Assembly: GCA_001784565.1 (NCBI GenBank)
Contig: MFRL01000057.1
Coordinates: 10,000-55,910, forward strand
Direction: 5' to 3'
Length of the DNA stretch: 45,911 nucleotides
DNA from: Candidatus Melainabacteria bacterium GWF2_37_15
GTDB lineage: Bacteria; Cyanobacteriota; Vampirovibrionia; Gastranaerophilales; UBA9971
Shown: positions 1 through 45,911 of the stretch, one piece after another
Layout of the letters: each line of letters begins with the position of its first letter
Numbering within the stretch: the stretch's first letter is position 1
Notes under the pieces: generated by a model
Database searches by the model: none
Told to the model about the DNA's origin: nothing
The model's input: the letters and a program-made list of their open reading frames with translations, nothing else
Position numbers and translations under genes: made by a program

Positions 1-6
1 ATAAAA

Positions 7-570
7 TTATAACTTCTGTTCGCAAACAAGTTCCAATGTTTTTTGTATACGCATTAATGGCTCGTCAACATCCATAAAGTTGCCTGCTTTGATTATTTTT
101 TCAATAATGGCCTCGAAATCAGGCCCCTCGCACTTAAAATCCTCCTTGAACAACAGCCTTACCGGATTCTGAGCATGTGAGGTTTGGAGAAGAAGTTCAT
201 TGCTCTTTAATTTCTGGTGGTCTCCTGGGCCGGATAAGGGAGCCATTTTGGTGGAAGACAACCTGACTATCGGGATTTCTTTGCCTTTGTACTCAAGTAA
301 GTCTTCATCCTGGACAAATAATACCGAAATATCCTTTGACAGTGCCTTAACTAGGCTGTCAGTAATTACATCAATTTTTAAATATTTTTCCAGCCCTTCT
401 CCATAAAGCACCTGTTGGATTTTAGTCGGCACAATAGGATCAGTGTATCGGAATTCCAAGGGAAATCCCTTGTAATCAGTTATTAAAATTGCTCCAAGAT
501 AACCTTTAGAGGCTGATGAATAGGCCAATCCATAGGCTAACCTTGCATTTTCTCTTATATTTTCGCTCAT
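7..570 (-). CDS. Conserved protein of unknown function coupled to fliA
   Basis: A 187-residue soluble protein with no signal peptide or membrane segment. The N-terminal third carries G-A-x-L-x-T-D-x-x-G-x-P-L-E-F-R (about residues 26-41) followed by a P-T-K-x-Q segment. From memory this layout recurs in uncharacterised bacterial proteins, but I cannot name a family. The ATG overlaps the fliA TGA in an ATGA arrangement, so translation is probably coupled and the protein is likely made whenever FliA is. That suggests, without proving, a role in motility gene control or flagellar assembly. The stop codon lies at the left edge and the gene is complete. Confidence 0.75.
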   Translation of the reverse strand: MSENIRENARLAYGLAYSSASKGYLGAILITDYKGFPLEFRYTDPIVPTKIQQVLYGEGLEKYLKIDVITDSLVKALSKDISVLFVQDEDLLEYKGKEIPIVRLSSTKMAPLSGPGDHQKLKSNELLLQTSHAQNPVRLLFKEDFKCEGPDFEAIIEKIIKAGNFMDVDEPLMRIQKTLELVCEQKL

Positions 571-1406
571 TTAAAAGTACTCTTTGATCGTACGTCTTTT
601 GAACTTAAAAGTTTCCTTAATTTCATAATAGCCTGCGCATGGAGCTGGCAAACCCGTGATTCGGATATAGTTAAGGTAGTGCCGATTTCTTTCAGGGTCA
701 TATTCTCGTGATAGTAAAGCGCAAGAATCATTCTTTCTCTTTCAGGCAGATTCGATAACGCTCTGGAGAGTTCATTTTTAACATCCCGGTTTTCTAATTG
801 TGCAAGAGGATCATCAACTTTTTTATCCTGAATCGTGTCTATCAGCTCGATTCCGTCCGGGGATGAATCCCTTCTGTCATAAATTGAAACCATGGTGTTA
901 CTTTCCATTTCAAGCATGGAAGCCTCCACTTTTTCTTTTGATATTTCAAGATGTTTTGCAATCAGTTCTGTATTTGGCGCTTTGCCGAATTTGTTTTGGT
1001 ATTCAGAAATAAATGCCTGGATTTGTTTATATCTTTTTTGTGCTCCCCTGGGAACCCAGTCAAGGCTTCTTATCCTGTCTATAATAGCGCCGCGTATCCT
1101 TAAAAGGGCATATGTTTCAAATCTCACTCCCTTGCTTGGAATAAATTTTTCCACTGCGTCAATAAGTCCTTCCACTCCATAACTTGAGATGTCTTCAGTA
1201 GAAATAGTTGCTGGCAGGCTGATTCTTAACCTTCCGGCAACATATTTTACAAGGTATATGTATTGAATTATTAATTTATCCCGTACTTCTTTATCACTAC
1301 GATCATTTTCGTACTTATTCCAAAATGTACTAACATCAGCGTCAGACAGCTTTTTTTGCTTGCTCTGATTAAAAAGATTAAAATTTACATTTGATGATGT
1401 GCTCAT
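567..1406 (-). CDS. fliA: RNA polymerase sigma factor FliA (sigma-28 family)
   Basis: Sigma factor of the FliA/WhiG group, which directs RNA polymerase to late flagellar and chemotaxis promoters. Region 2 is very typical: E-D-I-S-S-Y-G-V-E-G-L-I-D-A at about residues 71-84, then F-E-T-Y-A, R-I-R-G-A-I-I-D and S-L-D-W-V-P-R at 96-120. Region 4 near the C-terminus holds L-P-E-R-E-R and an S-R-V-C-Q-L-H recognition helix. The frame stays open upstream to 1505, but the extra 33 residues do not resemble the family. I therefore start at the ATG at 1406 (279 aa); the preceding ATG at 1409 is equally possible. The stop overlaps the start of the downstream unknown gene by 4 bases. Flagellar structural genes at 41-45 kb are plausible targets. 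Confidence 0.9.
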   Translation of the reverse strand: MSTSSNVNFNLFNQSKQKKLSDADVSTFWNKYENDRSDKEVRDKLIIQYIYLVKYVAGRLRISLPATISTEDISSYGVEGLIDAVEKFIPSKGVRFETYALLRIRGAIIDRIRSLDWVPRGAQKRYKQIQAFISEYQNKFGKAPNTELIAKHLEISKEKVEASMLEMESNTMVSIYDRRDSSPDGIELIDTIQDKKVDDPLAQLENRDVKNELSRALSNLPERERMILALYYHENMTLKEIGTTLTISESRVCQLHAQAIMKLRKLLSSKDVRSKSTFK

Positions 1407-1537
1407 CATTATAGACCAATACCTGATTAATTCCCTAATATTGATTTTAATGACACCAGCGTATAAATCATCATTCAAATACCGTATTTGGATTTTAGGG
1501 AGCACTCAAATTTTGATTCATATTTGTATTATTTTTT

Positions 1538-1603
1538 GTGGGCTGGTGACCCGAAGGGTCACCAGCCCACTTCTTGGGGCCGAGCTTCGCTCGGCCCCAA
1601 GAA
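1538..1603. repeat. Two adjacent GC-rich perfect hairpins
   Basis: Two back-to-back inverted repeats in AT-rich intergenic DNA. The first pairs 1538-1552 with 1556-1570 (15 bp, loop GAA). The second pairs 1571-1585 with 1589-1603 (15 bp, loop TTC). Neither is followed by a clean T-run on the fliA side, so simple terminators are a poor fit; REP-like extragenic palindromes are more likely. The stretch 1506-1816 holds these hairpins and the terminator at 1761 and shows no convincing gene. Confidence 0.8.
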
Positions 1604-1760
1604 AACAGTTACTTTTTAACCATTACCAGATTTTAATAAGCAGAAATTTGAATTTTTGTAACAAAAATTCTAAATTATTAAAATATAATTAATATTTAGT
1701 TTTTATATATATAGGTAACGAAAAGGTCTAAACAAAATTGAAGCCGGGGATTTCTAATAA

Positions 1761-1785
1761 AAAGCCAGCCTAACAGGCTGGCTTT
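1761..1785 (-). terminator. Rho-independent terminator of the 51-aa gene
   Basis: AAAGCCAGCC (1761-1770), loop of five, then GGCTGGCTTT (1776-1785). Read on the minus strand the stem is followed by TTATT and lies 31 bases past the stop codon of the small gene at 1817. The A/T flanks make it usable in both directions. Confidence 0.75.
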
Positions 1786-1816
1786 AAGTTTCATAGGTTT
1801 TTTATTCCATAGGTTT

Positions 1817-1972
1817 TTATTCTTGTTCTAATTCGTATTTTTCTTCAAGTACTCTAATTCTTTGATTTAAATTTTGAGAGTCGATGATCATTAATTTCAG
1901 TTCATTTCCTAAATCTTCCACAGATTGCTTAAGGTCAAAAACAATAGAATTAATCCGGTCAACATTAACCAT
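1817..1972 (-). CDS. Small coiled-coil protein, 51 aa
   Basis: A 51-residue open frame starting M-V-N-V-D-R-I-N-S-I and ending E-Y-E-type acidic residues before TAA at 1817. It is too short for usual ORF cut-offs, but three signals support it: a strong ribosome binding site (AGAGGTG, 5 bases before ATG), a sigma-70-like promoter at 2010-2038, and a terminator just past the stop. The sequence is heptad-like (L-x-x-S-V-x-x-L-x-x-E-L, later I-R-V-L-E-E-K-Y) and lacks Gly and Pro in the helix, so a short coiled coil is likely. It resembles the SlyX/accessory coiled-coil type only in style. Function unknown. Confidence 0.7.
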   Translation of the reverse strand: MVNVDRINSIVFDLKQSVEDLGNELKLMIIDSQNLNQRIRVLEEKYELEQE

Positions 1973-2009
1973 TTTTCACCTCTGATTATTAAGTGCAAAT
2001 TATATACTT

Positions 2010-2038
2010 ATTATATGCCTATTTAATTGTACAATCAA
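2010..2038 (-). promoter_or_regulatory. Sigma-70-like promoter of the 51-aa gene
   Basis: On the minus strand: TTGATT (2038-2033), a 17-base spacer, TATAAT (2015-2010). It sits 38 bases upstream of the ATG at 1972. The perfect -10 and ideal spacing make this the clearest promoter in the window. Confidence 0.65.
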
Positions 2039-2082
2039 CACTTATTTTGGAAAATAAGAAGTTTTATTAATAATTGTTAACA

Positions 2083-3078
2083 TTACACTTTTTCGGCAAT
2101 AGCTTTTCCCATTTCAAGAGTTGAAGCGCTGCCTCCGAGGTCGTAGGTCACTGTTTTCCCTTCCCCAATAACATCCGCAACTGCCTTATAGAGTCGCTCT
2201 GACGCTTCTGTCTCTCCTATATACTTCAGCATCATTACAGCAGAAAGAATTAATGCGGTGGGGTTTGTTTTGTAAAGTCCTTTATATTTTGGCGCGCTGC
2301 CATGAACAGGTTCAAATAAAGCTATTCCGTCCCCAATATTTCCCCCTGGCGCAATACCCAGCCCGCCTATAAGTCCTGCGGCCAGGTCGGAAATTATGTC
2401 ACCGTACATATTTGGTAGTACGAGAACATCGTATAATTCGGGTTTTTGTACAAGTTGCATGCACATATTATCGATTAGCCGCTCTTCATAATCTATTTGA
2501 GGATAATTCTGAGCTATTTTCTGGCAGGCTTCAAGGAAAAGCCCATCGGAAAACTTGCAGATATTGGCTTTTGTAACAGCAGTTACTTTTTTTCTGTTTT
2601 CTTTAACCGCATACTCAAATGCGTATTTGGCGATTCTTTCAGATGCGCCTCTGGTGATCCTTTTGATGGATTCGGCTGTGTCTTTGTCAATCTGGCGTTC
2701 AATTCCTGCATAGAGGTCTTCTGTATTTTCTCTTACTATGACTATATCTATATTATCGAACCTGGACTTAACGCCTTTGATGGATTTGGCTGGTCTTAAA
2801 CATGTGTAAAGGTCAAGTTCTCTTCTTAGTGCTACGTTTACGCTCCTGAATCCTGTGCCGATTGGTGTAGTTAATGGGCCTTTTATTGCCACTTTATTTT
2901 TTCTTATTGATTCTAGTACATGTTCAGGCAGGGGTGTGCCGTATTTGTCTATAACATCTGCGCCTGCTTCTACTCGTTCCCAATTTATTTTAACGCCTGT
3001 GGCTTCTACTGCCGTAAGCATCGCTTCTGTAATCTCAGGACCTATGCCATCACCGGGTATTAGGGTTATGTTGTGCAT
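2083..3078 (-). CDS. Isocitrate dehydrogenase (NAD-type, IDH/IPMDH family)
   Basis: Beta-decarboxylating dehydrogenase, expected to oxidise isocitrate to 2-oxoglutarate. The N-terminus has I-P-G-D-G-I-G-P-E (7-15). Substrate arginines lie around F-R-S-V-N-V-A-L-R-R (77-86) and L-R-P (94-96). R-E-N-T-E-D-L-Y-A-G-I-E (116-127) is the isocitrate-type pattern, whereas leucine-pathway LeuB usually has R-E-L-T-G-G. The metal site N-M-Y-G-D-I-x-S-D is present. I chose the ATG at 3078 because GAGGAG lies 7 bases before it; the frame is open to 3126. Length is 331 aa, normal for the short NAD type. It is the last gene of the minus-strand block with 3494-6614, but a plus-strand gene sits in between, so it may have its own promoter. 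Homoisocitrate is the main alternative substrate. Confidence 0.85.
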   Translation of the reverse strand: MHNITLIPGDGIGPEITEAMLTAVEATGVKINWERVEAGADVIDKYGTPLPEHVLESIRKNKVAIKGPLTTPIGTGFRSVNVALRRELDLYTCLRPAKSIKGVKSRFDNIDIVIVRENTEDLYAGIERQIDKDTAESIKRITRGASERIAKYAFEYAVKENRKKVTAVTKANICKFSDGLFLEACQKIAQNYPQIDYEERLIDNMCMQLVQKPELYDVLVLPNMYGDIISDLAAGLIGGLGIAPGGNIGDGIALFEPVHGSAPKYKGLYKTNPTALILSAVMMLKYIGETEASERLYKAVADVIGEGKTVTYDLGGSASTLEMGKAIAEKV

Positions 3079-3122
3079 TATATTCTCCTCTTTACATAAC
3101 TTAAAATTTTCAGTTAATTTTA

Positions 3123-3147
3123 GCAATTTTCCTTTTTAGCTTACTTA
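3123..3147 (+). promoter_or_regulatory. Shared T-tract/ACTTA upstream element, copy E
   Basis: GCAATTTTCC then TTTTTAGCTTACTTA, 39 bases before the ATG at 3186. Its AGCTTACTTA core is identical to the copy at 10216-10239. An AT-rich -10-like AAATAT follows. Probably part of the promoter of the 103-aa gene. Confidence 0.45.
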
Positions 3148-3185
3148 AAAAATATGTGGGTTACAAATATATGGAGAAAAAGTGT

Positions 3186-3497
3186 ATGTTAAGTTCAATA
3201 TCTTCTAAAAATGTATGTTTTGGAAGAATGACATTGGAAAGGGAAAAACGTCCTAGGATTGTAGATGGTTTAAGCTTCAAAACAGTTACAGGAGATCAAA
3301 AAGTACAAGAAGGTGATGTACTGACTAAAAATACTGGCTGCTTCGGTGTAACTAACTATTTAGTTAGTAATGTGAAAGATGGAGAGGTAAAAGCTATTGA
3401 TTTACAACATCCAGGCCTTAGAGAAATAACTCTGGAACAAGATTCTTATACCAATAACCCATATAAGAAAATCGGGCATTTAAGCTATCAAGACTAA
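3186..3497 (+). CDS. Small protein with N-terminal V-C-F-G motif
   Basis: A 103-aa protein of unknown function. It starts M-L-S-S-I-S-S-K-N-V-C-F-G-R, matching the N-V-A-F-G-K pattern of the proteins at 31444 and 38521. The rest is hydrophilic with no membrane segment or known motif. I chose the ATG at 3186, supported by GGAG 9 bases upstream; the frame also contains GTG at 3156. It lies on the opposite strand between the leuD-type and idh genes and its last bases overlap the leuD-type stop (3494-3497), so the two genes converge. The shared upstream element at 3123 suggests co-regulation with other small F-G proteins. Confidence 0.7.
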   Translation: MLSSISSKNVCFGRMTLEREKRPRIVDGLSFKTVTGDQKVQEGDVLTKNTGCFGVTNYLVSNVKDGEVKAIDLQHPGLREITLEQDSYTNNPYKKIGHLSYQD

Positions 3498-3994
3498 ACC
3501 AGCTGAAAATCACCGTATTTTTCAATATGTTTGGCTAATCCGCCATCATTGAGGATTTTTATCATAACATCAGGCAATGGAGTCGCTTTAATCTTTGTTG
3601 CCTGTGTTTTATTTTTTATAATTCCTGCTGCAAGGTCGAGTTCAAGTTCATCGCCCTGATTAATCATGTCAGTATTGCACTCTACAAGCAAAAGCCCGAT
3701 ATTAATCGCATTTCTAAAGAATATTCTTGCAAAGGATTTTGCTAAAACCGCATTAACTCCTGCAATTTTTAATACCTGCGGGGCGTGCTCTCTAGAAGAA
3801 CCCAGCCCAAAGTTATTCCCTGCAACTACAAAGTCGCCGACGCTCATTTTTTGCGCGAATTCCGGGTCTGCATCTTCAAGTACGTGTTTTGCCAGCTCAG
3901 GAAGGTTTGTCCGCAAGTGGAATAGTCTTCCGGGAGCTATGTGGTCTGTACTTATATCATCGCCGAATTTCCATGCTTTTCCTTGTTTAATCAT
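3494..3994 (-). CDS. LeuD-type dehydratase small subunit (aconitase/homoaconitase-like)
   Basis: Small (swivelling) subunit of a two-subunit hydro-lyase of the aconitase superfamily, 166 aa. F-G-D-D-I-S-T-D-H-I-A-P-G-R (10-23) and the G-S-S-R-E-H-A-P active-site segment are clear. The substrate loop reads H-L-R-T (26-29). In studied methanogen enzymes Y-L-R-T with Arg marks homoaconitase, which binds an extra carboxylate, while isopropylmalate isomerases have Y-L-V-Y/M. By that rule the pair should act on citrate/aconitate or homocitrate rather than isopropylmalate. The start overlaps the large-subunit stop by 4 bases, giving coupled synthesis of the two subunits. Confidence 0.85.
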   Translation of the reverse strand: MIKQGKAWKFGDDISTDHIAPGRLFHLRTNLPELAKHVLEDADPEFAQKMSVGDFVVAGNNFGLGSSREHAPQVLKIAGVNAVLAKSFARIFFRNAINIGLLLVECNTDMINQGDELELDLAAGIIKNKTQATKIKATPLPDVMIKILNDGGLAKHIEKYGDFQLV

Positions 3995-5250
3995 TTTACT
4001 AATACCTCCCTTGGATCAGAAATTTTTCCCCTTAGCGCGCTAAATGCCGCAGTCGCTGGCGAGCTTAAATAGATATACCCTTTAGGGTTCCCCATCCTAC
4101 CCTGGAAGTTCCTGTTCTGGGTGGCAAGACACACTTCATCGTCACCCAGAATCCCTGCATGAACACCAACGCATGGCCCGCATCCCGGTGTGTTTATTGC
4201 ACCGCCTGCTTCTGCAAAGATTTCCAGCAAGCCTTCTCTTGAAGCCTGGATAAATATTTCTCTTGAGGCGGGTACTACCAGCAGCCTCACATCTTTATGC
4301 ACTTTTTTGCCTTTTAAAATGTTTGCTGCTATGCGTAAATCCTCAATTCTTCCGTTTGTGCAGCTACCGATAAACACCTGGTCAACCTTCACATCATTTA
4401 ATTCCCTGGCCAGCTTTGTATTATCAACTGTATGCGGGCAGGAAACCGTGGGTTCGAGCTTTGATGCATCTATGTTTATCACCCTTTCATATACAGCGTC
4501 CGGGTCAGAGTCGATCGGCCGGAATTTGTCGCCACGGCCTCTGGAAATGAGGTATTGACGGGTAATTTCATCTGATGCGATGAGGCCTGCTTTGCCTCCG
4601 GCCTCAACTGCCATGTTGGACAGGCAGAACCTGTCGGTCATAGGCATTTTTCTTATGGTTTCACCGGTGAATTCAAGGGCTTTATATGTTGCGCCGTCAG
4701 CGCCTATTAAGCCGATTAAGTGCAGAATTAAGTCTTTTGCATAAACACCCTGCTGAAAGCTGCCGTGTACGTCAATTTTAAAAGTTTCCGGCACTTTGAG
4801 CCAGGTTTTGCCGAGTGCAATAGCAATACCAACATCAGTTGATCCCATGCCTGTAGCAAATGCTCCCAGTGCTCCTGATGTGCAAGTATGTGAGTCAGCG
4901 CCAACCAATATTTCTCCCGGATTAACAAAGTCTTCCACAAGTCGCTGGTGACATACGCCTTCGCCGACTTCTGACAGGATTGCGCCTGTTTTCTTTGCAA
5001 AATCCCTGAGTATTTTATGAGCGTTAGAAAGCTCTTTTCTTGGGCTTGGTGCGGCGTGATCGATGAATAAAATTGTCCTTGAGGGGTTTTTGGCCTGCTC
5101 AAGATTAATTTTTTGTATTTCTTGAATAGTTAGTGGGCCTGTGCCGTCCTGCACTGCTGTAACGTCTACGTTAGCCACCACAAATTCCCCGGCTGTAACT
5201 TTTTTTCCTGAGTGTTCGCCGATTATTTTTTCCGCTATTGTTTTTCCCAT
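3991..5250 (-). CDS. LeuC-type dehydratase large subunit, 4Fe-4S
   Basis: Large subunit of a 3-isopropylmalate dehydratase/homoaconitase-family enzyme, 419 aa, the compact archaeal-type length. It carries the three cysteines expected to hold the 4Fe-4S cluster: C297 in G-S-C-T-N-G-R and C357/C360 in G-C-G-P-C. D-S-H-T-C-T-S-G-A (119-127) and the N-terminal G-K-T-I-A-E-K-I are also typical. It is followed by its small subunit with a 4-base overlap and preceded by the synthase gene with an 11-base gap, so the three form one transcription unit. Automatic annotation would say LeuC; the partner's substrate loop argues for a tricarboxylic substrate. Confidence 0.88.
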   Translation of the reverse strand: MGKTIAEKIIGEHSGKKVTAGEFVVANVDVTAVQDGTGPLTIQEIQKINLEQAKNPSRTILFIDHAAPSPRKELSNAHKILRDFAKKTGAILSEVGEGVCHQRLVEDFVNPGEILVGADSHTCTSGALGAFATGMGSTDVGIAIALGKTWLKVPETFKIDVHGSFQQGVYAKDLILHLIGLIGADGATYKALEFTGETIRKMPMTDRFCLSNMAVEAGGKAGLIASDEITRQYLISRGRGDKFRPIDSDPDAVYERVINIDASKLEPTVSCPHTVDNTKLARELNDVKVDQVFIGSCTNGRIEDLRIAANILKGKKVHKDVRLLVVPASREIFIQASREGLLEIFAEAGGAINTPGCGPCVGVHAGILGDDEVCLATQNRNFQGRMGNPKGYIYLSSPATAAFSALRGKISDPREVLVK

Positions 5251-5261
5251 TAATAAACCTC

Positions 5262-6614
5262 TTAATTACACTGTATTCCCTGATTTTCAGTTACTTCGCA
5301 AAGAGTTTGTTCTTCCTGTACCTTTTGGGATTGGGATTTCTCAACTCTTTGTTTAAGAGCCCCACTCGGCACATAGTAAGGAGTTACAGTCATTAATTTT
5401 GCTGCAATGTCAGGGTAATTGTGGATAAATTTCAGCTCGTTGTCCAGAAGCGGCTTTTGTGTATGTACGTTAGCATACCTTGCCAGCTCAAGTATATTTC
5501 TTGCTTCGTCTTCATCCTTAAATTCTATTTCAAGTTTTTCATAAACGTTTCTGAAACCTTTAATTCCGCCGTATTCTCCAACGGTAATTAGTCTTCCGGT
5601 TTCAACCACTTCGGGTTCGCCTCTTCCTAGCTCTTCGAAGTCATATAATTCATAGTTTCTTCTGTCTTTTAAAGCGCCATCAGCGTGGATTCCTGATTCA
5701 TGCGCGAATGCGTTATCGCCAACAGCTGGCTGGTTAATAGGAAGCGGTACTCCAAATGCGTAGGAGGTATATTTTGCAAGGGTCCAGGCTGTACAAAGAT
5801 CAATATTTGGATCAAGTTTATATTTACCGTTAAATCCGCTTGATTTTAATATTGCCAGTATGCAGGATACAAGATCAGCATTTCCTGCTCTTTCGCCCAT
5901 ACCGTTTATTGCGGTGTTAATATAAGCATCAACTCCCGCATCAATAGCTGCTTTCGCGCCCATCACTGAGTTAGCTGCCGCCATTCCAAGGTCATTATGA
6001 TAATGAAGTTCTATTGGCAGTTCTACAGCTTTAGCAAGGTTATGTATTCTGTGATAGGTTGTATGAGGATCATCATAGCCAAGGGTATCGCAGTATCTGA
6101 TCCTGTGCGCACCGTGATCTTTTGCTGCTTTTGCAAATCTGATTAAAAATTCTTCATCTGTCCTGGAAGCGTCTTCAGAATTAACGCCTACTGTTAATGC
6201 GCCGCAAGCCAACGCTGCTTCAACAGCGTCAGTCATACTTTTTATTATGTCGTCTTTTGATTTATTGCCCCTGAATTTACCCTGTATCATCTGGTCGGAA
6301 GTGGAAACTGAAAGGTTTACATGCTGGAGCCTTGGGACATTTTGGAATGATTCATATACATCACTTGCCAGTCCTCTCATCCAGCCGCTCAGCTTAGTTT
6401 TTGTGATAACTCCTCTGTCTACCAGTTGCAGATTGGCATTGAGGTAATTAATTTCGTGACGGGTATTTGGAAAGCCGAATTCTGACTGGGTAATTCCCAT
6501 GTCATTAAGCAGGAGGTTAATCATTGTTTTTTGAAGTTTTGCAAGTCCAAGTCTTGAAGTTTGGACACCATCCCTGTTGGTTACATCTACTATATAAATT
6601 GTATTTTCGCCCAT
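5262..6614 (-). CDS. Homocitrate/Re-citrate synthase-like acyltransferase
   Basis: DRE-TIM metallolyase of the homocitrate synthase/isopropylmalate synthase group: condenses acetyl-CoA with a 2-oxo acid. R14-D15-G-V-Q-T forms the catalytic Arg and metal-binding start, H204-x-H206-N-D-L-G completes the metal site, and H-E-S-G-I-H (305-310) supplies the acetyl-CoA-side histidines. At 450 aa it has no full LeuA leucine-binding regulatory domain; the end after about residue 410 is a low-conservation tail. Neighbouring aconitase-like and isocitrate-type genes suggest oxaloacetate (Re-citrate synthase) or 2-oxoglutarate as acceptor. Re-citrate synthases of anaerobes are known to belong to this family. 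Isopropylmalate or citramalate synthesis is the alternative. First gene of the minus-strand operon. Confidence 0.82.
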   Translation of the reverse strand: MGENTIYIVDVTNRDGVQTSRLGLAKLQKTMINLLLNDMGITQSEFGFPNTRHEINYLNANLQLVDRGVITKTKLSGWMRGLASDVYESFQNVPRLQHVNLSVSTSDQMIQGKFRGNKSKDDIIKSMTDAVEAALACGALTVGVNSEDASRTDEEFLIRFAKAAKDHGAHRIRYCDTLGYDDPHTTYHRIHNLAKAVELPIELHYHNDLGMAAANSVMGAKAAIDAGVDAYINTAINGMGERAGNADLVSCILAILKSSGFNGKYKLDPNIDLCTAWTLAKYTSYAFGVPLPINQPAVGDNAFAHESGIHADGALKDRRNYELYDFEELGRGEPEVVETGRLITVGEYGGIKGFRNVYEKLEIEFKDEDEARNILELARYANVHTQKPLLDNELKFIHNYPDIAAKLMTVTPYYVPSGALKQRVEKSQSQKVQEEQTLCEVTENQGIQCN

Positions 6615-6691
6615 AATGCCTCCTTTAATTCATATCAAAGTATATATATTATCAGAAAAATTGTTAATGTGGAACATTATATCCTTTAATA

Positions 6692-6720
6692 TTGTCCATA
6701 TATATAGGTAAATTTACATA
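6692..6720 (+). promoter_or_regulatory. Possible secA promoter
   Basis: TTGTCC (6692-6697), 17-base spacer, TACATA (6715-6720), 33 bases before the secA ATG. The divergent region 6615-6753 must also hold the promoter of the synthase operon on the other strand. Both elements are imperfect. Confidence 0.35.
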
Positions 6721-6753
6721 AATAAATTTTTGTGTGTGATAAAATTTAACATT

Positions 6754-9495
6754 ATGATTGAACTATTATTAAAAGTATTTGGGGATCCAAATGAGAGGAA
6801 ACTCAAGCAGATACAACCCACAGTAGAGTATATAAACACCCTTGAACCTGAGATCAGCAGTTTAAGTGATGAGCAGTTAAGAGCGAAGACTGACGAATTT
6901 AAGTCACGGTATCAAAAGGGTGAAACTCTTGACTCACTTCTTCCTGAAGCGTTTGCAGTAGTCAGGGAAGCAGGAAAAAGAGTTCTTAATATGCGGCATT
7001 TTGACATGCAGCTTGTTGGCGGAATGACTTTGCATCAGGGTAAAATTTCTGAAATGAGAACCGGTGAGGGTAAAACCCTTGTTGCGACTCTTCCTGCATA
7101 CCTTAATGCGCTAACTGGGAAAGGTGTGCATATAGTTACAGTAAACGACTATCTGGCAAAGCGTGACAGCGAGTGGATGGGTCGTATTTATAAATTCCTG
7201 GGGTTTAGTGTTGGCCTTGTTTTATCGTCTGGATGGTCGTCGGAATCTTTCGAGCAAAAGAAAAATGCTTATGCAGCTGATATCACTTACGGAACAAACA
7301 ATGAATTTGGTTTTGATTATTTGCGGGATAATATGGCAGGAAGCATTGAACAGTGCGTACAAAGACCGTATAACTTTGCAATCGTTGACGAAGTGGACAG
7401 TATTCTTATAGATGAAGCGAGAACGCCTTTAATTATAAGTGGAAAGCTGGGCAAATCAGCTGAAACATACAAAACAATGGCAAGAATAGCACCATTGCTT
7501 GAAAAAGATATAGATTATGAGCTGGAAGAAAAGCATAAAAACATTATCTTGAATGAGGATGGCATTGATAAGGCACAGGAGTTATTAAACGTAAAAGACC
7601 TGTTTGATCCGTCGGAAATGCTTGCCCATTACCTGTTGCAGGCGCTTAAAGCCAAGGAATTATACAATAGGGATACCGATTATGTGATAAAAGACGGACA
7701 GGTAGTTATAGTTGATGAATTCACCGGCAGGCTCATGGACGGAAGGCGCTGGAGTGACGGGCTTCACCAGGCAGTAGAAGCCAAAGAGGGAGTTAAAATC
7801 CAGGATGAAAGCCAGACGCTGGCAAGTATTACTTTCCAGAACCTGTTCAGGCTTTATCCTAAACTGGCTGGCATGACAGGTACAGCTTTGACAGAAGAAG
7901 CTGAGTTTGGAAAGATTTATAACCTTGAAGTAACTTCAATTCCAACGAACAGAAAAGATGTCAGGAAAGATCACCCTGATGTTATCTATAAAACCGAGCT
8001 GCAAAAATATAAATCAGTAGTTGAAGAAATAGAAACCGAGCATGAAAAGGGAAGACCTATTCTGGTAGGTACGATAAGTATTGATAAATCAGAAGTTTTG
8101 TCAAAAATGCTCACTAAAAAAGGGTTAAAACACAATGTTTTAAACGCCAAACATCATGAAAAAGAAGCAGCGATTATTGCCCAGGCAGGACGGTACGAGG
8201 CTATCACAATAGCAACGAACATGGCAGGCCGCGGAACAGATATCATCCTCGGCGGTAACCCGGAATTCCTCGCCAAGGAAATGATTGAAAAAGGCATGGA
8301 TAAAGAAGAAGCTCTTGAAGAAGCCTATCAAATAACCGAAGAAGAACATAAGCAGGTTGTGGAAGCAGGCGGGCTTTATGTAATAGGTACTGAAAGACAC
8401 GAATCACGGCGTATTGATAATCAGCTAAGGGGTAGGGCGGCCAGACAGGGCGACCCTGGCTCTACAAGATTCTTCCTGTCCCTTGAAGACAGTCTTATGA
8501 GGATATTTGGCGGTGAAAGAATATCCGGACTTATGGAAATGCTTAAAGTGGAAGAAGATATGGCGATTGAATCGTCCATAGTTTCTGCACAGATAGCATC
8601 TGCACAGAAAAAAGTCGAAACTTACCACTTTGACACAAGAAAACAGGTTCTGCAGTACGATGATGTCATAAATCAGCAGAGAGAACTCTTCTACAAGCAG
8701 AGAAGAAAGGTGCTTGAAGGGGAGAATGTTTATGAAGATATTATTTATATGGTTGAGAAAGAAATTGAGCGAATAATTTCCAGCTATATAAACCCTGAAA
8801 TGAAGCCTGCTGAGTATGTGGATGAAGATTTACACTCTCTTGTTAAGGCTGTACATTCAGTTGTTCCGCAGTTATCCGACAGGGTAAGTGTTGAAGATAT
8901 CAGAAATCTAAAATATGAAGATGCTCATAATATGCTAAAAACTCTTGCAGTAGATGCATATAAAGAGCAGGAAAAGCAGGTAATTGATTTTTACAATACT
9001 GTACTCAAGGAGCACAGCAGCGTTGCTGACCCTCAAGCCATAGGATCTGAAGATAATATGATGAGGACTCTGGAGCGCGATACCCTTCTCCGAATTATTG
9101 ACAGCAAGTGGATTGATCACCTTCATAATATAGACATGTTGCGTGATGGCATAGGTTTGAGAGCATATGGTCAGAAAGACCCGCTTATTGAGTACAAAAG
9201 AGAAGCTTTTGGCATGTTCAATAATATGATGCATGAAATCCAGCGGGAAACTGTTGCGCATCTTTACAGGACAAAGTTCCAGGTACAGATAGTGCATCAG
9301 CAGGATGAAGACCACAAGCCCATAGATACGGATTTGATGAAAGCAGCGGAGAAGTTTGTTCCACCGTCTGAAGATGATAATTCACCGGTAAGGAAAGGCG
9401 ACAAAGTCGGCAGAAATGAAGCCTGTCCGTGCGGCAGCGGCCAAAAATACAAAAAATGCTGCGGCGCCGAGCGGGCCAAGAGCGGTAGGGTTTAG
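6754..9495 (+). CDS. secA: Preprotein translocase ATPase SecA
   Basis: Motor ATPase that drives unfolded proteins through SecYEG. The 913-aa protein has Walker A M-R-T-G-E-G-K-T-L (101-109), the D-E-V-D-S-I-L-I-D-E-A-R-T-P-L DEAD segment, the A-G-R-G-T-D-I helicase motif and the R-G-R-A-A-R-Q-G-D-P-G segment. The C-terminal zinc motif C-P-C-G-S-G-x-K-Y-K-K-C-C binds SecB or the ribosome and is complete. The ATG at 6754 gives the standard M-x-x-L-L-x-K-V-F-G start; the frame is open to 6730 but without a better start, and the ribosome binding site is weak. The stop overlaps that of the convergent gene at 9492. Confidence 0.97.
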   Translation: MIELLLKVFGDPNERKLKQIQPTVEYINTLEPEISSLSDEQLRAKTDEFKSRYQKGETLDSLLPEAFAVVREAGKRVLNMRHFDMQLVGGMTLHQGKISEMRTGEGKTLVATLPAYLNALTGKGVHIVTVNDYLAKRDSEWMGRIYKFLGFSVGLVLSSGWSSESFEQKKNAYAADITYGTNNEFGFDYLRDNMAGSIEQCVQRPYNFAIVDEVDSILIDEARTPLIISGKLGKSAETYKTMARIAPLLEKDIDYELEEKHKNIILNEDGIDKAQELLNVKDLFDPSEMLAHYLLQALKAKELYNRDTDYVIKDGQVVIVDEFTGRLMDGRRWSDGLHQAVEAKEGVKIQDESQTLASITFQNLFRLYPKLAGMTGTALTEEAEFGKIYNLEVTSIPTNRKDVRKDHPDVIYKTELQKYKSVVEEIETEHEKGRPILVGTISIDKSEVLSKMLTKKGLKHNVLNAKHHEKEAAIIAQAGRYEAITIATNMAGRGTDIILGGNPEFLAKEMIEKGMDKEEALEEAYQITEEEHKQVVEAGGLYVIGTERHESRRIDNQLRGRAARQGDPGSTRFFLSLEDSLMRIFGGERISGLMEMLKVEEDMAIESSIVSAQIASAQKKVETYHFDTRKQVLQYDDVINQQRELFYKQRRKVLEGENVYEDIIYMVEKEIERIISSYINPEMKPAEYVDEDLHSLVKAVHSVVPQLSDRVSVEDIRNLKYEDAHNMLKTLAVDAYKEQEKQVIDFYNTVLKEHSSVADPQAIGSEDNMMRTLERDTLLRIIDSKWIDHLHNIDMLRDGIGLRAYGQKDPLIEYKREAFGMFNNMMHEIQRETVAHLYRTKFQVQIVHQQDEDHKPIDTDLMKAAEKFVPPSEDDNSPVRKGDKVGRNEACPCGSGQKYKKCCGAERAKSGRV

Positions 9496-9752
9496 CCGTA
9501 AATATCAAAATCAGTTGCGTCTGAGCCATATACTAAAGCTTTTGCAGGCTTATTTCCATCTTTATCAAGAATTATTTCTGTGGGCTCGCATTTTACAGAA
9601 TAGCCCCCTAATGCATTACCTTTAAATTTCTTTGGAATAAATAAACGCATCTCAACGCTTTCATTCCCCTTGACACCTCGCTCTGTGGCACTGTCGTTTG
9701 TTTCTCTTAGAACTATAGGCGATCCTAAATTAAGGTTGTTAGTAACTGTCAT
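9492..9752 (-). CDS. Small hypothetical protein, 86 aa
   Basis: Unknown 86-aa protein, charged and predicted beta-rich (V-E-M-R-L-F-I-P-K-K-F then Y-S-V-K-C-E-P-T-E-I-I-L). No signal peptide or membrane segment. The start is supported by AAAGGAA 7 bases before ATG. It converges on secA and the two stop codons overlap. Upstream it has the same T-tract element (9808-9831) as the next small gene, although it lacks an F-G motif (it has N-L-G-S at 9-12). Confidence 0.7.
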   Translation of the reverse strand: MTVTNNLNLGSPIVLRETNDSATERGVKGNESVEMRLFIPKKFKGNALGGYSVKCEPTEIILDKDGNKPAKALVYGSDATDFDIYG

Positions 9753-9807
9753 TTTTAATTCCTTTCTGCCTTATCGGACAATTTAATTTTTAACTAACAA
9801 TTTTGTA

Positions 9808-9831
9808 AAGTACCCTGAAAAAATAAGTTGA
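9808..9831 (-). promoter_or_regulatory. Shared T-tract/ACTT upstream element, copy B
   Basis: Minus strand TCAACTTATTTTTTCAG followed by GGTACTT; 20 of 24 positions match the copy at 10216-10239. It starts 56 bases upstream of the ATG at 9752 and is followed by a TACAAAAT -10-like sequence. Likely promoter or activator site. Confidence 0.5.
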
Positions 9832-9875
9832 CATGTTTGGGTTAAAATATTAAAAAATATTACGTAAAAATTAAA

Positions 9876-9902
9876 TTAACCCTGTCACACGGACAGGGTT
9901 AA
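9876..9902 (-). terminator. Terminator of the 79-aa gene
   Basis: TTAACCCTGTC (9876-9886), loop ACACG, GACAGGGTTAA (9892-9902), an 11-bp stem. On the minus strand it is followed by TTTAATTTTTA and lies 22 bases past the stop of the gene at 9925. Confidence 0.75.
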
Positions 9903-9924
9903 TAGTGTAAAAGCTTTTTAAGTT

Positions 9925-10164
9925 CTATGCTTGAGGGTCGAATTTGTCAGCAACTAGTTGCTCTAATAAGATGTTGTTCTTAGCTGCAAGATAGACTGCT
10001 TGTAAACCATAATTTGAAGAAGAGCCATCTGCAATATCAAAATGTCTTCTATTACTGAGAGCTTCTTTAGTTTCCTTCATTTTTTGTTTAACAGCACTTG
10101 GCTCAATTGATTGAGCTCCAAAAGTGTTAACTTGGCTTCTTTGGATGCCTAAATTTGATAACAT
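9925..10164 (-). CDS. Small protein with N-terminal N-T-F-G motif, 79 aa
   Basis: Unknown 79-aa protein starting M-L-S-N-L-G-I-Q and carrying V-N-T-F-G-A-Q at about residues 12-18, the position where other small proteins here carry V-A-F-G. The remainder is a predicted helix rich in K/E (K-Q-K-M-K-E-T-K-E-A-L) and a second helix N-Y-G-L-Q-A-V-Y-L-A-A-K. I chose the ATG at 10164 because AAAGGAG precedes it; the frame runs open to 10209. It has its own terminator (9876) and the shared element (10216), so it is a single-gene unit. Confidence 0.72.
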   Translation of the reverse strand: MLSNLGIQRSQVNTFGAQSIEPSAVKQKMKETKEALSNRRHFDIADGSSSNYGLQAVYLAAKNNILLEQLVADKFDPQA

Positions 10165-10215
10165 AAATAATTCTCCTTTTTTTATAAAATACTTATTTAC
10201 ACATTCCAAATAGTC

Positions 10216-10239
10216 TAAGTAAGCTGAAAAAAAAGTTGA
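10216..10239 (-). promoter_or_regulatory. Shared T-tract/ACTTA upstream element, copy A
   Basis: Minus strand TCAACTTTTTTTTCAG then CTTACTTA, followed by GACTATTT. It lies 52 bases upstream of the ATG at 10164. Matches copies at 9808, 23975 and 3123; see findings. Confidence 0.5.
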
Positions 10240-10305
10240 TAATTTAAAAACAAAAATTTAATATTTTGTTACAATAAATCATGAGATCTTTTAAGGAGGA
10301 AAACC

Positions 10306-11404
10306 ATGACTATAGAATATAAAAAAGCATTATTAGAAATAAATGAAACCCTTACCCAGGTAAGAGGTTGTCTTTGACCCGGATAAAATTCAAAACCAGA
10401 TAGCTGAACTGGAAAACCGGCTCCAGAGCCCCGATATTTGGAACGACCAGCAGCAAGCGCAGAAATTATCCAGGGAATTAAGCGACCTCAAATCAGGAAT
10501 TGAAGAATATAATAATTGGAAAACCCGCTCCGACGACATAGAGGTCCTTATTGAACTGGCGGAAGAAGAACAGGATGAGTCCTTATACCCGGAAATCGAG
10601 GCGGAAATCGCAAAACTAAAATCTGAACTCGATAAATGGGAACTCCAGAGAAAATTAGGCGGAGAATATGATGATTCTGACGCGATTTTGACTATTAACG
10701 CAGGCGCTGGCGGCACTGACGCGCAGGACTGGGCCGAAATGCTTCTTAGGATGTATTTAAGGTGGGCAGAGTCACGAGGCTGGAAAACAGAAATCCTCGA
10801 CACATCGCAAGGTGAAGAAGCCGGAATTAAAAGTGCAACAATAAAAGTAAGCGGCAAATATGCCTATGGATACGCAAAAGCAGAAAAAGGCGTGCATCGG
10901 CTCGTGAGGTTATCGCCGTTTAATTCCAGTAACAAACGCCAGACCAGCTTTGCATCGTTGGAAGTAAGTCCTGTTATGGTTGATATTGAATCTAAAGTGG
11001 ATATAAGCCCGGATGATCTTGAGGTAACCACAATGCGTGCTGGCGGAGCAGGCGGCCAGAATGTTAATAAGGTGGAAACAGCAGTAAGAATCCTGCATAA
11101 ACCCAGCGGCATAGTTGTTAAATGCCAACAGGAACGCTCTCAATCCCAGAATAAAGAGTTAGCAATGCAGCTTCTAGCGTCAAAACTATTGGCAATAAAG
11201 CAGGCGGAACATGAAAAGAAAGTTGCAGAGTTGAAAGGTGAGGCTATGGATGTGAATTTTGGCTCACAAATCAGGTCTTACGTGTTTCATCCTTACAAAA
11301 TGGTCAAAGACCTGCGTACGGGCTATGAAACCGGAAATGTGGAGGCTGTCATGAATGGGGAGCTGGACGGGTTTATTGAAGCATATTTAAGGATGAATAT
11401 TTAA
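10306..11404 (+). CDS. prfB: Peptide chain release factor 2 (programmed +1 frameshift)
   Basis: RF2 recognises UGA and UAA stop codons and triggers peptide release on the ribosome. The short first frame runs from ATG at 10306 (AAGGAGGA 5 bases upstream) through 23 codons to CTT followed by an in-frame TGA at 10375. Slipping +1 reads GAC at 10376 and continues to 11404, giving 365 aa, the same length as E. coli RF2. In that numbering S-P-F (203-205), the stop-codon-reading tripeptide, and G-G-Q (249-251), the hydrolysis motif, fall where expected. Simple ORF calling sees only a 5'-truncated fragment from 10688. Frameshifting provides autoregulation by RF2 level. Confidence 0.95.
10363..10378 (+). 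promoter_or_regulatory. prfB programmed frameshift site
   Basis: AGAGGTTGTCTTTGAC: an internal Shine-Dalgarno-like AGAGGT, then CTT TGA C. This is the classic RF2 slip site, where a slow UGA decode lets tRNA-Leu shift +1 to UUU. It differs from the E. coli spacing sequence only upstream of CTT. Confidence 0.92.
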
Positions 11405-11474
11405 ACTTATTTACAATGTAAAGTTCTTTAAACGTTTTGTATAATGTCAAAAACATATGATAAAATAGACAGCA

Positions 11475-12368
11475 ATGCTTTCAGGAAATGTGTCTTCTCA
11501 AATTTCTATATCTTCACATGCACCTTCCCGTAAACCTTCGTTTAAGGGCAGCATAAGGATTGATGCTGTAAATAAAAATTGTGTAGCTAAATTGCTTCTT
11601 GGTGCTGATTATAAAAAAATTGTTGGTGAAGCTAACAATACTTTGTTGGATGACTGGAATCCCGGAGTGTTGTTGGTAAAAGGGCTGCGTGGAGCTAAAG
11701 AAACAATTAGAGCCTGTTTGGACATAAAACCCGAAAGCCATCTTGATATAATTTTATCTGGCAAACCGTGGAAACAAATAGCAGATGAGTTAGTTAAAAC
11801 ATTTAATGAGTTAAAGCAAGGCACACTTATTGATAAACCTAAACCTCAGTTTGGTGATATTGTTGCTTTTTCAAACAAGCCAACCACGTATATTACGGAT
11901 ATAGCTTCCAGAAAAATAAGCCATATAGGAATAATGGTTAATGACAGGGACATTTTAGAAATTGATAGATCGCGAATGGGTATATTTCCGTTAGATAAGG
12001 TACTAAGATTGCCAACGAAGCCTAGTCGTTTTAACGAAAGAAAAGCGTATTTATGTTCATTAACTGATAATTCCAGGGAAAAAATACAAAGTGTTCAAAC
12101 CCAGGTTCAAAATCTTATGGCAGAAATGGCAAAGAAAAAATATAGTAAGCTGCAATGTCTGAAATTAGGGTTTAGTAAGGTATTTGGGTATGAAATACCG
12201 GAAAGAAAAAATCGTGTAACAATTATATGTCCTGAAGCTGTAGGGAAGGTGTTTAAGAAAGCTGAAATTCTTCATTCAAGCGTTAATGTATCCAAGTTAA
12301 CCCCAAGAGATGTTGTTGATTTAAACATATACACCGATATATTTGAGCGGGTATCCAGGATACAATAG
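11475..12368 (+). CDS. Permuted NlpC/P60 (YiiX-like) protein with N-terminal S-F-K-G motif
   Basis: A 297-aa protein. Residues 1-30 contain P-S-F-K-G (21-25), the motif shared with other proteins here. The centre has G-D-I-V-A-F (127-132), then I-S-H-I-G-I-M (148-154) and an acidic I-L-E-I-D. Later comes I-I-C-P-E-A-V-G-K-V-F (250-260) and T-P-R-D-V-V-D-L. Order G-D-I, His, then C-P/S-E is that of circularly permuted papain-fold peptidase/amidase proteins (YiiX/YebB type), with H150 and C252 as the likely catalytic pair. Substrate unknown; cell-wall peptide or lipid amide are family options. No signal peptide is visible and no clear ribosome binding site precedes the ATG. A TGTATAAT -10-like box lies at 11438-11445. 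It converges with the double-CheW gene. Confidence 0.65.
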   Translation: MLSGNVSSQISISSHAPSRKPSFKGSIRIDAVNKNCVAKLLLGADYKKIVGEANNTLLDDWNPGVLLVKGLRGAKETIRACLDIKPESHLDIILSGKPWKQIADELVKTFNELKQGTLIDKPKPQFGDIVAFSNKPTTYITDIASRKISHIGIMVNDRDILEIDRSRMGIFPLDKVLRLPTKPSRFNERKAYLCSLTDNSREKIQSVQTQVQNLMAEMAKKKYSKLQCLKLGFSKVFGYEIPERKNRVTIICPEAVGKVFKKAEILHSSVNVSKLTPRDVVDLNIYTDIFERVSRIQ

Positions 12369-12372
12369 CTAT

Positions 12373-13437
12373 TTAAACTGAATCCTCAATAAACAGTCGC
12401 TCGTCCTCAACAAATTTCTTCATGTCGAAAATACTCATTACCTTGTTATCAGGTAGTAGAACCTCTGCCAGGGTGTATTTATTTTTCTCGTATTTTGTTT
12501 GTATATTTAAATTCATTTTTTCTGTTGGAATATTTTCTATGTCGAATACGTCATCTACAAGTATTCCAATCTGGATGTCGGATATTTTTACAACAATCAC
12601 CTTTGTTTTTTCGGAAATCGGGGTTTTAGTGATTTGCAGGAAATACTTTATATCCACGATAGTTATGAATTCTCCTCGCAGGTTTATTATTCCGGTAATA
12701 AATTCAGGCACACAGGGAACGGATACAAAACTTACAAGCTTGAGCTTGGTTATTTCCTTAACGTATTTAAGGTTAATGGCGTATATTTCCTTCTCCATAC
12801 AAAATGAGATAAAGTAGTTTTCCTGATAGTTAAGGTTTCCTGTATCAACCCTGGCTTCCTTTTGCAGTTTCTCAGCCCTTTTTAATAGTTTTGTTTTAGA
12901 AATAGGATCGGTAGGAAAATATTTCTGAGGAATACTTACTTTTTCCACTTCCATGGAATTTATTTCAACATTTTCCACGCTTTGTAGTATTAATTCTATG
13001 TCCAGAAAAGCTATTAGAGAATCATCATGCTTATAAATGCCGGTAATTATTTTTTCATTTGACTTATAAGGAAGGGGAGTGAAATACTTTTTATCCAGCA
13101 TAGTGACGTCTTTTATGGAACTCACAACGATCCCCACAGATTTTTCGTTGCAGTCGAGGATCAATACCTGATAGTCGGTGGTGTATGTCTGGGATTCTAG
13201 TCCTAATAACTTAGAAAGGTCGAGTATGTTTATTATCTGACCCCTTAAATTCAAAAGCCCGATTATATATTCAGGGAATTTTTCAATCACGGTAAGGGCA
13301 GGAATTTGCACAATTTCCCTTATTTTTTCAGCAGGAACAGCATAGGTTTTTTCCGCAAGGTTAAATATTAAAAATAGTTCAGTATCTTTTTCCTCTAAAA
13401 GTGGGCGAATTGCCAAAAAATCCCCGTTCATACTCAT
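12373..13437 (-). CDS. Tandem CheW-domain coupling protein
   Basis: A 354-aa protein with two CheW domains. The first spans about residues 17-150 (Y-A-V-P-A-E-K-I-R-E-I-V and G-L-L-N-L-R-G-Q-I-I-N-I-L-D). The second spans about 205-345 (Y-A-I-N-L-K-Y-V-K-E-I and G-I-I-N-L-R-G-E-F-I-T-I-V-D), joined by a charged linker. CheW links receptors to the CheA kinase in signalling arrays. It follows the REC-GGDEF gene with an 8-base gap and is divergent from the receptor-cheA pair, so it likely serves that same array. AGGA precedes the ATG by 6 bases. A double CheW may bridge neighbouring receptor-kinase units. Confidence 0.9.
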   Translation of the reverse strand: MSMNGDFLAIRPLLEEKDTELFLIFNLAEKTYAVPAEKIREIVQIPALTVIEKFPEYIIGLLNLRGQIINILDLSKLLGLESQTYTTDYQVLILDCNEKSVGIVVSSIKDVTMLDKKYFTPLPYKSNEKIITGIYKHDDSLIAFLDIELILQSVENVEINSMEVEKVSIPQKYFPTDPISKTKLLKRAEKLQKEARVDTGNLNYQENYFISFCMEKEIYAINLKYVKEITKLKLVSFVSVPCVPEFITGIINLRGEFITIVDIKYFLQITKTPISEKTKVIVVKISDIQIGILVDDVFDIENIPTEKMNLNIQTKYEKNKYTLAEVLLPDNKVMSIFDMKKFVEDERLFIEDSV

Positions 13438-13445
13438 AAAAAATC

Positions 13446-14915
13446 CTAACTATATATGGTTGTCTTGTTTCTACCTGCTCTTTTTGATTCGTATAAGGCT
13501 TTGTCGGTTCTTGCCAGCAGTTCTTCCTGTGTATTTACATCACTTTCCACTTCGGCAATTCCGCAGCTTATTGTTATTTTAACAGCTTCATTCCCGTTCA
13601 TAAACTCCCTGCTTTCTATTTTTTCCCTTATTCGCTCTATTGGGATGTTTGCTTGTGCAGTAGTAGTTTCCGGGAGGATCAGGATAATTTCTTCACCTCC
13701 GTAGCGGGCTATATAATCTGTTTTTCTCAGGGATGATTTGATGATTTTCGATATTTCAGCAAGTACCTTATCGCCAAATTGATGGCCATACACATCATTT
13801 ACTTTTTTAAAATGGTCAATATCAAACATGGCAAGACTTAAGCATGTTTTATGCCGTTTACTTCTTGCAAATTCCCTTTCAAGGGTCTGCTGAAAGAACC
13901 GCCTGTTATATAAACCTGTTAATCCGTCAATTATGGCTAGGTATTTGGTTTCAGAATAAAGCCACTTTATTCTCATTAAAATCTTTAATTCTTTGACAAT
14001 AATTTCAAATATTTTATTATTGTTGAGCCTTTCAGATTTTAAGTGGTAAAATGCAATCCCGCCAATTACTTTATTTGCGTATGCTATCGGTATAACCAGT
14101 CGTGAGTGGAATTCAGATATGTTTTCCGCTTTGTTATGAACGTTTATTAAAGCATCAACAATTTCAATATCGTAGCTTGATTCTTCTTTTTTATAGGTAT
14201 CAGGAAAAATTTCATTGAAAAAATCTTTTTTAATATCCATTAAAACACTTTCTTCAACTGAAGCGTTTTGTATGCTTAATTGAAGAAATTTTTTCTTTTT
14301 ATCATCTCTTTCATTAAAGAAAATGCATGCAACATTAAAATCTACAAGTGAATACGCCAGGGAAAACAGCTCCTTGGAAAGAATTCTTGTAGAGTAAATA
14401 AATTCTGAAAGGTTCCGAAATTCATTAATAATTGTGGATTCAATCAATGACTGGTCAAGAAGATTATTTATCCTTGTCTGGAGGTCTTTATTTTCGGATT
14501 TTTTATCTTTTATTATTTGTTGTCTTTCTTCTTCGGATATAGTTTCTGCTCCACGCAGGAAATTAGTAACCTGGCTTAAAAATTCTTCCTGATTGTTACT
14601 TTTTGTTATAAAGCAGTCCGCTCCGGCTTTAAGTGCCCAGAAGCTATCCAGTTTTTCATTAAGCTGGGTTAATAAAATAATTGGAATTTTTTTAATTACA
14701 TCATCATTTTTTAACAGCCTGCAAAGTTGATAGCCGTTTATTTCCGGCATTATAATATCCGATATAATCAGGTCAGGCACGGTCTGATAAACTAATTCTA
14801 TCCCTTCTATAGCATTTGTTGCTGTGAATATTTCATGCTCAAGTTTTGATAAAGTTAACTCAATACTTTTTAATTGGATAGGGCTATCTTCTATTAACAG
14901 AATTTTTTTTCTCAT
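13446..14915 (-). CDS. Response regulator diguanylate cyclase (REC-GGDEF)
   Basis: A 489-aa protein predicted to make cyclic di-GMP on phosphorylation. Residues 1-120 form a receiver domain with phosphoacceptor D53 (S-D-I-I-M-P-E-I-N) and K105. Residues about 150-320 are a GAF-like region without recognisable ligand residues. The C-terminal GGDEF domain has L-Y-N-R-R-F-F, F-D-I-D-H-F-K-K-V-N-D and the active site G-G-E-E-I (406-410). An R-x-x-D product-inhibition site (R397, D400) is intact. It is co-transcribed with the double CheW and lies head-to-head with the receptor-CheA operon, so CheA is the likely phosphodonor, as in Wsp-type systems. Confidence 0.93.
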   Translation of the reverse strand: MRKKILLIEDSPIQLKSIELTLSKLEHEIFTATNAIEGIELVYQTVPDLIISDIIMPEINGYQLCRLLKNDDVIKKIPIILLTQLNEKLDSFWALKAGADCFITKSNNQEEFLSQVTNFLRGAETISEEERQQIIKDKKSENKDLQTRINNLLDQSLIESTIINEFRNLSEFIYSTRILSKELFSLAYSLVDFNVACIFFNERDDKKKKFLQLSIQNASVEESVLMDIKKDFFNEIFPDTYKKEESSYDIEIVDALINVHNKAENISEFHSRLVIPIAYANKVIGGIAFYHLKSERLNNNKIFEIIVKELKILMRIKWLYSETKYLAIIDGLTGLYNRRFFQQTLEREFARSKRHKTCLSLAMFDIDHFKKVNDVYGHQFGDKVLAEISKIIKSSLRKTDYIARYGGEEIILILPETTTAQANIPIERIREKIESREFMNGNEAVKITISCGIAEVESDVNTQEELLARTDKALYESKRAGRNKTTIYS

Positions 14916-14950
14916 ATATTTGCTTGGTTCTCTTTATGAGGGATTTTAAA

Positions 14951-14956
14951 TATAAT
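14951..14956 (+). promoter_or_regulatory. Possible -10 box of the receptor-cheA operon
   Basis: TATAAT 34 bases before the ATG at 14990. No convincing -35 lies at 17 bases. It favours the ATG at 14990 over the earlier starts at 14924 and 14936, which would lie upstream of this box. Confidence 0.35.
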
Positions 14957-14989
14957 ATCAGTTATGTATTAAAACGGGAAGTTTGTAAA

Positions 14990-16066
14990 ATGTTAAAAAA
15001 TCTTAGTCTGGAAGAACGAATAAGGATTAAAACAAGAATTACCCAATCTCTAATTTTCTTAATGGGTATGATGACGACTTTTGGAATTTATAAGGTAAAA
15101 GTCTTAGGGGATAACTATATCCCATGGATTGTTTTTATAATTTTTCTGTCGTTTGTGAGTATTATAACTGTTGAAATACTAAAAAAGTGGGCATACAGTA
15201 CTATTTCCGATTATATTTACAATGCTATTTTACACGCAAGTTCAGCATCCGGCGAAATAATAAAGGAAACAAGCCTCCAGGAAGGCGTTATAAATAAACA
15301 TATTAAACTTTTAAAGGATTCTGCCAGCGGAATTGAAAAATTAAAAAAATCCTCCTCAAAAACAAAGGACAGCGCTGTAGAAGTATCGAAAAATTCACAA
15401 AAGTCTCTGGAATTATCAGGAAAAGAGCAGGATTCAGTAGAGCAGAATATTGAAAAAATGAGTACTCTTAAGCAAAAAATAGAAATTATTGCTGAATTAA
15501 TCCTGGAATTAAGCGAACATACGCAGCAAATCGGAAGCATTATAGGTGTAGTTGAAGATATTACCGAACAGACAAATATGTTAGCATTGAACGCTGCAGT
15601 TGAGGCGGCAAGAGCAGGCGAGCATGGCAAGGGATTTGCGGTTGTTGCAAGTGAAATCAGGAAATTAGCTGACGAGAGCAAACAGGCAACCGCTAAAATT
15701 ACTTCCCTTATTTATGATATCCAGCAGGCTACAAATTCTACCGTTATGGCAACTGAAGAAGGCACAAAGGAAATTGAATCAGGCGTTGACCTGGCCCATC
15801 AGATAGCCCACAATATCGAGAGATTAAGATCAACAATTCAGGAAACAGTTAAATCAGTTGATTGGATCCTTAAAGATACGGACCATCAGCTTGAATGCGC
15901 ATCAGAAGTGCATAACTTAATAAACCAGCTTGATGAAGGGTTACTGGAATCAGCAGAAAAAATAAAACACACTCTTTTATCGCTTAACGACCTTAAGCAA
16001 ACCTCGGAAACATTGAGAAGCAGTATTGTCGGAATTGAGTATAAAGCTGTAAATAAGGCATTTTAA
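14990..16066 (+). CDS. Methyl-accepting chemotaxis protein without a periplasmic sensor
   Basis: A 358-aa receptor. Two adjacent membrane segments (about residues 18-36 and 43-65) are separated by only a few polar residues, so there is no room for an external ligand domain. The cytoplasmic helical hairpin tip is strongly conserved: D-I-x-E-Q-T-N-M-L-A-L-N-A-A-V-E-A-A-R-A-G-E, then G-K-G-F-A-V-V-A-S-E-I-R-K-L-A. Such receptors sense internal, membrane or partner-borne signals. I chose the ATG at 14990 (GGGAAG upstream, TATAAT before that) although the frame opens at 14924. The stop directly abuts the cheA ATG, so the pair is made together. Confidence 0.9.
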   Translation: MLKNLSLEERIRIKTRITQSLIFLMGMMTTFGIYKVKVLGDNYIPWIVFIIFLSFVSIITVEILKKWAYSTISDYIYNAILHASSASGEIIKETSLQEGVINKHIKLLKDSASGIEKLKKSSSKTKDSAVEVSKNSQKSLELSGKEQDSVEQNIEKMSTLKQKIEIIAELILELSEHTQQIGSIIGVVEDITEQTNMLALNAAVEAARAGEHGKGFAVVASEIRKLADESKQATAKITSLIYDIQQATNSTVMATEEGTKEIESGVDLAHQIAHNIERLRSTIQETVKSVDWILKDTDHQLECASEVHNLINQLDEGLLESAEKIKHTLLSLNDLKQTSETLRSSIVGIEYKAVNKAF

Positions 16067-19000
16067 ATGGATTTCCTCGAACATGAACTGGAAGAAATAT
16101 TAAAGATTTTTAGGGATGAAAGCGAAGAACAAATACAAAAATTAAATAAAAATCTTCTGAAGCTTGAAACAAACCCTAAAGATCACTCTGTAATATCCGA
16201 ACTTTTCCGGGAAGCCCACTCTCTTAAAGGCGCTGCACGGATGATCGGGCTTGATGATATACAATCCATAGCTCACAAGCTTGAGGATGTTCTGGGACTT
16301 GCCAAAGAAAATAAATTAAATATTACTTCGGAAATAATTGACAGCCTTTGTAAAACTGTTGATGCTATTGCTTCTATAATCAATGAATCAATAGAAACCC
16401 GCGGGAAATCAGAAAGTAACGAAATAGAACCCGTTATTAAAGCTCTGGAAAATATTATAAACGGCTCAGATAATATACAAGAGCGAGGAACAGTTGAGCC
16501 TGCAGAATCAGCATATAAGCATGCCAGTTCTTCGATTGTATTTACTAAAGGGGCAGAGGAAGTAAAAAAATTAATTACTCAAATTAAAGTAAATATTGAA
16601 AAATTAAAGGTTTTTTCTACAAGTATAGATGCTCTTGAAGAATTTTTATTTTTTCTGAATGAGCTGCATAAACATCTTGAATCCTGCGATAATCAGCGTA
16701 TTATAGCTATAATACAGGATATTAAGCTTAAAATTGAATCTACGATAAGGGGAAGCGGTGTTTTAACAGACAGTGAAGTCTCTGAAATTGAAGCATCATT
16801 TGATGATTTTATTTTAGTGTATGAAAGACTAACCTATAATCCCGAGGATAAGCCTGTAGAACCTCTTAATGAAACTGTCGAAGAACCTGAAATTGTAGAA
16901 GAACCCGATTTTATAAAAAATATACATATATTTTCACAACATACTGAAGATAATATTCAAAAGTTTCAGGATGTTATTTCTAAGCTTAATGATCTTTCAA
17001 GTGGAATTAATAATAACCAGGTCAGGGAAATAATTGAAAAAATTACGGAGATTCTGGTTTTCTCAAAGGAAAAAGCTGCTCCTTTAAATCAGGACATGAT
17101 TAACGTTATCGAGGAAAGTTTTACTGCAGCAATCCAGACAACGGATTCTTCTCAGGAAACAAAGGAAGACCCCGGCCTTATTTTGCAGCGGATAACAGTA
17201 CTCCAGCAAATCTTAAAACTGGCTGTACAAAATGAAATTGTACCTGTTAAAGCGAAAACAAAAGAAGAGGATAATTTGTCTAAAGCCACCCTGCCTCCTA
17301 TAAGGAAAAATGCAGATATTTTTCCCAAAAACGATGTAGGAGACGAAGAAAAACTCAAGCAATTTGATTTAAAATTCGGCGATACCAGTACTATTAAAAC
17401 CTTAAGGGTAGATACACAAAAACTGGACCAGCTGGTAAACCAGGTGGGCGAACTTATAATAGCTAAAATCAAGGCAAAAGAACATTTAAGCGATACAGAA
17501 AAAATCATTCGCACCATTGAAGAATGGTACAGGGAATGGAATAAAACAAAGCAATATTTCAGGCATATCGAAAGATATCATAAAACATTCGACAAAGCGC
17601 CATCTGGAACATCTTCCATTACCAAAAGCGTTAATTCCTTTATGGAAGAAAATTCATCCAGGTTGTCGACTCTTATGGCTAAAATGAATTCCCTGTATAA
17701 AGTTATACAGGAAGACGACGCAAGGTTAAACCTCATAGTAGGCGGGCTTGAAGAGAAAATAAAAAGCGTAAGGGTGTTACCTCTTGCGACTATATTCCAT
17801 CTTTTCCCAAGGATGGTAAGGGATATTGCCAGGGAAAAAAATAAAGACATTGATTTTGTCATAACAGGAAGCGAGACAAGCGTTGATAAAAAAATAATTG
17901 AAGAAATCAAAGCGCCTCTTATGCATATTATTAGAAATTCCATAGATCATGGGATTGAGACTCCTGATGAAAGGATTAAAAATGGTAAACACCCGACAGG
18001 TAGAATCTTGCTGGGAGCATACCACCTTGAAAATAGTGTTTTGATTGAAATAAGTGATGATGGTAAAGGTATTGATACAGACGCTATCAGGAGAAAAGTG
18101 CTGCAAAAAGGGCTTTTAACCCCGGAAGAGCTTGAAGCTATATCAGAAGAGCAAATAATGAATATTATCTTCTGGCCGGGATTTTCTACAGGCGAAACAG
18201 TGACCGATATTTCAGGAAGAGGCATTGGGCTGGATATTGTTTATACAAAAATTTCCCAGTTAAATGGCAAAGTTAAGGTTAAATCAAGCCTGGGTAAAGG
18301 GTGTCAGGTTTCTATCCAGCTTCCTGTTACAATGGCAACAATTAAAGCCTTTCTAGTAAAAGTGAATAATCAGACATTTGCAATACCGACCAGTGCAATA
18401 AAAACAACACACCTTATCAGCAGGGATAAAATATTATACAAGGAAGGCAAAAAAATAATTATAGTCGATAACAGGACAGTTCCCATCTGTTCCATTGCAG
18501 AAACCCTTGAAATGTGTGATAACAGCAATAATAGCGATAAGCTGGTTGTAATTGTAGTGCAGGCAGAAGATACACAGATCGGTTTTATTGTGGATAAACT
18601 TGTGGGAGATCAGGAAATCCTTCATAAGAACCTGTCAGAGCCGCTTGTAAGAGTAAGAAATATCGCAGGAATCACGACTCTTGGTTCAGGAGACCTGTGT
18701 CTTATCCTGAATGTAAGTGATCTTGTGAAATCAGCATATGTTAATTTCGGCCGTCCGTGCAGAAGACCTGCATTGCCTGTAAAAATGAATGAAGAAAACT
18801 GCAAGAAAAAAGTGCTGGTTGTTGATGATTCTACGACTACAAGGATTTTACAGAGAAATATTCTTAAAGCAGCAGGCTATGACGTGGAAGTGGCTGTTAA
18901 TGGTTTTGAAGCGCTTAATAAAATTGCATGTGAAAATTATGATATTGTAATTTCTGATGTGGAAATGCCTGAAATAAATGGTATTGAGCTTACGGAAAGG

Positions 19001-19174
19001 CTTCGCCAGAATGAAAAATTAAAAAATATTCCTCTTATCCTTGTTACTTCGCTTGCTTCTGAGCAGGATAAGCTAAAAGGAATAAATGCAGGCGCAAATG
19101 CATATATTGTGAAGAGTGAATTTAACCAGGAAGAGCTGCTCAGCACAATACAAAGATTAATTAACCAGAATTAA
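16067..19174 (+). CDS. cheA: Hybrid chemotaxis histidine kinase CheA-REC
   Basis: A 1035-aa kinase. The Hpt domain carries phospho-accepting H51 in E-A-H-S-L-K-G-A-A-R. A long acidic linker (about 130-440) follows and may hold a degenerate second helical domain. Dimerisation begins near L-R-V-D-T-Q-K-L-D-Q-L-V-N-Q-V-G-E-L. The ATPase has I-I-R-N-S-I-D-H-G-I-E, D-D-G-K-G-I-D and G-R-G-I-G-L-D-I-V. A CheW-like domain follows, and a C-terminal receiver has D964 (S-D-V-E-M-P-E-I-N). No CheY, CheB or CheR lies nearby; outputs are probably its own receiver and the divergent REC-GGDEF. This looks like an alternative chemosensory pathway as much as a flagellar one. Confidence 0.93.
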   Translation: MDFLEHELEEILKIFRDESEEQIQKLNKNLLKLETNPKDHSVISELFREAHSLKGAARMIGLDDIQSIAHKLEDVLGLAKENKLNITSEIIDSLCKTVDAIASIINESIETRGKSESNEIEPVIKALENIINGSDNIQERGTVEPAESAYKHASSSIVFTKGAEEVKKLITQIKVNIEKLKVFSTSIDALEEFLFFLNELHKHLESCDNQRIIAIIQDIKLKIESTIRGSGVLTDSEVSEIEASFDDFILVYERLTYNPEDKPVEPLNETVEEPEIVEEPDFIKNIHIFSQHTEDNIQKFQDVISKLNDLSSGINNNQVREIIEKITEILVFSKEKAAPLNQDMINVIEESFTAAIQTTDSSQETKEDPGLILQRITVLQQILKLAVQNEIVPVKAKTKEEDNLSKATLPPIRKNADIFPKNDVGDEEKLKQFDLKFGDTSTIKTLRVDTQKLDQLVNQVGELIIAKIKAKEHLSDTEKIIRTIEEWYREWNKTKQYFRHIERYHKTFDKAPSGTSSITKSVNSFMEENSSRLSTLMAKMNSLYKVIQEDDARLNLIVGGLEEKIKSVRVLPLATIFHLFPRMVRDIAREKNKDIDFVITGSETSVDKKIIEEIKAPLMHIIRNSIDHGIETPDERIKNGKHPTGRILLGAYHLENSVLIEISDDGKGIDTDAIRRKVLQKGLLTPEELEAISEEQIMNIIFWPGFSTGETVTDISGRGIGLDIVYTKISQLNGKVKVKSSLGKGCQVSIQLPVTMATIKAFLVKVNNQTFAIPTSAIKTTHLISRDKILYKEGKKIIIVDNRTVPICSIAETLEMCDNSNNSDKLVVIVVQAEDTQIGFIVDKLVGDQEILHKNLSEPLVRVRNIAGITTLGSGDLCLILNVSDLVKSAYVNFGRPCRRPALPVKMNEENCKKKVLVVDDSTTTRILQRNILKAAGYDVEVAVNGFEALNKIACENYDIVISDVEMPEINGIELTERLRQNEKLKNIPLILVTSLASEQDKLKGINAGANAYIVKSEFNQEELLSTIQRLINQN

Positions 19175-19254
19175 AATAAGACACCTGCTTGAACTAATTT
19201 TTTTTTTAAACTATCATTAACCATACATTGTGCACAATAAAAAGGAAAAGAACT

Positions 19255-19608
19255 ATGAATCCTATAATAGCAGAGCTTGAAAACGAACAAAAAAAGGAAA
19301 CCTTGCCAGAGGTGGAACCTGGCGATTCTGTGAAAGTATTTGTCCGTATTAAAGAAGGCAATAAAGAAAGAACACAGGCATTTGAAGGCGTTGTAATTAA
19401 AAAACAGGGCGGCGACTTCAAAAAAACCATTACCGTAAGACGAGTATTCCAGGGTATTGGAGTTGAAAGGGTTTTCCCACTTCACTCTCCAAGAATCGAA
19501 AGTATTAAAATCCTGAGAAAAGGTAGCGTAAAAAGAGCTAGACTTTACTATCTTCGTGAACGTACAGGTAAAGCTGCACGTATCAAGGAAAAAATGACCA
19601 CAAGATAA
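19255..19608 (+). CDS. rplS: 50S ribosomal protein L19
   Basis: Ribosomal protein at the 30S-50S interface, 117 aa, normal length. It shows [36 protein letters not shown] and the C-terminal R-R/K-A-R-L-Y-Y-L-R. The ATG at 19255 has AAGGAAAAG upstream; the frame opens earlier at 19228 without reason to use it. It begins a block that normally continues with rbgA and rnhB, but an unrelated NYN gene intervenes. Confidence 0.97.
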
Positions 19609-19720
19609 TCTATATTCTCTGATGTTGAAAATTGAAAAAATATCAAGTAGGGAGTATTGACATTTTGTCTGGCATAGTAAAAAATGTAAATATACTCGTT
19701 GCGGTTTATACTGTAACATC

Positions 19721-19745
19721 AATAGTAACCTTTATGGTTACTATT
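19721..19745 (+). other. Hairpin in the leader of the NYN gene
   Basis: AATAGTAACC, loop TTTAT, GGTTACTATT: a perfect 10-bp stem ending 23 bases before the ATG at 19769 and just before AAGGGG. It could terminate rplS transcripts weakly or control translation of the NYN gene. A TTGACA at 19657-19662 is a possible -35 for a separate promoter. Confidence 0.45.
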
Positions 19746-19768
19746 TGTACTTTTAAGGGGATTTATTA

Positions 19769-20458
19769 ATGTCTAGGGTTTTAGTCTTAATAGACGGATT
19801 TAATTATTATCATCGATTAGATGAATATCAAGATAAATATAACGAATGCGTAAAATGGTTAAATTATCGTAGTCTTATAGAATCTTATCTTGATGATAAG
19901 GATAAAGAAAACGTTAAAATTATTTATTTTTCTGCTATAGCGAAACATAGACCCAGTCATAGTCAGAAAAGACATAAAACATACATTAATGCTTTAAAAT
20001 CTCAAAATATTGATGTAGTTTTAGGAAATTTTAAAGATAAGTTTATTATTAGATGTAAAAATAATGAAAAATGTTCAAATTGTTTGAATACACAAGATAA
20101 AACTAAACTTAAAAGGCATGAAGAAAAAAATACTGACGTGAACATTGCTATAACGTTAATCGAATATACAATTATGAATCAATATGACAAATGTTTTATT
20201 TTAAGCTCGGATAGCGATTTTTCTTCTGCTGTATTAAGGGCAAAACAATTAGCTCCAGATAAACAAATTATAATTTGCCCTCCTCCCTATCCAGATAAGA
20301 AAATTAGAAATTTTAAATATTATATCGGGAATCTAACGAAAATTTCAGGTCAAGACCCTTTATTTATATACTGGAATAAAATAAAAGCTAATCAATTTCC
20401 AGATGATTTCAACGGACTAATAAACCCCTGGCAAGTTACAAAATCAGTACAAATATAA
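19769..20458 (+). CDS. NYN-domain (PIN-like) nuclease
   Basis: A 229-aa protein of the NYN/LabA-type branch of PIN nucleases, expected to cut RNA with bound metal. Acidic residues sit in the usual order: L-I-D-G-F-N-Y-Y near residue 8, K-N-T-D-V-N-I-A in the centre and S-S-D-S-D-F. A cysteine cluster C-x5-C-x2-C with a following H (about 92-110) may bind zinc. The coding DNA is visibly more AT-rich than its neighbours and the gene sits inside the normally contiguous rplS-rbgA-rnhB block, with its own leader and hairpin, so it looks acquired. RNA decay, defence or a toxin role are all possible. Confidence 0.82.
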   Translation: MSRVLVLIDGFNYYHRLDEYQDKYNECVKWLNYRSLIESYLDDKDKENVKIIYFSAIAKHRPSHSQKRHKTYINALKSQNIDVVLGNFKDKFIIRCKNNEKCSNCLNTQDKTKLKRHEEKNTDVNIAITLIEYTIMNQYDKCFILSSDSDFSSAVLRAKQLAPDKQIIICPPPYPDKKIRNFKYYIGNLTKISGQDPLFIYWNKIKANQFPDDFNGLINPWQVTKSVQI

Positions 20459-20487
20459 TCTCTAATTAATATAAGGTAAGTATACAA

Positions 20488-21330
20488 ATGTCAATTCACT
20501 GGTATCCCGGCCATATAGCTAAGGCTGAAAAAAAGCTTCAGGGTCAATTAAGCCTCGTTGATGTAGTTATTGAAGTTTTGGATGCAAGGATACCGGAAAG
20601 TAGCAGATATGAAGACCTGGGCAGGCTTACAGCCGATAAGCCCAGGTTACTTATTTTGAATAAGTCCGATATTGCTGATCCTGTCGAAAATACTAAATGG
20701 CTAAATTTTTTTACTGAAAAAACAGGCCAAAAAGTAATTTTAACCAGCGCATCTTCCTCCAAAGACATATCGACTATTATAAAGCACGCAGCAGAGCTCG
20801 GAAAACCCGCAATAGACAAGATTGTCCAAAAGGGGCTGCTGCCCCGGCCCATAAGGGTTATGGTCGTTGGTATGCCGAATGTGGGAAAATCCAGTATTAT
20901 TAATAAACTCATTAAAACCGCAAAAGCAAGGACAGGTGAAAAGGCTGGTGTAACAAGGACTATCCAGTGGATAAGGATTCATCCGAAGCTGGAACTCCTC
21001 GATACACCCGGAATTATACCAACCCGGCTGGAAAACCAGGAAAGGGCAATAAAGCTCGCTATGGTGAATTCAATCGGAGAAGCCGCTTACGATAAAATTG
21101 AAGTTGCAAAAGCGCTTGTCAAGCTTTTATTTGAAAGGTATAAAGACTTGTTTTGCGGTTACTACAAAGTTACACAGCCAACGCTGGAAAATATTATTGA
21201 GTCGAGGAAGTTACTGCTCCCGGGCGGAAAACCGGACTTTGACCGCGCAGCCCAGCTGGTACTCAGCGATTTTAGAAAAGGCAGAATAGGGAGAATGACG
21301 CTTGAAAGTCCGCAGGAATCCGAAGATTAA
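20488..21330 (+). CDS. rbgA: Ribosome biogenesis GTPase RbgA/YlqF
   Basis: Circularly permuted GTPase that assists late 50S subunit assembly, 280 aa. H-W-Y-P-G-H-I-A-K-A opens the protein. The motif order is permuted: G4 N-K-S-D first, then G1 G-M-P-N-V-G-K-S-S and G3 D-T-P-G. R-T-G-E-K-A-G-V-T-R is the switch segment. The C-terminal helical part contacts rRNA. It overlaps rnhB by 29 bases, so the pair is tightly coupled. Confidence 0.95.
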   Translation: MSIHWYPGHIAKAEKKLQGQLSLVDVVIEVLDARIPESSRYEDLGRLTADKPRLLILNKSDIADPVENTKWLNFFTEKTGQKVILTSASSSKDISTIIKHAAELGKPAIDKIVQKGLLPRPIRVMVVGMPNVGKSSIINKLIKTAKARTGEKAGVTRTIQWIRIHPKLELLDTPGIIPTRLENQERAIKLAMVNSIGEAAYDKIEVAKALVKLLFERYKDLFCGYYKVTQPTLENIIESRKLLLPGGKPDFDRAAQLVLSDFRKGRIGRMTLESPQESED

Positions 21331-21925
21331 GGAGTTAACAAGCTTTGATAAGGCTTTTGGTTGTCCAGTTATAGGTACGGACGAGGCGGGTCGTGGGCCG
21401 ATCGCTGGGCCAGTTGTGGCGGCTGCTGTATTTTTCCCTTGTTTTAATGATGAAATTTGTGAAACCATAAAATTTATAGATGATTCAAAAAAGGTAAATC
21501 CAAAACTTAGAAAAGAGCTGTCCGAACAGATTAAAAAAGTGGCAAAATATAGTATTTGTGAAGCCAGCGTGGAAGAAATCGAGAAATATAATATTCTCAA
21601 GGCGTCTTTGCTGGCGATGAAGCGGGCATGTGATGCTTTGCTTCCACTGGTGCAGGAAGCCTTAATCCTCGTTGATGGAAAGTTTATTATCCCCTCTTAC
21701 ATAAAAAACCAGAAGGCTGTCAAAAAAGGCGATTCGCTTTCTGCCTCCATAGCCGCAGCAAGCATACTTGCAAAAGTTCATCGGGATGAATTTATGGAAA
21801 CATTATCGGAAAAATTCCCTGTTTATGGGTGGCAAAAAAATAAGGGGTATCCTACCCTATTTCACAGGCAGGCAGTGAAAAAACATGGCTCCTGCGAATG
21901 GCACAGGCAAAGCTTTTTAAAATAA
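21302..21925 (+). CDS. rnhB: Ribonuclease HII
   Basis: Removes ribonucleotides and RNA primers from RNA-DNA hybrids. The 207-aa protein has G-T-D-E-A-G-R-G-P-I-A-G-P-V (catalytic D and E), I-D-D-S-K-K, L-V-D-G and A-A-A-S-I-L-A-K-V-H-R-D. The start is a TTG at 21302 inside rbgA, with AGGGAG 8 bases upstream; no in-frame ATG precedes the conserved core at a better position. Third gene of the rplS-rbgA-rnhB block. Confidence 0.95.
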   Translation: MKVRRNPKIKELTSFDKAFGCPVIGTDEAGRGPIAGPVVAAAVFFPCFNDEICETIKFIDDSKKVNPKLRKELSEQIKKVAKYSICEASVEEIEKYNILKASLLAMKRACDALLPLVQEALILVDGKFIIPSYIKNQKAVKKGDSLSASIAAASILAKVHRDEFMETLSEKFPVYGWQKNKGYPTLFHRQAVKKHGSCEWHRQSFLK

Positions 21926-22013
21926 TATAAAGTTTTGTAAAATTTATCTGATATTTTGTTAATAAAAAATATTTTTGAACATTATATTCAACAGAGTATA
22001 AGGAAAAACAATT

Positions 22014-23930
22014 ATGCAAGTATCTGCTTTAAATTCTCTGCAAAATAATTATTCTGTAAAAACCCTGAAAAAATCTGAAAACAATCAAACACAATTACAA
22101 AATCAGACGCATATAATCAGTTTTCAGGGCGCACAGGGGATGCGATCCGCTGTGTTAGCAAAAAGTTTATCATTCAAAGGCCAACCTATTCCCCAGCAAC
22201 TTAAAATAATACCCACAGAAGAAAACGGCGAACAGACCGGAGTCTCAAACCTTCTAGCCTTGCCTCAGGGTAAATATGAAATCCCAAATTCGAGCCTGGA
22301 AGTAGTGGCTAATGGAAAACGTAATTTTAAAGAAGTTAAAGTAATACATGGTGATAAGGAAATATTGGCGGTAAAAAGCGAGAAAGCGATATCTCCTGAT
22401 TTAGAGGTTAAATTCACCGAAGGTAAGGACGGAAAAGTAGCAACCCTTACAGGTGACGGCTTTAAAGCTGTGGCAATCGAAGGCTCGGAAATAATAAGGG
22501 ATGGATTTGAATTCAAAATGCCCTCATATAAAAAACAGGTGGAAAAACAGGTGAGATTTGGAGCAAGCTATCACCCTATTATGGCGTTTAAGCCGGAAGT
22601 AACACAACAGGCTCTGGAAAAATCTTTGCCATATATAAATGAGTTATCTGAAAAATTCCCGATAGATGAAGAACTGGACAAAAATTATACAGTAGTCCAG
22701 ACAATAGGAGGGTTTGGCACCAGGTTGTGTAGCCTTGGTAATAAAACATCAGCAAACACTCCGGCAGGAATACCTTTATTAGCTTATTCACTTTTACCGG
22801 TAATACAGGCAGGAATCAGGATTCCGTTTAGTGTCCTTCCTGAAAATACTACTATTGAGGAAGATATTTCAGTAGGAACCGCAGGTGGCGTGATAGAAGG
22901 CATTGAAACCGGTAAAGTCCCGACAGATAAAAATATATTAATAGTGCCAGGTGATGGAATCCACGATATTAATATAAAACCTGCCCTTAAGGCATTCCAT
23001 AAAAATAAAGAAGCAGGCATGATGCTGATAGGAAATGCTGTTCCACAGGACCAGATCAGTAAGTTTGGAATTATTGGTACTGATACTAAAGGACTTGTAA
23101 CCAAATTTATAGAAAAACCCAAATCTCCTGATTTTGCAAAAGAAGGCATAATCACAGATGCCAATGGTAATTACGACAAAGAAAATCCAAAATACAACGC
23201 AAGTATTGCCCTTTACGCGTTAAAACCACCTGTTACTAAGGCTTTCCTTGCCCTGGGTGATATAGTCAGGGCTGATAACAAGGAATATGATTTTGGAAAG
23301 CATGCCCTTCAATCTCTACAGGTACTATGTAACGAGGATATTTTAGACAATACAGGAAAAATTGATAAAAATAAATTTAATGAAGTTCTCAACACACTTG
23401 ATGAAAAACACCCGTTAAAAAAACTTGTTCAAAAAGCCGGCGTTGATAAGCTGGTTAAATCTATTAAAAAAGCAGGCCTTTCTGTACAAGACACAAAACA
23501 AGCCTTGCATGAAACCGATAAGGCTATTAATGTTGTTCGTGAGAAAGACAAGAACAATTGGTTAATTCAAGCAGTTAATGAGATGGGAATCAACCCGGTA
23601 ATTAAACAGCTCAATCCTGTGGTTCAGATGCTTAAGAATAAAGACGGCGAAAGAATGAAAATGATTGCTTATGCGGGTGATGCTGATTGGGCTGATGTGG
23701 GCACTATACCTCAGTTCATTGACACTTCAAGGCAAATTGCAGCTGGCGAATCTTTTATAAATCTTCCGAAAGAAATTAGACAAGGGTTTAAGGATAATGT
23801 TCTGGAAACCGGAATATCCTATATTCCTTCTTCAGAAACAGATAAACGTTCCCCAAAAGAAGCATTTAAGTCGTTTTTAGGTGAAAATGGAACAGCAAAA
23901 GGCAATATTGTTGTTATGGAAAATGAATAA
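22014..23930 (+). CDS. Nucleotidyltransferase-domain protein with N-terminal motif extension
   Basis: A 638-aa protein. Residues 1-220 are an unfamiliar extension with I-S-F-Q-G (35-39), L-S-F-K-G (52-56) and V-R-F-G-A (180-184), echoing the short motif of other proteins here. Residues about 225-400 form a sugar-1-phosphate nucleotidyltransferase core: G-G-F-G-T-R-L (232-238), P-A-G-I-P-L-L, V-G-T-A-G-G-V (287-293), V-P-G-D-G-I-H-D-I-N (311-320) and F-I-E-K-P-K (365-370). An insertion of roughly 110 residues lies between Y-D-F-G-K-H-A-L and the C-terminal W-A-D-V-G-T-I, segments that are close together in standard enzymes. The sugar and nucleotide cannot be told. GTATAAGGAAAAAC precedes the ATG. 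Confidence 0.75.
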   Translation: MQVSALNSLQNNYSVKTLKKSENNQTQLQNQTHIISFQGAQGMRSAVLAKSLSFKGQPIPQQLKIIPTEENGEQTGVSNLLALPQGKYEIPNSSLEVVANGKRNFKEVKVIHGDKEILAVKSEKAISPDLEVKFTEGKDGKVATLTGDGFKAVAIEGSEIIRDGFEFKMPSYKKQVEKQVRFGASYHPIMAFKPEVTQQALEKSLPYINELSEKFPIDEELDKNYTVVQTIGGFGTRLCSLGNKTSANTPAGIPLLAYSLLPVIQAGIRIPFSVLPENTTIEEDISVGTAGGVIEGIETGKVPTDKNILIVPGDGIHDINIKPALKAFHKNKEAGMMLIGNAVPQDQISKFGIIGTDTKGLVTKFIEKPKSPDFAKEGIITDANGNYDKENPKYNASIALYALKPPVTKAFLALGDIVRADNKEYDFGKHALQSLQVLCNEDILDNTGKIDKNKFNEVLNTLDEKHPLKKLVQKAGVDKLVKSIKKAGLSVQDTKQALHETDKAINVVREKDKNNWLIQAVNEMGINPVIKQLNPVVQMLKNKDGERMKMIAYAGDADWADVGTIPQFIDTSRQIAAGESFINLPKEIRQGFKDNVLETGISYIPSSETDKRSPKEAFKSFLGENGTAKGNIVVMENE

Positions 23931-23974
23931 TATAAAGTTTTGTAAAAACTTTAGCAAAAATTAGTCAAATTTAG

Positions 23975-23999
23975 GCAATATTTTTTTTCAGTTAACTTA
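23975..23999 (+). promoter_or_regulatory. Shared T-tract/ACTTA upstream element, copy C
   Basis: GCAATATTTTTTTTCAG followed by TTAACTTA and GTATATTC. It lies 68 bases before the ATG at 24067. It keeps the CAA, T-tract, CAG and ACTTA spacing of copy A. Confidence 0.5.
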
Positions 24000-24066
24000 G
24001 TATATTCAGAAGGAAAAATTTAATTTAGTGGAAATTAGAATAGTAAGAAAGCAATGGAGGCTTAAA

Positions 24067-24600
24067 ATGACACAATTATCACAAATCGGCGCAGGAAGAC
24101 AGGTAGCATTCGGCGCAAACACAGAGAAAAAAGACACAGCAAAGAAGGCTGCAATAGTAGCAGTACCAACAGCAGCAGGTATAGCATTAGGCGCAACAAA
24201 GTTGGCTCCTAAAGTACTCTCTAAAAAGAACATAACACTGGCAAGCATTGCTAATGCAGTGAAAGAAGGAAAAGTAAAACCAAATCAACAATTAGCACAG
24301 GCTGCAGAGATCTTAAGCGGGGCTTATGGTAAAATAAAAGAATTACCATTAATGCCAACAGCAACACTAAAAGAACAAGCCAAAAAATTAATTGTAGACG
24401 GTAGAAAAGCCGCACACGAAGCTTTACCTAAAGCTAAACTTAAAGGCGCAGCTCTCTATGGCGCAGCAGGCGCAGCAATCGGCGCACTTGGCATCCTTGC
24501 ATATAATAAATTTGCTGGAAATAAAGAAGCAGCACCTGCACAGGAAGTTGAACAAGCACCTGCACAGGAAGCAGCAAAAGAAGCACAACCACAACAGTAA
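24067..24600 (+). CDS. Small Ala-rich protein with V-A-F-G motif and glycine-rich hydrophobic segments
   Basis: A 177-aa protein of unknown function. M-T-Q-L-S-Q-I-G-A-G-R-Q-V-A-F-G-A places the F-G motif at residues 13-16. Two small-residue hydrophobic stretches (about 28-46 and 134-154, the second A-A-G-A-A-I-G-A-L-G-I-L-A-Y) could be membrane helices of the kind seen in hydrophobic surface or phasin-like proteins. The C-terminus is an A-Q-E-A/P-A-Q-E low-complexity tail. GGAGG 6 bases before ATG at 24067 fixes the start. It is a single-gene unit with the shared upstream element and its own terminator at 24621. Confidence 0.72.
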   Translation: MTQLSQIGAGRQVAFGANTEKKDTAKKAAIVAVPTAAGIALGATKLAPKVLSKKNITLASIANAVKEGKVKPNQQLAQAAEILSGAYGKIKELPLMPTATLKEQAKKLIVDGRKAAHEALPKAKLKGAALYGAAGAAIGALGILAYNKFAGNKEAAPAQEVEQAPAQEAAKEAQPQQ

Positions 24601-24620
24601 ATATTATCTAAAATATTATC

Positions 24621-24648
24621 AAAAAGACCTGCGTAAGCGGGTCTTTTT
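24621..24648 (+). terminator. Terminator after the Ala-rich gene
   Basis: AAAAAGACCTGC, loop GTAA, GCGGGTCTTTTT: a 12-bp stem with one T-G pair and a T-run. Its CCTGC-GTAA-GCGGG core is the same as in the terminator at 45240. Confidence 0.85.
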
Positions 24649-24703
24649 TAATGGTAAAATATTAGTTACTATTTTGGAAAGGCCTTTGGGAAAGGATTCG
24701 GGG

Positions 24704-27409
24704 ATGACTGGAAAAACACTTATATTAATCGATGGCCACGCACTCGCTTATAGACAGTTCTTCGCTCTTGAAAGAACAGGCATGAAAACAACCGATAATA
24801 TCCCGACCTGGGCGGTTTACGGCTTTATAAAAGCACTGTTTGATATTTTGAGAAAGGTTAAACCTGACGCAATAGCTGTATCCTTTGATAAAGGCCGGCA
24901 AACATTTCGAGTGGAAGCATACCCCGAATATAAAGCCAATAGGCAGCAGATGCCGGACTCGTTGGGTGAGCAGCTTGGCTATATTGTAGAAGGGATAAAG
25001 GCTATTGATATTCCGATTTACGAGATGGCAGGCTTTGAGGCGGATGATATTATCGGTACCATCGCAGAAAAAGCCAAACAGCTTGGCCATAAAACCCTGA
25101 TACTTACCGGCGACCAGGATTCTTTCCAGCTGGTTGACCCTGAAAAAAACATATTGGTTCTAATTCCTACCAAAGGCGAGCTTGTGGAGTACGACAGAAA
25201 TAAAATCCACGAAAAACTTGGCGTATGGCCGGAAAATGTGGTGGATTTCAAGGGATTGAGCGGGGATTCGTCTGATAATATTCCGGGAGTTAAAGGTATA
25301 GGCGAAAAGACAGCAGTAAAGCTTATTGATCAATTCGGCTCAGTTGAGAATATCTACGAACATCTAAATGAAATACAATCCAAAAGCGTAAAGGAAAAGC
25401 TTGAACACGACCATGAAATGGCTGTAAAAAGCAAATACCTCGCTACAATCCGCAAAGATGTGCCAATTGATTTTGATTTTGAACATACACACTTTACTAT
25501 GCCCAACGTGGAAAACCTGGCAGCGTATTTGAAAAAGTACCAGTTTAACAGCCTGTTAAAAGTAATGCCGGAAGTGCTTTCCCATTGCTGCATGGACGGA
25601 GCTCCAATAATGGTAGAAAGCGGCAGAAAACCCCTTGATATAAATGTGCAAATTGTCGATACACAGGAAAAATATGATGAATTTATTGACAAATTAAGCC
25701 AGCAACCTTCTTTTTCCCTTGATACGGAAACCACAAGCCTTAATGTATTTGATGCAGAGCTTGTAGGCATGTCGTTTGGCTGGGATAATGAAACTTTTTA
25801 TGTCCCTGATGGACATAACCTGGAAAAAATAAAGCCAATACTTGAAAATCGTGACATCCACAAAGTTTTACAGAATGCCAAGTACGATATGCACATATTT
25901 AAGAGGCTTAATATAGAATTAAACGGCATATCAATGGATACAATGCTCGCCAGCTATGTAAAAGACCCTGCATTTAAACATGGTCTAAAAAATCAGGCAT
26001 TCAGCTACCTTGGATATGACATGATCCCTATAGAAGAGCTTATTGGAAAGGGAAAATCCCAGATTACCATGGCGCAGGTGCCGGTAGAAACAGTAGCGAA
26101 CTATGCCTGTGCTGATGCAAAAGCTACATGGGAGCTGGGGCAGTTCTATGATAAAACCCTCACAGAAGAAGAAAAAAAGCTTCTTTATGATATTGAGCAG
26201 CCATTGGTGCCTGTACTGGTGGAAATGGAGAGGAACGGGGTAAGCATAGACACTGCTTATCTTAAGGAATTATCCGACGAATTGCAGGACAACCTTGAAA
26301 AAATCGAGGCCAAAATATTCCAGCTTGCCGGGGAAAAATTCAATGTAAATTCCCCAAAACAGGTGGGAGAGATACTTTTTGAAAAGATGCAGCTCCCCGT
26401 TAAAGGCAAAGTAAAAACCCAAACCGGCTACTCAACCAGTGCATCAGTGCTGGAATCTTTGCGGGACGTGCATCCGATAATAAGTCTTTTATTGTCGCAC
26501 AGGCATTATGCAAAGCTTAAATCAACCTATGTCGATACCCTGCCCGCACTTGTGAACCCGAAAACAGGCAGGATTCATACCAGTTTTAACCAAACCGCAA
26601 CTACAACAGGCCGCTTGTCCAGCAGCGATCCAAATTTGCAGAATATTCCCATAAGAACCGAGATCGGAAACAGGATAAGGGCGGCTTTTGTACCGAAGGA
26701 TAAGGAAAACGCATGCATTTTATCGGCTGATTATTCCCAGATAGAATTAAGGCTTTTAGCGCAAATATCCGGTGATGAAGGGCTTTTGGAGACGTTTTGC
26801 TGTGATGGTGACGTGCATACAGACACGGCAAGCAAGGTTTTTAATGTACCTGTTTCTGAAGTAACACATGAAATGCGCAGAACTGCTAAAACCGTTAACT
26901 TTGGCATAATTTATGGCCAGTCCAGCTATGGTTTATCTGAAACATTAAGGATTACACCGGGTCAGGCAAAGGATATTATTGATAAATATTTCAAAACTTA
27001 CCCTAAAATAAAGGAATATATGGATAAAACCATACACGAAGCACGAGAAAACGGCTATGTAAAGACGCTTTATGGAAGAAAGCGCTACCTCAAGGAAGAC
27101 TTGCACAGCAGGATGAAGCAGATTCGGGAATTTGCCGAGCGTGCTGCCATTAATTCCCCCTTGCAGGGCACTGCTGCTGATATGATAAAACTCGCCATGA
27201 TCCGGCTTTACAATGAGCTGAAAAACTCGACTTTCAGGTCAAAATTAATCCTTCAAGTCCATGATGAGCTTGTGTTAGAGGTTTACAATGATGAACTGGA
27301 GCAAATCAAGGAGCTTGTGAGGAAATGTATGGAGCTTGACCAGCCGTTGAAAGTGCCGCTTGTGGTAGATATAGCGTGCGGGCCTTCCTGGATGGAGGTT
27401 AAGGAGTAA
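24704..27409 (+). CDS. polA: DNA polymerase I with 5' nuclease and proofreading domains
   Basis: Repair and primer-removal polymerase, 901 aa. The 5'-3' nuclease (1-290) has L-I-D-G-H-A, F-D-K-G-R-Q-T-F-R and T-G-D-Q-D. The 3'-5' exonuclease is probably active: L-D-T-E-T-T-S-L (ExoI), N-A-K-Y-D (ExoII) and Y-A-C-A-D (ExoIII) keep all metal-binding residues. The polymerase has D-Y-S-Q-I-E-L-R-L-L-A, R-R-T-A-K-T-V-N-F-G-I-I-Y-G and V-H-D-E-L. The frame is open back to 24458, but that part runs through the previous gene and the terminator. The ATG at 24704 (AAAGGA upstream) gives the standard M-x-x-K-T-L-I-L-I-D-G start. The stop abuts the next ATG. Confidence 0.96.
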   Translation: MTGKTLILIDGHALAYRQFFALERTGMKTTDNIPTWAVYGFIKALFDILRKVKPDAIAVSFDKGRQTFRVEAYPEYKANRQQMPDSLGEQLGYIVEGIKAIDIPIYEMAGFEADDIIGTIAEKAKQLGHKTLILTGDQDSFQLVDPEKNILVLIPTKGELVEYDRNKIHEKLGVWPENVVDFKGLSGDSSDNIPGVKGIGEKTAVKLIDQFGSVENIYEHLNEIQSKSVKEKLEHDHEMAVKSKYLATIRKDVPIDFDFEHTHFTMPNVENLAAYLKKYQFNSLLKVMPEVLSHCCMDGAPIMVESGRKPLDINVQIVDTQEKYDEFIDKLSQQPSFSLDTETTSLNVFDAELVGMSFGWDNETFYVPDGHNLEKIKPILENRDIHKVLQNAKYDMHIFKRLNIELNGISMDTMLASYVKDPAFKHGLKNQAFSYLGYDMIPIEELIGKGKSQITMAQVPVETVANYACADAKATWELGQFYDKTLTEEEKKLLYDIEQPLVPVLVEMERNGVSIDTAYLKELSDELQDNLEKIEAKIFQLAGEKFNVNSPKQVGEILFEKMQLPVKGKVKTQTGYSTSASVLESLRDVHPIISLLLSHRHYAKLKSTYVDTLPALVNPKTGRIHTSFNQTATTTGRLSSSDPNLQNIPIRTEIGNRIRAAFVPKDKENACILSADYSQIELRLLAQISGDEGLLETFCCDGDVHTDTASKVFNVPVSEVTHEMRRTAKTVNFGIIYGQSSYGLSETLRITPGQAKDIIDKYFKTYPKIKEYMDKTIHEARENGYVKTLYGRKRYLKEDLHSRMKQIREFAERAAINSPLQGTAADMIKLAMIRLYNELKNSTFRSKLILQVHDELVLEVYNDELEQIKELVRKCMELDQPLKVPLVVDIACGPSWMEVKE

Positions 27410-28135
27410 ATGTATATTCTCGACTGCACGCTGCGTGATGGCGGCTATTTGAATAATTGGCAGTTTTCGCCTGAAGAAATACAAGACTACCTTGATTCTT
27501 TGCAAAAATATAATGTAAACATCGCTGAAATCGGCTTCCGCTACCTTAAAAAAGATGATAGCCTCGGCATCTGCGCATATTGCCCGGATAAATTTATTGA
27601 TAATCTGCAAATACCTGATAATTTACAGATAGCGGTAATGATAAAAGCTGAACAAATTCGGGATGAAAACGACCTGCATCATTTGTTTACGGAAAAAAGT
27701 AATTCCAGGTTGGATTTAGTGAGAATTGCCGTGCAATACGAAAAGGCCACAAATTGCCGCAAAATCACCGAAATTTTAAAAAATAAAGGCTATAAAGTGG
27801 CCCTGAACCTCACAAAATTAAGCAAGGATAGTGAAATTAGGGTTCCTGATTGGGAAACTGTTGATGTATTGTACTTTGCGGATACCTTTGGGGAATTATA
27901 CCCTGATGAAGTGAAAAATTTTATTGATGGAATAAAAAAGGAATATGCCGGCTCACTTGGCTTTCACGGGCATAATAACAAAGGGCTTGCCCTGAAAAAC
28001 ACTCTGACCGCCATGGAATGCGGGGTCACTTACGTTGATTCAACCATTAATGGCGTAGGTAAAGGCGCTGGAAACCTGAAAACAGAGGACTTAATTTGGA
28101 AGAGTTTTAAGGGCTTCGATAAAGCCAGGCAATAA
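27410..28135 (+). CDS. Short DRE-TIM (HMGL-like) aldolase-family protein
   Basis: A 241-aa TIM-barrel metalloenzyme of the HMG-CoA lyase-like group. D-C-T-L-R-D-G-G-Y (5-13) and G-F-H-G-H-N-N-K-G-L-A provide the metal-binding Asp and H-x-H. V-D-S-T-I-N-G-V-G-K-G-A-G-N is the C-terminal barrel motif. It resembles the oxo-acid aldolase branch (4-hydroxy-2-oxovalerate aldolase-like) more than LeuA. At 241 aa it is shorter than most relatives and stops soon after the barrel. Its ATG follows the polA stop directly, and its last 45 bases overlap the convergent gene at 28091. Substrate unknown. Confidence 0.78.
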   Translation: MYILDCTLRDGGYLNNWQFSPEEIQDYLDSLQKYNVNIAEIGFRYLKKDDSLGICAYCPDKFIDNLQIPDNLQIAVMIKAEQIRDENDLHHLFTEKSNSRLDLVRIAVQYEKATNCRKITEILKNKGYKVALNLTKLSKDSEIRVPDWETVDVLYFADTFGELYPDEVKNFIDGIKKEYAGSLGFHGHNNKGLALKNTLTAMECGVTYVDSTINGVGKGAGNLKTEDLIWKSFKGFDKARQ

Positions 28136-29227
28136 CTCAGGATCTATTTCTCCTTCTAACGCTCTCTTTATCTCTGGTAATGCTTCACGTATTGATTTAA
28201 CCGGCCCTTGCATGTAAGGCCTGTTTTTACCTGTCATTGCATCAGCAACATCTGCAGTTTTCATAATATAAATATTATCTAATGTTTCCTTGGGAAGACC
28301 AGCGTTAACAAGCTCTTTGCGCGGTGTATGATGATATTTTATGATAGCTTGGGCTGTCGGATCATCTAGTGTAGCAGCCCCTAATTCTGCATGGGCTTTA
28401 ACCAGTTCTCTTTCCGGTCCAGATAATTTTCTCGGTTCATTAATTAGCCTGGTTATTTCACGGTTAGCACCCTTACCACTATCGTGCCTCAAAGCCAGCT
28501 TCCTAAGTTTTATGCCCCTATCGCTTTTCGGATCAATTCCAATGGCTTCAAGAATTTTTTTGACAATTATTGATGTTCTTCGTTCATGGTTTGCAGTATT
28601 TGGATCAATCCGGTACATTTTTTTATTTGCTTCCGTAGAAGAAGTGTGGAAAGTTTCCGGGGATGTTACTCCTTGAGCTGGTGGGTTAGTTCCAGTTTGA
28701 ATTGCTTGCTGAGCTTTTTGCGCTTCATTGTATTTACCGTAACCCTTTTTTCCTGCAAAAGCAGCTAAAGGTAACTCCACAACCGCTTTACCTGTATTAA
28801 GATGCGCTTCAGCTAAAGTTTTCTCATCTCCGTTTGCAGTTGCAAATTTATAAGCAGCTTTTCCGGCATGATACAACCCGAAACATCCACCGATAGCTGC
28901 ACCAACCATTGCTAATACAGGTAGTGTTGCACCGGCTGTAACAGCAATGGCAGTTGCTCCCACTGTAGTGCCTATAATTGCCAATGAGGCGATTGGACTG
29001 CTTAAAGGGGCTGTAATTAATGACCCTGCGCCCCTGGCTTCATTTACCAAGGCTTCTTTCCCGGATAATTTCCCGTCACCATCAAAATAAGGCTGCTGCC
29101 ATTCTTCCATTTTTTTCGTAAAACTGTCATAACTGCTGAACATGGATTTATGCTCAGGTTTATTAATGGGTTTTTGCCCACGTGAATAATCTATATTTGA
29201 GTATCCTATTGATTCAATACCAGACAA
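28091..29227 (-). CDS. HD-domain protein with EF-hand-like loop and membrane-like segments
   Basis: A 378-aa protein. D-G-D-G-K-L-S-G-K-E (49-58) is a good EF-hand calcium-loop pattern. Residues 77-120 hold two Gly/Ala-rich hydrophobic stretches. The C-terminal half is HD-GYP-like: H214-E-R-R, R-H248-D249-S-G-K, H279, H299-H300 and K-T-A-D-V-A-D-A-M-T-G-K-N-R-P-Y. The G-Y-P triplet after H-H is missing, so cyclic di-GMP hydrolysis is uncertain; another phosphohydrolase substrate is possible. The start is a TTG at 29227 with TTAGG upstream, and is not secure. It overlaps the aldolase gene tail-to-tail by 45 bases. A 36-bp upstream element is shared with the gene at 35826. Confidence 0.72.
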   Translation of the reverse strand: MSGIESIGYSNIDYSRGQKPINKPEHKSMFSSYDSFTKKMEEWQQPYFDGDGKLSGKEALVNEARGAGSLITAPLSSPIASLAIIGTTVGATAIAVTAGATLPVLAMVGAAIGGCFGLYHAGKAAYKFATANGDEKTLAEAHLNTGKAVVELPLAAFAGKKGYGKYNEAQKAQQAIQTGTNPPAQGVTSPETFHTSSTEANKKMYRIDPNTANHERRTSIIVKKILEAIGIDPKSDRGIKLRKLALRHDSGKGANREITRLINEPRKLSGPERELVKAHAELGAATLDDPTAQAIIKYHHTPRKELVNAGLPKETLDNIYIMKTADVADAMTGKNRPYMQGPVKSIREALPEIKRALEGEIDPELLPGFIEALKTLPN

Positions 29228-29265
29228 TTTACAAACCTAACCGTTAAAAAGTGACACAAATCTTC

Positions 29266-29301
29266 CTTATATATATAAAAACCCTTTTTAATAAAAAATT
29301 G
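29266..29301 (-). promoter_or_regulatory. Upstream element shared with the Met-rich gene, copy 1
   Basis: A 36-bp AT-rich stretch with a CCC core, 39 bases upstream of the TTG at 29227. It is identical to 35892-35927 at 31 of 36 positions without gaps. On the sense strand it reads CAATTTTTTATTAA, then GGG-TTTT and alternating AT. Confidence 0.5.
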
Positions 29302-29340
29302 TTAGTTGTTGTGTTATATTCATAAAAAAGGAGTGTAACA

Positions 29341-29682
29341 ATGCCCTCTAAAGACTGCATTTTTTGTAAAATCGCAAACAAAGAGTTTAATACAGAGTTC
29401 GTAGTTGAAACCGAGGATTATGTTTCTTTCAAAGATCTCTCGCCGCAGGCACCTGTGCATGCGCTGGTTATTCCAAAACAGCATTTTGCCTCATTAAATG
29501 AAATGAAAGATGCTGAATTAATGGGGAAACTCTTGCAAGGAGCGAGAGAAACCGCTGAAAAACTCGGTGTTGGTGATAATTATCGAGTAGTAATAAATAC
29601 TGGTGAAAAGGCAGGACAATCAGTCTTTCATATGCATGTCCATGTATTAGGTGGAAGAGCTATGCACTGGCCGCCGGGTTAA
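29341..29682 (+). CDS. HIT-family nucleotide hydrolase (HinT-like)
   Basis: A 113-aa purine nucleoside phosphoramidase-type protein. The catalytic H-x-H-x-H reads H-M-H-V-H-V-L-G-G-R near residue 97. C-I-F-C-K-I at 6-11 with downstream His can bind zinc as in many bacterial HIT proteins. V-F-x-D-L-S-P-Q-A-P-V-H-A-L-V-I-P-K is typical. GGAG lies 8 bases before the ATG. Single gene, divergent from the HD-domain gene. The exact physiological substrate is not known for this family. Confidence 0.93.
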   Translation: MPSKDCIFCKIANKEFNTEFVVETEDYVSFKDLSPQAPVHALVIPKQHFASLNEMKDAELMGKLLQGARETAEKLGVGDNYRVVINTGEKAGQSVFHMHVHVLGGRAMHWPPG

Positions 29683-29766
29683 GAAATCAAAAGCCTCTAT
29701 ATATGCGTTAATTTTTACAATAAAAAATGGATTGCTTTGTTTTTTAATAATCATTAAAATATAAGT

Positions 29767-30645
29767 ATGATTAGAAAATTCATAATTTCATTAGTAGTCT
29801 GTATTTTTGTATCTTCTGTGGCTTTTGCCAATGAAGGCAAGGAATTATTGCTTAAAGGAATTAAATATTACAAAGACGGGAATTATCTCGGTACCGTCCA
29901 GACAATGGAAAAAGTAATTAAAAATAATCCCGGAAGTGGTCTTGCTTATTATTATACAGCTATTTCTTATGTAAAACTTGGAGAAACATCAAAAGCTCAG
30001 GAATTTTACAGTCAGGTTATAACTGTCAGCCCTAATTCTCAATTATCAAAATACTCTGAAATAGGTTTAAAATTATTAACTCCCGTGGAACCAAAGGCAG
30101 ATCCAGCCATGGTTGAAGGTAAATCCCTTCCAGATGTTAGTTCTCCTGAAAATGTAGAAAAAGAATTGGAAGAAAGAAATATCAAGTATCTTATTGATAA
30201 AGTTAACAGGAAACAAAACGTTGATCCGTCAGAATATCAGGATTTTAAAGATTTTAGTCCCGGAAAATCCAGTATTGATAAACCAAATGAAGAAGATATT
30301 GCAAAAGCATGGCAAACCTTAATGAAGGCAGGTATCAACCCCATGCAAAATGCAAATTATTCTAATCCTGCTATGAATCCAGCCCTAACCCCGGAAATGA
30401 TACAAATGAGTATGCTTACTTCTGCAATGGGTGGAATGAATGGAATGGGCGGAATGGGAATGCAGCAGGGAGGAGGAAATTCCTCTGCTAATATGCTTCC
30501 TCTTTTAATGATGATGCAGGCACAGAATTCACAAATGGGTGGACAAGCTGCCGGAAACAATTTTGATCCTCAGTTTATGCAGTCGATGCTTACCAATATG
30601 ATGATGCCGAACATGGCAGATTTTTTCGAAAATAAAGAACATTAA
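29767..30645 (+). CDS. Exported TPR-like protein with Met/Gly-rich tail
   Basis: A 292-aa protein with a signal peptide (M-I-R-K-F then a hydrophobic core, A-F-A before N-E-G at about 21-22). Residues 25-110 look like two TPR units (L-L-K-G-I-K-Y-Y-K-D-G-N-Y, L-A-Y-Y-Y-T-A-I-S-Y-V-K-L-G-E, then a third partial). The C-terminal third is rich in Met, Gly, Asn and Gln (G-M-N-G-M-G-G-M-G-M-Q) and ends in M-M-M-P-N-M-A-D-F-F. The Met-rich style recalls the protein at 34675. A periplasmic scaffold role is likely. The SDR gene begins 1 base after its stop. Confidence 0.75.
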   Translation: MIRKFIISLVVCIFVSSVAFANEGKELLLKGIKYYKDGNYLGTVQTMEKVIKNNPGSGLAYYYTAISYVKLGETSKAQEFYSQVITVSPNSQLSKYSEIGLKLLTPVEPKADPAMVEGKSLPDVSSPENVEKELEERNIKYLIDKVNRKQNVDPSEYQDFKDFSPGKSSIDKPNEEDIAKAWQTLMKAGINPMQNANYSNPAMNPALTPEMIQMSMLTSAMGGMNGMGGMGMQQGGGNSSANMLPLLMMMQAQNSQMGGQAAGNNFDPQFMQSMLTNMMMPNMADFFENKEH

Positions 30646-30646
30646 T

Positions 30647-31327
30647 ATGAAGAAAATTTTAGTAACTGGTGGTTCTCGAGGAATTGGGCTGGCTATTGCT
30701 AAAAAACTCTCGGAATCAGGGCATGAAGTAATTATTACAGGCCGAGATCCTGAAAAACTTGCCCAGGTCGCAAAAGAAATAAATGCCGCAGGTTTTATTG
30801 CCGGGGACCTGTCTGAAGGTGTTAATATAACCGAAAAAATAGATGTCCTGGTTAATAATGCAGGAATATATGAGTGGTCACCTGTTGAAAATATTAAAAT
30901 TGAGCATATTGAAAAACTAATAAAGCTTAATCTTGAGGTACCAATAGAATTATGCAGGCTGGTTGTGCCTGAAATGAAGAAAAAAAGATGGGGCAGGATT
31001 ATAAACATTGGTTCCATAAGCGGAGTAGTAGGCGAAGCAAATGCTTCACTTTATTCTGCAAGCAAGGCCGGATTAGTAGGTTTAACAAAATCCCTTGCGC
31101 TTGAATTGGCGGAATATGGCATAACGGTTAATATAATCAATCCCGGATGGGTTAAAACAGATATGACCAAAGATTTTATTAATAATGAAGTGCTGGAAAC
31201 CATACCCCAGAAAAGGTATATTGAGCCTGAAGAGATTGCCGAACTGGTTAAGTACCTTATTTCGGATGTTGCAGCGGGCATTACAGGGCAGAGTATCAAC
31301 CTGTGTTGCGGGTTAAGTTTAGGGTAG
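30647..31327 (+). CDS. Short-chain dehydrogenase/reductase (FabG-like)
   Basis: NAD(P)-dependent oxidoreductase, 226 aa. T-G-G-S-R-G-I-G (7-14) binds the cofactor, N-N-A-G follows, S-I-S-G with Y-S-A-S-K gives the catalytic Ser-Tyr-Lys, and N-P-G-W-V-K-T-D-M is typical of FabG. 3-oxoacyl-ACP reduction is a candidate reaction, but no fatty acid genes lie nearby, so the substrate is open. Downstream is a 42-base A/T-only run. Confidence 0.9.
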   Translation: MKKILVTGGSRGIGLAIAKKLSESGHEVIITGRDPEKLAQVAKEINAAGFIAGDLSEGVNITEKIDVLVNNAGIYEWSPVENIKIEHIEKLIKLNLEVPIELCRLVVPEMKKKRWGRIINIGSISGVVGEANASLYSASKAGLVGLTKSLALELAEYGITVNIINPGWVKTDMTKDFINNEVLETIPQKRYIEPEEIAELVKYLISDVAAGITGQSINLCCGLSLG

Positions 31328-31369
31328 TTTTATTTTTTTTTAAAAAATTTTTTAAAATTTTTTAAAAAA
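31328..31369. other. A/T-only tract
   Basis: Forty-two bases of alternating T- and A-runs directly after the SDR stop codon. The runs are self-complementary and may terminate the transcript or bend the promoter region of the next gene. TGTCAATTTTTTTC at 31372 resembles the shared upstream element but lacks its AG-ACTT part. Confidence 0.5.
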
Positions 31370-31443
31370 CCTGTCAATTTTTTTCTTTTACCAACGTTAA
31401 AGGAATAGAAGTATCAGGTAATTAAATATTTGAGGAAAAAATT

Positions 31444-31953
31444 ATGCTTAAACAAGTAGGAATTACACCAGCAATAACTACCTCGCAAAAAAATGTCGCT
31501 TTTGGAAAAGGCAGATTAGAAGTTAGAGAAAATAATATTGGACTGTTACAAGATATAGCTGATGTTATGGAAGATAGATATACGGGAAAATCCCCTGATG
31601 GTAAAAGGGATGGCGAATATTGCTTTAAATCTAATCAACCTACAAAAGATGGTATTATGCTAAATAAAAAAAATGGCAGATACTATATTGAATTCAGGAA
31701 TAATGATGGAGTCAAAGGTAAAATTACTACAAATAATAGTAAACAAGATGCGGAAAAAAGAAAAAATGGACTATTAACAGAAGGAATTCTGGGAGGTATA
31801 GCTGAAGAGGCATCAGACGGCAAAATTAAATTTGCGCCTGATGCTGATGATGAACAATGGATTATTAAGTATATATCCCAGGACGTTGAAAAAGAAGAAC
31901 CTTCTGAATTTAGAAAAAGGTTTGAAAGTGGTTTAAAGAGATTAGTGGTGTAA
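31444..31953 (+). CDS. Protein with N-terminal N-V-A-F-G-K-G motif, 169 aa
   Basis: Unknown hydrophilic protein. Residues 1-25 contain Q-K-N-V-A-F-G-K-G-R-L-E-V, nearly the same as S-V-A-F-G-K-G-L-L-Q-V in the gene at 38521 and N-V-C-F-G-R-M-T-L-E at 3186. The rest (G-R-Y-Y-I-E-F-R-N-N-D-G-V-K-G-K-I) looks beta-rich and shows no known domain or membrane segment. GAGGAAAAAATT before ATG supports the start. Single gene, with a hairpin ACTTTA-GTAT-TAAAGT past its end at about 31982. Confidence 0.72.
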   Translation: MLKQVGITPAITTSQKNVAFGKGRLEVRENNIGLLQDIADVMEDRYTGKSPDGKRDGEYCFKSNQPTKDGIMLNKKNGRYYIEFRNNDGVKGKITTNNSKQDAEKRKNGLLTEGILGGIAEEASDGKIKFAPDADDEQWIIKYISQDVEKEEPSEFRKRFESGLKRLVV

Positions 31954-32059
31954 AACTGAAAAAAATTACCTTAAAAAATACTACTTTAGTATTAAAGTAA
32001 CTTAATAAAAGTGATATTATATAAAAAGGTATCAATAAAATTAGCGATGTACTTTGTCT

Positions 32060-32446
32060 ATGGAACAAAACTATTTAATTTACATGGCTATTGAACTGGT
32101 AGCATTTTGTATTATCCTGTACTTATTAATCAGGGTAAATATTTTTGTGAATAACTTACAAAGAGAAGTTAATGAACTTTATATCTATTTACCTGTTACA
32201 ATCAGAGATATAAAGAGCGATTTAAAGAGAATTAATGAATCTATAAGTCGTAAATTCGAAGCAAAAGCTCTTGATGCCCAGGAATTAGGTATTCTGGTCG
32301 GAAAGATATTTTCCGAAATAGTATTTGCAAGACTTTCCGGGGCTCCATTCAAGAAAAAAATGATTTTATCTTCAATTATAATTAAGCTGTGGAAAATAAG
32401 AGAAAGGTTAAAAGCAACATGTCTAAAAACTCTGACGACTCGATGA
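32060..32446 (+). CDS. Single-pass membrane protein of unknown function, 128 aa
   Basis: One N-terminal hydrophobic helix (about 5-27, M-A-I-E-L-V-A-F-C-I-I-L-Y-L-L-I) then a basic helical cytoplasmic region. It opens a cluster with YtxH- and YtxG-like genes and overlaps the first ytxH-like gene by 28 bases. The ribosome binding site is weak; a TTG two codons earlier (32054) is the other candidate start. Organisation suggests it belongs to the same membrane-associated group. Confidence 0.62.
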   Translation: MEQNYLIYMAIELVAFCIILYLLIRVNIFVNNLQREVNELYIYLPVTIRDIKSDLKRINESISRKFEAKALDAQELGILVGKIFSEIVFARLSGAPFKKKMILSSIIIKLWKIRERLKATCLKTLTTR

Positions 32447-32679
32447 TCTTTGTTGCCGGAACACTTTTTGGCATTATGGCAGGCGTAATTCTGGGACTGG
32501 CACTTTCACCAAGGTCAGGAAAGGAAATGCGCTCAGAAATAGTTAAAAAAGTTTCATCTGATTCTATGGTTAAAATTAAAGATGGTATTGAAGGTCAGAT
32601 AGGCAAAATAAATGATGCAATTAAAGCAGGCCGTATGGCTGCTGCTAAACGCAAAGAGGAACTAGAAGCAGGTTATTAG
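32419..32679 (+). CDS. YtxH-like membrane protein
   Basis: An 86-aa protein with one glycine-zipper-like membrane helix (G-T-L-F-G-I-M-A-G-V-I-L-G-L-A-L) followed by S-P-R-S-G-K-E-M-R, the signature of YtxH-like proteins, then an amphipathic helix. YtxH relatives in Bacillus are envelope or general stress proteins of unknown mechanism. I chose the ATG at 32419; a GTG at 32389 in the same frame lacks a ribosome binding site. Overlaps the preceding gene, and the next follows after 10 bases. Confidence 0.82.
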   Translation: MSKNSDDSMIFVAGTLFGIMAGVILGLALSPRSGKEMRSEIVKKVSSDSMVKIKDGIEGQIGKINDAIKAGRMAAAKRKEELEAGY

Positions 32680-32689
32680 GAGGTTTAAA

Positions 32690-33070
32690 TTGGATAGTTT
32701 ACCGCAAAATGTTATACAGCCCTTAGAACTGTTAATTTATGTGTCTCTGGTCTTACTCCTTATAATAGGAGTTTTTCTCATAAAACTTTTGTTGGACACA
32801 TCGAACCTTGTGAACAGTCTACAGAATTTTATTAAGGTTACCCAGGCTGAATTGGAGCCTGCGATTAAGGAAATTAACGGTACTCTGGCAAATATTAATA
32901 ATATTTCTTCCAATATTAGTAACCAGATTAACAATATTAATACTAATCTGGAAAAAGGAGGGCAGATTCTTTCTGACTCTTCAGAAAGAGCATATAAACG
33001 GCTTAAAATATTTGGTTCAAGTGTAAAGGAAGGGTTACTCTCAGTTATAGACGTTTTATTTAAAAAATAA
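32690..33070 (+). CDS. YtxG-like (DUF948-type) membrane protein
   Basis: A 126-aa protein with an N-terminal membrane helix (about 12-32) followed by a long coiled coil rich in N-x-I/N-x-L repeats (L-A-N-I-N-N-I-S-S-N-I-S). This layout matches DUF948/YtxG proteins, which are encoded next to YtxH in Bacillus. The start is TTG at 32690 with a perfect AGGAGG 6 bases before it. Lies between two ytxH-like genes. Confidence 0.78.
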   Translation: MDSLPQNVIQPLELLIYVSLVLLLIIGVFLIKLLLDTSNLVNSLQNFIKVTQAELEPAIKEINGTLANINNISSNISNQINNINTNLEKGGQILSDSSERAYKRLKIFGSSVKEGLLSVIDVLFKK

Positions 33071-33091
33071 TAAGCACGAAAGGAGTATATT

Positions 33092-33352
33092 ATGTCTGTT
33101 GGAAAGTTTTTATCTGGATTAATAGTGGGCACTGCAGTTGGAGGAGTTATTGGAATTCTTCTGGCCCCGCAATCAGGAGAAGAAACCAGGGAATTCATTT
33201 CTGAAAAATCTGAAGAAATGTATAAAAATACCGAAGATTCCTTAAAGGAATTACAGGGCAAGGCAAATGATGTAATTGAGGATATTCAGAAAAAAGGCGA
33301 TGAGTTGCTGGTTAAAATCCAGGACCTTATCAAAGAGAAAATGGAAGTTTAG
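33092..33352 (+). CDS. Second YtxH-like membrane protein
   Basis: An 86-aa protein with a glycine-rich membrane helix (L-I-V-G-T-A-V-G-G-V-I-G-I-L-L-A-P-Q-S-G-E-E-T-R) and a long amphipathic helix. AAAGGAG precedes the ATG. It closes the cluster and is followed at once by a strong terminator. Two YtxH-like proteins flanking one YtxG-like protein suggest a hetero-complex at the membrane. Confidence 0.85.
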   Translation: MSVGKFLSGLIVGTAVGGVIGILLAPQSGEETREFISEKSEEMYKNTEDSLKELQGKANDVIEDIQKKGDELLVKIQDLIKEKMEV

Positions 33353-33363
33353 AAAGTTAAGAG

Positions 33364-33398
33364 AAAAAAAAGAGAGCTTTAAATCAGCTCTCTTTTTT
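33364..33398 (+). terminator. Terminator of the YtxG/YtxH cluster
   Basis: AAAAAAAGAGAGCT, loop of seven, AGCTCTCTTTTTTT: a 14-bp stem with A and T runs on both sides, so it works in both directions. Confidence 0.9.
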
Positions 33399-33413
33399 TT
33401 TATGATTACAACC

Positions 33414-33980
33414 ATGAAACATAAATTTATAGAAAATGAAATTTGTTATACTGGCAAAGAACTCAGCCCTCACTGGATATACAAAAACCATAATATCCAG
33501 GGTGACGCCATAGTGAGCTTTATTGGGGTATGCGAGGTTAAACTTACCGAAATGGTAGATATTGAAGATGTTCTTGATAATAGCCCAATTTACAGTAAAA
33601 AAATGCTTCATTTCATTGTCGAGCACTTTAATATGAATTTAGTGGAAGGAATTTTAAGGCAGAGACTCCTTGTAACTATTGCTCGGGATATAATATTAGA
33701 AAATAAGGTTAACCCGAATTTACTATGTCGCAAAGGTGATGATTTGTTTTATAATAAAGGTAAGCTGTCAGTTTCAATAGCAGCAAAATCTATTAATTCT
33801 GTATTAATACATTTTGGAATGAATATTGATTCGTCAGATGCACCAGTTGAGGCAGCGGGGTTGAAAACCGAGATGAACCTGCAAAATTTTCGAGAGATCG
33901 CAGAAAAAATAATGATTTCCTATTGCCGTGAATATGATGAAATAATAAACGCATCAGTAAAAGTCAAAGGTATTATATAA
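33414..33980 (+). CDS. DUF366-family protein
   Basis: A 188-aa protein recognised as DUF366 from its opening K-F-I-E-N-E-I-C-Y-T-G-K-E-L-S-P-H-W and N-I-Q-G-D-A-I-V-S-F-I-G. The family is widespread in archaea and anaerobic bacteria and has no assigned function that I know. The ATG at 33414 begins only 15 bases after the terminator hairpin and has no clear ribosome binding site; ATG at 33402 is the alternative. Transcription therefore probably depends on read-through or a promoter inside the previous gene. It lies 1 base before the SPOR gene. Confidence 0.75.
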   Translation: MKHKFIENEICYTGKELSPHWIYKNHNIQGDAIVSFIGVCEVKLTEMVDIEDVLDNSPIYSKKMLHFIVEHFNMNLVEGILRQRLLVTIARDIILENKVNPNLLCRKGDDLFYNKGKLSVSIAAKSINSVLIHFGMNIDSSDAPVEAAGLKTEMNLQNFREIAEKIMISYCREYDEIINASVKVKGII

Positions 33981-33981
33981 A

Positions 33982-34659
33982 ATGAATAAAATAGAAAGAA
34001 GAAGATTAAAGAGAAGTGCAGATTTAAAATTAATAATTTTTACGTTTCTTGGGGCATTTATACTTTTTTTCGCAGCATTTACATATTTTTTACCTATAAT
34101 AACCCCAAAAGTTGAGGTCCCGGCCTTAAGTGAGGAATATGTACTGGATTCTGTTACCAGCCAGGATTTCAAAGGGAGAGTAGACCCACGGCTTCGCTCA
34201 ATTGAGCTTCAGGAAGACGGTACTCCTGTGATAGCAACTGATAATGATGATGAAGAAACAGATTCTGATTCCCTAGTTTCAAATGAACCTGACGATAGTG
34301 TTTCTAACGAGGATTCTTTGAACCAGGATATTGAACAACAAAAACCTGTGGAAGAAAAGCGAGAAATAGTAGCCAATGTGCCACCTCGCCCGAAATCTCT
34401 TGATTTAAGGGAAAAAGTTAAAGTTGCACCGCCAGTTCCGGTTTACCAGGCCAAGGTAGTAGTGGGTGATTTTTATAACCCAAAAGAAGTGAAAATTGCT
34501 TCAGATATACTTATTAGCCTGAATTATGAACCGTTTGTAGTAGAAAGAAATGGAAAATATATTTTACAGATTGCTTCTTTTTCTGATACAACAAAGGCCG
34601 AAGCGCTTGTAAATCAATTAAGAAGCAGAAATTTTGACGCAAAAATTATTTATGATTAA
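33982..34659 (+). CDS. Membrane-anchored SPOR-domain protein
   Basis: A 225-aa protein: a short basic N-terminus, one membrane helix (about 16-40), an acidic disordered linker (D-D-E-E-T-D-S-D-S) and a C-terminal SPOR-like domain from about residue 155 (Y-Q-A-K-V-V-V-G-D-F, then Y-I-L-Q-I-A-S-F-S-D-T-T-K-A-E-A-L-V-N-Q-L-R). SPOR domains bind denuded peptidoglycan at division sites, so a role in septation or wall turnover is likely. Type II orientation in the inner membrane is predicted. It follows the DUF366 gene by 1 base. Confidence 0.8.
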   Translation: MNKIERRRLKRSADLKLIIFTFLGAFILFFAAFTYFLPIITPKVEVPALSEEYVLDSVTSQDFKGRVDPRLRSIELQEDGTPVIATDNDDEETDSDSLVSNEPDDSVSNEDSLNQDIEQQKPVEEKREIVANVPPRPKSLDLREKVKVAPPVPVYQAKVVVGDFYNPKEVKIASDILISLNYEPFVVERNGKYILQIASFSDTTKAEALVNQLRSRNFDAKIIYD

Positions 34660-34674
34660 GGTATAAAATCAAAT

Positions 34675-35826
34675 TTAAACAGTAGGTTCTACTACAGGCT
34701 CTTCAACAACAGTTTCAGTGGCTGCAGGGGTTTCAGGAACCACTTCAGGAACCACTTCGGGAACTGTTTCAGGAACTACTTCAGGAACTTCGGGGGCTGC
34801 TGCTGTAGTATCTGCAGTAGTGCTAGTTGCCGTCTTGTTAGCGAATAAGAATTGTGAATATTTAGCAATTAATTCAGTAAGATCAGGGTCGCCATCTTTT
34901 GTGGATGGGGTCGCAAGAATGCCGCTATTATTGGCTGTGCTTCCGCTTGAAACACCACCGAATAAAAATTGTGAATACTTACTAATTAAATCAGCAACGC
35001 CGGTTTGACCGTCTGCGCTGTCAGCCTGTGTAAGGACACTGCCACTTCCCAGGGCGGTTCTGCTGCCGACTACTCCGGTATTATAACCATTACTTGATAT
35101 TCCGGTATTTACAGTTCCGGTACTTACTCCGGTATTGACTGTTCCGGTCTGCAAAGCTGTAGGGTTACGATATGCGCTGCCTATTTGATAGCCTAATGAT
35201 TCTCCTAATGTACCGGTATAATTAGTAGGCCCTAGTGAAGAGCCTATGGGTGACATATAGTTATTATTTACTGTATTATAAGGCATGGTGGAGTTCATTC
35301 CCATGCTGCTATTCATCGTCATGCTGGGATTCATATACATTCCAGAATTCATAGTCATGGTGGGGCTCATATTCATACCGGTATTCATCCCCATCATGCC
35401 TGTGTTCATGCCCATCATAGGATTAATACCGTTAGTGTAATAAGAATTAGTTTTTGTCCAATCCAGCGGATTGTAACTACTGCTGGATATGGAGTTATAT
35501 GGGTTATAATTCTGTCCTAATGTTACAGAAAGCGGCTGCTGGTAAACAGGGGATCTGTATTTTGATATCATACCGTAAGTATCAGATATAAAAGTGTATA
35601 AAGTGTGGTTAGGTGATAATACACTGCCTGCGTTTGGATAATCATATACTGCAGGGTATGGTGATGATGTTGATGTGGGGAAAATAGATGTTGGCTGCTG
35701 TGATGATCCTGATGAAGTAGCTCCGCTAAACATGCTCATCATTTGGGTCATCATAGTTGAGAAATTATCAGACTGCATGAAATTCATCATTGTCTGGGGG
35801 TTAAAGTTCATGTTTGTTGGCCACAT
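34675..35826 (-). CDS. Met/Asn/Ser/Thr-rich low-complexity protein with twin C-terminal motif
   Basis: A 383-aa protein with no cysteine or signal peptide. The N-terminus is Met-rich (M-M-T-Q-M-M-S-M-F), a central region repeats G-M-N-T-G-M and M-T-M-N-S, followed by T-G-T-V-N-T-G repeats. The stretch L-I-S-K-Y-S-Q-F-L-F near residue 282 recurs as L-I-A-K-Y-S-Q-F-L-F about 37 residues later, each preceded by an Asp-containing loop. The tail is P-E-V-V-P-E repeats. GGAG supports the start. Structural or adhesive roles are possible; no family recognised. It converges with the SPOR gene. Confidence 0.72.
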   Translation of the reverse strand: MWPTNMNFNPQTMMNFMQSDNFSTMMTQMMSMFSGATSSGSSQQPTSIFPTSTSSPYPAVYDYPNAGSVLSPNHTLYTFISDTYGMISKYRSPVYQQPLSVTLGQNYNPYNSISSSSYNPLDWTKTNSYYTNGINPMMGMNTGMMGMNTGMNMSPTMTMNSGMYMNPSMTMNSSMGMNSTMPYNTVNNNYMSPIGSSLGPTNYTGTLGESLGYQIGSAYRNPTALQTGTVNTGVSTGTVNTGISSNGYNTGVVGSRTALGSGSVLTQADSADGQTGVADLISKYSQFLFGGVSSGSTANNSGILATPSTKDGDPDLTELIAKYSQFLFANKTATSTTADTTAAAPEVPEVVPETVPEVVPEVVPETPAATETVVEEPVVEPTV

Positions 35827-35891
35827 ATCTCTATTCTCCTAATTACTCATGATAATTACTGTCTAAATACTTTCAACATACAAAATATATA

Positions 35892-35927
35892 CTTACTTAT
35901 ATAAAACCCCCTCTTAATAAAAAATTG
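35892..35927 (-). promoter_or_regulatory. Upstream element shared with the HD-domain gene, copy 2
   Basis: Thirty-six bases, 31 identical to 29266-29301, lying 66 bases upstream of the ATG at 35826 in the same orientation. The rest of 35827-36023 is AT-rich promoter DNA and holds a hairpin TTGCTC-TTTT-GGAGCAA at about 35925-35941. Confidence 0.5.
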
Positions 35928-36023
35928 CTCTTTTGGAGCAAATTTCTTTATACTTTTTTAACAATTTCGTTACATTACTACATTTTTTATAATTTAAATG
36001 TTTTTATATAATTAAGGTGACCT

Positions 36024-36212
36024 ATGAAAGATAAAAATAAAAGTAACGTTGAATACTTAGATTTCAAGTCCTTGTCCAAAGAAAAAGAGAACAGGGCTTC
36101 ATCTGGTATTGCGCATAATTCAAATCCGCATCATTCAAATCCAATTATGGACAGACTGTTTAAGTTTGTCCATAATAAACTAACCAAGTTTGAGCCAAAA
36201 GATTTATTTTAA
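36024..36212 (+). CDS. Small hypothetical protein, 62 aa
   Basis: Hydrophilic 62-aa protein (M-K-D-K-N-K-S-N-V-E-Y-L-D-F-K-S-L-S-K-E) with an H-N-S-N-P-H-H-S-N-P stretch and a basic C-terminal helix. AAGGTGA 5 bases before ATG is a good ribosome binding site. No homology recognised. The 140-base gap after it contains AGTTGCAA and TTGCAACT at its two ends, a possible long-range inverted repeat, and no gene. Confidence 0.6.
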   Translation: MKDKNKSNVEYLDFKSLSKEKENRASSGIAHNSNPHHSNPIMDRLFKFVHNKLTKFEPKDLF

Positions 36213-36352
36213 TACTATAGTTGCAAAGCCTGATTTCCTGCGGCGTTGGAGTCATTAATTTTATCTATTTTGACGCCAAGGCAAATTTTCATTCAAAAAT
36301 AATAATTGAGTACCTACGCCACTTTTAAAAGTTATATATTGCAACTGTAATT

Positions 36353-36766
36353 TTAAGCTGCTTTATAGAAATCCCTGATTTCTCCCGGAAGCATTAAAGC
36401 TATATCGTTACTTTCGCCCTGGCTAATATGTTCTTTCAGGACGTGAAACACAGCTTTTGTAATAGCTTCGGCATTAATAGGCAGGCCTTCTCTTTTTATT
36501 TCATTATCCACAAGGCTCATAAGTTCGATCAGATGTCTGTATTTCAGCCTTCTGCCTGACAGCCTGTAGAAGTTTGCTGCCCACACCCTGTTATTCCACA
36601 TTCTTTTTAAATCAGGGGAAAGCTGTGCTGCCACATCAGATTGCTCCTCTTCCGTAAGTCTGTAGCTTAGCAGGCTAAAAACTATTTGAACGCCGCGTTC
36701 AGCAGCCTGTTGGTCTTGAATATTTGCATGTTCCATCACATGTTTGATAAATGTTAGCTTATCCAT
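36353..36766 (-). CDS. DUF2267-type protein
   Basis: A 137-aa all-helical protein. Q-A-A-E-R-G-V-Q-I-V-F-S-L-L-S-Y-R-L-T-E-E-E-Q-S-D-V-A-A-Q-L-S matches the first repeat of DUF2267 and A-I-T-K-A-V-F-H-V-L-K-E-H-I-S-Q-G-E-S-N-D-I-A-L-M-L-P the second, so two copies of the helical unit are present. Function unknown. GGGG upstream of ATG supports the start. It lies downstream of lipA on the same strand, separated by 82 bases with a small TTTACTA/TAGTAAA hairpin. Confidence 0.8.
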   Translation of the reverse strand: MDKLTFIKHVMEHANIQDQQAAERGVQIVFSLLSYRLTEEEQSDVAAQLSPDLKRMWNNRVWAANFYRLSGRRLKYRHLIELMSLVDNEIKREGLPINAEAITKAVFHVLKEHISQGESNDIALMLPGEIRDFYKAA

Positions 36767-36848
36767 AATGTATATTCCCCACTAAAATTTACTACCTTTC
36801 AGTATAGTAAACCGAGCCCTATACCTTCATTCTCTAAAAGTGGAATAT

Positions 36849-37694
36849 TTATACAAGATGTTTTATAATTTCCCCCGCCCTGTAGGAACTCCTCACCAGC
36901 GGCGCGGAAACAGGATGTTTTATGCCGATTTTTAACGCCTCAGCTTTAAAGCTCTCAAATTCCTCGGGCGTATAGTATTTTTCCACCGCAAGATTAGACT
37001 TTGTCGGCTGAATATACTGCCCTATAGTTACAATATCGCACCCCGCATCTTTTAAATCCTGCAATAGCTCAATTATTTCTTCCCACGTCTCCCCAAGCCC
37101 CACCATAAGTCCGGATTTAGTAGGGATATTAATATATTTCAGAAACTTCAGCGATCTTTGATAATCAGCCTGCGGCCTCGCAACACTGTACAGCCGCTTT
37201 ACTGTTTCAATATTATGGTTAAACACATCCGGCTCGGCTTCAAGTATTGTGTCTATGGCCTTTTTATCACCTTTAAAGTCAGGTGTGAGCACTTCAACTT
37301 TTACATCGTGATTTAATTTTTTTATTTCTCTTATAGTCAGAGCAAAATGCTCTGCCCCGCCGTCTTTCAGATCATCTCTTGTAACTGAGGTTATTACAGC
37401 GTATCTGATCCCGAGTTCCTTTATCGCTTTTGCCACTAAAAACGGTTCTTCCGGGTTTACCAGTTCGGGTTTTGAACTATTTACACTGCAAAACTTACAG
37501 TTTCTTGTGCAGGTGTTGCCGAGTATCATAAATGTAGCGGTGTTATTAGCGTAACATTCGCCTTTGTTTGGGCATCTTGCACCGTCACATACTGTATTTA
37601 GCCCGCTTTCCCTGAGTATTTTTCGGACGAGCCTTGTTTTTTCGGTATTGATTATATCTTTTTTAAGCCAATGCGGTAATCTTTGTCTTTGCAT
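36849..37694 (-). CDS. lipA: Lipoyl synthase
   Basis: Radical-SAM enzyme that inserts two sulfurs into octanoyl groups on E2 or GcvH proteins. Both iron-sulfur cluster sites are complete: auxiliary C36-x4-C41-x5-C47 and radical-SAM C62-x3-C66-x2-C69. M-I-L-G-N-T-C-T-R-N-C-K-F-C is diagnostic, as are the C-terminal S-A-P-L-V-R-S-S-Y-R-A and G-L-G-E-T. At 281 aa the length is normal. No lipB or lplA is adjacent in this window. Confidence 0.96.
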   Translation of the reverse strand: MQRQRLPHWLKKDIINTEKTRLVRKILRESGLNTVCDGARCPNKGECYANNTATFMILGNTCTRNCKFCSVNSSKPELVNPEEPFLVAKAIKELGIRYAVITSVTRDDLKDGGAEHFALTIREIKKLNHDVKVEVLTPDFKGDKKAIDTILEAEPDVFNHNIETVKRLYSVARPQADYQRSLKFLKYINIPTKSGLMVGLGETWEEIIELLQDLKDAGCDIVTIGQYIQPTKSNLAVEKYYTPEEFESFKAEALKIGIKHPVSAPLVRSSYRAGEIIKHLV

Positions 37695-37784
37695 AATTTT
37701 ATTTATTTGTCCTGCTTGAACATTTTTCTTTAAATGATATTATAACCCTAAATAAGGAAAAACGAAGACAGCGAGGACAGATAA

Positions 37785-38054
37785 ATGCCAATAAATTTAG
37801 CCAATAAAAGCCAGATTATAGAAGAAAACAAACGTGGCGAAAAGGATACCGGCTCACCAGAAGTGCAGGTTGCGATGTTATCACAGAAAATAACTGAGCT
37901 TACCGAGCATTTAAAAATTAACAAAAAAGATTTCCAGGGCCGCCGTGGACTTTTAATGATGGTTGGAAAAAGAAAAAGACTTTTAGAGTATCTTAAGAAA
38001 AAAGATGTTGAAAGATACAGAACTTTAATCGACAAACTCGGTTTACGTAAGTAA
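37785..38054 (+). CDS. rpsO: 30S ribosomal protein S15
   Basis: Primary 16S rRNA-binding protein, 89 aa, standard length. [25 protein letters not shown][21 protein letters not shown] and L-G-L-R-K are conserved. GAGGA lies before the ATG. The gene has its own terminator at 38081 and no pnp beside it. Confidence 0.97.
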
Positions 38055-38080
38055 AAAGTTATAAACATTTTCAAAAAGTG

Positions 38081-38113
38081 AAACAGGCAGGACGTTTTAA
38101 GTCCTGCCTGTTT
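38081..38113. terminator. Bidirectional terminator between rpsO and a small gene
   Basis: AAACAGGCAGGAC, loop GTTTTAA, GTCCTGCCTGTTT: a perfect 13-bp stem serving rpsO on the plus strand and, 14 bases past its stop, the small gene at 38128 on the minus strand. Confidence 0.88.
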
Positions 38114-38127
38114 CTATATGGTATATG

Positions 38128-38295
38128 TTAATTATTACCTGACAGCTTTAGAAGATTTTTTTTCCAGATTGCCAGGTAACTTGATTCCTCATCCGATGAG
38201 CATTGTGTGGAGGTTTTAGCCTGTGAGAGAAGTTTTCTTATTTCTTCCGAGATGGTTTCTTTTTCATTATTAAAGTTAAAATTGCTTTCAAACAT
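38128..38295 (-). CDS. Small protein, 55 aa
   Basis: Open frame from ATG at 38295 to TAA at 38128, 55 residues, charged and helical at the start (N-E-K-E-T-I-S-E-E-I-R-K-L-L-S-Q-A) with a Ser/Glu-rich middle and W-K-K-N-L-L-K-L. It is too short for usual ORF lists. GGGAG lies 12 bases upstream, a little far, and the shared terminator sits just past the stop. Function unknown; moderate confidence only. Confidence 0.5.
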   Translation of the reverse strand: MFESNFNFNNEKETISEEIRKLLSQAKTSTQCSSDEESSYLAIWKKNLLKLSGNN

Positions 38296-38417
38296 TTAAT
38301 CCAAACTCCCTAACGACGCTGTACAATATAATGATCGAATGTTTTTGGGAAAAGTTTAAGGAATTTAGGTTATAAGAATAAAATTGAAATAAATGTTAAC
38401 AATTTAGATTAATTTTT

Positions 38418-38444
38418 GTAGGGTGCGCTATTGCGCACCAGCGT
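38418..38444. repeat. 27-bp extragenic palindrome, copy 1
   Basis: GTAGGGTGCGCTATT followed by GCGCACCAGCGT. The core GGTGCGC/GCGCACC is a 7-bp inverted repeat. It is identical over 27 bases to 39076-39102. The gap 38296-38520 holds this, the next hairpin and no gene. Confidence 0.85.
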
Positions 38445-38463
38445 AAATGTCTCAAAAAGCAGT

Positions 38464-38484
38464 AGGAGCGGCGCAGCCGCTCCT
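38464..38484. repeat. GC-rich 9-bp hairpin with 3-base loop
   Basis: AGGAGCGGC, loop GCA, GCCGCTCCT. It stands out in AT-rich DNA and has the same tight-loop style as the hairpins at 1538-1603. Confidence 0.75.
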
Positions 38485-38520
38485 GTAAACAAAAAATGAA
38501 AATTTTTAATAAGCAATTAA

Positions 38521-38766
38521 TTAACTAAATAAATCTACATTTTTGCCTTCATTTTCGGCTCTTAAGTATTTTCCTGCCACTTTTTCAGCTGACAAATATA
38601 GTCTTTTATATTTTCCATTAGTTAAATTTACATTAGTCATAGTCTCTCTGTTATTGCTATGATCTTGAATGTTTGCTACCTGATGAGTGGGAATGAAATA
38701 ACCTTTTTCAACTTGTAAAAGGCCTTTACCAAAAGCTACTGAGCTGTGTGAAATTCCATTTAACAT
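38521..38766 (-). CDS. Small protein with V-A-F-G-K-G motif, 81 aa
   Basis: Unknown 81-aa protein starting M-L-N-G-I-S-H-S-S-V-A-F-G-K-G-L-L-Q-V. Nine of the twelve residues V-A-F-G-K-G-x-L-x-V-x-x align with the protein at 31444, while the remainder differs. It is hydrophilic and beta/turn-rich. AAGGAG precedes the ATG. A T-tract CAG sequence (38802-38828) and a 28-base palindrome (38824-38851) lie upstream. Flanked by repeats on both sides. Confidence 0.72.
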   Translation of the reverse strand: MLNGISHSSVAFGKGLLQVEKGYFIPTHQVANIQDHSNNRETMTNVNLTNGKYKRLYLSAEKVAGKYLRAENEGKNVDLFS

Positions 38767-38801
38767 TTTTAGTACTCCTTGTTTAAATTAAATAAATTAC
38801 A

Positions 38802-38828
38802 TTTATACAAAACCTGAAAAAATAAAAA
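38802..38828 (-). promoter_or_regulatory. Shared T-tract element, partial copy D
   Basis: Minus strand TTTTTATTTTTTCAGG then TTTTGTATAAA. It keeps the T-tract and CAG but not the ACTTA part. TGTATAAA could be the -10 box for the gene at 38521. Confidence 0.35.
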
Positions 38829-38851
38829 TTTCCTAAATTTAGGAAATTTTT
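38824..38851. repeat. 28-base perfect AT palindrome
   Basis: Perfect dyad centred at 38837.5, AAAAATTTCCTAAA and its complement. Upstream of the gene at 38521 it could be an operator for a dimeric regulator, or a weak terminator hairpin. Confidence 0.55.
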
Positions 38852-38869
38852 AAGTAATGTTAAGTATGC

Positions 38870-38893
38870 GTAGGGTGCGCACCGCGCACCGGC
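38870..38893. repeat. Extragenic palindrome, copy 2
   Basis: GTAGGGTGCGC, loop ACC, GCGCACCGGC. It shares TATGCGTAGGGTGCGC with copy 3 at 39071 but has a different loop from copies 1 and 3. Confidence 0.75.
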
Positions 38894-38910
38894 ATCAATG
38901 CCACAACACC

Positions 38911-39060
38911 GTCATTGCGAGGCATCAGAGCCAGCATGTAAGCTATAGTATAGTTCCGAAGCAATCTTCCATGTATTGTTTAAGCTTGCATCCCAGCATG
39001 GAAGATTGCTTCGCAAGATAATTATTTGTTTATACCCCAGCATCCACGGCTCGCAATGAC
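38911..39060. mobile_element. MITE-like inverted-repeat element
   Basis: Ends are GTCATTGCGA and TCGCAATGAC, terminal inverted repeats over 150 bases. Inside, a 16-bp inverted pair CGAAGCAATCTTCCAT (38957-38972) and its complement (38998-39013) form a second stem. The terms GTCATTGCGAG, GAAGCAATCT and CTCGCAATGAC belong to a non-coding element style I recall from many unrelated bacteria. No transposase is encoded here, so movement would need one elsewhere. Confidence 0.75.
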
Positions 39061-39075
39061 GCTATTGCAGTATGC

Positions 39076-39102
39076 GTAGGGTGCGCTATTGCGCACCAGC
39101 GT
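39076..39102. repeat. 27-bp extragenic palindrome, copy 3
   Basis: Same 27 bases as copy 1 at 38418-38444, in the same orientation. It lies 15 bases after the MITE-like element. Confidence 0.85.
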
Positions 39103-39126
39103 GTAAGTGTTACATTAATGCAAAAG

Positions 39127-39156
39127 AAGTAAGGCGTTTTGCGGCACGCCTTACTT
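39127..39156. repeat. Hairpin with 10-bp stem
   Basis: AAGTAAGGCG, loop TTTTGCGGCA, CGCCTTACTT. The following 39157-39463 has no convincing gene; it contains a second hairpin at 39394-39418. Confidence 0.65.
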
Positions 39157-39393
39157 ATTATTTGCTCCTTGATTATTATTTAGTTTTTATTTCACCACAA
39201 AACATCGGGTTATTGCCCGGAGTTATTGTTGTTTGTTTAAGTTAGTTGACCCCGGGCTCTATCCTTTGCCTTGAGGTCAGGAATAATAGCTATTCACCTG
39301 TTTAAGAAAATCAAAAGTGAGGTAAGTCCCACCGACCCCAAATCCAACTCTCTTAGATATAATGATATCATATCGTGGATATGTTTTCAAGTG

Positions 39394-39418
39394 TTTTTAA
39401 GGAAAACTTCCTTAAAAA
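39394..39418. terminator. AT-rich hairpin downstream of the vapC remnant
   Basis: TTTTTAAGGAA, loop AAC, TTCCTTAAAAA: 11-bp stem 46 bases past the toxin stop. It may terminate the minus-strand toxin-antitoxin/aroF transcripts, though no extended T-run follows. Confidence 0.45.
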
Positions 39419-39463
39419 AGGAAAATTTTATCTATTCTTACAACTCTCGCCACAGCACCGGGG

Positions 39464-39768
39464 CTATGCCTCAAAAGGATTATAAATCGACAACCCTTTT
39501 ACTTTATGAAAATCCTTGTTATCCCTTGTTACAAGTGTTAATTTGTTATTAAAGGCTGTTGCGGCTATTATGGCATCGGCAGATTTGATTTTAGCTTTTT
39601 GCCTAATTTTAATGGCTGTTTCTATTATTTCATTTGTTATATCTAATATTTGCGCGTTTTTAATGAACTCATCCATCGTCATAATTGCTTCATCTGTCAG
39701 TTTATTCCAATTTCATTATTAAGATGATAAATCAGAATATTTGTATCAAAAAGATATTTTATTCCCAT
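39464..39768 (-). pseudogene. VapC-type PIN toxin, frameshifted
   Basis: The first frame begins with ATG at 39768 and reads G-I-K-Y-L-F-D-T-N-I-L-I-Y-H-L-N-N-E, the standard VapC opening with its first catalytic Asp. It hits TGA after G-I-N near 39699. One frame over, translation continues L-T-D-E-A-I-M-T-M-D-E-F through S-A-D-A-I-I-A-A-T-A and T-R-D-N-K-D-F to 39464. The total is 305 bases, one short of a multiple of three, so one A is missing from the A-run at about 39702-39705. With it restored the toxin would be 101 aa. It overlaps the antitoxin by 10 bases. A sequencing error must be excluded. Confidence 0.75.
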
Positions 39769-39986
39769 TCCCTTTTCCATTCGTCCCGAATCTTTTTACT
39801 TTCTTCTTCAGCGCTGAAATTAAGATGTTTTAATGCACCCCTATAATCGGAAGGTTTTGTCCTTTTAATGTTTTTTTTCTTTCTTATAAAATCTTCAATT
39901 ACAATCACAGCTTGTTCAGCATCTTTTTCATCAAGCTGCTCAAGTTCTTTAACTAATTTATCAATTTTATCTCTTGGTATGCTCAT
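39759..39986 (-). CDS. VapB-type antitoxin
   Basis: A 75-aa acidic/basic helical protein (L-V-K-E-L-E-Q-L-D-E-K-D-A-E-Q-A) with a charged C-terminal stretch A-E-E-E-S-K-K-I-R-D-E-W-K-R-E-W, the type of tail that occupies a PIN toxin's active site. It lies directly before the frameshifted vapC and overlaps it by 10 bases. The start has no clear ribosome binding site. It lies 31 bases downstream of aroF on the same strand, so it may be co-transcribed. Confidence 0.72.
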   Translation of the reverse strand: MSIPRDKIDKLVKELEQLDEKDAEQAVIVIEDFIRKKKNIKRTKPSDYRGALKHLNFSAEEESKKIRDEWKREWE

Positions 39987-40017
39987 ATATATTATTTTAA
40001 TCTAATATTGATAATTT

Positions 40018-41031
40018 TTAAAGCTCCCGCTTTAATACCGGCGCAATACCCTTCAATTCGCCATAAAGTTCCTCAAACTGGTTAAGGTATAATGACTGCG
40101 CCCCATCACATAATGCGGTATCAGGGCTGTTGTGAATTTCTACAATAATCCCATCCGCCCCGGCAGCAATTGCAGCCCTGGACATAGGCGCTACTTTGTC
40201 CCGTAATCCGGTTGCATGGCTTGGGTCTACAATAATCGGTAAATGGCTGAGTTTCTTGATTACCGGTATAGCTGAAATATCAAGGGTGTTGCGTGTAGCG
40301 GTTTCGAAAGTGCGGATTCCTCTTTCACAAAGGATAACGTCCCGATTTCCGCCAGCCATAATATATTCAGCAGACATTAACAGCTCTTCTATAGTGGCAG
40401 AAAGCCCCCTTTTGAGCAAGACAGGTTTTTTAATGTATCCCAGCTCCCTTAAAAGGTTAAAATTCTGCATATTTCTAGCACCAACCTGCAGTATGTCAAC
40501 GTATTTCACGCATAATTCTATCTGGGAAGCTTCCATTACTTCAGAAACAATGGCCATGTTGTATTTGTCCGCAACTTGCCTTAAATATTTTAATCCCTGT
40601 TCGCCAAGCCCTTGAAAGCTGTAAGGTGAGGTTCTCGGTTTAAATGCGCCGCCCCTCATAAATTTTACACCGCATCTATGCAGGCATTCAGCTATGGCTT
40701 CGAGTTGTTCAAGGGATTCAACAGCGCATGGGCCTGCTATAACAGCTATTTTATTGCCGCCTATTTCCGCATTCCTTACTTTTATTATGCTGTCATCATT
40801 TTTGAATGTCCTGCTGGCAAGCTTGTAATTGGAACTGATTTTTAGTACTTCCTGTACCCCTTCCATCAGCTCAATATCTCTTCTGTCCTGGATTGCTTTG
40901 CCGCCCACAGCGCCAATAACGGTGTTTATTTCACCTTTTGATATATGTGAGTCAAACCCTTTGGATTTGATGCAGTCCACTACCTTTTGTATGGCATCAT
41001 CAGACGCATTAGGCTTCATTACGATTAACAT
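40018..41031 (-). CDS. aroF: DAHP synthase (3-deoxy-7-phosphoheptulonate synthase)
   Basis: First enzyme of the shikimate pathway: joins phosphoenolpyruvate and erythrose 4-phosphate. The 337-aa protein has an N-terminal ferredoxin-like/ACT-type domain (1-70) that gives feedback control in this type. The barrel follows with A-G-P-C-A-V-E-S, R-G-G-A-F-K-P-R-T-S-P-Y-S-F-Q-G, Q-V-G-A-R-N-M-Q-N and D-P-S-H-A-T-G. It is the type I-beta form (AroF/AroA(G) of Bacillus and Thermotoga). AAGGGAA lies before the ATG. Divergent from fliJ. Confidence 0.94.
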   Translation of the reverse strand: MLIVMKPNASDDAIQKVVDCIKSKGFDSHISKGEINTVIGAVGGKAIQDRRDIELMEGVQEVLKISSNYKLASRTFKNDDSIIKVRNAEIGGNKIAVIAGPCAVESLEQLEAIAECLHRCGVKFMRGGAFKPRTSPYSFQGLGEQGLKYLRQVADKYNMAIVSEVMEASQIELCVKYVDILQVGARNMQNFNLLRELGYIKKPVLLKRGLSATIEELLMSAEYIMAGGNRDVILCERGIRTFETATRNTLDISAIPVIKKLSHLPIIVDPSHATGLRDKVAPMSRAAIAAGADGIIVEIHNSPDTALCDGAQSLYLNQFEELYGELKGIAPVLKREL

Positions 41032-41191
41032 AGTATATTCCCTTTTTTGTTCACTATATTAAATACTATATATAAAATTTAACTATAATCCAAATCCTAT
41101 CTTTAGAGGATGAATAAAAGCCTCTGCATGAGTTAATCTTCAAATAACGGAGAAATATGTCTCGGGAACAGAGGTAAATGGTAAATATCGG

Positions 41192-41638
41192 GTGAAAGGT
41201 TTTAAGTTTAAACTTCAAAGCGTTCTTGAAGCGAAAATTAAAAAGTTTGAAGACTGCCAGCTGGAGTTTGCTAAGGTTAAAAACAGGTTAAATGTTGAAA
41301 ACCAAAGGCTCGATTACTTGTATAAAACTCTTGAACAGACAACTGCCGAGCTGGAACTAGTTATGAGTTCCAAAAGCATAGATTACACTTTAATTTTTTG
41401 CTACCAAAACTATATAATCAAGCTCAAACAGGACATCAGAAACCAGCATAAATTAATAGAAACTATTGAAAAAGAGCTTGATGAAAAAAACAAGAAAATG
41501 TTGGAAGCCTTAAAAGAAAAAACCATGATGGAAAAACTCAGGGAAAAAGCTCAGGAGGAGTTCAGAAAAAATATCGAAAGACTCGATATGCTTAACATAG
41601 ATGAAATAGCAACAAACAGGCATAAAAAAGCGGGGTAA
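41192..41638 (+). CDS. fliJ: Flagellar export protein FliJ-like
   Basis: A 148-aa coiled-coil protein, the length of FliJ, a general chaperone and stalk of the flagellar type III export ATPase. F-K-F-K-L-Q-S-V-L-E-A-K-I is the usual FliJ opening, followed by nearly continuous helix with heptads. The GTG at 41192 is the start; the nearest upstream SD is AGAGG some 20 bases away, so initiation is weakly supported. First of four flagellar genes on this strand. The 160-base divergent region before it holds TATAAT at 41084-41089. Confidence 0.8.
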   Translation: MKGFKFKLQSVLEAKIKKFEDCQLEFAKVKNRLNVENQRLDYLYKTLEQTTAELELVMSSKSIDYTLIFCYQNYIIKLKQDIRNQHKLIETIEKELDEKNKKMLEALKEKTMMEKLREKAQEEFRKNIERLDMLNIDEIATNRHKKAG

Positions 41639-41652
41639 ATGGAGATTTAAAT

Positions 41653-43407
41653 ATGGTTACAAGCCAACTATTGGACTTAATTAAAACTGACTATAAGCCT
41701 AAACAGGAAGATTTTACTTCCAAATATTGTTCAAAAGAAAGCTCAGACAGCTTTACTAAGGTTTTTGAAACAGCAAAGAAAACCCAGGAATATGGCCAGG
41801 AATATAATTACGAGAATGTTTTAGCCAATGTAAACACTCCAGCGCCTTATGAAAACAGGGAAACAAACGAATACAAGGCAACAGAAACGTTGCCTCAATC
41901 TCATAATAAAACTGAGGAAACCGGGAAAAGTGCGGAAGTTCGCAATGATAATGTACAGTCTCCACAGGATAAAGAAGTAAAAGCAGAATCAAATAAACAG
42001 GAAATATCCGATACAGTAGAAGAACCTAAGAATAGCACAGAAAAAGCTAGTGATACTAGTGAAATAGCCGAAAATAAACCGAAGGACGATGATCAGAAAA
42101 TCCAGAATAATAATGCTAAAGCTGAAATTAAAGAACCGGCAACAGATACAGCGGGAAAACTTCTGCTGGAAAATGCTGCTGCTAAAATAACTGCAAAAGA
42201 TATTAAGCTTGAAGTTAAAGACGTAAAAGCTGAAGCTAAAGCTGAAACAAAGGATATAAAAGCTGATGCAAAAGAAGCAAAAGCAGATATAAAAGCTGAC
42301 GTAAAAGCAGAAGTTAAGGCAGAAATAAAAGACATAAAAGCTGATGCAAAATCAGAAATCAAGCCTGAAGTAAAATCTGAGGTAAGGGCTGAGATTAAGG
42401 CTGAAATCAAAGAGGTAAAAGCTGAAGCAAAGTCTGAAATGAAGGCAGAAGTTAAGGATGTAAAAGCTGAAGTAAAGTCTGAAGCGAAGGCAGAAATAAA
42501 AGACATAAAAGCTGATGCTAAAGAAGCAAAAGCAGATATAAAAGCAGAAGTGAAGGCTGGAACAGAGCCTAAGGCACCTGTTTTGGAGGCATCAAATAAT
42601 GAAAAACCTGAAAATACTAAAGTGGTCGAGAATTCGAAAACTGCACCACCTCCATCTTCTAAGATTTTAGAGAAAAATGATGACTTAAAAGTAGATCAGG
42701 TTAAGGTAAGCCATAATGCAGAACCTGAAAAACAAGCTAAAGAAATTAATCTCAATCTTACAATGGATCAGAATAAACAGGGGCAATCAAAGCCAGAGCA
42801 CGAAATAAAAGCTAATACAAATTTAAACCAGTCAAATAACGCTGAAACCGGTGGATTAAAGCTTGACCTGTCAAAAACAGCACAGTTTGACAGAATTTTA
42901 AATTCAAGACAGTCTGATTTAACACAGCAATCCGTGCTTAATCAGGTTAAGCAGGCTTCTGCGCAATTATCAAACGGAAAATCCGAGGTGTCAATCGCAC
43001 TCAACCCGGAAAACCTGGGCAGGATAAACCTGAATTTAGTAAGTAGTAAAGGTGTTTTAACCGCACAGGTCATAGCGGAAAATCAACAGGTAAAAGAAAT
43101 GCTGTCTAAGGGAATAGAAACTCTCAGGCAAAACCTTGCCGAGCAGGGTATTAACGTAGGCAGAATAGTTGTTAACGTCCAGGAACCGTCTTCTGAAAAC
43201 AATAATTCTAATTTTGACCAAATGATGAATAAATTTGACCATAATAATGGCTCATCACAAACAAATGCACAATCCGGCAAACAAAATAATTCTGGAAATG
43301 CTCATATAGAAACAAATTTGGCTGATATAAACACTGCTGACCAGTTTAATAATGATGATCAGGATATGGAACCCACCCATCAGGGTTTAGTTGATTATAA
43401 GGTATAG
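41653..43407 (+). CDS. fliK: FliK-like hook-length control protein with K-A-E repeats
   Basis: A 584-aa protein between fliJ and flgD, the expected place of FliK, the ruler that sets hook length and switches export. The C-terminal domain (about 435-530) has V-S-I-A-L-N-P-E-N-L-G-R-I-N-L-N-L and L-R-Q-N-L-A-E-Q-G-I-N-V, the FliK switch core. The middle (178-302) is built of K-A-E-x-K-D-x-K-A-D/E units that form a highly charged helix; the nucleotides 42184-42558 are repetitive too. N- and linker regions are disordered and Gln/Asn-rich. Length from the repeat could vary between strains. Confidence 0.82.
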   Translation: MVTSQLLDLIKTDYKPKQEDFTSKYCSKESSDSFTKVFETAKKTQEYGQEYNYENVLANVNTPAPYENRETNEYKATETLPQSHNKTEETGKSAEVRNDNVQSPQDKEVKAESNKQEISDTVEEPKNSTEKASDTSEIAENKPKDDDQKIQNNNAKAEIKEPATDTAGKLLLENAAAKITAKDIKLEVKDVKAEAKAETKDIKADAKEAKADIKADVKAEVKAEIKDIKADAKSEIKPEVKSEVRAEIKAEIKEVKAEAKSEMKAEVKDVKAEVKSEAKAEIKDIKADAKEAKADIKAEVKAGTEPKAPVLEASNNEKPENTKVVENSKTAPPPSSKILEKNDDLKVDQVKVSHNAEPEKQAKEINLNLTMDQNKQGQSKPEHEIKANTNLNQSNNAETGGLKLDLSKTAQFDRILNSRQSDLTQQSVLNQVKQASAQLSNGKSEVSIALNPENLGRINLNLVSSKGVLTAQVIAENQQVKEMLSKGIETLRQNLAEQGINVGRIVVNVQEPSSENNNSNFDQMMNKFDHNNGSSQTNAQSGKQNNSGNAHIETNLADINTADQFNNDDQDMEPTHQGLVDYKV

Positions 43408-43420
43408 GAGGTAGGTATAA

Positions 43421-43852
43421 GTGACTATACAGGATACTGTAACTAGTATTTCCAACAATACAGAGAAAACCAGATTTGAGAACAGGGTAACAGGAACTAC
43501 TGACCTTGGTCCGGATGCTTTTCTCCAGTTATTAATGACGCAATTAAAGCACCAGGATCCATTAAACCCAATGAGTAACCAGGAATTTTTATCCCAACAG
43601 GCGCAATTTACGCAGATTAGCGAATTGCAGAAGTTAAATAAGTCATTCAATGGGCAGACTCTATTTGTACAGGCAAGCTCACTTGTTGGAAAAACGGTTA
43701 GTTTCCTTAATCCGGATAATCTTACGGAAACTTTGGAAGGTCAAGTGACAGAAGCAAAGTTTAACGATAAGGGTACAGCTGTTGTCGTAAATGGAAAGGA
43801 TTATCCATTAGAAAGTATTTTAAGCATAAAAGATAGTCAAGGGGAGGTATAA
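43421..43852 (+). CDS. flgD: Hook-capping protein FlgD
   Basis: Scaffold cap under which hook subunits polymerise, 143 aa. D-A-F-L-Q-L-L-M-T-Q-L-K-H-Q-D-P-L-N-P-M (about 31-50) and F-L-S-Q-Q-A-Q-F-T-Q-I are diagnostic of the N-terminal export and assembly region; V-G-K-T-V follows. The start is GTG at 43421 with AGGAGG 9 bases upstream. The long C-terminal beta domain found in enterobacteria is mostly absent, a common short form. The stop directly abuts the flgE ATG. Confidence 0.92.
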   Translation: MTIQDTVTSISNNTEKTRFENRVTGTTDLGPDAFLQLLMTQLKHQDPLNPMSNQEFLSQQAQFTQISELQKLNKSFNGQTLFVQASSLVGKTVSFLNPDNLTETLEGQVTEAKFNDKGTAVVVNGKDYPLESILSIKDSQGEV

Positions 43853-45223
43853 ATGTCACAAGGTCTTTTTACAGCATCATCAGGTATTGCTGCAAACCAG
43901 GCAAAAATGGATGTTATTGCTGACAATATCGCAAATATCGGTACAGTTGGCTTTAAGTCCAGCCAGGTAAACTTTGAAACCGTTTTCTCAAGGCAGTTGT
44001 CTGCGGGTTCTCCTCCAACTGGTGATGTGGGAGGTATTAACCCTAAAGAAATCGGTCTGGGTGTTATGGTTGGTGAAATAGGAAGAAATTTCTCAAATGG
44101 TTCTATTCAGACTACCGGAAGGACTTCTGACCTGAATATCCAGGGTGAGGGCTTTTTTACCGTAATGAACTATGCCGGGGAAACTCTTCTTACGAGAGCA
44201 GGAAACTTTTCTACAGATGCTGATGGAAACCTTGTTAATTCGCAGGGATGTAAAGTAGTAGGCACATCTAGTGTAACAAGCAGTACAGGCGGAACAACAA
44301 CTGTTCAGATTCCGACAAAATTAAATTTAACCACGCCTGATGCATTGGGTACAACTGTGGGAGTTGGTAATGTAGGCCAGCTTGACGGGTCAACGATTAC
44401 AGCAGGAACATTTACAGTAGCAGTTGACGGTGGTGTAGTTGGTGCAGAAGATGCAACTGTTACAATAGATGATGATGATACTTTAACTGACATAGCAACT
44501 AAACTACAAGTTGCAATAAGGGCAACAGCAGAAGATGCTGATGATGATATAACTGTTTCAGTTGTAGGAAATAATATAGTTATAGATACGTCCGGCGATT
44601 CGGAAACTGTTACATTTACCGGTGATTCGGCGGATACCAGTAATTTCTTATCAGTCATGGGATTTACAGGAGCTGCTGCCACTGGATATACCAGTGCGGA
44701 ATTAAAAGATCAGTCAATGGTTACAATAGCAGACTCTGACACCACTTCAGATACCTATTCCGTTACCAGTTATTCAATTTCAAATGATGGAGCAGTAGAA
44801 GTAACATATTCTAATGGCGGAAAATTAACTGTAGTTAGTGATGCAGGAGGAACAATCAGGGAACTCAAATATACATCTCCTTCCAGCAGGGAAATATCAA
44901 GCTTAAATATTACGAATAGTCATACTTCATTAGATCCTGCACAATTGCAGATTCAGTTGGCTACAGTGGTTAACCCTAAAGGTTTAAGCTCTGAAGGCGG
45001 AAACCTGTTTTCACTTAACGCTGCTGCCGGCGATCCTACATACGCAATCGGTAGGGCAGGAGGTCTGGGTGTTATAAACTCAGGTTCTCTTGAGGCATCA
45101 AACGTTGATTTGCCCTCGGAATTCTCGAATATGATACTTGCACAAAGAGGTGTTGAGGCAAACAGTAGGACATTCAGTGTACAAAATGAGGTTTTAAGAA
45201 CAATCGTAAACCTCGGCAGATAA
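43853..45223 (+). CDS. flgE: Flagellar hook protein FlgE
   Basis: Structural subunit of the flagellar hook, 456 aa. The N-terminal rod/hook signature M-S-Q-G-L-F-T-A-S-S-G-I-A-A-N-Q and N-I-A-N-x-x-T-V-G-F-K-S is complete. The C-terminal E-A-S-N-V-D-L-P-S-E-F-S-N-M-I-L-A-Q-R-G-V-E-A-N-S-R-type heptad segment is complete as well. The middle (about 140-330) is Thr/Asp/Gly-rich surface domain, poorly conserved. ATG follows the flgD stop at once. Terminated at 45240. Confidence 0.92.
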   Translation: MSQGLFTASSGIAANQAKMDVIADNIANIGTVGFKSSQVNFETVFSRQLSAGSPPTGDVGGINPKEIGLGVMVGEIGRNFSNGSIQTTGRTSDLNIQGEGFFTVMNYAGETLLTRAGNFSTDADGNLVNSQGCKVVGTSSVTSSTGGTTTVQIPTKLNLTTPDALGTTVGVGNVGQLDGSTITAGTFTVAVDGGVVGAEDATVTIDDDDTLTDIATKLQVAIRATAEDADDDITVSVVGNNIVIDTSGDSETVTFTGDSADTSNFLSVMGFTGAAATGYTSAELKDQSMVTIADSDTTSDTYSVTSYSISNDGAVEVTYSNGGKLTVVSDAGGTIRELKYTSPSSREISSLNITNSHTSLDPAQLQIQLATVVNPKGLSSEGGNLFSLNAAAGDPTYAIGRAGGLGVINSGSLEASNVDLPSEFSNMILAQRGVEANSRTFSVQNEVLRTIVNLGR

Positions 45224-45239
45224 TAATATAAATTAAAAT

Positions 45240-45267
45240 AAAAACGCCTGCGTAAGCGGGCGTTTTT
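45240..45267. terminator. Terminator between flgE and guaB
   Basis: AAAAACGCCTGC, loop GTAA, GCGGGCGTTTTT: 12-bp stem with T-run, usable from both sides. Same CCTGC-GTAA-GCGGG core as 24621-24648. Confidence 0.88.
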
Positions 45268-45282
45268 ATGTTTAAAAATAAT

Positions 45283-45911
<629 letters not shown>

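Follow-up and report, generated by a model that had tools for sequence, protein, structure and literature searches.

Genomic setting of the gene

The window discussed here is the whole 45,911-nucleotide stretch of DNA that was analyzed, and it represents contig C57 of a 2.27 Mb host genome assembled in 102 contigs. The host is an uncultured, gut-type relative of cyanobacteria in the order Gastranaerophilales. On the forward strand of the window, an open reading frame (ORF) that begins with an ATG at position 11475 and ends with a stop codon at 12368 encodes a protein of 297 amino acids. Taken together, the ORF (11475–12368), its coding score, homology and alignment point to a divergent permuted papain-fold protein of the Peptidase_C92/BcPPNE type. 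The coding score of the ORF frame exceeds that of all five other frames (+0.093 per codon, as against -0.52 and -0.82 for the other two forward frames) and is lower than the scores of the training genes (about 0.22–0.24) and of the conserved neighbors. No strong Shine-Dalgarno sequence is visible upstream of the ATG at 11475.

The prfB gene lies upstream, ending at 11404, and a convergent CheW-like gene lies downstream on the reverse strand (12373–13437); the C92 gene thus stands alone. Its neighbors in the genome (prfB, chemotaxis genes and secA) give no clue to a substrate, and no phage remnants were seen adjoining it in the window.

Organization of the protein

The N terminus is a polar leader comprising residues 1–25 (11475–11549, forward strand), recognized by its composition and by a recurrent motif. 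It ends in PSFKG, of which S-F-K-G occupies residues 22–25 (positions 11538–11549), within the 30 N-terminal residues where the initial annotation had located it. Residues 1–26 are 58% S/T/N/Q/P/G, with no acidic residues. No lipobox is visible, and the reported lack of a signal peptide is borne out by a maximum 19-residue Kyte-Doolittle mean of 0.07 over the first 40 residues. This lack is no anomaly, because BcPPNE, the permuted papain-like NlpC/P60 enzyme of Bacillus cereus, is described as likely cytoplasmic (PMC3142127). The same point qualifies the earlier statement that enzymes of this kind are usually exported or lipid-associated: it is only half right, since links to lipids are documented for the family, of which a hydrophobic S1 (lipid) pocket is one character, but BcPPNE is the closest solved relative.

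Between the leader and the catalytic domain is an extension (residues 26–116; 11550–11822, forward strand) that is mostly predicted helix, the helices being assigned at low confidence only. No relative of this extension was found, and the region is mostly absent from the three homologs described below (L003, L004 and L005). The catalytic domain (residues 117–297; 11823–12365, forward strand) is permuted, with the His/Glu half first and the Cys half second. The motifs originally read in this domain are all present and in the order claimed: GDIVAF (residues 127–132; 11853–11870, forward strand), with a G-D entry strand that is invariant in the aligned C92 rows; S-H-I-G-I-M, which includes H150; and I-C-P-E-A-V, which includes C252. 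Near the C terminus, alignment identifies TPRD (residues 276–279; 12300–12311, forward strand) as a T/S-P-x-D/T motif common to L003, the phage relatives and the YiiX-type rows.

Relationship to Peptidase_C92

The window protein matches no family in Pfam or NCBIfam; PF05708 (Peptidase_C92, YaeF/YiiX) gives no match up to E 10, nor does it match anywhere in the host's own genome. Assignment to C92 therefore runs by chained homology only, through two direct homologs that do match the family. These are L004 and L005, near-identical prophage proteins of genome G009, which match the window protein at about 6e-5 (roughly 25% identity) and PF05708 at 4e-10 and 5e-10, over the curated cut-off. A third protein from the same genome, L003, matches the window protein at E 2.9e-13. 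In profile comparison with hhalign, the pair formed by the window protein and L003 aligns with the phage group at 97.3% probability (P 1.7e-11), and the latter aligns with the C92 proteins of the class at 96.9% (P 1.7e-10). When the PDB was searched with profile A1, built from four sequences (the window protein, L003, L004 and L005), the top match was 3kw0, the structure of BcPPNE, at E 1.2e-4, and YiiX (2if6) was listed at 1.2. By sequence comparison, then, the homology of the window protein to Peptidase_C92 is indirect but solid. Single-sequence phmmer searches of Pfam, NCBIfam, PHROG and the PDB also returned acetoacetyl-CoA reductase and 3-oxoacyl-ACP reductase matches, which were weak and inconsistent and were set aside as chance.

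Relatives are rare. Among 383 genomes of the order, three match the window protein by sequence, one of them only through a match (L006) inside a MutS2-like protein, which was discarded as spurious; three also match by family profile. Within the host's family, matches occur in two of 10 genomes, the host's own included. Scans of genome contigs and viral contigs with the window protein or profile A1 recovered no relative.

The predicted active site and fold

In BcPPNE, the catalytic triad consists of Cys154, His49 and Glu64, with Tyr127 as a fourth residue (Xu et al., PMC3142127). Placed on this numbering with a chain offset of 19, H150, E162, Y223 and C252 of the window protein align with H49, E64, Y127 and C154 in a five-row alignment of BcPPNE and C92 members, and H150 precedes C252, as the permuted order has it. 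The predicted catalytic His (H150; 11922–11924, forward strand) and the predicted nucleophile (C252, a TGT codon at 12228–12230, forward strand) fall in columns that, like those of the G and D, are invariant across 17 aligned rows. The predicted third residue, E162 (11958–11960, forward strand), sits on Glu64 in the pairwise and five-row alignments and is shifted in a nine-row MAFFT alignment; as a sequence-based assignment it may be called moderately firm. The predicted fourth residue, Y223 (12141–12143, forward strand), is placed by the five- and nine-row alignments and not by the two-row one, and the Tyr column is nearly invariant in alignment A4. L003 keeps the His and the Cys, whereas the Tyr is replaced by Phe and a clear Glu is missing; this subgroup may therefore have an active site that is drifting.

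BcPPNE is the closest solved structure to the window protein, with which it has in common the permuted order and the lack of a signal peptide. The two are distant in sequence, however; BcPPNE has neither the N-terminal extension nor the F-x-G leader, and the helical insert between the Tyr and the Cys differs. Escherichia coli YiiX/YaeF (2if6, PF05708) shares with the window protein the order G-D, S-H-x-G, E, Y and C-S-E-L, as well as the C-terminal P-x-D/T, and its fourth catalytic Tyr is Tyr115. In contrast to YiiX/YaeF, the window protein falls below detection by the Pfam model, has no signal peptide and reads CPEA in place of CSEL.

Structure prediction with AF2 gave a pLDDT of 42 for the full-length protein from four sequences, and a pLDDT of 72.9 with a pTM of 0.73 for residues 117–297 from ten sequences, still a mediocre model whose only good fold matches are viral. 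A Foldseek search of the domain model against the PDB found no match (best E 1.6). Against the viral library BFVD, the top group had probabilities of 0.98–1.0 and included a named YaeF/YiiX C92 protein, a result that is supportive rather than decisive because the TM scores are only about 0.4–0.48. The original call of a YiiX-like permuted papain protein is thus upheld by chained homology and the match at four active-site residues, and weakly by the fold search; the permuted papain fold itself is probable.

Phage counterparts of the gene

The nearest annotated relatives of the window protein belong to a phage C92 “moron” (PHROG 1128; L004, L005, L140 and L141). The C92 gene has tail genes on one side and an M15-like endolysin on the other in the G009 prophage contigs that carry L004 and L005 (C51 and C57 of that genome) as well as in IMG/VR contig L140; the order tail gene, C92, endolysin is read in all three. 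PHROG 1128 is labelled as enoyl-CoA hydratase-like and looks like a mislabelled C92 family. The phage proteins share the Cys-motif helix and an SxLTPxD motif with the window protein; unlike it, they have no leader, tag or extension and sit in a tail-lysis gene neighborhood.

Such relatives raise the question of whether the window gene is itself a phage moron, captured from a tail-C92-endolysin cassette, that acquired the extension and the tag and either works for the host today or persists as a relic. The setting of the phage genes in Gastranaerophilales phages and the sporadic distribution of the gene in the order (the three matching genomes of 383) speak for such an origin, but identity to the phage proteins is only about 25%, and prfB, chemotaxis genes and secA, rather than phage remnants, lie alongside. 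Capture from a phage is possible; domestication of a cassette gene as a full account of this protein is rather doubtful.

A recurrent N-terminal tag

Statistics on the tag were drawn from roughly 1.58 Mb of host sequence by comparing predicted proteins with composition-preserving shuffles. F-[KTQNRS]-G or F-G-[KNARS] occurs within the first 45 residues of 152 proteins, compared with 104 in the shuffles (z 5.2). The same pattern is not in excess at residues 60–104 (91 versus 94 shuffled), and replacing Phe with Tyr or Leu yields no excess over shuffles. SFKG itself is found in the first 45 residues of five host proteins, compared with 0.9 in shuffles, which makes a chance origin of the tag unlikely. 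A broader F-x-G/F-G-x pattern occurs in the first 60 residues of 179 proteins (115 shuffled), with a z of 6.7 that is partly post hoc because this pattern was tested after inspection; at residues 80–139 of host proteins it shows no excess. Counts of the FKG tripeptide are only weakly raised in the host genome, and enrichment in a smaller sample from G009 was not significant.

Tagged proteins are defined here as those whose polar leader lacks a hydrophobic core and ends, by about residue 60, in F-x-G or F-G-x. The window C92 protein, with PSFKG at residues 21–25, belongs to this group. The tag is absent from L003, its only chromosomal relative, which reads LSFSAK (FSAK). Three homologous proteins of about 550 residues have the motif at corresponding sites, as PNFGN, PAFGN and PSFKG; the host encodes two of them, and the third comes from a different family of the order. 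In the window, a protein with an NTP_transferase domain, a nucleotidyl transferase (22014–23930, forward strand), has two copies of the tag, SFQG at residues 36–39 and SFKG at 53–56. Its homologs from seven mostly Gastranaerophilales metagenome-assembled genomes (MAGs; 24–26% identity) keep F-x-G at both places, reading NFEG, SFEG or EFQG at the first and NFAG or NFTG at the second; besides one uncultured bacterium, its named relatives come only from Candidatus Gastranaerophilales MAGs. In two independent protein families, the motif persists although the rest of the leader varies.

Members of the tagged group include GH77, GGDEF, AAA, trypsin-like, GNAT and AvrB-like proteins. Such variety is more in keeping with a general handle for sorting or docking than with a signal for secretion alone, without being proof of either. 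The proposal that the C92 protein is the best enzyme to test was a matter of opinion, the tag being carried by many other enzymes as well. Several short unknown proteins of the window have a similar leader: 38521–38766 (reverse strand) and 31444–31953 (forward) with AFGKG, 3156–3497 (forward) with CFGRM, and 9925–10209 (reverse) with TFGAQ. On host contig C68, a tagged protein (L079:2952–3773) matches AvrB_AvrC (PF05394), a plant-effector-like family, at E 1.7e-15. On host contig C88, the F-G-N tag of a trypsin-like protease (L099:10517–11437) comes before an RR-type (Tat-like) signal and a hydrophobic stretch, which would place the tag ahead of a signal peptide. The tag resembles the FGLK motif, which the literature confirms in plant transit peptides, and nothing found here points to homology between the two. 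No description of the Gastranaerophilales motif was found in the open literature searched.

Probable catalysis and location, and a possible role of the leader

Considered as a whole, the protein is probably a divergent, active C92 cysteine hydrolase that acts in the cytoplasm and bears an order-specific leader motif as a handle. We infer the activity, substrate and location of this protein and the role of its tag, and a C92/BcPPNE-type enzyme working as a cytoplasmic amidase or deacylase seems the most likely form. In such an enzyme, H150 would activate C252, with E162 orienting it; C252, as a thiol nucleophile, would attack the carbonyl of an amide (or thioester), and Y223 would hold the carbonyl oxygen. 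From the family one would expect a lipid-linked substrate; by comparison with BcPPNE and YiiX, the enzyme is likely to cleave an acyl-amino-acid, a lipopeptide or some small peptide within the cytoplasm. For those two enzymes too, activity as an amidase or acyl-amide hydrolase is a proposal, so far unproven (PMC3142127). The leader ending in PSFKG would most likely serve as a sorting or docking handle deciding where the enzyme works; that SFKG sets the location or the partners of the C92 enzyme is speculative.

The leader could be read differently, as a type III-style export signal, with SFKG a part of it, of an effector-like enzyme whose C92 domain acts outside the cell on lipidated or peptide targets. 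Its acid-free composition rich in S/T/N/Q/P/G would suit such a role, as would the AvrB/AvrC-like protein, a GNAT transferase and a putative metallopeptidase among tagged proteins. Viruses and pathogens also have permuted papain enzymes among their host-interaction proteins (PMC3142127). An FHIPEP export-gate protein is present in all 60 genomes sampled from the order, and in all 7 that were tested individually, so the gene content allows for flagellar-type export. Against secretion, a tagged 4-alpha-glucanotransferase, GGDEF protein, AAA ATPase and nucleotidyl transferase look intracellular; the motif is missing from the flagellar export substrates of the window (the starts of FlgD-, FlgE- and FliK-like proteins); and one tagged protease has its RR-type signal after the tag. 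On balance, export is unlikely. As to the export-gate genes themselves, the host has two full-length FHIPEP (FlhA-type) paralogs: L077, on contig C66, is of a type found among basal-body genes and retained almost throughout the order, and L083, on C72, is of a type that adjoins FliP/Q/R/FlhB-like genes and that family f2 lacks. A further protein of about 480–500 amino acids, comprising only the C-terminal part of FHIPEP, is also order-wide.

A catalytically dead papain-fold protein whose groove is used for docking would account for the low overall conservation, the loss of the Tyr and of a clear Glu in L003, and the Pro that replaces Ser after the Cys, but the window protein is intact at all four catalytic positions, which makes this improbable.

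In this probably active hydrolase with its lineage-specific leader, the tag deserves the closest attention. The C92 enzyme by itself belongs, at a great sequence distance, to a family for which the natural substrates have yet to be settled. A wider proposal, which we offer only tentatively, is that Gastranaerophilales sort dozens of otherwise unrelated enzymes per genome by this N-terminal motif, the enzymes being delivered by or docked to a dedicated receptor, with the C92 protein as one cargo. If true, a motif that unrelated enzymes share throughout an order both abundant and largely uncultured would mark a sorting system undescribed in the open literature searched, and the C92 protein, through C252, would provide a catalytic readout for the effect of the tag on location or partners.
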